Source of the DNA: Mytilus galloprovincialis
Lineage: Eukaryota; Mollusca; Bivalvia; Mytilida; Mytilidae
Direction: 5' to 3'
DNA: 64,000 bases
NCBI RefSeq assembly: GCF_965363235.1
Contig: NC_134842.1
Location: forward strand, 30,380,958 to 30,444,957
Position numbers and translations under genes: made by a program. Position 1 is the first letter of the stretch, and each line of letters starts with the position of its first letter. Below the pieces are notes generated by a model. It saw nothing but the letters and a program-made list of their open reading frames with translations, had not been told where the DNA came from and made no database searches. Shown here one piece after another: positions 1-64,000 of this stretch.

Positions 1-314
1 TAGGTAAACTAATAAGAAAAGAAAAAGATATAAATAGTAAATTCAAATCGTATGAATAATATTGGCGAACAAAAAAAGTATCACATTATGTCGCCGGACA
101 ATTGTAAGATGCTATAAGATAGACTAAAAATGTATCGAAAATATAGCACAAAAGAAATCATGAAATAACTCGGTGCAATCCCAATTTAAGATGCAAACAC
201 ATCAAAAGAAAAACAAAATCACATCATATCTCCACATGACACAAAACAAAAACCAACTGCAATCAACAAATGAGACGCAAAGAATAAAAAAAAAATCCAT
301 TCGCGGGCAACTAC
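1..314. other. AT-rich non-coding stretch
   Basis: No supported gene, RNA or recognisable repeat. A-rich tracts only. Confidence 0.5.
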
Positions 315-765
315 CGCCTTATTATACCGTATGATCGAACACAAACATAGATCCCGCTAACATGTTTAACCCAGCCACATTATTTATGTAACTTCGTGCC
401 TGTCCCAAGTCAGGAGCCTGTAATTCAGTGGTTGTTGTTTGTTTATGTGTTACATATTTGTTTTTCGTTCATTTTTTTTATATAAATAAGGCCGTTAGTT
501 TTCTCGTTTGAATTGTTTTACTTTGTTATATCTGGGCCTTTTATAGCTGACTATGGGCTTTGCTCATTGTTGAAGGCCGTACGATGAATATGACACCAAA
601 GAAATAAAACGCAAACTAAATTACAAGAAATTGCAAGATAAATAAATGACGTATAAAAAATAATTCTGAACGACAATTGGTTAACACAAACAAAAGAAAT
701 ACAACGATATAAATTTATGCTACCCCAAAAACTCAACTTCACAATGGTCAACCAATCCGGGTTAC
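315..765 (+). repeat. Dispersed mussel repeat A, copy 1
   Basis: The block carries the module 'aagtcaggagcctgt', then 'ggccgttagttttctcg', then 'gttgaaggccgtacg'. The same modules recur in order near 6.0-6.7 kb (opposite strand) and 6.96-7.18 kb, with weaker copies at 14.9, 16.1, 27.5, 34.0, 38.9 and 51.4 kb. No conserved ORF is seen. It is probably a non-autonomous element, and this family is one reason for assigning the window to a mussel. Confidence 0.8.
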
Positions 766-1465
766 TGTATAACTTAGGTGTAACAAAATGTGTAACAAAA
801 CTTTTTTAAAATAATACAGAAATTATGACTGTCGGTGTAATTGTAATTGTTAAATAAAAAAACATGTCAAACATGCAAATATTATTTAAAAAAATTAGTT
901 TTAATCACTTAAAAGTCATGTGATGTTACATATATATAGGACGGGTGTGTTCGATTCGTAAATTAATTAACAAAACCGCGTCATATAACATCCAACTTTG
1001 AAATTGCGTCCAAATGTCAAATTTAGGTGTGCTACTTTGGGAATGGTCTTAAACGATTGGCAATTCATTTCTCAATTTTTGTAATTTTCCCCAGATTTTT
1101 TCTATGTCGAGCAAAAAAAAGTAGCAGTTTATAAGGAGACCCCCTAAATGACGTAACAGCTTGACTTATGGTCGTTTTAAAAACGATTGTTTGCAAGTTG
1201 CATTGTCAACAATTGTACAATATGAAAATTAAACAACGTGAATGCAAATATTTATAATGACTTTACGGAAAGTAACTTTTGTGACATCTTGACAACCGTA
1301 TACAAAGTTCATTTCACTTTTCTACCTTCTAAACACAAGAGGTCGAATTCTTTTGTTCTATTTAAACCGCATATCGGACTGCAAAGCAAGAATATTCAAA
1401 TTCTTTCATTTTTATATATTAAAGCTACAGGTTGACTTTATAACAAAACAAAATCACAGTACTAA
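766..1465. other. AT-rich non-coding stretch
   Basis: No supported gene. The short open frame at 1238-1435 has no recognisable domain and looks like chance. Confidence 0.5.
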
Positions 1466-4121
1466 ACTAGAGGTTCTAAAGAGCCTGTGTCGCTCACCTT
1501 GGTCTATGTGAATATTAAACAAAGGAAGCAGATGGATTCATGACAAAATTGTGTTTTGGTGATGGTGATGTGTTTGTACATCTTACTTTATTGAACATTC
1601 TTGCTGCTTACAATTATCTCTATCTATAATGAACTTGGCCCAGTAGTTTCAGTGGAAAATGTAATTAAAATTTACAAATTTTATGAAAATTGTTAAAAAT
1701 TGACTATAAAGGACAATAACTCCTTAGGGGTCAATTGACCATTTCGGTCATGTTGACTTATTTGTAAATCTTACTTTGCTTAACATTATTGATGTTTACA
1801 GTTTATCTCTATCTATAATAATATTCAAGATAATAACCAAAAACAGCAAAATTTCCTTAAAATTACCAATTCAGGGGCAGCAACCCAACAACGGGTTGTC
1901 AGATTAATCTGAAAATTTCAGGGCAGATAGATCTTGACCTGATAAACAATTTTACCCCATGTCAGATTTGCTCTAAAGGCTGCGGTTTCAGAGTTATAAG
2001 CCAAAATCTACATTTCACCCCTATGTTCTATTTTTAGCCATGGTGGCCATCTTGGTTGGTTGGCCAGGTCATCGGACACAATTTTTAAACTAGATACCCC
2101 AATGATGATTGTGGCTAAGTTTGGTTAAATTTGGCCCAGTAGTTTCAGAGGAGAAGATTTTTGTAAAAGATAACTAAGATTTACGAAAAATGGTTAAAAA
2201 TTGACTATAAAGGGCAATAACTCCTAAAGGAATCAACAGACCATTTTGGTCTTCTTGACTTATTTGTAGATCTTACTTTGCTGAACATTTTTGCTGTTTA
2301 CAGTTTATCTCTATCTATAATAATATTCAAGATAATAACCAACTAGAGGCTCTAAAGAGCCTGTGTCGCTCACCTTGGGCTTGTGCATATTAAACAATGG
2401 ACACGGATAAATTCATGAGATAATTGTGTTTTGGTGATAGTGATGTGTTTGTAGATCTTACTTTACTGAACATTCTTGTTGCTACAATTATCTCTTTCTA
2501 TAATGAACTTGGCCCAGTAATTACAGTGGAAAATATTTTCTAAAAGTTTACAAAAATTTATGAAAAATGTTAAAAATTAACTATAAAGGGCAATAACTCC
2601 TTAAGGGGTCAATTGACTATTTTGGTCATGTAAACTTATTTGTAGATCTTATTTTGCTGAACGTTAATGCTGTATACAGTTTATCTCTATCTATAATAAT
2701 ATTCAAGATAATAACAAAAAACGGCAAAATTTCCTTAAAATTACCAATTCAGGACAGTAACCTAACAACGGGTTGTCCGATCCATGTGAAAACATCAGGG
2801 CAGATAGATCTTGACCTGATAAACAATTAAACCCTGTCAGATTTTCTCTTAATGCTTCGGTTTTTGAGTTATAAGCCAAAAACTGCATTTTACCACTATG
2901 TTCTATTATTAGCCGTGGCAGCCATTTTGGTTGATTGGCCAAGTCATGCCACAAATTTTTTAAACAAGTTACCCCAATGATGATTGTGGCCAAGTTTAGT
3001 TTAATTTGGCCCAGTAGTTTCAGAGAAGAAGATTTTTGTAAAAGATTACTAAGATTTACGAAAAAATGGTTAAAAATTGACTATAAAGGGCAATAACTCC
3101 TTCAGGGGTCAACTGACCATTTTGGTCATGCTGACTTATTTGTAAATCTTACTTTGCTGAACATTATTGCTGTTTACAGTTTATCTCTATCTATAATAAT
3201 ATTCAAGATAATAACCAAAAACAGCAAAATTTCCTTAAAATTACCAAGTCAGGGGCAGCAACCCAACAACAGGTTGTCCGATTCATCTGAAAATTTCAGG
3301 ACAGAAAGATCTTGACCTGATAAACACTTTTACCGCGTCAGATTTTCTCTAAATGCTTTGGTTTTTGAGTTATAAGCCAAAAACTGCATTTTCCCCCATT
3401 TTCTATTTTTAGCCATGGCGGCCATCTTGGTTGGTTGGCCGGGTCACGCCACACATTTTTAAAACTAGATATCCCAAAGATGATTGTGGCCAAGTTTGGA
3501 TTAATTTGGCCCAGTAGTTTCAGAGGAGAAGATTTTTGTAAAAGATAACTAAGATTTACGAAAAATGGTTAAAAATTGACTATAAAGGTCAATAACTCCT
3601 AAAGGGGTCAACTGACCATTTTGGTCATGTTGACTTATTTGTAAATCTTACTTTGTTGAACATTATTGCTGTTTACAGTTTATCTCTATCTATAATAATA
3701 TTCAAGATAATAGCCAAAAACAGCAAAAATTCCCTAAAATTACCAGTTCAGGGGCAGCAACCCAATAACGGGTTGTCGGATTCATCTGAAAAGGGCAGAT
3801 AGAAATTGACCTGATCAACAATTTTACCCCTGTCAGATTTGCTCTAAATGCTTTGGTTTTTGAGTTATAAGCCAAAAACTGCATTTTACCCTTATGTTCT
3901 ATTTTTAACCATGGCAGCCATATTGGTTGGTTGGCCGGGTCCCGTCACACATTTTTTAAACTAGATAACCCAATGATGATTGTGGCCAAGTTTGGTTTAA
4001 TTTGGCCCAGTAATTTCAGAGGAGAAGATTTTTGTAAAAGTTAACGACGACGGACGACGACGGACGACGGACGCCAAGTGATGGGAAAAGCTCACTTGGC
4101 CCTTTGGGCCAGGTGAGCTAA
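1466..4121 (+). repeat. Large repeat of ~500-bp internal units, two nested copies
   Basis: Both copies open with 'ctaaagagcctgtgtcgctc' (1466 and 2342). Inside are roughly 500-bp direct units, each containing 'ggcaataactcc', 'tttatctctatctataat' and 'ggcccagtag', starting near 1697, 2203, 2578, 3074 and 3578. The second copy begins in the middle of a unit of the first, so one copy was inserted into, or recombined with, the other. The right end has a (GACGAC)n-like tract and then an inverted repeat around 'ggccctttgggcc' followed by 'gagctaaaa'. A hairpin then CTAA is what a Helitron 3' end looks like, but no Rep/helicase gene is present, so this family guess is weak. Diverged relatives lie at 50.9-51.4 and 52.0-52.2 kb. 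Confidence 0.75.
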
Positions 4122-4524
4122 AAATGAAACATGTGGGTCAAGTAAAATACCTATCTAATGAATATATTAATCATAAAAACAGAGTAGGTGTGTTCGAATA
4201 GTTATTTTTTTTACTAAAAGTACTTGACGACAGTTTTTCAAGTTGGATGATGAAAATGCATATCTTCGAGAAAAAAATATTGTGTGTGATAGGTTTATAC
4301 TAAGGTTTATAGTCTTCAACTTTTTTAAGGTTTATGACCCCTTCTGTAGCCGTTGATGTACGAACTTTTCAAACTTCAATTGTATCAAAACTACAGATAT
4401 AGTAAATAATAGAGATAGGCCATTTTGAACATATACCAAGGGGAAACTTGATGCAAAGCATTATTATTTACTGCTTCATTACATTTAATAGAAAAAGAGT
4501 ACTTTGTGGCAAATAAACCAAGAT
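4122..4524. other. Non-coding spacer
   Basis: No gene or recognisable repeat seen between the 1.5-4.1 kb repeat block and the small inverted-repeat element. Confidence 0.5.
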
Positions 4525-4871
4525 TTTTATAGAAAATCCACAGCCTTTAATACAGAAATTTTTGCTCTAAGATTTGAAACATAGATTACTCACTTGCTTT
4601 TCTGTGATGTGCTAGTGTTTATTTTTTACAAAAAGTTCTAACCAACCTGTAAATTCCAAAATACATCTTGCTGAGTCACTAAAGTCGAGCGCACCCTAAA
4701 AGGTGTATTTGATTTGGTCCGTATTTTCATTTGTTTTAACCAATAACTACATTAATAAATTTGTTTTAGGGAAATCAATACTAGCACTGCATGCAATAAT
4801 CCTTTATCTATCAGCCATCCAATTGCCAAATATGAGAGTACAAGGATAAAGGCTGTGGATTTTCTATAAAA
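4525..4871. mobile_element. Small MITE-like element with 25-bp inverted ends
   Basis: The left end (4525-4549) and right end (4847-4871) are exact 25-bp inverted copies built around 'agaaaatccacagccttta'. The 347-bp span has no coding potential. No target-site duplication is clear, so the superfamily is open; the true ends may lie a few bases outside. Confidence 0.6.
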
Positions 4872-5478
4872 TTTCCATATGCTTAGCATTGAATCAACAC
4901 AAGGGTACATAATCTTTAAAACCGATTAGACAATAGTTTTAAGTTGAATCAATGCCATGAATGCAGACAAGATCATTAACTGATGCTCATTAGCTAGTAT
5001 ATATATTTGTCTTTTAAAATAAAACTGACATATAAATTGAAGGATCGTAATGGTGCTATGCGAATAAATTCCATCCGATCAAGAAAATCGATATCACACA
5101 CTCTTAAATCATGTAATTTTTAAACGAGATAAATTGACACCAGACAATCACTTTCGCATAAGTGTATTATATTGAAGAAAAGTATATCATTAACTTCAGT
5201 CTTAGTTCAGGGCAGTGTATTGAATTGTATTTTTTTATTGAACATTGTATTTAATTTTAGTACTCTAATATAAAATATAAGAAAATAATACTTATCTATA
5301 TGAAACCCTGATCTTATAGATACTAACCATTTCAGGGAACCTTACAGTTAAAGCTGTAGCGGCAAGGTCATTGTTAACTGCTTTAGTGCAATAAATTTAT
5401 ATTCAAGCGAGTGTTAAAAAAACAAAATCAGACCGACTCGACTTCAAGTTATGGTTTAGTCTCACAATTTAATTTGCT
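4872..5478. other. Non-coding spacer
   Basis: No supported gene or repeat. Confidence 0.5.
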
Positions 5479-5483
5479 GAAAT

Positions 5484-5978
5484 CACGCCTGGTAAACCAT
5501 CTAATCTCAACCAAATGTTGAGACGGAAAAAAGTATTCTGGCACTTCCTGTTCTGGTTCAAAATATTCAAAATAAACACAGGGTAGGTCGACTTTTCGTC
5601 AATTTACTGAAAATCAATGCGTTTTTTTTGTAAAATCGGAGAATGTCATGCCATATATATTGGAATTACGGTTTATCTCGTGTATAACACAAATGAATAT
5701 GATTTAAAATGACATCAAAATGACTTTTCTCTAGCAGGTAAATGTGGCCAGCGCAGTCAGCTATTGACAAAATGACAGTGATATCATTGATAAACTAGCA
5801 TATATATCAGTAAATTAGTATATTTCTAAAACATTATAAACATAAAATTACAGTTTGTTCTTTTTCTTTACTAATATAATTTCATTAAGCTAAATATGTT
5901 ATAAAGTATGTCATGTTGAGATTTTCTGGTATCGGTTGAGATATTCTGGAACAATGTTGAGATCTTCTGGTGAATGAA
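5484..5978 (+). repeat. Left inverted arm of the 3.75-kb element
   Basis: Inverted partner of 8738-9231. Strongly conserved from 5484 to 5652, then diverged, with a second conserved patch at 5930-5975. Confidence 0.75.
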
Positions 5979-5984
5979 ATTTTC

Positions 5985-6660
5985 AACTATAAAAAAGAAG
6001 ATGTGGTATGACTGCCAATGGGACAACTGTCCACAAGAGACCAACATGACACAGACATTAACAACTATAGGTCACCGTACGGCCTTCAACAATGAACAAA
6101 GCCCATACCGCATAGTCAGCTATAAAAGGCCCCGATATGACAATGTAAAACAATTTAAACGAGAAAACTAAAGGCCTTATTTATATATAAAAAAGAAAAA
6201 AAAAATAACGAAAAACAAAATTTATTATATGATTCAATATGTAACACATAAACAAACGACAACCACAGAATTACAGGCTCCTGACTTGGGACAGGCACAT
6301 ACATAAATAATGTGGAGGGGTTAAACATGTTAGCGGGATCTCAACCCTTCCCCTTACCTGGGACAGTGGTATATATAACAGTACAACATAAGAACGAACT
6401 ATAAAAATCAGTTGAAAAAGGTTTAACTCATCAGATAGACAAAAATACAATTGGACGTGGCCGGGTTCTTGAACATCCCGACAACAAAAAGACACTAGGA
6501 ACAGATCTGAGAGAACTCGCAGTTATCTGACAGCTAGTTCAAAGCCACTAACAACTAATAAAAAAATCATGCATCTTAGACTAAACTATCAATCCGTACA
6601 CATCCAACATCCAATGAATTTAGTGTAAAGACGTCATAAACAGTCAGAGAAAAACATGAC
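5985..6660 (-). repeat. Dispersed mussel repeat A, long copy
   Basis: Reverse-strand copy including the 'gtacggccttcaacaatga' and 'gacttgggacaggcac' modules and a longer right-hand part than the copy at 315-765. It lies just inside the left arm of the long-inverted-repeat element and was probably inserted there. Confidence 0.75.
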
Positions 6661-6954
6661 CTTTTGTAGATTAGTATCAATTACATATACAACTGTCAAA
6701 ATTCATAAACTTGCCGTATATTGTTTGACATTTCAACAATCATTTTAATCTTGTCTGTAGTTATCACATCAGCTTCTAAAGAGGCCTTTGGTTGTAATAG
6801 AGTCTAAATAGTAAATAGCTGTGTTTTTTTAAGTACTAGTATTAAAGTTCTAACGCCGGAGATTAAGTCTAGCGTTTGAGATGCAGTTTTGCACAGAAGC
6901 TTTAACGTCAATAATGTTGTAATTGACATCTCCAGGGCTAGAATTTATTTATTT

Positions 6955-7180
6955 ATTTTTTGTGTAACATATTTGTTTTTCGTTCATTTTTTTTTTTTAT
7001 ATATTAATAAGGCCGTTAGTTTTCTCGTTACAATTGTTTTACATTGTCATTTCGGGGCCTTTTATAGCTGTCTATGCAGTATGGGCTTTGCTTATATTTG
7101 AAGGCCGTACGGCGACCTCTAGTTGTTACTTTATGTGTCATTTTGGTCTCTTGTGGAGAGTTGTATCATTGGCAATCGTA
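6955..7180 (+). repeat. Dispersed mussel repeat A, short copy
   Basis: Forward-strand partial copy ('aaggccgttagttttctcgt' through the 'ggccgtacgg' module), opposed to the copy at 5985-6660 within the same 3.75-kb element. Confidence 0.75.
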
Positions 7181-7769
7181 CCACAGAAAGAACATTGATA
7201 ATAAAACGGATACATACAAATTGAAAACAAATCGCGTAAGAAAAAGAAATAGTATGTTAGTTTTCTTTAGTATCATGAATATTTTTGGCTCAACTTCTTA
7301 ATCATGATCAGGCAAAATTATTGGCTTTTTATTCTGACATTTTTTTTTTCTTATTCCTCTTCCACCCCATTTTTCGGCATATTACACGTTCGTTTTATTT
7401 GGTCATTACATCGCGGACTCCTAACGGATGCAAATTTTGTAAATGAAAAACTTTTGTTTATCCTTTCGGCGTTCGTTCGAGCTATCTGGTAAGGTGTGAC
7501 CACAGTTTTTAGCAGAAATCGCATGCTTAGCATAGACACACACAATTATTTTTTTTAGAATTTAAGTTGACCAGGCCAGAGTTCAAACTAACTATCTCAC
7601 ACAATTTAGCTACGTCGAATCCAGTTTTAAAATATTTAAAAAGAAAACTGAATTAATATTCAGAAATAGATAATCATTAAATTCATTCATTTCATCAAAA
7701 GTTATTTTCATTTAAAATAGATAATTGCAAAGGAGATGTACATACAATGGAGATTACCTCTAACTGTCA

Positions 7770-8150
7770 TAATCTGAAGGAGAACTGTTCTAGCGGACAA
7801 ATGTGGAACTATCTCCTGACACTTTTAAGACAGTTCTAGCTAGAACAGTTCTAACCAAGAACTGATTTGGTCAGTGGTAAGTTCTACCTATAACTGATTT
7901 ACACAGTTCAACCTGGAACTGATCCTGACAGTTCCACGGCTAAACAAATCTACGACTAGAACAGAACTGCGGCCTGATTTCGCCACGAACGCATCACGAT
8001 TGTTTTGTACATGTTTAAAGTTTGCTACTCTCAACACGATCACCAAGACCTCATCAAGACAGTAACACGACCATACTGCACTACGATCGTCAACAGCATT
8101 ATTTTTTAGAGATCGTAGTGCGATCATGGCCTAGTGTGACGGGGCCCGGG
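7770..8150. repeat. Short-motif cluster and repeat-like block inside the 3.75-kb element
   Basis: From 7770 to 7960 the motifs CAGTT and AACTG recur many times, including a near-palindrome around 'cagttctagctagaac'. From about 7960 to 8150 follows a higher-GC block rich in GATCGT/ACGATC and ending 'gtgtgacggggcccgggtt', which resembles dispersed invertebrate repeats. The minus-strand open frame here (7888-8127) has no recognisable domain. Confidence 0.4.
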
Positions 8151-8737
8151 TTATAATATACATAAATGTTGCTGAATACTACCAAATATTAAGGATGTGC
8201 CCTGAATGCAGTTGTGAACAAACATCTAAGTTTTAATTATTTCAATACAACACCTGTGAATACACTAAGTTGGACGTCACTTATAATACTTACAAAGCAA
8301 TTTTAAAATCGAATCATATTTTTTTTTGTGATAAGTATTATAATGACAAAAATGACATCTTTTACTCACATTTAAATTATCACCACCTGAAATAATGTGT
8401 ACGAAAAAATAAACCTAGAAAAGGGGTCCTGTTCGATTGTTTAACTATTTTATTTCTTTATAAATGTACGCATTTTCGGCATTAAATAATGTCTGTTAGG
8501 AATCGAATTCATCCAAATCATATTAATAAATAACCATTTGTGTTAATGTCTGTGTCATTTTGGTCTTTTGTGGATAGTTGTCTCATTGTAAAATAATCTT
8601 ATTTATATTTGTAAGGCATGCATTTTTCTATCGGCAATGCTTAAAATTGTATCTGTATTTAGATTTTATGTTACCACAGACAAAAAACATGAATCAGGTT
8701 AACCGTAAAAAAAGGTAAACTCGAATAGTACAGCGCA

Positions 8738-9231
8738 ACCAGAAAGTCTCAACATTGTGACAGAAAGACTCAACCAATACCTTTATATCTCAACCATTTA
8801 TATTTTTTTATTTTTCTGCTCAGAGTTGGCTTGACAAACAAATATTTGTGCAATTTACAGACGTGATTATCGTAAAGCCTAAAAAACACACAAATAATTG
8901 ACATATTTTCTTGCTAAGTCATTAATATCATAGCAGTTCTATCGGATTTAAAGAATGTAAACATTATAATCCGTAGGAGAAAAGTGATTGTGACTTCAAT
9001 TTAAAATATTTTAAATTAAGAAGAGACATATTAGTTACACTTATTATTTATCTATGGCATGACATTCTCCGATTTTACCAAAAAGTCATTGATTTTCAGT
9101 AAATCGAAGAAAATTCGACCTACCCTGTGTTTATTTTGAATATTTTTAACCAGAAAAGCTCAACAGGAAGTACCAGAATACTTTTTTCCGTCTCAACCAT
9201 TTGGTTGAGATTAGATGGTTTACCAGGCGTG
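8738..9231 (-). repeat. Right inverted arm of the 3.75-kb element
   Basis: Inverted partner of 5484-5978. Closest match is at 9056-9231. Confidence 0.75.
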
Positions 9232-9236
9232 GAAAT

Positions 9237-10011
9237 GTGAATTGAAAGAATTAATCAAGTTGAACTATACCAGGGATCAATTTCACCTAAAAAAAAAATA
9301 TAGAATAAATATTTGTAAAGCATGAACATTTAAGTACGAGTATTTTTATTCTAAGATTTTTTGTTGAAAAGATAATTTTACTTTAGTTTATTTAGCCACA
9401 TGTGCGCTTCGTTTTCTCAAGACTTTACCAATAGTCGTTGTACTTCTCTCATTTTGGTCCCATTTACTACCATCAAAACCAAGACACTCGCGATAAGTGG
9501 TGAAACAACTGGAACAATAACGAGATAATCTCACTATAACTTTATTGTAATAATGATTTATAATAAATATCTGAATGAGTACCATAAACAATAACAAGAA
9601 TAGTACACTGTATATTTATCATCAAAATAAAAATTAAATATAAAAGACCCCAATAATTGTAAAAATTAATAAAACATAATACAGTATTGTAAAGCAAACT
9701 TCATATGATACATCTAGAAATATAACTATGTAGGTAGTTTGACTTTACAACTATTTGTTTTTTCGTGTATATTAATTTATAAATAAAATTTGGCAGATGA
9801 TCAGCTGCAAGAAAATTGGAATTTAAAATTATTCAAATAGCAAAACATGAATTGATTATTATTTGGTTTAATAGTTTAATATCTATTTTAGATGCAGTTA
9901 ATTAAAGGCTGTAAACGTGTTATTTGCTTAATTTATAGAATACAGCAGAAATAAAAATTAAAAATTAAAAATTAAAAAAAAGTCAAAATACGAAAAACGA
10001 TTATTCAGAAA
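9237..10011. other. AT-rich non-coding stretch before the satellite
   Basis: No gene supported. A short (AAAATT)n-like run occurs at about 9955-9978. Confidence 0.5.
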
Positions 10012-11595
10012 ATTGTATTACAACCTGAGCAAATGAGGCCCATCTAATAAATAACATTGTATTACAACCTGAGCAAGTGAGGCCCATCTAATATATGACA
10101 TTGTATTACAACCTGAGCAAGTGAGGCCCATCTAATAAATGACTCTGTACTACAACCTGAGCAAGTGAGGCCCATCTAATATATGACATTGTATTACAAC
10201 CTGAGCAAGTGAGGACCATCTAATATATGATATTGTATTACAACCTGAGCAAGTGATGCCCATCTAATAAATGACATTGTATTACAATCTGAGCAAGTGA
10301 GGCCCATCTAATATATGACATTGTATTACAACCTGAGCAAGTGAGGCCCATCTAATAAATGACATTGTATTACAACCTGAGCAAGTGAGGCCCATCTAAT
10401 ATATGACATTGTATTACAACCTGAGCAAGTGAGGCCCATCTAATAAATGACATTGTATTACAACCTGAGCAAGTGAGGACCATCTAATATATGACATTGT
10501 ATTACAACCTGAGCAAGTGAGGCCCATCTAATATATGACATTGTATTACAACCTGAGCAAGTGAGGCCCATCTAATAAATAACATTGTATTACAACCTGA
10601 GCAAGTGAGGCCCATCTAATATATGACATTGTATTACAACCTGAGCAAGTGAGGCCCATCTAATAAATGACTCTGTACTACAACCTGAGCAAGTGAGGCC
10701 CATCTAATATATGACATTGTATTACAACCTGAGCAAGTGAGGACCATCTAATATATGATATTGTATTACAACCTGAGCAAGTGATGCCCATCTAATAAAT
10801 GACATTGTATTACAATCTGAGCAAGTGAGGCCCATCTAATATATGACATTGTATTACAACCTGAGCAAGTGAGGCCCATCTAATAAATGACTCTGTACTA
10901 CAACCTGAGCAAGTGAGGCCCATCTAATATATGACATTGTATTACAACCTGAGCAAGTGAGGACCATCTAATATATGATATTGTATTACAACCTGAGCAA
11001 GTGAGGCCCATCTAATATATGACATTGTATTACAACCTGAGCAAGTGAGGCCCATCTAATAAATAACATTGTATTACAACCTGAGCAAGTGAGGACCATC
11101 TAATAAATGACATTGTATTACAACCTGAGCAAGTGAGGCCCATCTAATATATGACATTGTATTACAACCTGAGCAAGTGAGGCCCATCTAATATATGACA
11201 TTGTATTACAACCTGAGCAAGTGAGGCCCATCTAATAAATGACATTGTATTACAACCTGAGCAAGTGAGGCCCATCTAATAAATGACTCTGTACTACAAC
11301 CTGAGCAAGTGAGGCCCATCTAATATATGACATTGTATTACAACCTGAGCAAGTGAGGACCATCTAATATATGATATTGTATTACAACCTGAGCAAGTGA
11401 TGCCCATCTAATAAATGACATTGTATTACAATCTGAGCAAGTGAGGCCCATCTAATATATGACATTGTATTACAACCTGAGCAAGTGAGGCCCATCTAAT
11501 AAATGACATTGAATTACAACCTGAGCAAGTGAGGACCATCTAATAAATGACATTGTATTACAACCTGAGCAATTGAGGCCCATCTAATAAATGAC
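10012..11595 (+). repeat. 44-bp satellite array, 36 units
   Basis: The anchor 'caacctgagc' first occurs at 10021 and last at 11561, a distance of exactly 35 x 44 bp, so all 36 units keep register with no net indel. Variants (ataaatg/atatatg, ggcccatc/ggaccatc/tgcccatc, cattgtatt/ctctgtact, caacctg/caatctg) recur as blocks. The ctctgtact variant lies at about 10143, 10671, 10891 and 11287, spaced 528, 220 and 396 bp, all multiples of 44. This shows segmental amplification on top of the basic unit. No ORF or RNA function is apparent. Confidence 0.95.
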
Positions 11596-11852
11596 ATATC
11601 TATATGTATACACATTAATAAAAAGCACCGGTTACATTTTTTGTAAAATAAGAATAACAATGTATATGTTTATAAAAAATATCAAAAGCACATACTAGTA
11701 CTTATTTCTCAAAAAGAAATAGTTCCAATAGATCTTTTAAAATGGCAAGACAGAAAATTACATACTAACGGGACACAAATCGCACTTTGCATTGTTGATA
11801 GGTAGTTCCTGTATAATTCATTAATTATTGACATTTCTTTCTTACATCTTTT

Positions 11853-12530
11853 CTTATGCCCCAATTATGGACATTATGTTTTCTTGTATGTGCGTCCGTT
11901 TTTTCGTCGTATCGTCCGTTCGTCCGTCCTTGTGTCCATTCGTCCGTCCGTCTGCCCCGATTCAGTTTAAAGTTGTTGGTTAAAGTTTTTGGTCAAGGCA
12001 GTTTTTTATGAATTTGGATTCCAATCAAATTGAAAATTAGTACACATGTTCCTTATGCTATGATCATCTTTTTAATTTCAATGCCACATTAGATATTTTA
12101 CCCCAATTTCAAAGTCCACTGAACATAGAAAATGATAGTGCGAGTTCAGTGGACCTTGAAATTGGGGTCAAAACTTTAATTTGGAATTAAAATTAGAAAG
12201 ATCATATCATAGGGAACATGTGTACTAAGTTTCAAGTTGATGTAACTTTAACTTCATCAAAAACTACCTTGACCAAAAACTTTAACCTGAACTTCGCACT
12301 ATCATTTTCTATGTTCAGTGGACCATGAAATTGGGGTCAAAACTATAATTTGGCATTAAAATTAGAAAGATCATATCATGGGGAACAAGTGTACTAAGTT
12401 TCAAGTTGATTGGACTTCAACTTCTTCAAAAACTACCTTGACCAAAAACTTTAACATGAAGCGGACAGACGAACGGAGGCACAGACCAGAAAACATAATG
12501 CCCCTCTACTATCGTAGGTGGGGCATAAAA
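11853..12530. mobile_element. Palindromic foldback element with TATGCCCC ends
   Basis: The left part (11853-12125) and right part (about 12314-12530) are imperfect inverted copies: both contain 'ccttgaccaaaaacttta' and a tract of 'cggacgaac'-type repeats, and end TATGCCCCA / TGGGGCATA. Between them lies a further directly oriented partial copy of the right arm. A second right-end fragment occurs at 27826-27948. Non-coding. It ends about 90 bp from the stop codon of the TLC-domain gene. Confidence 0.7.
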
Positions 12531-12621
12531 ATATATCTTTTTGACAAGTTGCAGAAAATAATATCTTGATATTTTTTTTAAGGCATGCGTTCTTATTACC
12601 AACATTTTGATGACTAGGTGG

Positions 12622-15600
12622 TCAATCAATCTTCTTACTATTGTTGTTTTCTGGTTGTTGTTTATCTTTTGGATTGACAAGTCGGTAATAAGGTATAATA
12701 ATGTCTGTTTTACACAATCTCCATAACAGTACAGAATTCACGACGGCAACGATAACCGCACAAACAGTTGTCATGGAAACAACAAACAGATTGGGATGTC
12801 GATAGTAAGTAACATAGCATCCATGGAGAACTATCATTATCGGTAGCACCCGGAAGAGAATAAAAGTGACGAAATTTAATACAACACACACACAGTAAAG
12901 AATCGATTCATATCCGATTTTACATATACGCAATAATTTTCTTGAATGCAAGAAGAAACTATTTCCCTCTGTTAGGAGTGCTATACACGAGTATCCAATG
13001 AAAGTCTTGGTGTGCCAGTTATGCCAAAATATAGCAATACACTGCAAAACAATAGAGAGATACAATTAATTCAAAAGGTATCCAAATAGCAGCACATAGT
13101 GATACTGCTAAGCACAAAACTTTGGTCATTGTAATGAAATGTATGATATATAAATCAACAACTTAAGATGAAATAATAAAGTGGTATTCATAAATGCATT
13201 TAAACAGACATATATTTGTATAAAGGAAAACGCCCTTAAATAAAATATAACTTCAAACACGGTATATGCGTCCTAGGCGCTTTTCTGGATTTATCTTGAT
13301 CAGGGATGCTCAAAGCCGAAACATTGAAAGCCAATACAAGAATCGTAACATTTGGAGATATGTATCAATAAAGTTAATACCAAAAATAAAAGCGACATTA
13401 ATCTACATTGAAATAAAGTTGCAAGAATGCCACAGAATGAAATATAAAGAGCTGTAAATCAGACAATTGTGGCGATTGAGGTATACACGTATGAAGCTCA
13501 TGCTTCATAATGTGAAAGAGCTTTGGAAAATCTTAGAGGCATACGTTGTTCTCACAATCTCGTCTTCTTTTCTGAGTTGTGACACCACCAAATTAGATTC
13601 GTGCTCGAATGTTTACTCGTCACGAGCAACTCGACAGGTGCAATTTTTTAAGAAGGATCTGTCTAGTTCCATTCTGGAGCATTGTATATATTGTAAATTA
13701 TATAAGTATTTTATTTCATATTATGTATTATATCTATGCATTTTAATAGTCTCTTATAATTCTGTATTAAATGGCTCTCATGTTATTTAATGTTTTTACA
13801 ATGTATAAAGATTGATTGTACTTGTTGAGAGATGAGACTTTAAGGGCATACGATACAGTTACAGGGAAGGTAATGACGTTGCTAACGTAAAATGTTTTTT
13901 TCGCGACGTCAAACTCTGACATATCGAGAAAAGAGGCATTTTTCGACTGATTTTTATCATTCAAACTGATTTAATTTGAAAACGAGTGCATGGACCCCTA
14001 TTTTTTAAAACAGCAATTTGTTTCATTTTGCAAGGAGATTATGTGACCCAAATTTTATAAAACTGTAAATAGCGCAATTTTTTAATTTTGATAAACATGC
14101 AGCAAAAAATGACGTTTTTTCCTCTATTCATGAACATTTGATAAATATAGAGTTATTTCGGAATAAAAATTGCATAATTTTTAATGATAGTTATAAAATA
14201 CAGAAATTACCGATTATTTAACAAAAACCATTTTGTGTTTATCTTTTAAAACAAAAAAGTTGTGTCTTTCTTTCGAAAAAGAAAAAACGGACACAAATCT
14301 GAATTTTGAGCAAATATACAAAATTTCGACCTCATTTTACTCAAAAAGTAGCACATGAAGGTATATTTTTTATTACATATTTGATTTAATGAGGTAAAAA
14401 ATAGCCTATATGCAAATTTTCATCAACTTGTAAATACAGGTTCAAAACTGTATCGTATGCCCTTAATTAAACATTGAATTGAATATAAATATAATTAAGA
14501 TACACTAAAACTTACAGCAATATGATGCAACGTTACCTCCCATTGTTCAAGTGATTTTCCATTTACAAAATGATCAATAAAATCGTACACAAAATAACCT
14601 ATAAATAAAGAAAATCAGATCAAACTTATAATTCACTTCATATTCGGTAGAATGAGATATTTGATTTTAAACATTTTTTTTAAAAGATTATGAAAAGGAT
14701 TTTGGAACAGTTACAGCTGGTCAAATCTCAATCCACAAGTACAATTAGAGATATATAATGTTTTCGTGTTTGTATGTGTGGTATCTCTAGAATTACAAAA
14801 GCTAGAAGTTACAAAACATGCTTTAAATGTGATCAATCATCTGTAGTATCATCCAGAGCCACTGATTACATCCTTCGGTTGTTTTTTTTTAGATCATTGA
14901 TGGATCACTCATCTTTATTTTTTTAAACTGTTGATCATGTGTTTGGTAGTTGTCGTTTGATGATGTGGTTCATAAGTCTTTCTCGTTTCTCGTTTTTTAT
15001 ATAGATTAGACCGTTGGTTTCCCCGTTTGAAGGGTTTTACACTTGTAACCGGTCCTTTATAGCTTCAATGATGTGCGGTGTGAGCCAAGGTTCCGTGTTG
15101 AAGACCGTATTTCGACCTATACTGGTTTACTTTTATGAATTGTTACTTGGATGGAGAGTTACATCTCATTGGCAGTAATACCACATTTTCTTATATCTAA
15201 GTATGCACATTTTGAATCATTTAACCATCAGTCTTTCCTTAAGGCAATTAATTACATGGAATTTTGTATCTTTTCTTATTTGAAATGACCCTCAATCAAA
15301 TAAGTGATTCATTTTATAGGTTATCTCTCTTAGGATGACATCAATTATCATTAGTATAAACATATTTATTTATAATGGATTGGGAAACAAGTTATTGCAA
15401 CTTATACTAATCCCTTTCCACTTTTCGGGTGCGATTGCTGCCTTGTAGTGGCATTAGCCTGCTTTTTTCCGACATCTAAAAGGGTGTCTTTAAAACAGGG
15501 ACGAAATATATCAGAGGGACAGTCAAACTCATAAATCGAAAATCAACTGACAATGCCATGGCCAAAAGTAAAAAGACAAACAGACAAACAATAGTACAGA

Positions 15601-18600
15601 AGACACAACATAGAAAGCTAAAGACTAAGCAACACAAACCCCACCAAAAACTGGGGATCTCTCTTAATAACATGCAGCCATTTATCGTCTCCGTCCGACG
15701 GACTATCATCAGTACCTCAAAACCATACTCTCAAATGGTGTAATGGGAGAGCCAAAAAATCAATCTTGAAATTTTCTCCCCGGAACAGGGATCGAACCTT
15801 TGTATCGAGAGTCCGGTGTACTAACAACTACACAATGGCTCTCGTATCATAGTCATAGAATGAGATAGCGGAGAGAGAACATTAATCTGCGCGTTATTCG
15901 TGCAATCTTTAGTATTTCAAATATTTTCATTATCATTTAAGCAAAAACCTTTGATATTTTATTAAAGATATTAGCATGTTTTGTATGGGCAGCAGACATC
16001 CTTTTCGTCCAAATAAAATCACTAGCTATAGTCTATTATTGTCAAATGGAAACAATTTGTGCTAAAAGTATGTTAAGGGAAATATTAAACTGGTAATTGT
16101 CAAAAAGACTATTTTTATAAATTGTCATCCCAGGACCTTTTATGGCTTAATATACGGTATGTGTTTGCTTATTATTGAAATCTGTACAGTGTTATTTTGG
16201 CATTTGGTGGGTTTTTGTCTCAGAGGCAACCATAGCACATCTCCTTATATTTTCATATTTGATAATTGAGTATTATCATAATAAATTTGAGTTTGGAATG
16301 ATCTAACTTTACTGAACATACCTGAGCAAAATACAACCATGTGGAAAATAAACGGATTGCTGACAGTGTATGGATCTTGAATTAATTCAGGATACAATAA
16401 CAGACTATAAATATAGAAAAAAACATTTTCGATCAAAATAATTTTACTTAATTTTAACAACAAAGTAAAACATAGAAACTTTAAATACATAACCTCGATA
16501 TAACAACATGCAGGAAAGAATACCACTGATTATGAAATTCTGACTCAGGATCTTTGCTCTCTCTACAGAATGCCGCATGTTTAGCAAAAAGATGCAAAAA
16601 CCAATTTTCATGGTTTTGGTTTGATCCGGTTGGGGTTTTATACATCCACATATTAAGTCGATGTACCTTGGATATGAGTGATTTGTTTATTCATTGATTG
16701 GTTTATTGTGATTTGATTCAGTCCTGCGGCAAATAGTTCGTGCAAAATGAGGACGAGAACGATAAATTGAGTAAGCTTTGCAGTGTGTGTCGACTGAATT
16801 TTAGAGCGGTGGAAATAGATTGCCACTCAAATTAAGGCATATTCGATAAGGACGTACATTTTGCATTTGAACAGGTCACCTAAAGACCAGTGTCTGAAGT
16901 ATTTGTTACAGGGATTCTTAGCGTGGAGAGATCTTGAAACTTTACTTTCAAGATATATCGGCTGTTACAGTCCCATTTTCACCTGACGCGGCCGCGTATT
17001 TATACATCATGGAAAGAAAAACGGTCGATCCCTGAGTTGGAGGTGTTAGAGAGAAATTGGAACCTATTTTTATACCACGTTTATCCTGTCTCTATATTTT
17101 GTCATCCTTACAATCAAACTTTTTCAGCCCTTTTTGTTCAACCTTTGAACCCTTACAAAAAGGGGTTAATTTGTCTTTGATATTAATGAATTATTGACAG
17201 TTTTGTACTGTTACCGCCACATAGGAATGACCACAATTTGATAAGCAGTTTGTAATTTACGGTTGAACTTAATACATAGACCAGATGCTCCGCAGGGCGC
17301 AGCTTTATACGACCGCAGAGTTCGAACCCTGAACATTGGGGCAAGTATGGACACAACATTCAAGCTTGATACAGCTCTGAATTTGGAGTGTGATTAAATA
17401 GTTGACACAACACAGGTTTCTGACACATAATGAATGTGGTCTAAGAACTTAAACTTAAAAACTTTAAATTTTAAATTGGACATTACCTATTATGGTCCAA
17501 TATCCAAAATCTAAATACATGGTTAGATTCAGCATATCAAAGAACCCCAAGAATTCAATTTTTGATGAAATCAAATAAAGTTCAATTTTGGACCCTTAAG
17601 ACCTCAATGTGGACCAATCTGATAACCGGGCCCAAACATCAAAAATCTAAATACATGGTTAGATTAAGCATATATCAAAGAACCCCATATATACAAGTTT
17701 TGTTGAAATCAAACAAAGTTTAATTTTGGACCGCAATTTGGACCAACTTGAAAACTGGGCCTATAATCAAAAATCTAAATACAGGTTTAGATTCAGCATA
17801 TCAAAGAACTCCAAGTGTTCAATTTTTGTTGATATCAAACAAAGTTTTATTTTGGACCACGATTTGGACTAACTTGAAAACTTGGCCCATAATAAAAATT
17901 ATAAGTACATGTTTAGATTCAGCATATCAAAGAACCCCAAGGATTCAATTTTTGTTGAAATCAAACAAAGTTTAATTTTGGACCACGATTTGGACCAACT
18001 TGAAAACTGGGCCCATAATAAAAAAAATTAAGTACATGTTTAGATTCAGCATATCAAAAAAACCCAAGAATTCAATTTTTGTTGAAATCAAACAAAGATT
18101 TAATTTTGGACCCCAAGTTGGGCCAACTTGAAAACTAGGCCAACTTGAAAACTGGGCCAATAATCAAAAATCTAAGTACATGTTTAGGTTCAGCATATCA
18201 AAGAACCCCAAGAATTCAATTTTTGTTAAAATCAAACTTAGTTTAATTTTGGACCCTTTGGACCTTATGTAGACCAATTTGAAAATGGGACCAAAAATTA
18301 AGAATCTACATACACAGTTAGATTCGGCATATCAAAGAACCCCAAATATTCAATTTTTGATGAATTCAAACAATGTTTAATTTTGGACCCTTTGGGCCCC
18401 TTATTCCTAAACTGTTGGGACCAAAACTCCCCAAATCATTCCCAACCTTCCTTTTATGGTCATAAACCTTGTGTTTGAATTTCAAAGATTTCTATTTACT
18501 TATACTTAAGTTATGGTGTGAAACCCAAGAAAAATGCTTATTTGGGCCCCTTTCTGGCCCCTAATTCCTAAACTGTAGGGACCAAAAACTCCCAAAATCA

Positions 18601-20341
18601 TTCCCAACCTTCCTTTTATGCTCATAAACCTTGTGTTTAAATTTCATATATTTCTATTCACTTACACTAAAGTTATAGTGAGAAAACCAAAAGTCTTCGG
18701 ACGACGACGACGACGACGCCAACGTGATACCAATATACGACCAAAAAATTTTCAATTTTTGTAGTCGTATAAAAACGAAGTGTGTATTATGCTTACATAA
18801 AATACCAAGCTTATCTTAATACACACATTAATCATTTAATTTCAATAGGAAAGTATTCGATCGACTTAAGTAACTTAAAGGATAACATTATATATTAAAT
18901 GGAACGGTTGCTTAAGATAACGGCGATAAATAAATTTTTAAAAGTTTCGTTATAAAAATGGTTTAAGTAAATTAATTCATAAAATACACAAATATTGATG
19001 AGAAATAGCTTATAATTATTTCCTGTTCAGATCCGGTTTCCAGCTCAACTTTCAGTATTGCGGACTTGTATTTTATATGTCCATCTGCGTACATTATCTT
19101 AATGTTGTCTAATCTTTGGTCGGGTTGTTGTCTCTCTGACATATTCTCCTTTTCCATTCTCAATTTTATCTTTAATTACTGTTCTCTGCTGTCTTTAGTT
19201 TGTAATTTATTGTATATATTTTCGTTTGCCATAGCATGCATGTATATGCTTCTTGCAAATAAAGTATTCATTCATTCATTCAACAGCATAGCAGTTAATA
19301 TGAATTCAAATTATGATTGGGGTAATCGTCAATGAGACGAACAGAACAAAATAAAAATATGAAAATCAATTAAACAATGACATTTTCATTTACATAAACA
19401 GTATAAAGTAACAAACTTTTTGTAGGATTGGGTTATTTCTCTTGATTTATATTGTCTGTCATGTATTAAGTATACATTTTTTTTTTTGTCTTTCATTTCT
19501 TTGTTTATTTTTAACTTTGAGTTTGAATGTCCGCTATCTTTTCGTCGAACTGATGACACGGGAAAATCACTTTTGAAATTGTTGAGATCCATTCTCCCTT
19601 TTACTATTAGAGAAGATCGGACAAGCGATATATTTTATTTTGTAATTATATTTTGTTACCTTACAGATGTGTGTGTACTGCATTTGTGTCAGTGTCAGTG
19701 ATATTTTTTTGTGTTGTGTGTGGTTTTGTTATGTTTTATTAGTTGTTTGGTATTTTCTTGTTGTTTTTTTTTTTTGGGGGGGGGGGGGGGGGGAGAGGGG
19801 GAAGATATCCCACTTTGATCGAAACATTTTAGTACGACCATTGCAAATTCAGAATTCAGTGTTATATTCCGTTATGTACAATTGATTGTAATAAATATGT
19901 TCATTGTGGTCACATTGATTAGCTAAACAATATAAATGTTACAGTTTATCTGTGTCAGTATGTACACCATGCAGCGGCCTGTTACATATGCTACGTATCC
20001 AATAATATTATGTACATGCATTAATATATTAAATAATAAAGTTATGCCGAATGCTCCGATAACTATTTTAATAGCTGATCGTGCTATATACGTATTATTG
20101 CTGGGCCGGTTAAATATACGTACCATAGGCATCCCCATATACCAGCTATAAGTCCATGAATACCAGAAACAATAAGATTTCTCCATGTACAAGGATCGGT
20201 TCCCACTGATGCCGGAATACTTATCAATGAAACAATGTTGTTAAATGCGGAAAACGCTATTATAGTTGTACAAAAAACGGGATATCCATACTCAAGATCA
20301 GATGTTATAACAGTTGTTTTGTTAACATGGTTAAGAAACAT
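12622..20341 (-). CDS. TLC-domain membrane protein, TLCD1/TLCD2-like, four exons
   Basis: Four coding exons, read right to left: 20341-20124, 16404-16322, 14598-14516 and 13041-12622. All introns are GT-AG with phases 2, 1 and 0, and the sum is 804 nt, giving 267 aa. The ATG at 20341 has an in-frame TAA upstream. The TLC domain runs from about residue 53 ('WRNLIVSGIHGLIAG') to 255. It includes 'LYPELIQDPY', the joined 'GYFVYDFIDHF', the family's His pair in 'EVTLHHIA' (H125-H126) and 'LLTEGNSFFLHSRKLL'. Five to seven hydrophobic segments are visible. Order and spacing match vertebrate TLCD1/TLCD2, which are known to limit membrane incorporation of long polyunsaturated phospholipids; that role is inferred for this protein. 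Introns of 3.7, 1.7 and 1.5 kb are filled with repeats. The UTRs were not determined. Length fits the family (about 250-265 aa). Confidence 0.88.
13844..14462. mobile_element. TTAA-flanked MITE in TLC-gene intron 3
   Basis: The 17-bp perfect inverted ends GGGCATACGATACAGTT occur at 13844-13860 and 14446-14462, each directly flanked by TTAA (13840-13843, 14463-14466). A TTAA target duplication is the signature of piggyBac and Kolobok elements. The 619 bp are non-coding, so it is non-autonomous. Its right end lies only about 50 bp from exon 3 of the host gene, on the splice-donor side. Confidence 0.85.
14935..15200 (+). repeat. Dispersed mussel repeat, variant subfamily
   Basis: Contains 'atatagattagaccgttggt', 'ctttatagctt' and 'acttggatggagagtt'. 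It matches 33995-34240 closely and 51385-51505 in reverse, and is distantly related to repeat A. Confidence 0.7.
15485..15852 (-). mobile_element. tRNA-derived SINE
   Basis: Read on the minus strand, the head at about 15850-15775 has an A-box-like 'tagttgttagtacacc' and a B-box-like 'ggttcgatccc', spaced as in a tRNA. The acceptor arms do not pair, so it is a tRNA-derived promoter and not a working tRNA. The body contains 'ccccagtttttggtgggg' and 'gccatggcattgtcagtt', and is shared with 26515-26690 and part of 43595-43690. It lies in intron 2 of the TLC gene, on the same strand. Confidence 0.65.
16110..16255 (+). repeat. Diverged mussel repeat A fragment
   Basis: Degenerate match to 'ggaccttttatggct ... 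ttgaaatctgtacagtgttattttgg ... tgtctcagaggcaac', ending about 70 bp from exon 2 of the TLC gene. Confidence 0.5.
16660..17060 (-). repeat. Dispersed bivalve repeat with CAATCAAT-type tail
   Basis: On the minus strand it reads 'tgtaacagccgatatatctt', 'atttgagtggcaatctattt', 'cgttctcgtcctcattttgc', and ends in a degenerate 'aaaccaatcaatgaat' tail. The body is richer in GC than its surroundings. Recalled as a dispersed bivalve sequence; no second copy lies in this window. It is in intron 1 of the TLC gene. Confidence 0.4.
17281..18772 (+). repeat. Interspersed element with ~125-bp internal tandem units
   Basis: It opens 'gatgctccgcagggcgcagc...tttatacgac' and closes with a (GACGAC)n tract and 'gtcgtataaa', so the ends carry a short inverted TTTATACGAC motif. 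Between are about seven diverged units containing 'cagcatatcaaagaacccca' and 'aatttttgttgaaatcaaac', then two copies of 'cattcccaaccttcctttta'. Non-coding. It lies in intron 1 of the TLC gene. The GACGAC tract recalls the end of the 1.5-4.1 kb element. Confidence 0.7.
19010..19285 (+). repeat. Dispersed repeat ending in (ATTC)n
   Basis: Contains 'ggtcgggttgttgtctc', 'gacatattctcc' and 'ttccattctcaatttta', which match the 3' end of the Naiad pseudo-LTR (about 21690-21734). It then ends 'aataaagtattcattcattc'. The short-repeat tail suggests retroposition. Confidence 0.6.
19764..19793 (+). repeat. T12G18 homopolymer pair
   Basis: Twelve T followed by eighteen G, then a further G-rich 'agaggggg'. 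It could form a G-quadruplex on the plus strand. It lies in TLC intron 1, so the intron RNA (minus strand) would carry C18A12. Confidence 0.9.
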
Positions 20342-21174
20342 GATGTTGTCTGTGGTCAGATTAACCCAGCGTTAAGTCTTTCATGGTTGGTAGACTACGT
20401 AGTAAATATTTGTAAAGGTAATATAAGTTATCATGTTACTGTACAATTCATTTTTATAACACAAGTGAAACTGTGCCAAAGACGCTCATATATGTAACAT
20501 GTGTAATCGGTATTTTACACTACACACAATATTAAAGTGCACACTAGAAGATTATAATGTTATAAATATACTTATACAAGGAATATTTCATGCGTATCTT
20601 TTAAAGTAAATTCAATGTAACATACAATCAATGTAACAGTCGTAAAATTATAAATAAATCGATATGTGATCGATCAGGTGAAACAAATCTTACACCGTGT
20701 GGTTATGATTATAATCTTTATATTTATGAAAATATTTCATTGTGTATAAAATTAGAATATATATTTAAAATTATAATAAAGGGTGTATCTTTACAGTACA
20801 GTGGAACAGTGATCAAACATGATTGTTTTACTGCTATAAGTCAAATGATTCTTATTCAGTGGTTGTCATTGGTTGCAATCTGCTGTCATGGCTGTACTCC
20901 ATATGTTGAAATATAGAGTTTTGGCATATTTTTAATATTCATTTAAAGTGTTTTAGAATGATTTATTTTAGCTAGAGACGTCTTAAAAATGTTCAATATT
21001 AAATGTGTCAAAACTCCTAAATCAGCAACGTGTACAATAAGAGCTGAATATTTGGAAATATAAATAAAAAATAGTTATGTACATATGATATAGACTATTT
21101 GAACTCCTATGGCATGTACAGCAAATGACTAGTTCTAATGCTAATTCTACACTTGTATATATGCTACATACCAA
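20342..21174. other. 5' flank of the TLC gene / spacer before Naiad
   Basis: Presumably holds the promoter and 5' UTR of the minus-strand TLC gene, but no TATA box, initiator or non-coding exon can be called with confidence. No other gene seen. Confidence 0.4.
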
Positions 21175-21734
21175 AAACCCCTAACGGGAGGGATTGTACC
21201 TGATATTCATATGATGAAGACATAATCTTTCAATCAGTTTAATTGAGGTCTGGAGCTGGCATGTCAGTTAACTGCTAGTAGTCTGTTGTTATTCATGTAT
21301 TATTGTCATTTTATTTATTTTCTTTTGTTACATCTTTTGACATCAGACTCGGACTTCTCTTGAACTGAATTTTAATGTGCGTATTGTTATTGTTTTACTT
21401 TTCTACATTGGCTAGAGGTATAGGGGGAGGGTTGAGATCTCATAAACATGTTTAACCCCGCCGCAATTTTGCGCCTGTCCCAAGTCAGGAGCCTCTGGCC
21501 TTTGTTAGTCTTGTATGATTTTAAATTTTAGTTTCTTGTGTATAATTCGGAGTTTAGTATGACGTCCATTATCACTGTACTATTATGCATATTTTAGGGG
21601 CCAGCTGAAGGACACCTACGGGTGCGGGAATTCTCGCTACATTGAAGACCCATTGGTTGCCTTCGGCTGTTGTTTGCTCTATGGTCGGGTGGTTGTCGCT
21701 TTGACATATTCACCATTTCCTTTCTCAATTCTAT
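21175..21734 (+). repeat. Left pseudo-LTR of Naiad
   Basis: 560 bp, equal in length to 25209-25768. It corresponds to the tail of a tandemly placed element cut at its 5' side, inside the SECIS-like hairpin, so this copy lacks the hairpin's 5' strand. It contains a cACC(TACG)GGTg hairpin at 21613-21624. Confidence 0.95.
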
Positions 21735-22117
21735 TTTTTACAGAGTTTGTCTTTAGTGCCGTGTGGAGACAGTAGAGTGCCTCCCCGTGCTTAAGGTTTA
21801 TGCTCTTATATTATACTAGATTATGGAGGCGTGTGTCCGAGCGAGAACTTCTCTATGTTCATTACTTTAGGAATATCTATCAAAAAGTAGTATTTTAATA
21901 TTCAGCCCCATTCATCTATTTAGTCAGACGTCAGTCGCTACCCTGATATACCCTATCTTTTGTTAAATTTGTCGGGTAACTTATGACAATAAGCATTTGA
22001 CGTCTTGAGCCGAACAGTTTTATCATTTTTACACAATTTAATCTACTGTGTGATGGTTCATATTCTGGACGCCAGTCTTTGCTCCTTTGTAATAAATCTA
22101 CATACCAAAAAACAAAT

Positions 22118-25100
22118 ATGAAGCTTAGAAATGGAAAAATATTAAATACTAAACTCGTTCAAAGGGTATCTACACGTCTCAATCTTCAGAATCGCTTATC
22201 TAAAAATACTACTATAGCTAACGTTTTTAACAATAAAAATCGTGGTTACCCTTCTATCGATAAGTGTCATGCCAAAAAATGACTTACGTGTCCCCGTCTT
22301 TCCACCAACAATACAGTAAGGTCCACATTTAATGGTCGCACATTTTCTCTAAATTTTGAAACTGATATTACTTGAAAAACAAACAGTATTATTTATTTAC
22401 TCACATGAAACAAACCGGGATGCGGTATTCAGTACGTAGGTGAAACTGGGCGATATTTATCTAAACGCACGCAAGAACACCTGTATCGTTTTAAAAGACC
22501 CAATAAATTCAAAAGTATCATTTATCAACATCTTAAGAAGCACAGTCATCCTATTAAATATTTAACAGTTCAACCTTTAGAAGTAGTAAATAAGCAGCCT
22601 GGTGAATCTCATTCCAAGTTTGTACGATCACGAAAAATAAATGAATTAAATTGGATTAAAAAATTACAGACAGTCTACCCTCTCGGTCTTAATGATAATA
22701 TCATGGGAATTGGCAATATATCAAGAACCGATTCTGTTAACATTTTGGATATAGTTTCTAAAACTGTTCGTAAAAATCGTTCTCATGGACGCAGAAAAAA
22801 TCGCAATCAAAGAAAATTTCGGACCAACCATACAAATATTTCGGACCTAATTTCCATTTCAAAAAACAACGGCAGACATTATCTGTTAACCAAGCTTTGT
22901 TCTTTACCTATAAATAAATTAAATAAAATTTTAGAGGATTGCAACACAATTTCATATTACAGTCCTAAGTATGAAATTGTCCAAATTATAATGGCATATT
23001 GTTATTCTAAACTGTTTCCAAAAATTGATCGCCCTGAAGATCATAAAAAACATTTTATTAAAATAAAGTATGTCAATAAAGGTTTTGATTTTGTAAATAT
23101 TGCCGGTATTTTTAACGACCATTCTGTTAAAGACCAAATTCCTGGATATTTTGATAATACTGAACTCCCTCTCATTTGTTATATTTACAAGAAATCTACC
23201 CGAAAATATGTGTTTAATTATAGCCAATTGTGTAAAGATGTAAATATCACTGAAAATACACCTATGTCGTGTAATTGCAGTAATTCAGAATACACCTATG
23301 GACCAATTTCCCATGTTATAACAGGAGACCTTAACATCGTTCGCGACCGAGAGTTAAAATCATTCCTCAGTAAAGGACCTAAATATCGTCCCCCGTCAAC
23401 TATTAACTGGAATGAGTGTCGTAATATCATCAACGACTCACTCCGCGCCTACTGTTTGAAATGGGTAAAACGGGAAAAAGCTGACAAAAAATCTTTGGAC
23501 TCTTTTTTTAATTCAGTAATGAAGATAGTTGATATTCGAATACAACATTTTAAAGAACATTTTACCCTCAACAAAAACTATAAAAACCCTATTTCGCGTA
23601 TCAAAAATAAACTAACAGAACTAGCCAAGGAATTTGTTTTTGTCCCGGCTGATAAAGCTGCTAATAATATCATTAGTGTTTGACGTAAATTTTATATAGA
23701 GGTTCTGCAAAAGGAAATCACGAATTCACCAACATTCCAACTGACTTCATTTTCAGAAAACGACATCTGTAACAAACATAAACTTTTAGCTACTTCTTTA
23801 CAAGCAGAACCAAACACAATGAAAGTCCCAACTATGTACTGGCTTCCGAAGCTGCACAAAAAACCTTACAAATATAGATTTATTTCATCTTCCAGCCATT
23901 GTTCAACTACTAAATTGTCTGTTTTACTTACTAGTACACTTGGTACAATAAAAAACCTGATAATAAATTGTTCAAATAAGGCCTTTGAAAATAGTGGAAT
24001 TAATTACTTTTGGAGTGTCAAAAACTCGTTGGAAGTACTTGATAAATTGCATGCATATATTGGTGATTTTGAATCTGTTCAAAGTTTTGATTTTTCTACC
24101 CTATATACCACTTTGCCTCATATTCTTATTAAGAAAAAATTCACATCCCTAATTAACTGGGCATTTAAAAAGTCGGAATGCGAGTACATATGTTCAAACT
24201 CTTTTAGATCATTTTTTAGTAGCAATAAACAAAAGAACTATGTCAATTGGACATGCTTTGATACTATTTATGCACTTGAATTTTTACTTGATAACATTTT
24301 TGTTCGCTTTGGAGATTCCGTATATCGTCAAGTTATTGGAATTCCAATGGGGACTAACTGTGCACCACTTATTGCGGACCTGTTTTTGTATTGTTATGAG
24401 TTACAATTTATGACTAAAACTAGCAAAGACCCATCAAAACAACATTTGATACAAAAATTTAACAATACTTTTAGATATTTGGATGATATATTGGCTCTAA
24501 ATAATGACGACTTCAGTATGTATACTAAAGAAATTTATCCTGTAGAACTTACTTTAAATAAAGCTAATGATAACAATGACCACTGCCCTTTCCTCGATCT
24601 TGATATCTATATCATAAACGGGAAGCTTAATACAAAAATTTATGATAAAAGAGATGATTTTTCATTTCCTATTGTTAATTATCCATTTTTAGATGGTGAC
24701 GTTCCCTTGTCACCATCTTATGGTGTTTATATATCTCAACTTGTACGATTCGCTCGTGTATGTAACAATGTATTAGATTTTAGCGAGAGAAATTTATGTA
24801 TTACTGAAAAATTATTACACCAGGGTTTTCGATATCACAAACTGGTCAAAACATTTACTAAATTTTATCACCGGTATAAGGAAATAATTCGTAAATATAA
24901 CTCAACATGCAGACATCTTATACGTTCAGGTATTTCACATCCAAAATTTTATGGAAATATTCTTTATAAAGCACAAAAATGTCAGTATTCTCCTCAGAAA
25001 CTAACAAAACCTTTAAATAGACTTATTAAAAGGGGATATAGTTACGATACTGTTGTCAGGTCATTAAAGATTGCATATTTTGGCTTTAACATTGATTCAC

Positions 25101-25126
25101 TGATAGGGTCTTTGCATCGGAACTAA
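22118..25126 (+). CDS. Naiad GIY-YIG endonuclease-reverse transcriptase, likely selenoprotein
   Basis: One frame of 1,003 codons from ATG 22118 to TAA 25124. It contains no TAA or TAG but four TGA codons, at 22280, 22373, 22406 and 23681 (residues 55, 86, 97, 522). GIY-YIG endonuclease, residues ~86-170: 'SIIYLLT-U-NKPGCGIQYVGETGR'. Its family has the zinc pattern C...viYll.C..C..qYVGeT, so residues 86 and 97 sit on conserved cysteines. The CxC linker is C385-N-C387. Reverse transcriptase: 'YWLPKLHKKPYKYRFI', motif A D658 in 'FDFSTLYTT', motif B 'GIPMGTNCAPLIADL', and catalytic Y787-L-D789-D790. The enzyme would nick the target and prime cDNA synthesis there. Naiads from spiders and clams are known to encode several selenocysteines, so TGA recoding is the natural reading. 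Decay by chance is the alternative, but would favour TAA in this AT-rich DNA. The ATG was chosen because 'MKLRNGK' starts with no ATG closer upstream in frame. Confidence 0.88.
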
Positions 25127-25182
25127 ACACATTTATTTCTTAAAAAAAACAGTTGTTGGCATGACACGGGTTATGTTCTTCT

Positions 25183-25250
25183 CATATATTTTATGATAGT
25201 ATGATACTAAACCCCTAACGGGAGGGATTGTACCTGATATTCATATGATG
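25183..25250 (+). promoter_or_regulatory. Candidate SECIS element in the Naiad 3' UTR
   Basis: ATGA at 25201-25204 is followed by 12 nt, then AA at 25217-25218 in an apical loop, then 16 nt, then TGAT at 25235-25238. That is the order and nearly the spacing of a type 1 SECIS. The upper helix pairs TAC/GTA, AA/TT and CCC/GGG with a mismatch and a bulge. The lower helix pairs TATGA (25192-25196) with TCATA (25241-25245). It begins 75 bp past the TAA. A SECIS in the 3' UTR is what eukaryotic selenocysteine insertion at UGA requires. The upper helix is shorter than usual, so a covariance-model check matters. Confidence 0.6.
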
Positions 25251-25768
25251 AAGACATAATCTTTCAATCAGTTTAATTGAGGTCTGGAGCTGGCATGTCA
25301 GTTAACTGCTAGTAGTCTGTTGTTATTCATGTATTATTGTCATTTTATTTATTTTCTTTTGTTACATCTTTTGACATCAGACTCGGACTTCTCTTGAACT
25401 GAATTTTAATGTGCGTATTGTTATTGTTTTACTTTTCTACATTGGCTAGAGGTATAGGGGGAGGGTTGAGATCTCATAAACATGTTTAACCCCGCCGCAA
25501 TTTTGCGCCTGTCCCAAGTCAGGAGCCTCTGGCCTTTGTTAGTCTTGTATGATTTTAAATTTTAGTTTCTTGTGTATAATTCGGAGTTTAGTATGACGTC
25601 CATTATCACTGTACTATTATGCATATTTTAGGGGCCAGCTGAAGGACACCTACGGGTGCGGGAATTCTCGCTACATTGAAGACCCATTGGTTGCCTTCGG
25701 CTGTTGTTTGCTCTATGGTCGGGTGGTTGTCGTTTTGACATATTCACCATTTCCTTTCTCAATTCTAT
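25209..25768 (+). repeat. Right pseudo-LTR of Naiad
   Basis: 560 bp, matching 21175-21734 with one difference seen (T for C in 'gtcgttttgac'). It holds the 3' strand of the SECIS-like hairpin and, at 25647-25658, the second copy of the TACG-loop hairpin. Confidence 0.95.
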
Positions 25769-26514
25769 AAGTTGAATGAATTCGTGCGTCTTTTGCTACG
25801 GCTCTCAAAATATTGTCTAACGACTAATTTCTACCAAAAAAAAAGTGATGAACATTTCAGTATAATTTAATTTCGAAGTAAGAGTTTTTGTGAAAAGAAC
25901 CCAAAGAATTATACTTTTAAAATTCTTAAATATCTACACATAAAAGAATTTGTCACTTAATATAAGACAGCAACCAGAGTCTGGGCAGACAAAAATACCC
26001 ATCATTACTTAACAAGCGAAGACATATTTCTTTTAATTAAAACATGACAAAACTGCAATCTAATATTCATGGCATATTTTATAGTTTCAGTTTTTCACTT
26101 GTTATCCCAAAAACACAGTTGTACGATTGATGCACAATATATCAATCCAAAGTTCAAGGAAAGTGGGCTTAATTGTCCGTAATGTTCAAAAAACCATTTT
26201 TTGATGATTGTATGTGAAAAAAATGTTACGCGTCTCTATTGTGTATGGTCACATGAACGGCCTACTCAAATATATATATATTTCGTTTCATATCTACCTA
26301 AAGGGAATTAGTTAACTAATCTTATTGTTGCATCGAATTGTCTGTTTTCTCTAGTGGCAGTATCCATTCAACAAATACTGCTAATTTAGTAGCTAGCTTC
26401 CGGAGATATCGAAAAAAAAAATCCACTTTGATTTCCAAATTATGAATAATGTTTCCTTGTCTATGTTTGTAGTCATCCTGTCGGTAAAAGGTTTTTAATT
26501 ATGTGTTAAAAAAA
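25769..26514. other. Non-coding spacer
   Basis: No gene or recognisable repeat. AT-rich. Confidence 0.5.
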
Positions 26515-26690
26515 AAGAGGAAAGTTGGAAATTCAAACTCATACATTGAAAATAAACTGACAACGCCGTGGCTAAAAATAAAAAGACAAACAGACAAATA
26601 ATAGAACAATAGACAAAACATAGAAAACTAAAGACCAAGTAACACGAACCCCACCAAAAACTGGGGATGATATCATGTTCTCCGGAATGG
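26515..26690 (-). mobile_element. SINE body fragment
   Basis: Matches the body of the tRNA-derived SINE at 15485-15852 ('aaaagacaaacagacaaa', 'ccccaccaaaaactgggg') but lacks the tRNA-like head: a truncated copy. Confidence 0.65.
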
Positions 26691-26719
26691 TAAGCAGATG
26701 CTGCTTAATTGTACGACAT

Positions 26720-27320
26720 ATCACCTACATACGAAAAGAGGGACATGTGCGCACGAAAAACTTGTTTACCGCCCACAACATTTTGAGTTTGTGCCATGTC
26801 ATCCTATCCGAATGATATGTACACATATATACGATATATGGTCTAGAAATGAAAAGGGAGCCATGTGCGCAAAAACAAAAAAACTTGTTTACCGCCCACC
26901 ACATTTCGAGCTTGTACCTAGTTCCCGATCGCAATATTGAGTATGTTACATATATACCAATATATAAAGGCTAATACCTTGAACCAGGATAGTACCAAGT
27001 CAACCTAGCGGAATGATATATACGATATATGGTCTAGATATGAAAAGGGAGGCATTTGCGCACGAAAATTGAGCTTGTACAAAGTCATCCTAGCGGAATG
27101 ATATGTACGATATATGGTCTAGATATGAAGAGGGGCCAGTGCGCACGAAAAACTTGTTTGCCGCACGTCACTTTTTTTAGCTTGGAATAAGTCATCCTAG
27201 CCAAATGATAAGTACGAAATATGGTCTAAAAATTAAACGGGGGATTTTTGCACACGAAAAAAACGGTTACATGCCCATAAACATTTGAGCTTGTACCAAG
27301 CCAGGCTTTCAAAATAATAT
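26720..27320 (+). repeat. Diverged tandem repeat, about five ~100-130-bp units
   Basis: Each unit has some of 'cgatatatggtctaga', 'gcgcacgaaaaacttgttt', 'gagcttgtac' and 'gtcatcctagc'. Units start near 26720, 26850, 27030, 27115 and 27215 and differ in length by internal deletion. The short open frames on both strands are by-products. Confidence 0.65.
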
Positions 27321-27519
27321 GTAAAGTTTTCCGTTGTTGTTCGTCTTTCTTTGTCTATGTTTTCGAAAGTGTCAAGTTATTGGTGGTAAGTGTGGTCCGT
27401 TTAACTAGTTCATCTATTTTCAAAAAACAGTATGTAAAAAAGCATATTCAATGAAAATTTAATTATTTCTAGAATGATAAAAATAACCTATAATGGTTGT
27501 TTTCGTTCACTATAGTGAA

Positions 27520-27825
27520 TATAAAAAAGATGTGGTATGATTTGTCAACGAGACAAGTCTTCGCAAGAGACCAAATGACACAGAAATTAAAAACTATTTA
27601 GTCACCGTACGACCTTCAACAATGAGAAAAATCCTTACCTCGAAGTCCGTTATAAAAGTCCCCGAAATAACACATGTTAAATAGTTCAAACGTGGAAACT
27701 AATCTCCTAATTTATGTTCAAAATAATAAACTAAAAACAAATTTGAAACATACGGCAACAAACTACAGCCATTGAATTTGAGACTCCTGGCTTGGGACAA
27801 CCACATTCAGAATATAGCTATGTTT
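27520..27825 (-). repeat. Dispersed mussel repeat A, diverged copy
   Basis: Reverse-strand copy ('gatgtggtatga', 'accgtacgaccttcaacaat', 'ggcttgggacaa'). It directly abuts the foldback fragment that follows. Confidence 0.7.
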
Positions 27826-27948
27826 CATCAAAAACTACCTTTACCAAAAACTTTAACCTGAAGCGGGACAGACGGACAAACGGACGAACAGACGAACGGA
27901 CGGATCAAAGAACATAATACCCCTCTACTTTCGTAGGTGGGGCATACA
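27826..27948 (+). mobile_element. Right-end fragment of the TATGCCCC foldback element
   Basis: Matches 12430-12530: 'ccaaaaactttaacctgaag', the 'gacggacgaac' tract and 'gtaggtggggcata'. It ends about 20 bp from the stop codon of the TNF-like gene. Confidence 0.7.
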
Positions 27949-27964
27949 AATGAAACTAGATAGA

Positions 27965-28891
27965 TTAAACGGTGTATTTAATTAATATCCTGTTAAGTTT
28001 ACTACTGACATAAATATTACTTAATGAATTAATGGTTACTTTGAATTCATCATTTTCTTTCAGATTGACAGTATCAGATATATCAAAACTATTTACGGAA
28101 GTTCCTGCTACCACGAATCGTTTACAGAACTCTTCGACATTGCTGCTGTATTTTATGCAAACAAATATGATCTCGCTATTTGAGGTATTGTAACTCTGGA
28201 AAGCTAAAGTTGATGATATTTCATACATCCCAGGGGAGATAACTCTAAACAATCCAGTATCGGTATAATATTTAACTTCAGTGGACGGCGTATTTTGGAA
28301 TGGAATAAAAAACAATGGACCTGATTTCTGATCTTCTCCCAGTCGACTTGCATTAACATGGAAGACTTCAATAACAGATCTAGACTGTAGTGGTTCCTTC
28401 TTGACGACCATGTTCATAACAAACCACAATACAATCGTAGTTCCAACACACATAAGATACAAAATGGCGAGAGCTAGTGTTCTAAGTCTTCTGTTCCTTT
28501 TTACTCTATTTCGACTTTCTTGGTTAGAGCTTTTATGGCAGTCAGCAGTTTTTGTAATGCTTAAATTCTGATTTGATAGTTTATAATCATTTTGTAAATT
28601 TTGTTGTTGTTCATCAAGCACCATGCTTATATTAGAACAGTATTGTTTATCTATAGGCTTGTTGATTTCGTTTTTTAAACTGATATAAGCATCACTCAAA
28701 TCGTCTCTCAATTCAACAGGAGACATTTTAAAAGATTTCACTGTACTGCACGAATGCTGATGCTGCAAAGATTTCACTGTACTGCACGAATGTTGATGCT
28801 GCAAACATTTGACACTTAAGTTCATGTCTTGTGACATTCTGCATGTGTCAGATATGTATGGCTTGTATCCTTTCTTGTGTGGCGTTTTCAC
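27965..28891 (-). CDS. TNF-like type II membrane protein (coding exon)
   Basis: Open exon of 308 codons ending in TAA-class stop at 27965. Its right edge coincides with an acceptor ('tttttgttttag' then GTG at 28891), so an upstream exon is likely. The first in-frame ATG is at 28837, which would give 290 aa. The layout is a long hydrophilic N-terminal cytoplasmic part, a basic stop 'RNRVKRNRRLR', one membrane helix (308-aa numbering, ~138-163), then a ~145-aa ectodomain. The ectodomain ends in jelly-roll-like strands: 'GLFRVISPGMYEIS', 'DTVNLKENDEFKVTI' and 'ILIKYTV'. C245 and C256 could form a disulfide. This resembles TNF-family ligands; a C1q-like fold is the alternative. A 13-residue segment 'LQHQHSCSTVKS' occurs twice in tandem from a 39-bp DNA duplication. 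Receptor and function are unknown. Confidence 0.6.
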   Translation of the reverse strand: MKTPHKKGYKPYISDTCRMSQDMNLSVKCLQHQHSCSTVKSLQHQHSCSTVKSFKMSPVELRDDLSDAYISLKNEINKPIDKQYCSNISMVLDEQQQNLQNDYKLSNQNLSITKTADCHKSSNQESRNRVKRNRRLRTLALAILYLMCVGTTIVLWFVMNMVVKKEPLQSRSVIEVFHVNASRLGEDQKSGPLFFIPFQNTPSTEVKYYTDTGLFRVISPGMYEISSTLAFQSYNTSNSEIIFVCIKYSSNVEEFCKRFVVAGTSVNSFDISDTVNLKENDEFKVTINSLSNIYVSSKLNRILIKYTV

Positions 28892-30439
28892 CTAAAACAA
28901 AAAGCAAAAGAGTGAGTATAAGAATGCATTGATTTTAAAAAAATCAATTTTTAACAACGTTTAAGATTTATTAAAAAATCTTTCAAATGTGAACACAAAT
29001 GATTAACCATTACATTTTAAGCATAGTTTATTACCTTTAAAAGAGGAACTTATGTTGCTGATAAATCAGTGATAATTAAAAAAAAAATCTTTGAAATGTG
29101 ATCCCTACTTATTGACCATGATGAAGATGATATGTTTTGCATACCTTTGAAAATATTACTTATATGGTTGATGAATTTAAATATTGTCATTTTTATCTCT
29201 GATTAAATTATTTGCACCCTTAATGTACATGTAGGCATCAACTTACTCTCTTAATCTTCCCAAAAGGTTTTGAATACAAAGTCAGATTATTTCCAACCTC
29301 TATATATATAGTTCAAAATTATGATTCATATGATTGTTTTAGTTAGGGTAATACCGAAGAATATTTTATCAAAAATTTAAAAAAAAAACAATCGATGCCA
29401 ATTGAACACTTAATGATTACAAATATGTACTGAAAGTTGAAAGGAAGTTATAGTATACATAATACGGAAACATCGCTTTATACATATATTACAAACAACA
29501 CTAAAATGTCTATGTAAGTTGGAACTATGATTAATGCCGGATGCTGTAGAAAATTTAAAATAAAAAAACATTTTTTTAAGTGGTTTATTCATATTTAATA
29601 CATGTGAAAGTATGTTTTTGACAGGTTAAAAACTGTGCTTTATAAAGCTTCCCCCAACACTTTTTTTCTAACATAGGTCAAGGTTCGTTCGGATTTATTT
29701 TTCGGTTTCAATACCATAGCGTAGGGTTTCAGTTTATTTCTAGAATTTTGAATCTTGATATCAGTAACTTTTTTCTGCTTAAGATAATCCATTTATATTA
29801 TGAGCTTGAATCACTTACAGCCCTCCTCTAACCCCTACTGTTTATTTCCGCCGCTATAAAAAAAAATCTGTTCGCCATTTGTTTGGTATAGTTCTGAAAG
29901 TGTCATTGAACACCAACAAACAAGCAATTGGTCACTACAGATAATTCTGTAATTAATTTCAATAGCATATGGGAACATGGTATAAATTGTGTTCTAAACT
30001 TTATTTCGACACGACAGTTTCATTTGATTCAAAATATAGGCATCAATATACGGTATATATGTTATTATATTAAATTCAACGCGAATTGCTATCAGTAGAC
30101 TCACAGTAGCTCTTATTCGTTTTCTGTAGGAAACATGGCATTTATATGTTTACGTAAGAAATAGAATATCACAAAATTCTCTCTCTCTCCCGACCCCTTC
30201 TACAGTTGGATTTCTAGTGACAAAATATTACCTCCCCTGTAAATATTGAAAACTATATCTTCACATTGTTTGTCCCATTTTAGCAAGATCGCTTTCAATA
30301 ATGGATTCACGTAAGAATGTTCTAATAAATAGAAAACATTGAAATAAAAACAAAACTTCCCCTCAATGTTATCATTTTCCTCCCTAAATAGCAAACGACG
30401 AGCACAACAGGCTATAGATCCTTGGAGTAAAATTGCTTT
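28892..30439. other. Probable 5' region or intron of the TNF-like gene
   Basis: No further coding exon could be recognised. AT-rich, with no repeat identified. Confidence 0.35.
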
Positions 30440-31075
30440 CAAATGTCGCTTTGCGAATAACTTTCTGGTATGGAGTATTCAATGCACTCCTGTCGTATTA
30501 AAATTTAAAACTTGTTGCCATTTGTTAGCTATTATTCGTGTGTTTCTTTGTCAATTATGTTCTCCTATTTATTTATATTGTAGTCCTGTAATGTTGTGTT
30601 GTCATTTTAATGTTACATTTCACTTGGCCATAAAAGAGGGAGGTTTGGCTTGCCACAAAACCAAGTTCAACCCACCATTGTTTCCTTTAAAAATGTCCTG
30701 TACCATGTCAGGAATATGGCTATTGTTATATTATAGTTCGTTTCTGTGTGTGTTACATCTTAACGTTGTGTTTCCGTTGTGTCATTTGTTTTCTCTTATT
30801 TTTGAGTGTGAATTCACATTACTATAAGACGTGTCACGGTACTTATCTATCCCAAATTCATGTATTTGGTTTTGATGTTATATTTGTTATTCTCATAGGA
30901 TTTTGTGTAATGCTTAGTCCGTTTCTGTGTGTGTTACATTTTAATGTTGTGTCGTTGTTCTCCTCTTATATTTAATGCGTTTCCCTCAGTTTTAGTTTGT
31001 TACCCCGATTTTGTTTTTTGTCCATGGATTTATGAGTTTTGAACAGCGGTATACTACTGTTGCCTTAATTCTTCT
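30440..31075 (+). repeat. Composite dispersed mussel repeat B
   Basis: Two modules containing 'gtttctgtgtgtgttaca' (30750 and 30925) are followed by 'tttgttaccccgattttg', 'gtccatggatttatgagt' and 'agcggtatactactgttgcc'. A reverse-strand copy lies at about 43740-43960. The open frames across it are not conserved coding sequence. Confidence 0.65.
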
Positions 31076-31529
31076 ATTTATTTGTTTTCTGTCTGTATAC
31101 ATCTCTGGAACTTGTAACATTAGAGCAGATAACCTACCAAACACATATACAATTGGTGACAGCTGCTTCATATAGAAGTAAATCAGATCACTAAAACTAG
31201 AAAACCTTTTCACACCAAAAAATATAAATTATAGCCATGATATCACTGATCTGAGTCAAACGGGGAACATTAAAAGATGGACATATCTAATACAAAGATA
31301 ATAAAAGTAACAAACGGTGATTTGACAGTTGACCAAATTATTTCTTCAGATAATCATGTTCCTGCTTCATTGCAGATCTTTTATCACTTACATTTGTTGT
31401 TCGGATTATGATATTCGTGCCGAAGGTTGGTGATTCAGTCCAGGTACTCAAGACTTTCCTCGCCAATACAACCTGGTCGCCATAATGTAGCTATAATGTT
31501 AGAATTAAGTTGCGTTAAACAATCATTAA

Positions 31530-31975
31530 TTAAAGAATCAAGTTTAAGGCAAAGCATAACAAACAAGCAATTTATGTGGAATTAACGGCCACAGTTCACT
31601 TTGAATGACGAGGTCTGACATGATAACAGAATGCCGACATGATTGATTTAACTGACAAATCTGTGCACCATTGGTATCAATGAAAGCTCAAGTTCCTCCA
31701 GGTTAAATCCTAAAGAGAACGAGGGCCATGATCCCCAAATACATCGGGTCTTATTCGCATCACCCCCTGGTTTCAGGGGAGTAAAGATTAACAATTTAAC
31801 AATTTCTAGATCATAAAACAGTTAAGCTCGAACTGGTACCAATTCAGAACCGGCCACTCAGGGTAGACATGAGATGGTCTCAACAGAACTTCCTGCGGTA
31901 ACGCAGGAAAGTAAAAAACTAATATGATCCGACGTACAATACAGGAACGGATCATCACCCCTTAATCTTGCCAGA
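31530..31975 (+). repeat. Direct-repeat copy 1 of the DIRS/Ngaro-like fossil
   Basis: Starts 'attaattaaagaatcaag' and ends 'cttaatcttgcc'. It matches 32549-32966 very closely, with one ~30-bp length difference between copies. Confidence 0.9.
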
Positions 31976-32548
31976 CCCCGCCAAACAACCTTTTACTGTG
32001 ACAAAATATTTTATTACCATATAATGAACAATTATACTATTATTGGAGATATTAACTCTGAAAGTTCATAACAAAAATTTAAAGTTCTATATGTGTTCCA
32101 GGTGGATAAACTAAAATCATACTGATTGTTCCAATCGCATTGCTGGTGGATGATTGTCCTGGTAAAACTGTATAACACTCACTCGAATATTTAGAATACG
32201 ATAGTTCTCAAAAGTTTGTTCAGCAAGCAATTCCATCGGCTTAGTCTAGTCATCTTTATTTTGTCCAACAACGTATTAAGTATCAGGCTTCTCTCTGAAC
32301 AGCCTGAAAAGTGAATAAAACAGCAGCAGACACAAGTAATTGTTGGTAGAGTGTGAGGGGAGGTGAGTGGGTTTTGAAACTTTCACTTATCCAGAGCGGC
32401 TAGTTCAACTGTGAGGCTGAAGTCACGTGATGTTTATAAGCCGGAAGCGAGATGCGGATCCGAATGATAAAATATGTCATTTAAGGAAAATAAATATATT
32501 AATCAAATCTCTTTCATTAAATTGGTTTATCTTATAAGTGATAAACCT

Positions 32549-32966
32549 TATTAATTAAAGAATCAAGTTTAAGGCAAAGCATAACAAACAAGCAATTTAT
32601 GTGGAATTAACGGCCACAATTCACTTTGAATGACGAGGTCTGACATGATAACAGAATGCCGACATGATTGATTTAACTGACAAATCTTTGCACCATTGGT
32701 ATCAATGGATGCTCAAGTTCCTCCAGGTTAAATCCTAAAGAGAACGAGAGCCATGATCCCCAAATACGTCGGGTCTTATTCGCATCAACCCCTGGTTTCA
32801 GGGGAGTAAAGATTAACAATTTAACAATTTCTAGATCATAAAACAGTCAAGCTCGAACTGGTACCAATTCAGAACCGGCCACTCAGGGTAGACATGAGAT
32901 GGTCTCAACAGAACTAATATGATCCGACGTACAATACAGGAACGGATCATGACCCCTTAATCTTGC
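32549..32966 (+). repeat. Direct-repeat copy 2 of the DIRS/Ngaro-like fossil
   Basis: Second copy, about 1.02 kb after the first. The two are separated by ~575 bp of unrelated sequence. Confidence 0.9.
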
Positions 32967-33050
32967 CACGTGAGTGAGTCTATACACACTCATTAAATAC
33001 CCCCCCCTTTTTTTTAACCCCTTGAAAACCATAAGAAATTCTATTCCAAA

Positions 33051-33617
33051 TTATACTTCCGGGAAACGCCGAATTTTTTGAGATGATAGGAAAGTTTCAA
33101 TACCCCCTTGTATGTTGTTCAAGTATATATCATAAGCAATATCGGATAAGTGAGTTCCGTCATATCTATACAAGTTCATCTCTCGAGCTCGGATATTAGG
33201 ATGCTGAATAACACAGTGCCCATCATTCAAGGCATAATTGTTAATTATAGCCGAGTTTACTCGTTTTCGAGATCTTTCGATAGCTTTTCCATCTGTAGCA
33301 CCGTGCCAATACCTTCGCATTAGCATTTCGCTCCATACGATGCGAGTGTTAGGTAGAAGTAAATGCAGACGCAGAATATCCCTTTCAATATTTTGGATGA
33401 GTTCCAAAGTTTTAACTTTGACCAGATCATTGGAACCAAGCTGAATGATTATCATGGCGGGAGGAGAAAATTTGTCAACTGCATGGGATACCTTGGCATT
33501 AAAATCATTCCACAGGCGAGGCACAAACTTCTCAATGCCACGACACTCTAAAGTGTTTTCAGGATTCTTGTAAACTTTGGGGGGTTCCGTTAGCAGAGGA
33601 AAAAACGGTCGAGCCAA
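33051..33617 (-). CDS. SGNH-hydrolase-like frame within a retroelement fossil
   Basis: An open frame of 188 codons. It shows 'IIIQLGSNDL' (the G-x-N-D block) and 'DGTHLSDIAYDIYLNN' (the D-x-x-H block) of SGNH/GDSL hydrolases. Frames of this kind are usual in Ngaro/DIRS-type retroelements of aquatic animals, so I assign it to the fossil and not to the host. The N-terminal serine block is not evident, and the frame appears to be only part of the original reading frame. Confidence 0.55.
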   Translation of the reverse strand: MARPFFPLLTEPPKVYKNPENTLECRGIEKFVPRLWNDFNAKVSHAVDKFSPPAMIIIQLGSNDLVKVKTLELIQNIERDILRLHLLLPNTRIVWSEMLMRRYWHGATDGKAIERSRKRVNSAIINNYALNDGHCVIQHPNIRAREMNLYRYDGTHLSDIAYDIYLNNIQGGIETFLSSQKIRRFPEV

Positions 33618-33994
33618 CGGAAGTGTTGATATTCCTTGGTATAGAATTTGACACCATCAACATCATAATGCGTCTCCCCGAAGACAAACTTATTGGTTAA
33701 AAGCCAGAATTTCTTATTGTTTAGATAGATCCAAAATCACCCTTCGGGATTTACAATCTTTGATTGGTATACTAAATTTTGCATGTCAAGTAATTGTCCC
33801 GGGCCTTATTATCTAAAGATACGCAAAAATTGGCAAAAAATGTCATTGATACTATTTCTAATGTCTATAATTGTGATTTTCAAGGTAATTAAATTCGTAT
33901 CAACTCGGCCGAGAATCGGAGTCACCGAGGTTAGCCGATGGGAGATGATTGATAAAAATTACAGTCAAATTGGCATATTGGAATCTGATGTTCA

Positions 33995-34240
33995 GTGGTT
34001 GTCGTCAGTTTATGTGGTTCATACGTGTTTCTCGTTTCTCGTTTATTATATAGATTAGACCGTTGGTTTTCCCATTTGAATGCCGGTTTAACACTAGTAA
34101 GTTTTGGGGCCCTTTATAGCTTGCTGTTCGGTGTGAAAACCGTACCTTGACCTATAATGGTTTACTTTTATAAATTGTGACTTGGATGGAGAGTTGTCTC
34201 ATTGGCACTCATGCCGCATCTTTCTATATCTATAAGTTTG
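33995..34240 (+). repeat. Dispersed mussel repeat, variant subfamily
   Basis: Close match to 14935-15200 ('atatagattagaccgttggt', 'acttggatggagagttgtct'). Confidence 0.75.
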
Positions 34241-34629
34241 AAGATCTTGTATATAGCCAACTACTGTCTGCTTTGCACAGTTTTTGTTTATCTACCATGG
34301 TTTTAAACTGCTTTTCAGCTTTTCAAGAAAATGCCATTTAAAGTGAAAAATAACCGTTTAGCCACATTTTTTTAAAGTATTATCAATACACTGTCTTATT
34401 TGTTTTAAAAACTGTTAATTGAATGCATTTTTATAGGGAAACATTCTAAGTGAAAAGGTTTTTTCTATACTCTATAATACGGTTAAATAAGTTCGTTTTT
34501 TTTTTTTTGGTTCTAAATGAATTACAAGTTTGATCCAAAATAGCTACAGACTTGTTCACCTTGATCAAGTTACCTTGACATCTTTTTCTATTGTTTACAT
34601 TTAGTTACTGCTATAAATTTAAACAGGAA

Positions 34630-36915
34630 TTTCCAACAAAAAATAGTTAACAGGGAAATATTCGAATTTACCAGCTGTAAATTGTACATAGTTTTTAACT
34701 GCATTTTTTATTTTTATTGTTTGCTAAAATGTGTCCTTGATATGTGGGCAAGATTATATTTTGGAATAATTGTTGAAGACTGTACAGTACCTTTTAGTTT
34801 TGAATATCCTCCTCGTTTGTTCCTTATTTGCGTTGCTGTCTTACTTTCTTATTCATTCTGATCCCCTCATCCTTTCTTAAAAACATACTTCTACCCTTGT
34901 GCGAAATGTGAGAAAACAGTTCGTAATAAATCGAATTTACTGATGTTTCCATAATTTGAACGTATCTTTGAATTTTATAGAAATGTTATATCCATTCAAC
35001 ATTGCTTTAATAAACGGTCTCTGAATATCGGGGCGTAGAATGATAAGTGTAGCACTTAAAGTTTAAGAGATTCGATAAATTAAGAAATGTTTGGAAAAGT
35101 CGCTTTAAACGTATTTTAAACTAATATTGAAAAATTCCGTCCTCAGAATTTTTATAAGAATATATGTGAACATTTCAGTTTTTTAAGGGGTCTCAGGTGT
35201 TGATTTAACTGTCCATCATTTAAGTTGGTTTTGTTTTAGTAATTTTTAATTGATTGCATGCATACCCGGAAGAATAAAGGCTAAATAGAATAGTTTTAAA
35301 TGCATTACATATTTCCTGAATATCCGAAATAACCACACCCTAGTTTCATATACTTTTTTTTGTCTTCATGAGGTCATCTTGTTCAATCATTTACATTAAT
35401 ACTGACAAACAAAATCCAAGCATTTCCAATAACAAAATATTTAACAAGGAAATATCGGAATTAACCAGTAATAATTGTAAAAAGGACATTTTTGTTGAAT
35501 AAACTGAATGTGATTTTTGTCCTTTGTAATACTGATTATTTCAAGCTTTACTGTCAAGTTTGGTCATAATTCGTTCAACAGTTTGAGAAAAATCTACAGC
35601 GATTCGAACAAACTTCTTCAAAAATCCAAATTAAGTTGCATCATGATAAAATATAATTGTAGACTTATAAATGAGCAAATACTTATCCCATCTGCCTACA
35701 AACAGTTGAATATGATACAAAAGATGGTTCAGGATGATACATACCACTTTTTAATCTCGTTTATTCATGATAATGTCCATTTTGGTCCATTTATCCCTAA
35801 AATTTCCTCAATTTTTTTTTTTTTTTTTATGTCATTAAGTAATATTTAAGGGTACCTTTTTACTCATTTATGATAGACACGTTATAATAAATGAGAAATT
35901 GAAGTTTCAAGCTGAATGAATTATCCATATAAATGTTTACTGAATTAAAAGTGGTTTTAATAAGTCCTTACGTAAAACTAAAATGTATACGCCGCGTTCC
36001 AGAGAGGGAGATACAAAGATAGCCTTTATAAAAGTGGACAATGTATTGGTACTGACTAAAAACTGATTGCATTTACTCATATATTTTTATCAAAGTATTA
36101 CTTAGGACAAAGTTTTCTATGATAGTAGAATAAAAGAAATTAAGGAGAAAGAGTAAAAAAAAGCTCCACAAAACACTGAGTATGGCTTGTTCTGTCTATT
36201 AATAATCCTTGTAGAGCCATATTTCAGCTCAATATTCTTATAGATGTATTTTTTAGACTCAATCCACTCTGAATATTTGATTTTTGCAATACCACCATTA
36301 ATTTTCCCTTTTAATCTTTGTTACGTATGCACAAAATATCTTATCTGGAAATATCGTATTAATAATTGTAAAGAAGACTTTTTGTCTTGGAATGAGTAAA
36401 GTTTATCCTGTGCAGTACTATAGACAAAATTTCACCTAACATATCATTGCATATAAGAAAATACCATCTCTATCACATATTTTTGACCTGTGTACAAGCT
36501 TTAATAACCATGTTACCTCAAGTTTCCAAAATGTTCTATTGAAACACCAAATAAAAAAGGCTTTGAAACACCAATGATATATGTTTATGACCCTGATTTT
36601 TTTTACTGCAATGAAATGTAGGTATTATTTCCTACAGCTGTCTAATTCAAAGGAATATTTTTTTCAACCACTTTTCGTATGCAACCGCATGTGACGTACT
36701 ATATTTTAAAACCTTTATTGCCCATGGATACTTACGCGTAATTTGATTTTTTATAAAAGCCGGAATTATATATAATACCGTATATCCTATTTGTTTGATT
36801 TGGTGATTTTTTTACACATTTTTATTGTTGCTAAAATGTGTTTTTGATTTATGTCGGCACGTTTATATTTTGGTATTAATTTCATATCTGGAATATTTAC
36901 CGTGCCTTTAAAGAG
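34630..36915 (+). repeat. Three diverged direct repeats, ~0.8-0.9 kb spacing
   Basis: Related segments built around 'ggaaatat(t)cg ... tta(a)ccag ... aattgta' lie near 34630, 35425 and 36331. Segments around 'tgctaaaatgtg' then 'ttatattttgg' lie near 34720 and 36830. Identity is low and the boundaries are vague. No gene is seen; the open frame at 35517-35849 has no recognisable domain. Confidence 0.35.
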
Positions 36916-37729
36916 CTTGCTTATTTTTGCACAGACACTGGTGACGATTTATAAAGACCGAGTAGCAGCTGCAAGCTATTGAATACATAATTAGTTGGAA
37001 AAGTATAGACCGTATGCAGGTGACGTTGATAAGTTGCTAAGAATCTGGTGGAAACTGGCTATTTCAATTAATATTATTCTGTTTTCAAGATGATCGCTTA
37101 TGTCAAACTTGAGGTACAAGTTAAATTTCCAGTTCTGAAGGATACCCCAACGGAGCCCTATCCGAAAAGCCCGGAAAGAACATCATCAATATATCAAAAA
37201 GTGAAATCAATGTACCGGCTTCCATTATCTTCCTGTTTTTGACAAATGTCTGAGAGACTCCAACCGATATGAATACAAGAAGCGGTCGACTAGGAGAGGT
37301 GAACAGTTCTTTCTCATTGGAATGCCGATAACTTGTCAAAAAAATCAACATCAAATTCCAACAAATATGTTGTCATTAAACAAAAGTCCAGCATACATGT
37401 TTCAAACCCATATTCAACACCAATTAAAAACATACATAAGTAACAAATGTAAAGCGCATGCCACCATGATCAAATTGAGAAAAAAATATTTGTAGAAGAG
37501 GATCAGTCGGTCAGCAAGAATACGTGTTTTTCGAGTATTTATCACAAACGAAATTTCGCCGCCAAATTCAGATTAAATAAAATCTAGGGACTGAAAATAA
37601 CACCAAAAAAAAATAAGAAATACATTTTATATTTATTAGTTGTACCTTTTCGTTTCTACAATGTACTTGTTTGTATTTTTTCGTGTGGGCTTGTATCATA
37701 TTTGCCTTCAGGTTTAAATAATCTGTCCA
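36916..37729. other. Non-coding spacer
   Basis: Only an unassigned minus-strand open frame (37121-37354). No domain, splice context or repeat family could be recognised. Confidence 0.35.
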
Positions 37730-38260
37730 TCCTAATTCGACTTTTCAAAATCTAAGAGTCTCGCTATCTTAAATTGATTATTATATGGCCTTCCAATTGA
37801 AAACACCGTTTCGATTCCTAACATCACCGAAGAGACATTTATAATTGTCGTAATCCGGATATTGTGTAAAAAATTTTGCACTTCATGTTTGTGGTATACC
37901 TATTTTCCGTAAGTTTATTGTTTCCTGTTTGGTAATAGATTAATAGACTATTAATCTATTACCAAACAGGAAACATTACAAAAGATCCATTTTGTTACAT
38001 CTGGTAATCCTTTTTTATTTGGCAATCGCCATGGCAGTCAGCATTGTTTATGAATATCTGTTGTTTGACCTGCTAGACTAGTCAACTGTGTTTTGTTAAA
38101 ATATTCTTTTTTACTTTTTTTTGAAATGTGGTTTGTGCTGTACTTAAACCAATCTACCAAGTTTGTTTTGCATGCAAATTTAAAAAAAAATCGGTGTTTA
38201 TCCAATGCAATCATAGGTTTGAACGTTGTTTTCAATTAAGACTTGTTTATGTTTGAAACC
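37730..38260 (+). repeat. Dispersed mussel repeat C, copy 1
   Basis: Shares 'gattcctaacatcac', 'gaagagacatt', 'aagtttattgttt', 'gttacatctggt' and 'caatcataggttt' in order with 51590-51990. The copies differ by many substitutions and by the palindrome at 37919-37975. The open frames inside are not conserved between copies. Confidence 0.7.
37919..37975. repeat. 57-bp perfect palindrome
   Basis: Two perfect 28-bp arms, from 'tgtttcctgtttggtaatag' onward, flank a single central base. The equivalent place in the related repeat copy at about 51700-51715 has only the left-arm-like 'tgtttactgt', so the hairpin is an addition to this copy. Confidence 0.95.
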
Positions 38261-38597
38261 CATCAAGTATTACAATTTACACTTAAATGTATGAATCATT
38301 TTATAGTCAAATTAAAACTAAAATGTATATATTTTGTATATATAACTCTGTGCCGCAGGAAAATCAATTGACGGCAATGATATTATTTATATCCATCAAG
38401 TATTAAGCTAAAAAGTATAAGCTATATTTTATTGTCAAATTAAATCTTTTATGTATAATTATATTAATACTCCTTTGACAAGAAAATCAATTGACAAACT
38501 TTCAGTATTTTTTTTTAATTTTAAAGTTTGTCAAGAGTGTAACTAAACTTTGAGAAAAAATTGTCGGTTTTGAAAGAAGTCGTGTAATAGTGTCAGG

Positions 38598-38745
38598 GGC
38601 GGATCCAGTCATTTAAAAAGGGGGTCCCCAACCCAGAGTAAAGGGGGGTCCAACTATATGCTCCCATTCAAATGCATTGATCGTCCAAAAAAAGGTGGGT
38701 TTCAACCCCCGGAACCCTCCCCTTGCTCCACCAATGAGTGTGAAT
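38598..38745. repeat. 'GGGGCGGATCC'-type dispersed element
   Basis: 'aggggcggatccagtc' followed by GGGGGTCC and CCCCCGGAACC blocks in inverted sense. A short related sequence is at 62500-62560 ('aactcccggaccccccc'). Such elements are widespread in animals. Non-coding. Confidence 0.5.
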
Positions 38746-38894
38746 TAAGAATGATACAGGGGTTATTTCAAATCAGGTAAACTAGATAGAGAATATTTTA
38801 CAAATTAGCAATTTGCAAATAAGAAGATATGATACTTAGGATTGCTAATGATACAACTATATCATTGTCTATCTCTACCAGATGCCAAAATTAC

Positions 38895-39095
38895 TTAACT
38901 TAGATGGTAGCAACTATGGATCACAGTATGGAAATTCAACAATGAACAACACCCTTTCGCATTTGAAGCTATACCGTTAATGTCCCGAAATGACAAATAC
39001 AAAACAAATCAACTGTAAAACTAAAATAATGAAGTTACTGTAAGACCAAAAGCAATTATGATACACGGCAACAAACGTCAATTGTATGTTACTAC
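38895..39095 (-). repeat. Diverged mussel repeat A fragment
   Basis: Degenerate copy: 'ttcaacaatgaacaaca', 'agctataccgttaatgtccc', 'cacggcaacaaac'. Confidence 0.55.
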
Positions 39096-40136
39096 GCGAT
39101 ACATGATACATATATTTACATTTTATTTCCAAATTTCAAGCCTGAAGGTTGGTTACACGAACAACAGCGTGACAAAACTATATAAACATTTAAATTTAAA
39201 TCTATCAAATTGCCAAAGGAAATATTATAGACCTTCAAGCAAAATAAAACAACAGGAAAACACTGTTCATTGGGTTTTTTTTTGCCAGAATGTCACCAGA
39301 TTGTTCAATGTACTCCTACCGAGTATGCATTTTTTGCAATATATATGTATATTTTTATTTTTATGATTTATCATTTTTAGAGCACATGTTTAAGTTGTTA
39401 AAGTACCAAAATGATTGAGTACTGTTGGTCGTCAGTATTTGCGTAACCCACCAGATCTTTGATTTATATCAATATATGACAAACTATTAAATGTAACTTG
39501 CCCATTTGGGACCAATTAACTTGACTGACACTTAAAATTTTTACCTCGTCGGAATTCAGACAAGTATTAATTTTGTTAAGGTTTTGATTAATCAATTTTA
39601 TGTTTACATATTAACTAAAAATGTATTTAAAATGTTGAATCAGTCTTAAATTAATTACTTGACATATTCTATTATTCCGTGTGGTATTCAATATCCGTTA
39701 AAATCATTTGGTTTTTATGATACAAGGAGTGTACTAAATACATATACACTGAGAGACGTCAAGATTAAAATTGTCAGTATCAGGAACAAATTCCTCCAAA
39801 TGCAACACAGATATCTAATGATATGTTTGGAAAAAATCTTCAGCAACACGATTATTAGATAGAATTAATTCCGTGCGAGGAACAAGCTCTTCAAAGACAG
39901 TGATATGACTAGGAAACATTCTTCCACCATTCTTCTCAACTCGGACGATTCCGTACACTCATCTAGATAAAAGGAGAATAGCGGATTCTACCGAGGATTG
40001 CCGAATGATTCTACCACATCACAGGCTTTAGTTAATATTAGCGTCAGCGTCGACTGAATAATCTCCCAAACGACAACAAAGATTAAACACATTGAAATAA
40101 AATATTTATCCGAAAGACGATTTCAACAACATAAAA
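39096..40136. other. 5' flank of the GPCR gene
   Basis: Probable promoter/5' UTR region. No element could be called; the open frames at 39058-39366 and 39659-39862 have no domain. Confidence 0.35.
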
Positions 40137-41198
40137 ATGGCAAGGCCTTTTGAAATCCGTATGGACACAGATCATGCGCTACTTCAAATATTCATAGGAA
40201 TAACAGTATTAGCATATATTGCTGTCGTCTTTAATATAATTGTTTTTGTAGTATTGTGTCGAAAAAATATCATATCACCAGCGACGATTTTGATGCAGGG
40301 CTTAGCCATATCGGATGGATTAACTGCATTTTCTGCATATGGACTAGAGCCTCTATTCCAAATGAATTATAAATCAGTTAACTTTCTTTTGCAATCCACA
40401 TTATTAGAATTGAAATATCCATTGTGTGGTATCTATGTTCATTTCCGATACATTACTAGTAATATACAACTCGTGTCACTAATTCTAACAACGTGTATTG
40501 GAGTTCAAAAATGCGTTGCGTTGAGATTTCCAATTTGGACTAAGATACATTTAACTAATCGCAAGGCTACCGGTGTGTGTCTGATGTGTTTCGTAATATC
40601 ATTTGCAATAAATCTTCCGCGGCACTTCGGATTAAAGTTCAGCGATGAAAAACTGAAATACTTTTCATCCGGATGTACTGTTGAGGCAGGACCTTTGATT
40701 AAATATGGGTTACTTGAACATGTGATGACGTCTATTGTTATTGCTTCAATTTTATGTTTAATAATGACTGTATGTACTGGCTACATTGTTTACAAGCTGA
40801 AAACTAATACATTTAAAGGGCGACAAACAACCAAATCAAAACAGGAAAGACGATCCATTATAATGGTCCTGCTAGTTCTTGTAATATTTCTCGTGTCTGA
40901 ATTACCAAAAATGTTTACCTTATCGGAAATGTTCCAGGATACAACCTTTCTGTTAGAAGAATCAAGGGAAAACGAACTCATAACACTTATAATGGATGAA
41001 AGATTTAGGTTCAGTGTCTACCTACACTACGTCCTTGGGCTCGATTTGAATAGAGCTTTGATCTTGGCTGAATGTAAGAACATTTTTACTATGTTAGGAT
41101 GCATATCCAACTTTGTAATATATGTGTCAACCAGTCAGAAATTGAGAAATGAGTTAAAACTTTTCTTCCAATGTAAGAAACTAAAAAGACGACATTGA
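40137..41198 (+). CDS. Rhodopsin-class GPCR, intronless, peptide- or chemoreceptor-like
   Basis: 353 aa with seven hydrophobic segments: TM1 ~15-41 (N33), TM2 ~49-72 ('LAISDGL', D60), TM3 ~100-127, TM4 ~145-161, TM5 ~191-219, TM6 ~239-262, TM7 ~314-331. C97 and C180 are placed for the usual TM3-ECL2 disulfide. The TM3 end reads 'TTCIGVQKCVALRFP', so the D/ERY motif is replaced. TM7 has 'SNFVIY' in place of NPxxY. TM6 'FLVSELPKMF' corresponds to FxxCWLP. The pattern resembles mollusc FMRFamide-receptor-like or Srw-like receptors; the ligand is unknown. The ATG at 40137 starts the full hydrophobic layout; a second in-frame Met lies 8 residues later. Being single-exon fits expanded lineage-specific receptor families. 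The protein would sit in the plasma membrane. Confidence 0.82.
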   Translation: MARPFEIRMDTDHALLQIFIGITVLAYIAVVFNIIVFVVLCRKNIISPATILMQGLAISDGLTAFSAYGLEPLFQMNYKSVNFLLQSTLLELKYPLCGIYVHFRYITSNIQLVSLILTTCIGVQKCVALRFPIWTKIHLTNRKATGVCLMCFVISFAINLPRHFGLKFSDEKLKYFSSGCTVEAGPLIKYGLLEHVMTSIVIASILCLIMTVCTGYIVYKLKTNTFKGRQTTKSKQERRSIIMVLLVLVIFLVSELPKMFTLSEMFQDTTFLLEESRENELITLIMDERFRFSVYLHYVLGLDLNRALILAECKNIFTMLGCISNFVIYVSTSQKLRNELKLFFQCKKLKRRH

Positions 41199-41385
41199 AG
41201 TGTAAAGTTAATTTTGTATTGCAGATACCTTGGTATATAGATGTTTACTCCTGGTTTGCCTACATTTAATTGTATCAATTATATAAGAGCTACTTCAACA
41301 AAATAGTCACGAGGTATAATGAGCATTTCACTCGTCTAGTGTATAGTAAATTTTGTATTGTAGATACCTAGGCATATAGATATTT

Positions 41386-41945
41386 ATAGTTCGTTTGACT
41401 TCTATAAATCTTCAAAAAATAATTCTTAAAATTTCATTTTAAGAGATAAATATTTTTTTTCTTCATGTATGTTAATTAATGTATGATGTATACGAACTCT
41501 GACTATGCATATCATAATTTTAAACCTATAATAAAAAAAGTTACTCATTAGGTCTCTATGTTACTTCAATTTATTTTAATATAGAATACTCAATGGAGTA
41601 CGTATGAGTAGTGTAACAGCCTTCCATTCAAAACAAAAACATTAGACATGTGCTCTAAACCTGTTTTATTGTACCATGTGACTTTACTCATTTAAATAAC
41701 TCTGGTCATGTGATTACTGAGCTTTCTGTATTCAATGAGAAATACAAAAGCATGCACACATGACCAGAGTTATTTAAATGAGTAAAGTCACATGGTACAA
41801 TAAAACAGGTTTAGAGCACATGTCTAATGTTTTTGTTATATATCATACATCAACATACATGAAGAAAAAAAATATTTATCTTTAAAAATGAAATTTTAAG
41901 AATTATTTTTTGAAGATTTATAGAAGTCAAACGGACTATACTCCT
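41386..41945. mobile_element. Foldback element 3' of the GPCR gene
   Basis: Outer arms 41390-41500 and 41850-41942 and inner arms ~41640-41712 and ~41757-41835 are inverted copies: outer 'gtttgacttctataaatctt', inner 'acatgtgctctaaacctg'. The centre is a loop of about 45 bp, and the left side has ~130 bp extra between its outer and inner arms. A TA on each side fits a Tc1/mariner-type MITE, though in such AT-rich DNA this is weak. The flanks also contain partial direct copies of the GPCR 3' region ('ttgtattg(c/t)agatacct(t/a)gg' at about 41214 and 41352). Confidence 0.7.
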
Positions 41946-43409
41946 TGTTTGCTTACATTTAATTGTATCGATTAATCAGTTACGTTAACAGAATAACAAA
42001 CAAAAAACAATCGTCTAGTCAGTTCTAAATTCATAGATATAGTTTGTCTATGATGTCTATATATTTAGTTATATTTCATTGTGTAGTTCCATTTTTATTT
42101 GTGTAAATAAACCCAACATTGCTTTTAACTAATAAAGATGTGACTTTCATTCACAAATTTTAGGTGTCTTCATAATTCAGAATTAAAGTGTTTCAGTGAT
42201 AATGATACACAATTATATACTTATATGGAGTTATTTTCTTTCAGAACGATAGGTCATTCTTTCGAAGAATCAACCCGGACGATATTGTGTTTCAATGAAA
42301 TATGCTCCAATGCGTAACATAATGACCTGTGTGAGGTCATTTGTTCCTTGATAAAAATGCAAACTATAATTTACTTCAAAATTATATTTGTCTGATAGTT
42401 TGTTGTTGCCGATTTGGAAATTTAATTTTTAAAGTTCAATCTATGATAGCTGTAAAATAAAATCGTAATTGTCCGCATTTTAATTTTAGAAATTAAGAGT
42501 GCATTTCTTTCTAACACAAACGATGCAAACGGCTAAGCGCGCATATGTTTTGATCATTTGTTTCTAACATACGTTTGCAAAGTTAACATAAACTTTGATA
42601 AACTGTGCACTCGCTAAAAATGCGTCTACAGTTTGTCATTCGTCGTTTGTTAGAATAAACGCTATGTTTGTTTTTAACTTCACCCTGATTAAACCATGTA
42701 TTTTTTTCTACGTTTGTAAAAAGTTTGTTTACCAACAACATGTGCATGCAGTTTTGAAAGTTCAAACAGGATCAGTAAAGATTTATTTGTTTCTACTTTA
42801 GTAGCGTTTTGAAAATAACAACAAACGCCACACAACTTTTACAGTCAAAGTGTCTTGTATTTTCAAAACCGTTATCAGAAGGTTATAATTCATATTTCAT
42901 GCAGTTACAGTAATATTTTATTGTGTAATGGATTATAACTTCTAAGGTTTCTATCTCAGATTAAGTAGTGAGTTTTATTTCCGATTCTAAATGAGCTATC
43001 ACGTTATTGGTAAAAATGTTGGAGCAGGTACGTTGTCGGCTTCGCAGATGTCTTCCATAGTTGTAAGCTGAATATATCACATAACAGCAATATATTTCAT
43101 TTAGGGAATTCTTGATTATTTAACGAAAAAACGAAAAAATATCATCACGTTAACAGTTGGTGCTATTGATTTATAATTTATATATTGTCAAAATATAAAT
43201 AATTATTTTACATATATCGTAAAACATATTTTTCAAATTCCAAGTATTTTCCCTTGTCAATTAGTAACTTAAAGAAATGTCCTCAAAATTGTACTTAAAA
43301 AGTAAAATCACAAAAATACTGAACTCTGAGGAAAATCAATTCGGAAAGTTCATAATCACATGGCAAAATCAAATAACAAAACGCATCAAAAACGAATGGA
43401 CAAGAACTG
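41946..43409. other. Non-coding spacer
   Basis: No gene supported. 42510-42800 is rich in CGTTTG-type motifs in both orientations but no clear element boundaries are visible. Confidence 0.4.
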
Positions 43410-43560
43410 TCATATTCCTGACTCGGTACAGGCATTTTCAAATGTAGAAAATGGTGGATTGAACCTGGTTTTATAGCTAGCTAAACCTCTCACTTGTATG
43501 ACAGTCGCATCAAATTCCATTATATTGTCACCGATGCGTGAACAAAACAAACAGACACAT
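43410..43560 (-). repeat. Dispersed mussel repeat D, copy 1
   Basis: Matches 45015-45140 ('acaggcattttc', 'gaacctggttttatag', 'cctctcacttgtatgacag'). Confidence 0.65.
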
Positions 43561-43594
43561 ATTTAACTATATAATGTTGTTTTGTAATTATATT

Positions 43595-43960
43595 TGCTCT
43601 TTCTTTTATGCCCATGGCGTTGTCAGGTTATTTCGACTAATTGGTTTAAATGTCCCTTAATTTGATATCTTTCGCCTCACTTTTGCATATTTCCATTTTA
43701 AAGTAGTAGAATTCGATATCCTTTATAACATTTTACAGGTAAATAAAGGCAACAGTAGTATACCCATCAATCGATTCAGAAAAAAACAAAACAAATCCGG
43801 GTTACAAACTAAAACCGAGGGACACGCATCAAATATAAGAGGTGACTACGACACAACAGAAACACAACATTAAAATGTAACACACACAGAAACGCACTAT
43901 AATATAACAATTGCAAGTTTCCTGACTTGGTACAGGACATTTTAAGAAAAAATGGTCCCA
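43595..43960. repeat. SINE body fragment followed by repeat B copy
   Basis: 43595-43690 (+) matches the SINE body ('tgcccatggcgttgtcag'). 43740-43960 (-) matches repeat B of 30.4-31.1 kb ('ggcaacagtagtatacc', 'tgtaacacacacagaaacg'). Confidence 0.6.
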
Positions 43961-45014
43961 AAACGTTGTGACCAATACGGCTAGGGTTATCTGCCTGGGA
44001 TAAGAATACATGTATAAGTTACGACTACAATATAGAAATAAACAATTATTGTCAAAACAACTTGACACGTAATAATTTTGTAAACCTGCAATTAAAGGTA
44101 GGCAAACCAGGATTGCACCACGTAAGACAACTCTCTACATTGAGAAGAATCGGTTATCACAATACACAAATACCAAAAGGCAGATATGAAAGTACACCAT
44201 TCAGGCAAAGAATATATAAATACTGTATTGATAATAAAATTGAAATGGATTTTAATTCATTTGCGAATGTAATCTTAATCGAGATAGTATGAAAAAAAAG
44301 ATAATGATGACACAGTTGGCATTATATGATATTGTTATTATCTTTATGAATTGATCGATTATTTAGATATTAGATAAATCGTAATGAGCTAGACCAGTGG
44401 TCTCAACAGATTTTATCTATCCACTGATAAATGTATCATAATCAGTAGCTCGTTAGTGGCATTTATATAATTATAGATAGATATATAAAATAAGTAATTT
44501 ATGATATAAAAGTGTCGATATCTGTGACTGTAAAATTTTGTTCTGTTTACGAAGACATAACATCCAAAACATGGTGCTCGCGTAGCGGGATATTTAAAAG
44601 TTTTTATCTAAATTTCATTTTTTTTAAAGATGTGAATCGTAAAACAATGTGGATAATGTAACGGCCACTTGACAAATTTATGTCGATGAGCTGATAGACA
44701 AAAACAAAACATTCAGCCAACAGGAAGACGTGTTACATCCAAATTCAAATTATTGAGTAAAATAGTAAATTCAATTCATACGTGATGTGTGTCTTTTGAG
44801 TTTGTTTTATCTCATGTTATTATTTTTGAATGTTAATGTGTATAGTAAGCTACTGGTATCGCCTTCATTATCCGCATCACAAAAACTACACGTAATCTGT
44901 AAAGTTCTCTTAAAAAAAATAGCTAAAATATCAAACTCCACTGAGAATTCACAGCGGAAAGTTCTTAAATGACAAGATCAAAAGCTCAAACACATCAAAC
45001 GAATGGTAAGCTTT
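43961..45014. other. Non-coding spacer
   Basis: A 76-codon open frame at 44062-44292 has no recognisable domain or splice context. Nothing else is supported. Confidence 0.35.
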
Positions 45015-45140
45015 TCATATTCCTGGTACAGGCATTTTCTCATTTAGAAAATAGTGGATTAATCCTGGTTTTGCAGCAAGCAACCTCTCACTTGTATGAC
45101 AGTCGTATAGAATTCCATTATATTGACGACTAGTGTTAGC
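45015..45140 (-). repeat. Dispersed mussel repeat D, copy 2
   Basis: Second copy of the repeat at 43410-43560, with small deletions. Confidence 0.65.
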
Positions 45141-46318
45141 AAAACCAACAGACATTCTAGGTCAAGTTGCTTTTGGGGTATAGTCGTCAACATTGGGTTA
45201 TAATCTCAATCACCATGAAAACTAACAAATTTATCAACAACAAAAAATGACAAAATAGACACTCTAGAGACAAAACTCGTTTGCAAAAATTAAAAACAAG
45301 AACACCAAAGAAAAAAGACCATAGCACAATTATAACACTATGGTAGGATGTCCAAAACAGATAACTTAAAAATGATTATTTCATCTCGGTTAAGTATTAG
45401 CTTCTCTTATTGTATAACAAGGTACAACATGGCATTCTTTATTCTTCAATAATATAATTTCTGTCGGTCTTTAACAACAAAATAAAACGGTCCAGAGAAC
45501 CGGTCGTTAACAGACTCGTATGTATACATGTTAATGACTGGTGGCCGTAGTTTAAAGAGATGTCCCTTTAATAAAACAAATTTCCTGATTTTAATTTTAT
45601 ATCATAGTTGTTGAATTGTTTCTCATATGTTTTCGTTAATTGTGAAATTATTGAAAACTTTATTTCATATTGTTTTCATATACTGAACAAGTGTACTTAA
45701 ACGAATGGCAGTGACTTATTGTTATCACTGTGGTCTTTACTCTTTCCTATAGAAATCGTACAATAAATCAAGTTTGTTCGAAACAATTTGAATTTAGGAG
45801 AATTTTTAAAAAGTGGTTCCTCAATATAAAATAAACAAAATAGTTATTGAAGAACTAGTCATTATTGTGTTACATGGACAGTGGTTACTGCGACACTGAC
45901 CATGACCTCGACTACGGCTCATTCATTATCACTGTCTTAGTCAAAACCACTGTCCTTTGGGCAGTTCATATATCACGATACTGACCAGTTTGTCAATAAC
46001 ATATATGTAATTAACAACATCAGTATCTGAAATCTATACCTTAAGACCATAGTATCGTGTATTATTTGTGAAGTTGATACAGAATATTTATAAATAAAGT
46101 CTTCCAATGAACTAATATTAGAAAAATTACGCAGTGTTCTTTGGCAAAGCCTTGGTTTATCAACTTTTTTCTTACCTCTTTTTTTATTTCCGCAGTCGTT
46201 ATTTTTAATTCATCATTCTCTATTCCTTTTTTTTCATCATATTTATGTGTTCATTTCTAACCATTATTCATATTAGGTAAAAAAAAATGAATGCAATTAA
46301 TTTTCAATTATGACTTTC
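45141..46318. other. Non-coding spacer
   Basis: No supported gene or repeat. Confidence 0.4.
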
Positions 46319-46580
46319 AATGATTGATTGATTGATTGGTTGTTTAACGACACATTCAGCCCTATTGTGCTAATTCGTGTAGGTTAGCTTTTGTTAGTGA
46401 AAGCAGCCGGAGTGCCGGAAAGAAACACCGACCCTCGGTAGGAAAACTGAATATTCTTGTCAATTAATATTGAAACTAAGCGCATCTGCCACGTGCGGGA
46501 TTCAAACTCACAACCTCAGCGTCGAGAGGTAAGTGATACAGAAGATCGACGCCTTATACCGCTCGGCCGCCGAAGAACTG
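46319..46580 (-). mobile_element. tRNA-derived SINE with (CAAT)n tail
   Basis: Read on the minus strand it begins with a tRNA-like head: A-box-like 'gccgagcggtataaggcgtc' and B-box-like 'gagtttgaatcccgc'. The body contains 'cctaccgagggtcggtgttt' and 'gctaacctacacgaatta', and the tail is 'cgttaaacaaccaatcaatc'. The head resembles a Ser/Leu-type tRNA; the tail style is common in mollusc SINEs. The copy looks complete. Adjoining sequence to about 46640 belongs to repeat E (see 49700-50140). Confidence 0.75.
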
Positions 46581-46640
46581 ACTACTGGGCTGGTGCTACC
46601 CGGCATCGGCCCAGTGATTGTAAATAAACTCATCATAAGT

Positions 46641-47034
46641 ACTAGGCTTAAAATTCAGCGATGATAGAATTATAAAATAGAAACGTCATAGATGTAGTTT
46701 TAATCTATCAGATGTTCCTGTTTGATGAATCATCTAGTAAATTATAAATGCTATATCTATGTCAATATTTATTTCCTGAAGTCAGGGTCAGCAACTGAAT
46801 TTAAACAAAAACAATATAAAAAATAGGTGATTTATTGATGGTAATTCTTCTATGTTTTCAACAATGAAGCGCTTCAAATCTGATGACAATAAAAAAAAAA
46901 CAAAAAACAAATGTAATCAAACAAACATTGAAATAAGTTGTTAACTACGTTACTGTTCAATCATTTTTAGATCAGTACTAACGAAAGCATAATGTCATAT
47001 GCTTTTTGTAAAAATTGAATACATGGGTTCAGTT
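46641..47034. other. Non-coding spacer
   Basis: Nothing recognisable before the minisatellite. Confidence 0.4.
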
Positions 47035-48915
47035 ATCTACCATCGCTCACCGACAAACTATCCATGTCAACTTCGGTCAGCAACAAACTAAACGCGTCAA
47101 CATCGGTCACCGATCAACTATCCGTGTCAACATCGGTCAGCGACAAACTATCCATGTCAACATCGGTAAACGGACAAACTATTCGTGTCAACATCGGTCA
47201 TTGACAAACTATCCGTGTCATCATCGGGCACCGACAAATTATCCGTGGCAAAATCGGTCACTGACAAACTATTCGTGACAAATTGGTCAGCGACATACTA
47301 TCCGTGTCAACATCGGTCAGCGACAAACTATCTGTCAAAATTGGTCAGCGACAATCTATCCGGGTCAACATCGGTCAGCGACAAACTACCGTGTCAACAT
47401 CTGGCATCGACAAACTGTCCGTGTCAACATCGGTCAGCGACAAACTATCTTTGTCAAATTTGGTCAGCAACAATCTATCCGTGTCAACATCGGTCAGCGA
47501 CCAACTACCGTGTCAACATCTGCAACCTACAAACTATCCATTTTAACATCGGTCACCGAGCAAAAATCAGTGTCACCATTGGTCATCGACAAACTATCCG
47601 TGTCAACACCGGTCTGCGACAAACTATTCGTGTCAGCATCGGTCATCGACAAACTATCCGTGTCAACATAGGTCTGCGACAAACTATGTTTGTCAGCATC
47701 GGTCATCGACAAACTATCCGTGACAACATCGGTCTGCGACAAACTATTTGTGTCAAAATCAGTCATCGACCAACTATCCGTGTCAGCATCGGTCACCGAC
47801 CAGGTTGACATCGACCAACTATCCGTGTCTGCATCTGTCACCGACAAACTATCCGTATCAACATCGGTCACCGACAATTTACTCTTGTCAACAATGATCA
47901 GCGACAAACTATCCGTGTCAACATCGTTCACCGACAATTTATCCGTAACAACAATGATCAGCGATAAACTATCCGTGTCAAAATTGGTCAGCAAAAAAAC
48001 TATCCGTGTCAAACTCGATCACTGGTAATCTATCCGTGTCAACATCGGTCACTGACCAACTACCGTGTCAACATCTATCACCGTCAAACTATTCGTGTCA
48101 AAATCGGTCAGCGACAAACTACCATGTCAACATCTGCCACCGACAAACTATCCGTTTCAACATCGATCAGCGAAAAACTATCTGTGTCAAAATTGGTCAG
48201 CGACAATCTATCCGTGTCAACATTTGTCAGCGACCAACTACCGTGTCAACATCTGCCAGCGACAAACTATCCATTTCAACATCGGTCACTGAGCGACTAT
48301 CCGTGTCAACATTAGTCATCGACAAACTATCCGTGTCAACACCGGTCTGCGACAAACTATTTGTGTCAGCATCGGTCGTCGACAAACTATCCGTGTCAAC
48401 ATCGGTCTGCGACAAACTATGCGTGTCAGCATCGTTCACCGAATGACTATCCGTGTCAACATCGGTCTGCGACAAACTATCTGTGTCAAAATCGGTCACC
48501 GAAAAACTATCCGTGTCAGCATCGATCAACGACCAAAATTACATCGACCAACTATCCGTGTCAGCATCTGTCGCCGACAAACTATCCGTGTCAATATCGG
48601 TCACCGACAATTTATTCGTGACACAATGATCAGCGACAAACTATCCGTGTCAGCATCGGTCACAGAAAATTTATCCGTAACAACAATGATCAGCAACAAA
48701 CTATGCATGTCAAAATTGGTCAGCGACAATCTATCCTGTCAAAATCGATCACCGGCAATCTATCCGTGTCAACATCGGTCACTGACCAACTACCGTGTCA
48801 ACATCTGTCACCGACAAACTATTCGTGTCAAAATCGGTCAGCGACAAACTATCCGTATCAACATCGTTCACTGACCAACTACTCGTATTACCATCGCGCG
48901 ATCACCGACAGTTAA
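47035..48915 (+). repeat. 30-bp minisatellite, about 60 units
   Basis: Unit consensus approximates 'acaaactatccgtgtcaaca' followed by 'tcggtcagcg'. Being a multiple of 3, it yields open frames in several frames on both strands: plus-strand 'SVSTSVTDKL' or 'RQTIRVNIGH' and minus-strand 'DTDSLSVTDV' ten-residue repeats. Units vary (27- and 30-bp forms, AG/CC/AT variants). Blocks of several units recur, for example around 47283-47546 and 48124-48315, so segments were duplicated. No start signal, signal peptide or splice context supports a protein-coding role. Confidence 0.9.
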
Positions 48916-49127
48916 CCATCTAAGTCACAACATGGGGCACCGACATCCAATTAATAACAACATCGCGCGGTCCTCAACAATGAACTATCAACCAGAGCAA
49001 TTACTTTTCTTATAAAAGAAATTCCAGTAAAGACCCTCATCCAGACACTTCATTTTTTGTATTCTCTTTTTGTTAAACAAATACTCCAATTTATAAAACT
49101 CTTAGGAATTTATTTTCTACGGGTTTA

Positions 49128-49170
49128 ATGGAAGTTTCGACTACTGCTTTGCTTGCTTTTAGTGTTCTTG
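49128..49170 (+). CDS. Possible signal-peptide first exon
   Basis: ATG at 49128 opens 'MEVSTTALLAFSVL', a start plus hydrophobic stretch, followed at 49171 by GTAAGC, a good splice donor. A 'tttataaaac' TATA-like sequence lies about 35 bp upstream. No downstream exon could be linked, so this may be chance. Confidence 0.2.
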
Positions 49171-49699
49171 GTAAGCTATATTCCTTAGGAATCAACCTTG
49201 TTCAAACAGATCAAATCGATTTTTGAACCAGAATTCGAATGCAACTTAATTTTAATTACGGTTGGTTAATTTCAAAAATAAAAGCTGGCTATTGGCATCA
49301 ATTTTAAAAAAGCTAATGGCAGATCAAAAAAGACAGAGGACTATAAGTATGAAAAACATTTTTTTTTTTTTTGGCAAGAACATCTGATTATTTTACGCAC
49401 CTTTTACCCTCATGACAACTTAGTTATGAGACAAATGTGCTACAGCGAGCACAAATGTAGTGGCATCTTTCTTTCGATTGATATGTTGATTATTTCTTGG
49501 TTTTGAAAGTATTTATGGTGACGTTGCTTCAATTTCATTTTTTGCTTGCAACTTTTTTAATTAGGTGTTTATATTAAGCATATCAAAGTTGATTGTTTCT
49601 CCTGATAAAATTTCTCTCGGTAAATAATTTTTTTTTACTGTTAAGAAATGATTAATGAAAAGTTAACAAAGGGTTGAAAAACAAGCTAGTTTTTGTGGT
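49171..49699. other. Non-coding stretch
   Basis: Nothing recognisable; AT-rich. Confidence 0.4.
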
Positions 49700-50140
49700 A
49701 AATGTCATATTGTTAGAATTACTAACAAAGTTTACGCGCGTCTGGCGTAAATACAAAATTTCAATCCTGGTATATATGATGAGTTTAATTACAACCACTG
49801 TGTCGGTGCGGTGCCACTGCTGGTGGAGTTTTTATTCCCCGAGGGTATCACCAGCCCAGTAGTCAGCATTTCTGTGTTGACAGGAATTATCATAATTATA
49901 AATTAATTGTTTACAAAACTATGATTTTTTGAAAAACTAAGGCTTTTCTACCTCAGGAATAGATTATCTTAGATGTATTTAGGTATTTTTAGTACTCAAT
50001 GCTCTTCAATTTCGTACTTTATTTTGGCCTTTGTTACCCCTTTTTTATTTTAAGCGTCACTGATAAATCTTTTGTAGATGAAACGCGCGTCTGGCGTAAC
50101 ACAATTTCAATCTTGGTATCTATGATGATTGTATTTGCGA
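49700..50140 (+). repeat. Dispersed mussel repeat E
   Basis: Contains 'gtttacgcgcgtctggcgta', 'tattccccgagggtatcacc', 'agcgtcactgataaatcttt' and 'gatgaaacgcgcgtctggcg'. The 'acgcgcgtctggcgta' module occurs twice here. A reverse copy at 53200-53345 interrupts the minus-strand LINE, and a fragment lies at 46580-46640. Confidence 0.75.
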
Positions 50141-50864
50141 GCAATCGCCAGTTTTCTAAAGTATCTGAATCTACACATTACCCACACCCAGTACTTTATG
50201 AAATCGAAATTCGGTGGGATGTCCCAATCGATTTTCTTCCACCGATGAAAGTTAAAAGATCGTTGATGAATACGTTGTATATATTACTGCATATAAAGTT
50301 TTTATTGGCAGTCACATGATTCTTTACTAATTTAGATAACGCATAGGAAACTTTTTAAAAATCTACATTCAGTAAATAAAAACTATTAATGTTCTGTTGT
50401 GGCGTGCTCTAAAGCTTTTACAAATAAAAGGTTTACAAATTATTATTTTTAAAATACGACAAAGCTTTACAAATAGAGAGATAAATTTTCTGCGATAAAT
50501 GTTGGGGAAAGAAACGATACAAATATATCTTCACCAGATGCGCATGTTGAAAAACAAATGAAGAAATCAAAAGGTTAAACAAGTATAGCCAATAAGAGCT
50601 TTGAACGAGGAAAATATATTTCTTAATTTCACATCATTTAAGTTTAGGTTTACAGTTATGTTAAATAACACCTCAAGTCATAGGAGAATGATTACGACCC
50701 AAAACAGCACATGAAAACTATGTTCATATTTAGAACAGACAGCTGCATATAGGCTGTATTCATTCTGAAAACAAAATCACTTAACGCATAAAACATAACA
50801 CCAAATGTTTTTAGTATGTTTTTGTGCATCTGCAATGAACACTATGCGCTTTACTAACACTTTT
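50141..50864. other. Non-coding spacer
   Basis: No supported gene or repeat. Confidence 0.4.
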
Positions 50865-51370
50865 TACGAAATTTGACTTATTTGTAGATATCTTGCCTTG
50901 CTGATCATTTTTGCTATTTATTTAAGTTTTGATCCATCTTTTATAGCTTTTGCGATAATAAGCAAAAACGTAAAAAAAGGAGAAATCGTCATAAGGGAGA
51001 GAAATCGACATTACTGGCGATTTCTGCTATGTTGACTTAATTGTAGATCCAGTCTTTCTGGTCAATCTTGCTTCTTGAAAGTGGCTATCTATCTATAATA
51101 GTTTTTGAGATAAGAGACAGAACACTGAAGATTGGGGTAAAAGCATCACTAAGTAGTAAATTTTAACTCCAAAAGCAGTGAACTGACAATTCCAACCAGT
51201 ACATTTACTTGTAGATCCTGATAAGTTTTGCTTATCAAGGTAAATCTTAAAACAGTTTATATTTTACAGTTTATCTAAAATTTGCGAAAAAAGCAAGACA
51301 AATAAGTAAAAATCGTCTTCAAAGGGCAATAATTTCAATAAGGAGTCATCTAACGATTTTAGGAATGTTG
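50865..51370 (+). repeat. Very diverged relative of the 1.5-4.1 kb repeat
   Basis: Keeps the order 'gacttatttgtagat', 'tgctgatcatttttgctat', 'gggcaataattt', 'aatgttgactta' but with heavy divergence. A further scrap is at about 52020-52235. Confidence 0.5.
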
Positions 51371-51384
51371 ACTTATAGATATAG

Positions 51385-51505
51385 GAAGATGTGGTGTGAG
51401 TGCCAATGAGACAACTCTCCATCCAAGTAACAATTTAAAAAAAATTAAACCATTATAGGTCAATGTACGGCCTTCAACACGGAGCCCTGGCTCACACCGA
51501 ACGTA
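51385..51505 (-). repeat. Dispersed mussel repeat, variant subfamily fragment
   Basis: 'gaagatgtggtgtgagtgcc', 'atgagacaactctccatcca' and 'gtacggccttcaacac' match the reverse of 14935-15200 and 33995-34240. Confidence 0.75.
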
Positions 51506-51589
51506 TGAATGTATTTGTAAATTTCGGTTTTTTGTTGTTGCTTTTTTAAATCTTTATTTGAATATTCCACATCTATATATATACTATAA

Positions 51590-51990
51590 TAATATATTTG
51601 ATTCCTAACATCACTGAAGAGACATTATTTGTGGAAATCCAGATATGGCATATAAATTTGTGTACGTAATGTTTGCGGTATACAATCTTTTCCGCAAGTT
51701 TATTGTTTACTGTTGTTACATCTGGTTTGTTTTTCAATCGCCAATGGCCTTCAGCAGGATTTAAGAACATCAGTTGTTCGACCTGCTTGTCAAATGCGTT
51801 TTGTTAAACTATACTTATTTTACTTTTTTTGGTCTTTTGAAAAATATTCTTTGTGCTGTATTATCACCCCTCTATCAAAAAAATTATATTGCGTGCACAC
51901 GTCTAAAAGTTTAGGTTTTTATCCAACATGTCCAACGCAATCATAGGTTTTAACGTTGTTTTTAATTTAGACTTGTGTACAATACATGTG
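51590..51990 (+). repeat. Dispersed mussel repeat C, copy 2
   Basis: Second copy of the repeat at 37730-38260, lacking the palindrome. Confidence 0.7.
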
Positions 51991-52234
51991 CACTGTGTAT
52001 AATAATGATATAATATATTTACACCAGAATATTCCCAAAACAATTTGTAAATCTTGCTGAACATTTTGGTACTTTAAGTTTCTATCCATATATTGTATAA
52101 AAATAGTATCTAAGTTTCTATTTACCTTTTACAGTTTTCTGATGTTAGACAAAAAGGGGGTTAAAGGCAATAATTCCAGACCTATAAAAATAGTTTTAAT
52201 GTGAATAAACTGACTTGTCACTGATTTGATAATA

Positions 52235-54600
52235 CAATACAGTGCTTTATTTTAAAATCACTCCGTCACATTGACATGTGAAACAAGAGGTAAATTATAA
52301 AATACAATCACATACAAATAAAGAAATAAATAAAACAATTTACAAATGAAATATATAGAAAATTACTTTACTTTATATTATAATATTTTAATATTATAAT
52401 ATTTTAGGTAACTTTGAAATGAATAAAGACACATTTTTAAGTACGTTAATATTAGTCAATAACAGTAGTCCTTTCATTTTTGCTTCACTTGGTTATTTCA
52501 CATAGCACTCTGGAATATGCTGATTTCTGATATTTTTCACTAATAAAGAATTGCATTCAAATAAATAATCGTATTCATTGCCAATTGCAGTTAAACACAA
52601 ATTACATGGCCTGTCTTCTTTTTGAATGTTATAACATCTTCCCAGCTCTACTGGAATTTTTACATTGCAGCATCTTAATAAATGATTTTGAAATATATTT
52701 GCGTTCGAATGGTGTTAATTTTAAAAGATAGTTTTCTAAGCCAAAGATTGTTTTAAAAAGTCCATAAAATTCTCCTTTGGATGAGTTGTCAATTTGACTA
52801 TGCCATTGTTAAATGAATGCACCTTTTAGTTTTTCTGTCAGTACGATTTTTAGTTGATTTATATCTAATGGTGATTGCTGAGTCCAAACATAGCTTAGTC
52901 CGGCATTGTCTAGGATCGATTTAATATAATCCATCCATTTGAAAGTGTGATCATCTTTTAAGTTGAACATAATTTGATAAAGTATATTGCTAAGTTTATT
53001 TTCATTGGTGAGAAGTTTAATTGTTCCAAAAACATGTACGACCAAGTTCTCCATATGTCATAAAATTTGGTGCCGACGATCTAATTTTCAACACATTCCG
53101 GCAAATCTGTAGATGGAATTTTTCCAGTGACATGTAATTGTTTCCGAATCCCCATATTTCACATCCATGTGTCAGATTGGAAGTACAAGTGCATCAACAG
53201 TTGTAAATAAACTCATCATAGATACCAGGACTAAATTTAGTATATACGCCTGACGCGCGTTTCGTCTACAAAAGACTCATCAGTGACGCTCGAATCCAAA
53301 AAAGTTAAAAAGGCCAAATAAAATACGAAGTTGAAGACTTGTAATTGTAAGTCGACAGGTATTGAGAGGTTACGTTTCTTTGTATAGAGACTAAAAAGAG
53401 CTTTCTGTGCTTGTTCGCAAAGACGTTTCTTCGCTGTTGCAAATGAACCATTGTAATTAAAGGTTAGTCCTAGATATGGATAAAAATCTTGAATTTCAAT
53501 AGACTGGTTAAATATTTGAAACTTTGGTAATGTTCTTGATTTCCGTTTGCAGAACACAACAACCTTTGTCTTCGATAAATTAACTTTTAACTTCCATCGG
53601 ACACATATCTTTCAAAAACATTTAAGGCGTGTTGCATTGATTCGGCCGTTTCAGATAAATTATAGTGTCGTCGGCGTACAAAAGAACGAAAGGTTTAATA
53701 TATATATATATATATGCAAATGATTGTGGCAAATATTTTCGATAACTTGCAAGTTCTGAACATCATTCTCAGCAAAGAAAGAATCCAGGTCGTTTAGATA
53801 AACAGCAAATAAAAAGGGGATGTTTTCTGCCTGTCTCACTCCAATGTTACAGTTAAAAATGGCTGACACTTCGTCGGAACTTCCCATTATTTACGCAAGA
53901 TTTAACATCACTATACATACTATATATTACCTTAAAAATTTTCCTAAAAATATTCGCCTTTTGTTATTTTATCCATAAAGATGTATAAGAGATTGTATCA
54001 AAGGCTCTCGAAAAATCAACAAAAGTGCAAAAAGAGTTTTTTTTCCAAGTGCTTGATAAATTAATATTAATGAATGTATTACAAGTATGTTATCCAATGT
54101 ACTATAACCTTTTCTGAAACATGTTTGAGCCTCGGAAATCAGATTGATCTCAGTTGATAGTTCCACAATTATTTCATTTAAGATAGATGTGAAAGTTTTC
54201 CCACGACATGACACTAATGTTATTGGTCTGTACGAGCTAGAATCGTATATATTGCCTTTATTCTTGAAGATAGGTGGAATAATTCCCATTGTCCATGAAT
54301 CTGGTACCTTCCCAGTATTTAAAACAATGTTGAATAACTTGTGGTAGATGGTCAACATTTCCTTAACCGTATGTTTAATATGTGCATTCACAATACCATC
54401 ATATCCAACTGACTTTCTTTTAAACGTTGATCGATGTTTCCTAAAACATCTTTTGTCTGTTTTTGTTTCTACAAATATAGAGATATCACTGTTGATAACG
54501 AGTTCTGAAAATTCTGGTGCTAAAGATTTTGATTTAAGTTCACATATGTTTAAAAATGAAAATTGCAATGCACCTCTTGCTGACCTGTCCTATAAATGAG
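52235..54600 (-). pseudogene. Decayed non-LTR retrotransposon (LINE)
   Basis: Reading right to left: an endonuclease N-terminal scrap ('SFLNICELKSKSLAPEFSEL', ~54568), joined directly to reverse transcriptase ('SVGYDGIVNAHIKHTV', 'SYRPITLVSCRGKTFTSIL', 'ISEAQTCFRKGYSTLDNIL'), so most of the endonuclease has been deleted in frame. Then come 'VYLNDLDSFFAENDVQ' (53.8 kb), 'YLGLTFNYNGSFATAKKRL' (53.4 kb), and a C-terminal 'CNLCLTAIGNEYDYLFEC' knuckle-like segment (about 52.6 kb). The catalytic YADD region is lost, and frames break several times between the pieces. Repeat E is inserted at 53200-53345. It is related in style to the intact LINE at 57-62 kb but clearly a different family. Dead copy. 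Confidence 0.85.
53200..53345 (-). repeat. Repeat E fragment inserted in the minus-strand LINE
   Basis: 'gtaaataaactcatcata', 'cgcctgacgcgcgtttcgtc' and 'aaaagactcatcagtgacgc' match the reverse of 49.9-50.1 kb. It cuts the LINE's C-terminal coding region, so it arrived later. Confidence 0.75.
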
Positions 54601-55392
54601 TATTTTCTATGTCAGAATTTATTCTTGAACGTTTATAGGGCCTTGGTGCAACAAAAGGTGTATATCATTATTCTAAATATTCTGTCACGTTAGATTTTTT
54701 CTTTCTATTTATATCTGTTCAATGCATGCAAATCATGAAATACCTCAGTTATTTCATTAGACCTTGGTATTTTTGTGTGTTTCTTTTCCTAATTTTTACT
54801 TTTTATTTTTCTTTTTCTTTCTATATACACATTTATATGTGTATTTGATTGTTTAACGTTTTTAACATGACATTGACAGTTACAGATAAATAAAGAGAGA
54901 CAAATCTTCATCTGTACCAAGTCAGGAATATGACAGTTGTTTTCCATCCGTCAGTAGACATGTAAAATATGTTTGGCTATTAATTTTGCCGTTTTTGCCA
55001 TTTTATAAAGGACTTTCCGTTTTGAATATCCATCCGATTTCGTTATAGTTTTGTTACTTTACTAAAATATAGTATAATCTCAACAGGTATAAAAGATATC
55101 ATTTTATTTTCTTATTGTCCCCCAATCAAATGCATTCCTCAATCCTCAATCTTAAGGCCTGTTGGCACGAATTGTCCCAATGTACGGTTTTCCTCTCTGG
55201 TGCGTTTTCCTCGATGTATTTTCTTCTCTGTGCTTTAAATTTGGTATGCGCTGGTTAAGATTGGGATTGAGGAACAGCAGTATTAAATCTGCCCGTTCTG
55301 TCAATGTAATGTGCCACTGTTTGTAATTTGGCTTTTGTCTCTTCTGTGTTTTCGCCGTCCAGTCTCGTTAGCATAGTAGCTAAATTCAAGTT
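54601..55392. other. Non-coding spacer
   Basis: No supported gene. 54900-54960 resembles a repeat D scrap ('aagtcaggaatatgacagtt'). Confidence 0.4.
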
Positions 55393-55617
55393 TCTGACCC
55401 TGATCTTTCATGCTTTATCACTTTAAAGATTTTAAAGCAGAGACATATATATACTAATGTCTGTGCTTATAGTGAAAAAGATTAAAATGTGGATCTTCGC
55501 CAAATATTTCTTCAGATAGAATTTTGGTATACTTTACCAAAATATATTTTCCATGCTTTCTTTTTTAAAATGCAAAGGCTATAGTTTTATCAGAGATATT
55601 TAGATAAATATAGAAAA
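55393..55617 (-). repeat. Inverted copy of the 407-bp-array sequence
   Basis: Reverse complement of 62260-62470 and 62690-62890. Part of it (55500-55617) pairs with 55855-55975, making a hairpin-capable arrangement. A run of about 19 A follows at 55630. Confidence 0.85.
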
Positions 55618-55790
55618 TTGAATATTCTAAAAAAAAAAAAAAAAAAATTTAAAAATCTGTATCATAGACCCAAGCGGCTGTGGTTGGAACAAGATCTATT
55701 CGTATAGAACATAGTACCCTACATAATTCGAAAGATCATGAAGTTGTTACGAATTTTCATTGCACCTTATTTTGCATTTATTATGTTTTT

Positions 55791-56985
55791 TTATCACCCG
55801 GAAATATACAATATTACCTGTATTTAATATTTTACCTTGTAACTTTCTCTGTAATGAAACCAACGATTTATCTAAATATCTCTGATAAAACTATAGCCTT
55901 TGCATTTTAAAAAAGAAAGCATGGAAAATATATTTTGGTAAAGTATACCAAAATTCTATCTGAAGAAATTTTCATTGCACCTTATTCTGACTTTTTGTGC
56001 AAAAAATTGCTTTCTATGTACATGAACAAGTAAAAAAGCCTTCAAGATTAAAGCTTTTGTCTATTGGATTTTACAAACTGTAAATAGCAAATTGGTGTTC
56101 AAATTAACAGTTGGTAGTAAGAAGGTAGACTAATTATAATCATCATATATTTTATTCTTAATTGTTATGTTTTTTTATTCTTAATTGTTATGTTTTTTTA
56201 TCACCCGGAAATATACAATATTACCTGTATTTAATATTTTACCTTGTAACTTTCTCTGTAATGAAACCAACGATTTATCTAAATATCTCTGATAAAACTA
56301 TAGCCTTTGCATTTTAAAAAAGAAAGCATGGAAAATATATTTTGGTAAAGTATACCAAAATTCTATCTGAAGAAATTTTCATTGCACCTTATTCTGACTT
56401 TTTGTGCAAAAAATTGCTTTCTATGTACATGAACAAGTAAAAAAGCCTTCAAGATTAAAGCTTTTGTCTATTGGATTTTACAAACTGTAAATAGCAAATT
56501 GGTGTTCAAATTAACAGTTGGTAGTAAGAAGGTAGACTAATTATAATCATCATATATTTTATTCTTAATTGTTATGTTTTTTTATTCTTAATTGTTATGT
56601 TTTTTTATCACCCGGAAATATACAATATTACCTGTATTTAATATTTTACCTTGTAACTTTCTCTGTAATGAAACCAACGATTTATCTAAATATCTCTGAT
56701 AAAACTATAGCCTTTGCATTTTAAAAAAGAAAGCATGGAAAATATATTTTGGTAAAGTATACCAAAATTCTATCTGAAGAAATTTTCATTGCACCTTATT
56801 CTGACTTTTTGTGCAAAAAATTGCTTTCTATGTACATGAACATGTAAAAAAGCCTTCAAGATTAAAGCTTTTGTGTATTGGATTTTACAAATTGTAAATA
56901 GCAAATTGGTGTTCAAATTAACAGTTGGTAGTAAGAAGGTAGACTAATTATAATCATCATATATTTTATTCTTAATTGTTACGTT
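55791..56985 (+). repeat. 407-bp tandem array, three units
   Basis: 'cacccggaaatatacaatat' occurs at 55795, 56202 and 56609, exactly 407 bp apart, with units nearly identical, so the array is recent. Each unit carries the short palindrome 'ttttggtaaagtataccaaaa'. Two further, differently extended copies lie after the LINE at 62.18 and 62.6 kb. Confidence 0.95.
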
Positions 56986-57339
56986 TCATAACGTGACAGG
57001 GTTAGTGAAGGTCGTGGGTAGTATTATGGTGAGACAAAAAACAGTTTTATTGTTGTTTATAATTATATTTACACGACGAGACTCATGGAAGATGTTTATT
57101 CTATAAGGACGATACTATAAATTGAAAATTTGTATAAAAACAATCGTTACATCACGTTTACCGAGCAAAGGTTAGTTTGTAATAGATCACGCCGTTCGAA
57201 ATATTCGAGTACACCCAAACCCGGAAGTCAACAATCGTTTGTTTACATTATTATTATACCAGTGTCAACATTGATGCCAATTTGTCACTAATATCAGTAT
57301 TTCTATTGAACTTATTGTTTCCGAACTTTATTTATCAAC

Positions 57340-58554
57340 ATGACTAGAAACAAGTTAAATACAAATGCAAAGCGTAAACTGAAAGATTTGTCAAATAATA
57401 CAGACCCAGAATTTGATTCTCCAACACAACAACCTTATAAAAAGGGATCGAAAAAACTTTCGAAAAACAACACCAGCGTTCATTCTATTCACGAGGGCTT
57501 GTCGTCCGATAAGACACCTGATAATCAGAAGCATGCCTATAATACGCAAACCAGTACACCGCTTCAGTACCCGTACCCGCTCCCTTTTCCTGGCCCCCCT
57601 CCAGCTCATTCTGGATCATATCCGTCATTTAGTTGGCCGCCACCTCCAGTGGCTGATAACAACGTTCTTGGTCATATTATGCAATACATCACAACAATCG
57701 ATAGCCGGCTTAGTAATTTAGAAAATATGGACAAAAAAATCGATAAATTGGAAAGTTTTTGTGAAAATATGGAGAACTTGTATATTCGAGTCAAAAAAAC
57801 TGAAACCGGTATTGAAACCCTAACTTCACAGATGACTGAAGTACAAGATATATGCGTTTCTCATAAAATAAAACTTGACGAGTTATGTGTAGAGAAGGAT
57901 ACCATGTGGGTAGCTATTGCCGCTGGTGGGGCAGGTAGTCCAGGCAAAGGGTCTAAAATTAAAAAGGAACTAGAACAAATACAAAAACAAAACGAAGAAC
58001 TGAAATCAACCGTGACAGATCTGCAATGCGAATCTCTGAAACAAAACTTGGTGTTCTACGGAGTCGTTGACCAACCGGGTGAAAACACCGACAGTCTATT
58101 AAAAGGATTTATCCGTTCTGAAATCAACATAAAAAGCGAAATTAAATTTGTTAATGTTAGACGCATCAACAGCAAATTCAATCCACGTCCCATACTTGCC
58201 TCGTTTGAAAGTTTGAAAGACCGGGAAAAAGTGCGCCGTTCAGCTTATAGATTAAAGGGAACTCCTTTCAGCCTGAGTGAGCAGTACCCATCAGATATTC
58301 TTGCTAAACGGAAAAGGTTAATCCCAATTTTAAAAGAAGCCCGAAGTCAAAATGTCAAGGCAGTGTTGCTCAAGGACAAGCTTTACATTGATAATGATGT
58401 TTTCGACCCTTTAAAACACAAGCAATTTATAAAGGAGTCAACAGTGGCATTTCCTAGTGGTGCTAGTTCTGGGAATTCGAAGGCGAAGAGCACAGTTGGT
58501 AGTAACGATGATGACCCGGATCCCAATAGCAGTATGGCTGAGAAGGAAGACTAG
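57340..58554 (+). CDS. LINE ORF1 protein, coiled coil plus RRM-like domain
   Basis: 404 aa. The N-terminal ~110 residues are basic and then proline-rich ('PYPLPFPGPPPAHSG'). A long heptad-bearing coiled coil spans about 112-235 ('DSRLSNLENMDKKIDKLES'). From ~236 comes an L1-ORF1p-like RRM and C-terminal domain: 'NLVFYGVVDQPG', 'VRRINSKFNPRPILASF', 'KVRRSAYRLKGTPF', 'LKEARSQNVKAVLLKDKLYI'. Proteins of this kind trimerise, bind the element RNA and act as nucleic-acid chaperones. The ATG at 57340 is preceded by the leader. The frame ends in TAG at 58552, in the same frame as ORF2. Confidence 0.85.
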   Translation: MTRNKLNTNAKRKLKDLSNNTDPEFDSPTQQPYKKGSKKLSKNNTSVHSIHEGLSSDKTPDNQKHAYNTQTSTPLQYPYPLPFPGPPPAHSGSYPSFSWPPPPVADNNVLGHIMQYITTIDSRLSNLENMDKKIDKLESFCENMENLYIRVKKTETGIETLTSQMTEVQDICVSHKIKLDELCVEKDTMWVAIAAGGAGSPGKGSKIKKELEQIQKQNEELKSTVTDLQCESLKQNLVFYGVVDQPGENTDSLLKGFIRSEINIKSEIKFVNVRRINSKFNPRPILASFESLKDREKVRRSAYRLKGTPFSLSEQYPSDILAKRKRLIPILKEARSQNVKAVLLKDKLYIDNDVFDPLKHKQFIKESTVAFPSGASSGNSKAKSTVGSNDDDPDPNSSMAEKED

Positions 58555-61500
58555 GATAGCGTTGAAGGACTTCCAACTAGTGTTTCATCTAACATTTGTA
58601 CTGAGAGTTTGAAATTTATCTCGTGGAATATTAATGGTGGTTTACAAACAAAACTTGATGATAAAGCATTTGTAAATTTTTTATGTACATATGATCTTGT
58701 TTTTCTTACGGAATGTTGGTTTGAAAAAGATTTTTCATTTCATTTACCTGATTATAATTGTCATTTATTCCCTCGATTGAAAGCTAAATCTATTCAGGGA
58801 GGAGGTAGTGTTATCTTGATTAAAAAATGTTTTTCTACTGTTATTGATATTGAAACTTGTATTTTAGACTCTATTGTATGGTTGAATATTAAGCAGGGTA
58901 TATTAACCAAAGACAAATCTGTATATATTGCTTGTATTTATATTCCCCCAGTCAAATCTAAATACTATAAGTTATATGATTGTGATTTATACAATGAGTT
59001 AGAAAATAGCATTGAGTTATACTCTGAACTTGGTCACGTTTTTATTCTTGGGGATTTGAATGGTCGAACTGGGACGTTAGTCGATTTCCTGGAAAATGAT
59101 GATATTCATTTTACTTTAAAGAACCGAATTTGTGGCGCTTTCGAATATTTAGCCGATAGTGTTCTCCCGAAAAGAGTCAATCCCGATTTAAATACAAACA
59201 GTTATGGATCTAAAATAATTAGTATGTGTAAATCCTCAGGCTTAAGAATAGTGAATGGTAGACACAAAAACGGATTTTCAAATGACTTTACATATTGTGG
59301 CCCTATTGGTATGAGCGTTCTGGATTACTTCATTGTACCTTCGTTTTATTTCCCGAATATAAACCAGTTAATTGTGTCAAACTTTACAACTTATTCGGAC
59401 CATGCATTTTTACATTTAGAACTGAATTTATTAATAGACACCATGCGAAACACAGGCAAATGCTCAGATGCCATGGAAGATACAGAACGTCGTGTTAAAT
59501 ACAAATGGAAAGATGAATTTAAAGAACAGTGTACTGAGTGTATCCGTATCAATATGGACAATATCATTCGTTTACAGAATCGTATAAACTTTGAAAATCA
59601 AAATTCTTTTGATAAATCGTTGAGCAATTTTACATGTATGATAGAGGACATTATGTCGCCTTTCTTTAAAACGATGCCTTATGTAAACAACAAGCCGTAT
59701 AAACCAGTTAATTATTTTGACAAACCTTGGTTCAACACACGATGCAAGGAACTTTATCGATGTTATATAGATTATCTACATGTTTTCAATCGTTCAAAAT
59801 CAATTGTAAACCATACAAACTTAACTTGTGCAAAGAGGGAATATAAAGTTATGGAACGTCGTCTTAAGCGAGAATACCAACGTATAGAGGGTAATGCAAT
59901 GGACTTTTTGAAATATAGTAACCCAAAACTGTTTTATTCGAAATTTAGGAAAAGGACCGAAAAGAAAAATAATGTACCGTTACAATCTTTCTATGAACAC
60001 TTTAAAAAATTGTCTTCTGTGAATATAGACAATACATGTGACGAAGATTTATTTAATAACACTGATGGCGATTGTGTATATCCTGAACTTGATGAAGTGA
60101 TTACAGAGGAGGAGATATTAAAAGCCATCCGCAATTTAAAGCGCAATAAAAGTCATGGAGTAGACGGTATTTTGAATGAATATTTTATAGAGTATAAAGA
60201 TGTTTTTATGCCAATATTAGTCAAGGTTTTCAATGGTATTTTACAATCCGGTATATTCCCTACTAGCTGGGCCATTGCTATACTTGTGCCTATTTTCAAG
60301 AAAGGAAACGAAGACGATCCAAATAACTATAGAGGTATAAGTCTTGTAAGTAATTTCGCAAAATTATTTACTTCCGTATTAAATCAACGTTTGATGGACT
60401 GGTCTGATTCTTTTGATGTCATTACTGACGCCCAGTTCGGCTTTCGCCCAGGTTTTGGAACTGTAGATGCAATTTTTGCCCTAATTTCTGTAATTTTTAA
60501 GTCCCTATCAGCAAACAAACGTCTTTATTGTTGTTTTGTTGATTACACAAAAGCATTCGATACTGTTCAAAGGCTAATGCTATGGTATAAATTATCAAAA
60601 ATTGGTATTCAAGGTAAACTTTTAACTGTTATTAAATCTATGTATACTAATGTGTCTACTTGTGTATGTGTTGATGGTTTTAATTCTGAATACTTTTCCA
60701 ATGAATTGGGCTTGATGCAGGGAGAGGTGTTATCTCCCATACTTTTTTCATTATATGTTAACGATTGTGAAATGGCTTTCATTAATAGTAATGCCATACC
60801 ATATGAGATGAAAGAATTGAATTTATTTTTACTTATGTATGCTGATGATATGGTTATTTTCTCAGAATCTGTTTTGGGGTTACAAAATATGCTTGATACA
60901 TTATATGAGTATACATCAAAATGGTCATTGAGTGTTAATATTGATAAAACTAAAATTGTTGTATTTAGGAAAGGTGGAAGAGTTCATGTTGATGAGAAAT
61001 GGTATTATGATAATAAGGAAATTGAAGTTGTTGATAATTTTACTTACCTTGGTGTACTTTTAAATTTTAATGGCAAATATAATATGTTACAACAGAAATT
61101 GTCAGAACAAGGTAGAAAAGCAATGTTTGCTTTAAGAAGAAATGTGAAAAGTATGTGTTTAAACTATGTCACTTTGTTATCACTGTTTGATACTTATATA
61201 AATTCTTTATTGAGTTATGCAAGCGAAATATGGGGTGCACATAAAGCCCCGGCAATAGAGAGAGTCCACATGAACTATTGTAAAAATATACTTGGTGTTA
61301 AGTTGTCTACTAACAATGTTATGATATATCAAGAACTAGGTAGATTGCCTCTTATTTTCGCAAGAAAATGTAAGATTTTCAAATATTGGTTTAAATTGCT
61401 AAATACTTCAAACTGTATATTGAAAAATTGTTATAACTACTTGTATTGTGAATTAGAGAGATGTCCAAATAATAAGTGTAACTGGTTGTATTTTATAAAG

Positions 61501-62037
61501 AACGAACTTTTTCTTATTGGTTTAGGTGATGTATGGTATAGCCAAAACCTTATTTGTGACTTGCCTGATGTATATTTTGCTGTCATAAAGCAACGTTTAT
61601 ACGATTGTCTAAAACAAGAACTTGATGCTCAGTTACATATGTCTCCAAAATGTTCTAATTATAAATATATGTTAGATAATTTTTGTCTGCAATTTTATTT
61701 ATGCAAACCAATTCCAAATGTTTACAAAAAATGTATAACAAAAATAAGATTAAGTAGCCACAACTTAGCTATAGAAAATGGAAGATTTTATGGTATAACA
61801 AGAAATAATAGAATATGTACTTTTTGTAAAAATGATATAGAGGATGAGTTTCATTTCATCCTCAAATGTCCACGTTTTCAAGGTTTTAGAACAATTTATA
61901 TTAAGCCATTTTATTGGAAAAAACCGTCGATGTACAAATTTATCAAACTGATGAGTACTAATAATGTAAAAGAATTGTGTAATTTAGGTAAATTTATTTT
62001 TAGATCTTTTAAGCTTAGATCCGAAATGTTAAAATAA
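58555..62037 (+). CDS. LINE ORF2 protein, endonuclease plus reverse transcriptase
   Basis: Open from the codon after ORF1's TAG to TAA at 62035. Residues below count from TTG 58609 (1,142 codons). APE endonuclease: 'KFISWNINGG' at the very start, 'LTECWF', 'GDLNGRTG', 'SVLDYF' and S263-D264-H265. Reverse transcriptase: 'NKSHGVDGILNEYF', 'NNYRGISLVSNFAKLFTSVL', 'DAQFGFRPGFGT', D645 in 'CFVDYTKAFDTVQ', 'GLMQGEVLSPILFSLYVND', and catalytic Y744-A-D746-D747. The C-terminal zinc knuckle is C1070, C1073, H1082, C1087. It nicks target DNA and copies its RNA in place. There is no in-frame ATG before the endonuclease core (the first Met is at about residue 207). Translation must therefore come through the TAG, by reinitiation, or from a non-AUG codon. 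Confidence 0.88.
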   Translation, partial: DSVEGLPTSVSSNICTESLKFISWNINGGLQTKLDDKAFVNFLCTYDLVFLTECWFEKDFSFHLPDYNCHLFPRLKAKSIQGGGSVILIKKCFSTVIDIETCILDSIVWLNIKQGILTKDKSVYIACIYIPPVKSKYYKLYDCDLYNELENSIELYSELGHVFILGDLNGRTGTLVDFLENDDIHFTLKNRICGAFEYLADSVLPKRVNPDLNTNSYGSKIISMCKSSGLRIVNGRHKNGFSNDFTYCGPIGMSVLDYFIVPSFYFPNINQLIVSNFTTYSDHAFLHLELNLLIDTMRNTGKCSDAMEDTERRVKYKWKDEFKEQCTECIRINMDNIIRLQNRINFENQNSFDKSLSNFTCMIEDIMSPFFKTMPYVNNKPYKPVNYFDKPWFNTRCKELYRCYIDYLHVFNRSKSIVNHTNLTCAKREYKVMERRLKREYQRIEGNAMDFLKYSNPKLFYSKFRKRTEKKNNVPLQSFYEHFKKLSSVNIDNTCDEDLFNNTDGDCVYPELDEVITEEEILKAIRNLKRNKSHGVDGILNEYFIEYKDVFMPILVKVFNGILQSGIFPTSWAIAILVPIFKKGNEDDPNNYRGISLVSNFAKLFTSVLNQRLMDWSDSFDVITDAQFGFRPGFGTVDAIFALISVIFKSLSANKRLYCCFVDYTKAFDTVQRLMLWYKLSKIGIQGKLLTVIKSMYTNVSTCVCVDGFNSEYFSNELGLMQGEVLSPILFSLYVNDCEMAFINSNAIPYEMKELNLFLLMYADDMVIFSESVLGLQNMLDTLYEYTSKWSLSVNIDKTKIVVFRKGGRVHVDEKWYYDNKEIEVVDNFTYLGVLLNFNGKYNMLQQKLSEQGRKAMFALRRNVKSMCLNYVTLLSLFDTYINSLLSYASEIWGAHKAPAIERVHMNYCKNILGVKLSTNNVMIYQELGRLPLIFARKCKIFKYWFKLLNTSNCILKNCYNYLYCELERCPNNKCNWLYFIKNELFLIGLGDVWYSQNLICDLPDVYFAVIKQRLYDCLKQELDAQLHMSPKCSNYKYMLDNFCLQFYLCKPIPNVYKKCITKIRLSSHNLAIENGRFYGITRNNRICTFCKNDIEDEFHFILKCPRFQGFRTIYIKPFYWKKPSMYKFIKLMSTNNVKELCNLGKFIFRSFKLRSEMLK

Positions 62038-62176
62038 TGTTTGTTTATCATTACAACACCTTCTGCTGTCACATAGTCTGTGTTTATGTATGTATTATAT
62101 GTTTTATTGATGTTGATATAATTGTATACCTATAGTTTATATAGACTTTGGTAATAAAGATATAAAGATGTTTTCT

Positions 62177-62900
62177 TTATCACCCGGAAATATACAATAT
62201 TACCTGTATTTAATATTTTACCTTGTAACTTTCTCTGTAATGAAACCAACGATTTATCTAAATATCTCTGATAAAACTATAGCCTTTGCATTTTAAAAAA
62301 GAAAGCATGGAAAATATATTTTGGTAAAGTATACCAAAATTTTATCTGAAGAAATATTTGGCGATGATCCACATTTTAATCTTTTTCACTATAAGCACAG
62401 ACATTAGTATATATATGTCTCTGCTTTAAAATCTTTAAAGTGATAAAGCATGAAAGATCATAAATAGATCGTCAGATCATAAAAAGATCATAAATTGATC
62501 GTCAAAAAAAAAGGGGGGTGTTAACTCCCGGACCCCCCCTTTTTTTGATCTGCCACTGAGTCTTCTGTAGCGTCTTAATTTATTCTTAATTGTTATGTTT
62601 TTTTATCACCCGGAAATATACAATATTACCTGTATTTAATATTTTACCTTGTAACTTTCTCTGCACATAATGAAACCAACGATTTATCTAAATATCTCTG
62701 ATAAAACTATAGCCTTTGCATTTTAAAAAAGAAAGCATGGAAAATATATTTTGGTAAAGTATACCAAAATTCTATCTGAAGAAATATTTGGCGATGATCC
62801 ACATTTTAATTTTTTTCACTATAAGCACAGACATTAGTATATATATGTCTCTGCTTTAAAATCTTTAAAGTGATAAAGCATGAAAGATCATAAATAGACG
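62177..62900 (+). repeat. Two further copies of the array sequence, extended form
   Basis: Copies at 62178-62475 and 62600-62897 share the first half of the 407-bp unit but continue differently ('atttggcgatgatccacatt ... gcatgaaagatcataaatag'), the form found inverted at 55393-55617. Between them lies a short GGGGGG/CCCCCC inverted block (62500-62560) related to 38.6 kb. Confidence 0.85.
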
Positions 62901-64000
62901 AATATCGGAGACTCTTTCCTGACGGATTTACGTACCCGGGTTTTATTGTAGTACCCATAATATCGTGACGTAGATCACAACTCATGTGTAGTTGCTGGAA
63001 GCCGCCATTGCGTGCGAAATAACATATTGCAGTCAATTTCATTTGTTATAAAATTTTGTTAAATAGTATATACACAAAGGTGAACAAATTTTTTTTTATA
63101 AACTACTTCATCATTAAGATTCTCTTATCATGTAGGCATTGAAAATCGAAGAATAAGCTTGCACAGTAATCCGCACTGGGATATTACTTTTGGTGCCGGT
63201 CTATTAAAAAAGTAATTTGGTCCCATAAGCCATTCATCAACGTCTAACCTCACGTCTAACTATATTGCGAATTTTGTATCACCAGTAAACATACATCGAG
63301 CATGTGAATTTCTCAACAACAGAGGAAAAATCGACAAGCTTTCCATTTTTAAAATTAAAACCATATGATTTTTACATCAGAGGATTTATGATTTTTTTGA
63401 GCCAGAATATACATGACAAACACTGAAAAAGCTTTAAACTAGATCTGCTCTGTGTGTCTTTTTTGTTGCAGGGGATATGTGAGTACCCTGCCATGTCAAG
63501 GGTGTGTTTTTGTTTAGTGTTATTCTGCTTCGGATCTGATAAGTTGAATACAAGTCTGTTCGCCCAAAAAACACTTTCATTCACAGTCCTCCACAAGTCA
63601 AGTCCTAAAGCATTGGCTTGTAAAATTCTTCTCTACAAGCAGTCAGGGGTGGTACTTAAACAAGTGATTTCAAAATCACTTCTTTGAGTGATTTTGGCTG
63701 TGAAATATTTAAAATTTTCACACAGACTTTTGAAAATCACTGAAACAAGTAATTTAAAAGGTTAAAATTTAATCACTTTAGTAAGTGTTTATAAAAATTT
63801 TGGGATATTTTTCCCACAAGTTTGATTTTTTTATTGGTAAAAAGACCAGAATTTCATTTAAAAAGCAATTATGTACATGCAGAATTGTCATTTGCTTGAT
63901 AAGCCTGCCAGTTTTTACAGTTTATTTGAATATGCAAAAACTGGAATAATTTGTAGATCAGTACATAACCTTAAAATAGATCATTCTTCTTCTAAAGAAA
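62901..64000. other. Unassigned right edge
   Basis: A plausible splice acceptor ('cttttttgttgcag') ends at 63471, but the following frame has no recognisable domain. 63655-63780 has several AGTGATTTT/AAAATCACT motifs, partly palindromic. A gene may continue beyond the window; I cannot support one here. Confidence 0.3.

Follow-up and report, generated by a model that had tools for sequence, protein, structure and literature searches.

The mussel locus at 21735-25768 of the window (the whole 64-kb stretch of DNA that was analysed) is in all likelihood, with a probability of roughly 0.9 as judged from its sequence, a young Naiad-type Penelope-like element that encodes one selenoprotein with four selenocysteine (Sec) residues. 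Its product would very probably be a selenium-containing enzyme. The initial annotation had proposed a four-Sec Naiad, and the proposal now has the backing of a 3'-UTR SECIS, a homologous tail with a SECIS of its own, and cysteine in stop-free Penelope-type relatives. Craig, Yushenova, Rodriguez and Arkhipova reportedly described in 2021 how in spiders and clams Naiads came to encode selenoproteins containing several selenocysteines. The features of those elements, an N-terminal GIY-YIG endonuclease, a CxC linker, a Penelope-like reverse transcriptase (RT), pseudo-LTRs, and several Sec, recur in the mussel element, where the RT is probably of this type and the Sec are proposed. The kind is thus an already reported one, of which the element here is a further case; the present analysis provided the second tail with a SECIS and the comparison between both SECIS. 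A literature search found no paper joining Penelope-like elements with selenocysteine, with or without Naiad, and none of the titles listed dealt with selenocysteine in retroelements.

Organisation of the element

The features of the unit and its flank are as follows.

21175-21734, plus strand: upstream pseudo-LTR, 560 bp, the 3' tail of a 5'-truncated tandem copy
21735-25768, plus strand: putative full-length element unit, 4,034 bp, equal to the pseudo-LTR spacing
22118-25126, plus strand: ORF of 1,002 residues with four in-frame TGA and a TAA stop, encoding a GIY-YIG endonuclease and a reverse transcriptase
22262-22696, plus strand: N-terminal GIY-YIG endonuclease region, residues 49-193
23270-23278, plus strand: CNC (residues 385-387), an instance of the CxC motif, in the endonuclease-RT linker
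23609-24922, plus strand: putative Penelope-like RT region, about residues 498-935, with FDFSTLYT, GIPMGTNCAP, and YLDD boxes
25209-25768, plus strand: downstream pseudo-LTR and 3' end of the unit, 560 bp, 559 of them identical to the upstream one

The two pseudo-LTRs differ by one mismatch in 560 bp in BLASTN, which agrees with their near-identity in the initial annotation, and the copy at 21735-25768 appears to be young. Their spacing of 4,034 bp fits a partial tandem, in which a 5'-truncated upstream copy is followed by a full unit. Such an organisation is known for Penelope-like elements (PMC11167929; PMC3846280), and Naiad is listed as a class (PMC10941475).

The endonuclease region was assigned by blastp with X written at the TGAs, which gives E-values of 6.9e-18 and 1.1e-14 to two relatives, L018 and L022. 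L018 itself has a Pfam GIY-YIG match (E 5.5e-8); for the element's own endonuclease piece, no Pfam GIY-YIG match was listed up to E 10, and the same holds for RVT_1 on its RT part. The RT boxes lie at residues 657-790, C-terminal to the endonuclease, and are those that we take to mark a Penelope-like RT; the element RT also resembles RT fragments in symbiont assemblies. With TGA written as C, columns 97 (TGA), C102, H138, and H144 of the endonuclease are invariant in alignment A3, and may correspond to the published CCHH motif of the Naiad endonuclease. AlphaFold2 run on the endonuclease piece alone gave an unusable model (mean pLDDT 38.4), and sequence searches of the PDB returned nothing meaningful, the best match having an E-value of 1.3.

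Naiads are characterized by an N-terminal endonuclease, a CxC linker, a CCHH motif, and an insertion-in-fingers domain, and are not known to carry a canonical hammerhead ribozyme. Judged against these features, the predicted protein and its surroundings fit a Naiad-type Penelope-like retroelement, with GIY-YIG at the N-terminus, CNC, RT boxes, pseudo-LTRs, and no hammerhead among the four Rfam matches up to E 10 within 21000-26000. The Naiad reading of the initial annotation is upheld by the same N-terminal GIY-YIG, CNC, Penelope-like RT boxes, and pseudo-LTRs. PAc of Anolis, a canonical Penelope/Poseidon element, is similar in having GIY-YIG and a telomerase-like RT in one ORF and partial-tandem pseudo-LTR copies; it differs in its C-terminal endonuclease and in carrying a hammerhead ribozyme (PMC11167929), whereas the element here has an N-terminal endonuclease and no hammerhead match listed in 21000-26000.

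TGA codons and the cysteine columns of relatives

With TGA read as U, the frame 22118-25126 on the plus strand translates into 1,002 residues followed by TAA. It contains no internal TAA or TAG, and TGA occurs only at codons 55, 86, 97, and 522, just as the initial annotation had it. The other five frames of the same stretch have 48-126 stops each, TAA being the commonest stop in every one. The four codons are listed below.

22280-22282, plus strand: TGA codon 55, proposed Sec, in K-C-x4-U-x2-C; Cys in L018 (TGT) and L022
22373-22375, plus strand: TGA codon 86, proposed Sec, preceding KT..IIYLL; Cys in L018 (TGC) and L022
22406-22408, plus strand: TGA codon 97, proposed Sec, position 1 of the C-x(2-4)-C preceding the YVG motif; Cys in L018 (TGT) and L022
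23681-23683, plus strand: TGA codon 522, proposed Sec, in the RT, VPADKAANNIISV-U-RKFY; Cys (TGT) in L004, VPADKASNNIVFV-C-KSYY

The base that follows TGA is C at codons 55 and 522 (TGA CTT, TGA CGT) and A at codons 86 and 97. Upstream of the chosen ATG, the frame is bounded by a TAA at 21977; a fifth TGA in the same frame, at 21998, lies within this extension, which is probably 5' UTR.

The expectation for random decay was calculated with a simple chance model, which counts the single-base routes from sense codon to stop in the ORF frame after replacement of each of the four TGAs by a Cys codon, treats sites as independent, and uses transition weights of 1, 2, and 4. Under this model, TGA makes up 26-27% of random stops, and TGA at a Cys codon 5-6%. 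The probability that four of four stops are TGA is about 0.004-0.005, and that four of four fall on Cys codons about 5e-6 to 1.4e-5. The earlier argument that decay should yield mostly TAA and should not strike Cys codons repeatedly can accordingly be put in figures (about 0.005 and about 1e-5).

Relatives were sought in prokaryote assemblies, plasmids, phages, and viral contigs, and no close full-length copy was found there. By tblastn with the whole element protein and with the L018 protein, there were no relatives in plasmids or phages; viral contigs yielded none by whole protein, three RT/thumb pieces, alignment A1, or two DNA patterns; and a first scan of prokaryote genome contigs also yielded none. 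A degenerate pattern for GIPMGTNCAP picked out two stretches in prokaryote assemblies. One of them (L001, Bryobacterales) was rejected as a chance match, its best alignment being 14 aa long with an E-value of 0.066. The other (L002) is a true fragment in a contig titled Bathymodiolus septemdierum symbiont (genome G001). In the family of G001, three of 83 genomes have matches (G001, G058, and G070), and the order consists of the same 83 genomes; in the class, one of 369 genomes has a match, G001 again. These relatives in symbiont assemblies are probably host DNA. Stops of mixed kinds are contained in 10 of the 16 matches listed in symbiont assemblies. The element 3' UTR and the 21-base tail core had no match in G001, G058, or G070, in a search made without a known positive.

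Three stop-free pieces lie over the TGA columns: L018 and L022, which are GIY-YIG domains from G058, and L004, an RT fragment from G001 that is stop-free in its matching part and has stops upstream in its translated stretch. The L018 contig also carries L023 and L021, the latter being the L018 stretch again. Cys occupies columns 55, 86, and 97 in both stop-free Penelope-type endonuclease relatives and column 522, as TGT, in the one stop-free Penelope-type RT relative, these relatives being few (two endonuclease, one RT) and distant (29-41% identical). The counts leave out L024, a stop-free distant GIY-YIG (E 1.6e-4) without the Cys cluster that has a gap and no Cys at residue 97, and L010/L013, a single decayed place that was read twice and holds both TGA and TAA stops; its residue at 522 is Met, next to a 5-residue gap. 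When every match over a column is counted, Cys is found at 97 in two of three and at 522 in one of two.

Sec is rendered as Cys by the tools, and the alignments were therefore redone with each TGA entered as X. Cys still stands in all four columns in three of three MAFFT modes; in pairwise blastp with X, codon 86 comes opposite a gap that adjoins the L018 Cys. Alignment A3 has 137 fully aligned endonuclease columns, eight of which have Cys in both relatives, and all three endonuclease TGAs are among the eight. Alignment A2 has 142 RT columns, five of them with Cys in L004, and TGA 522 falls on one. The joint chance of the TGAs landing in the Cys columns of A3 and A2 is about 5e-6. Among the columns with Cys in both endonuclease relatives, six window positions are Cys or TGA, three of each, the ordinary Cys being residues 50, 58, and 102.

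The frames of L018 and L022 end directly after GIY-YIG, and their endonuclease is therefore C-terminal. If so, the Cys cluster would be older than the shift of the endonuclease between the two protein ends.

SECIS elements in two diverged tails

Of the 14 Rfam matches listed for the 64 kb with an E-value of 10 or less, two are to the SECIS_1 model, and the first of the following scores better.

25183-25247, plus strand: SECIS, SECIS_1 30.9 bits, beginning at the 57th base after the stop codon
6275-6645, minus strand: 3' tail from a related element, diverged in sequence and including a SECIS of its own (6579-6645, SECIS_1 24.4 bits)

Both scores are below the SECIS_1 gathering score of 35. The E-values at 25183-25247 are 0.0033 in a 5-kb search and 0.042 in the 64-kb search, both against all 4,227 Rfam families, and division of the whole-window value by the number of families gives about 1e-5 for SECIS_1 alone. 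The hairpin has UUAUGA and UGAU core arms, and the apical AAA is present. It lies in the 3' UTR, which the ORF coordinates 22118-25126 exclude, and straddles the start of the downstream pseudo-LTR. The upstream pseudo-LTR has no complete SECIS because its start falls inside the SECIS, and the 5' half is lacking in the sequence at 21149-21213. The bare core ATGA..AAA..TGAT is not enriched, with seven matches in the window vs 9.97 expected, and the minimum-energy fold of the 25183-25247 stretch by RNAfold does not reproduce the full SECIS model. The case for a SECIS is for these reasons built on the covariance model, the position, and the second tail; its support is that of stems plus core together, not of the core alone.

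The second tail is joined to the element by sequence likeness within and downstream of its SECIS. About 160 bases beyond the 3' end of the SECIS at 6579-6645, BLASTN matches a pseudo-LTR piece to 6416-6275, with 147 aligned columns and 74% identity. A local alignment of the tails without this BLASTN piece covers the SECIS and about 90 bases 3' of it (25169-25340) with a score of 70, which none of 1,000 shuffles reached (mean 30.9, sd 5.0, maximum 63). Of 15 stem pairs compared between the two SECIS copies, in an alignment fitted to the SECIS_1 model that favours pairing, nine are changed on both sides and still paired, three are unchanged, and three are unpaired in one copy. The Rfam scan of the window gave no SECIS match for a third stretch with the tail core (359-419), and the sequence upstream of the second tail (6275-6645) yielded no remnant of a coding region. 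The window has one further trace of such elements.

37237-37398, minus strand: RT fragment from a different Penelope-like element, decayed and with stops; 54 aa aligned at 48% identity, E 2.3e-7

The window also holds a rhodopsin-type receptor and LINEs, which are animal features; its LINE has one match in G058, of about 98 bases and 70% identical.

The proposed selenocysteine reading, alternatives and implications

Selenoprotein synthesis in animals depends on SBP2, eEFSec, and tRNA-Sec. In the element mRNA, the SECIS hairpin 57 nt past the UAA would recruit this host machinery, and UGA at codons 55, 86, 97, and 522 would be decoded as Sec, placing three Sec in the Cys cluster around the endonuclease and one in the RT fingers. 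The resulting enzyme would nick DNA and then prime reverse transcription. Transcription, Sec insertion, and mobility of the element are presumed in this scheme, and Sec at residues 86 and 97 may coordinate zinc. As the full-length protein requires selenium and the passage of four UGAs, its amount should be low and track selenium status. Four UGAs are within reach of a bivalve host, since bivalve selenoprotein P messages have dozens to more than 100 UGAs read. Oyster SELENOP has 46 Sec and that of a bivalve 132 (PMC8230778), and Elliptio complanata has 133 (PMC8744743). The likeness to bivalve selenoprotein P lies in the many UGAs read as Sec in one animal message; selenoprotein P is, however, a host gene, whereas the element encodes a mobile-element enzyme (PMC8230778; PMC8744743).

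If the copy were decayed, the four TGAs would be nonsense mutations of the usual sort in a Naiad ORF that encoded Cys, and the SECIS-like hairpin would be due to chance. Decay of this type is seen nearby, in the Penelope-like fragment at 37237-37398, and in the mixed stops of 10 of the 16 symbiont-assembly matches listed, and the SECIS scores are under the curated cut-off. The account is nevertheless highly improbable, as the frame is free of TAA and TAG for 3 kb, the TGAs stand only where stop-free Penelope-type relatives have Cys, and the SECIS is at the expected place and retained in a diverged tail with compensating changes. Furthermore, four nonsense changes since insertion would be unlikely because the pseudo-LTRs differ at 1 of 560 sites. 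Still less probable is UGA readthrough without Sec, by leaky stops or a suppressor tRNA, which would give a short endonuclease-region peptide and little full-length protein. C after UGA is a leaky context, and codons 55 and 522 are followed by C, but the base after codons 86 and 97 is A. Hardly any product would survive a series of four leaky stops, and the Cys at the aligned columns and the SECIS in the 3' UTR would go unexplained.

The selenoprotein reading is compatible with a variant in which Sec is real but has no special chemistry: after the gain of a SECIS, Cys and Sec codons would have become interchangeable, and four sites would have drifted to TGA. This variant has somewhat less than an even chance. 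The mixture of three TGA and three ordinary Cys (50, 58, and 102) among six conserved positions is what drift would be expected to leave. Against it, exchange of Cys for Sec should be costly because every UGA risks termination, and the retention of a SECIS in two diverged tails suggests that Sec was needed in that lineage. More doubtful is the proposal that in this bivalve Naiad lineage the dependence on Sec is ancient and selected. It draws on the two tails of the one 64-kb window, which are 74% alike where BLAST joins them and both keep a SECIS with compensating changes, so that the lineage would have gone on recoding as its families diverged.

The majority of known selenoproteins are enzymes of the host in which Sec serves redox catalysis. 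A selfish element that would carry several Sec in its endonuclease and RT, at conserved Cys sites where their role is probably structural, makes one ask why a parasite should tolerate four recodings for every protein made. The presence of a SECIS and a young-looking open copy in one window makes this question testable, and the second SECIS-bearing tail suggests that the trait has lasted across families. If Sec dependence is old and selected, the mobility of the element would be tied to the selenium status of its host, and Sec in the endonuclease Cys cluster would alter metal binding or the redox control of nicking.

Upstream region and tail-core copies

The stretch at 21977-22117, immediately 5' of the Naiad frame (22118-25126, plus strand), is probably the 5' UTR of the element. 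The frame itself, TGA aside, stays open 5' of the chosen ATG as far as a TAA at 21977, and this stretch also holds an upstream ATG in the same frame, followed five codons on by a fifth in-frame TGA (21998).

A third copy of the tail core lies at 359-419 (GATCCCGCTAACATGTTTAACCC...CCTGTCCCAAGTCAGGAGCCT) and, judged by eye, is more like the 6275-6416 copy, part of a diverged related tail on the minus strand, than the tail of the Naiad element. Among the Rfam matches listed for the window (E up to 10), no SECIS match adjoins it. The tail core may be common to several repeats.

Other features in the window

Four further features were recorded, as follows:
37914-37982: palindrome, close to perfect and some 69 bases long, spotted by eye
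47170-48915: long array made up of short repeats that have diverged
53246-53289, minus strand: Type I hammerhead-like match (27.6 bits against a gathering score of 34)
57310-62037: LINE whose two long frames stay open for 414 and 1,160 codons, counted stop to stop

The hammerhead-like match is outside the Naiad element, and an RT remnant (53969-54589) lies near it. The LINE, whose second frame matches RVT_1 (6e-32) and Exo_endo_phos (3e-7), may be intact. The palindrome gives weak matches to several miRNA models. Read along the minus strand, it lies upstream of a decayed Penelope-like RT fragment, approximately 500 bases away. Several overlapping frames are kept open by the array, on the plus as well as the minus strand.

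Retroelement pieces in symbiont assemblies

Eukaryote-type retroelement pieces (L002-L024) are present in three symbiont assemblies of the prokaryote collection (G001, G058, and G070) and are probably host DNA. Their presence in that collection is contamination worth flagging, and these assemblies offer a back door to animal relatives.
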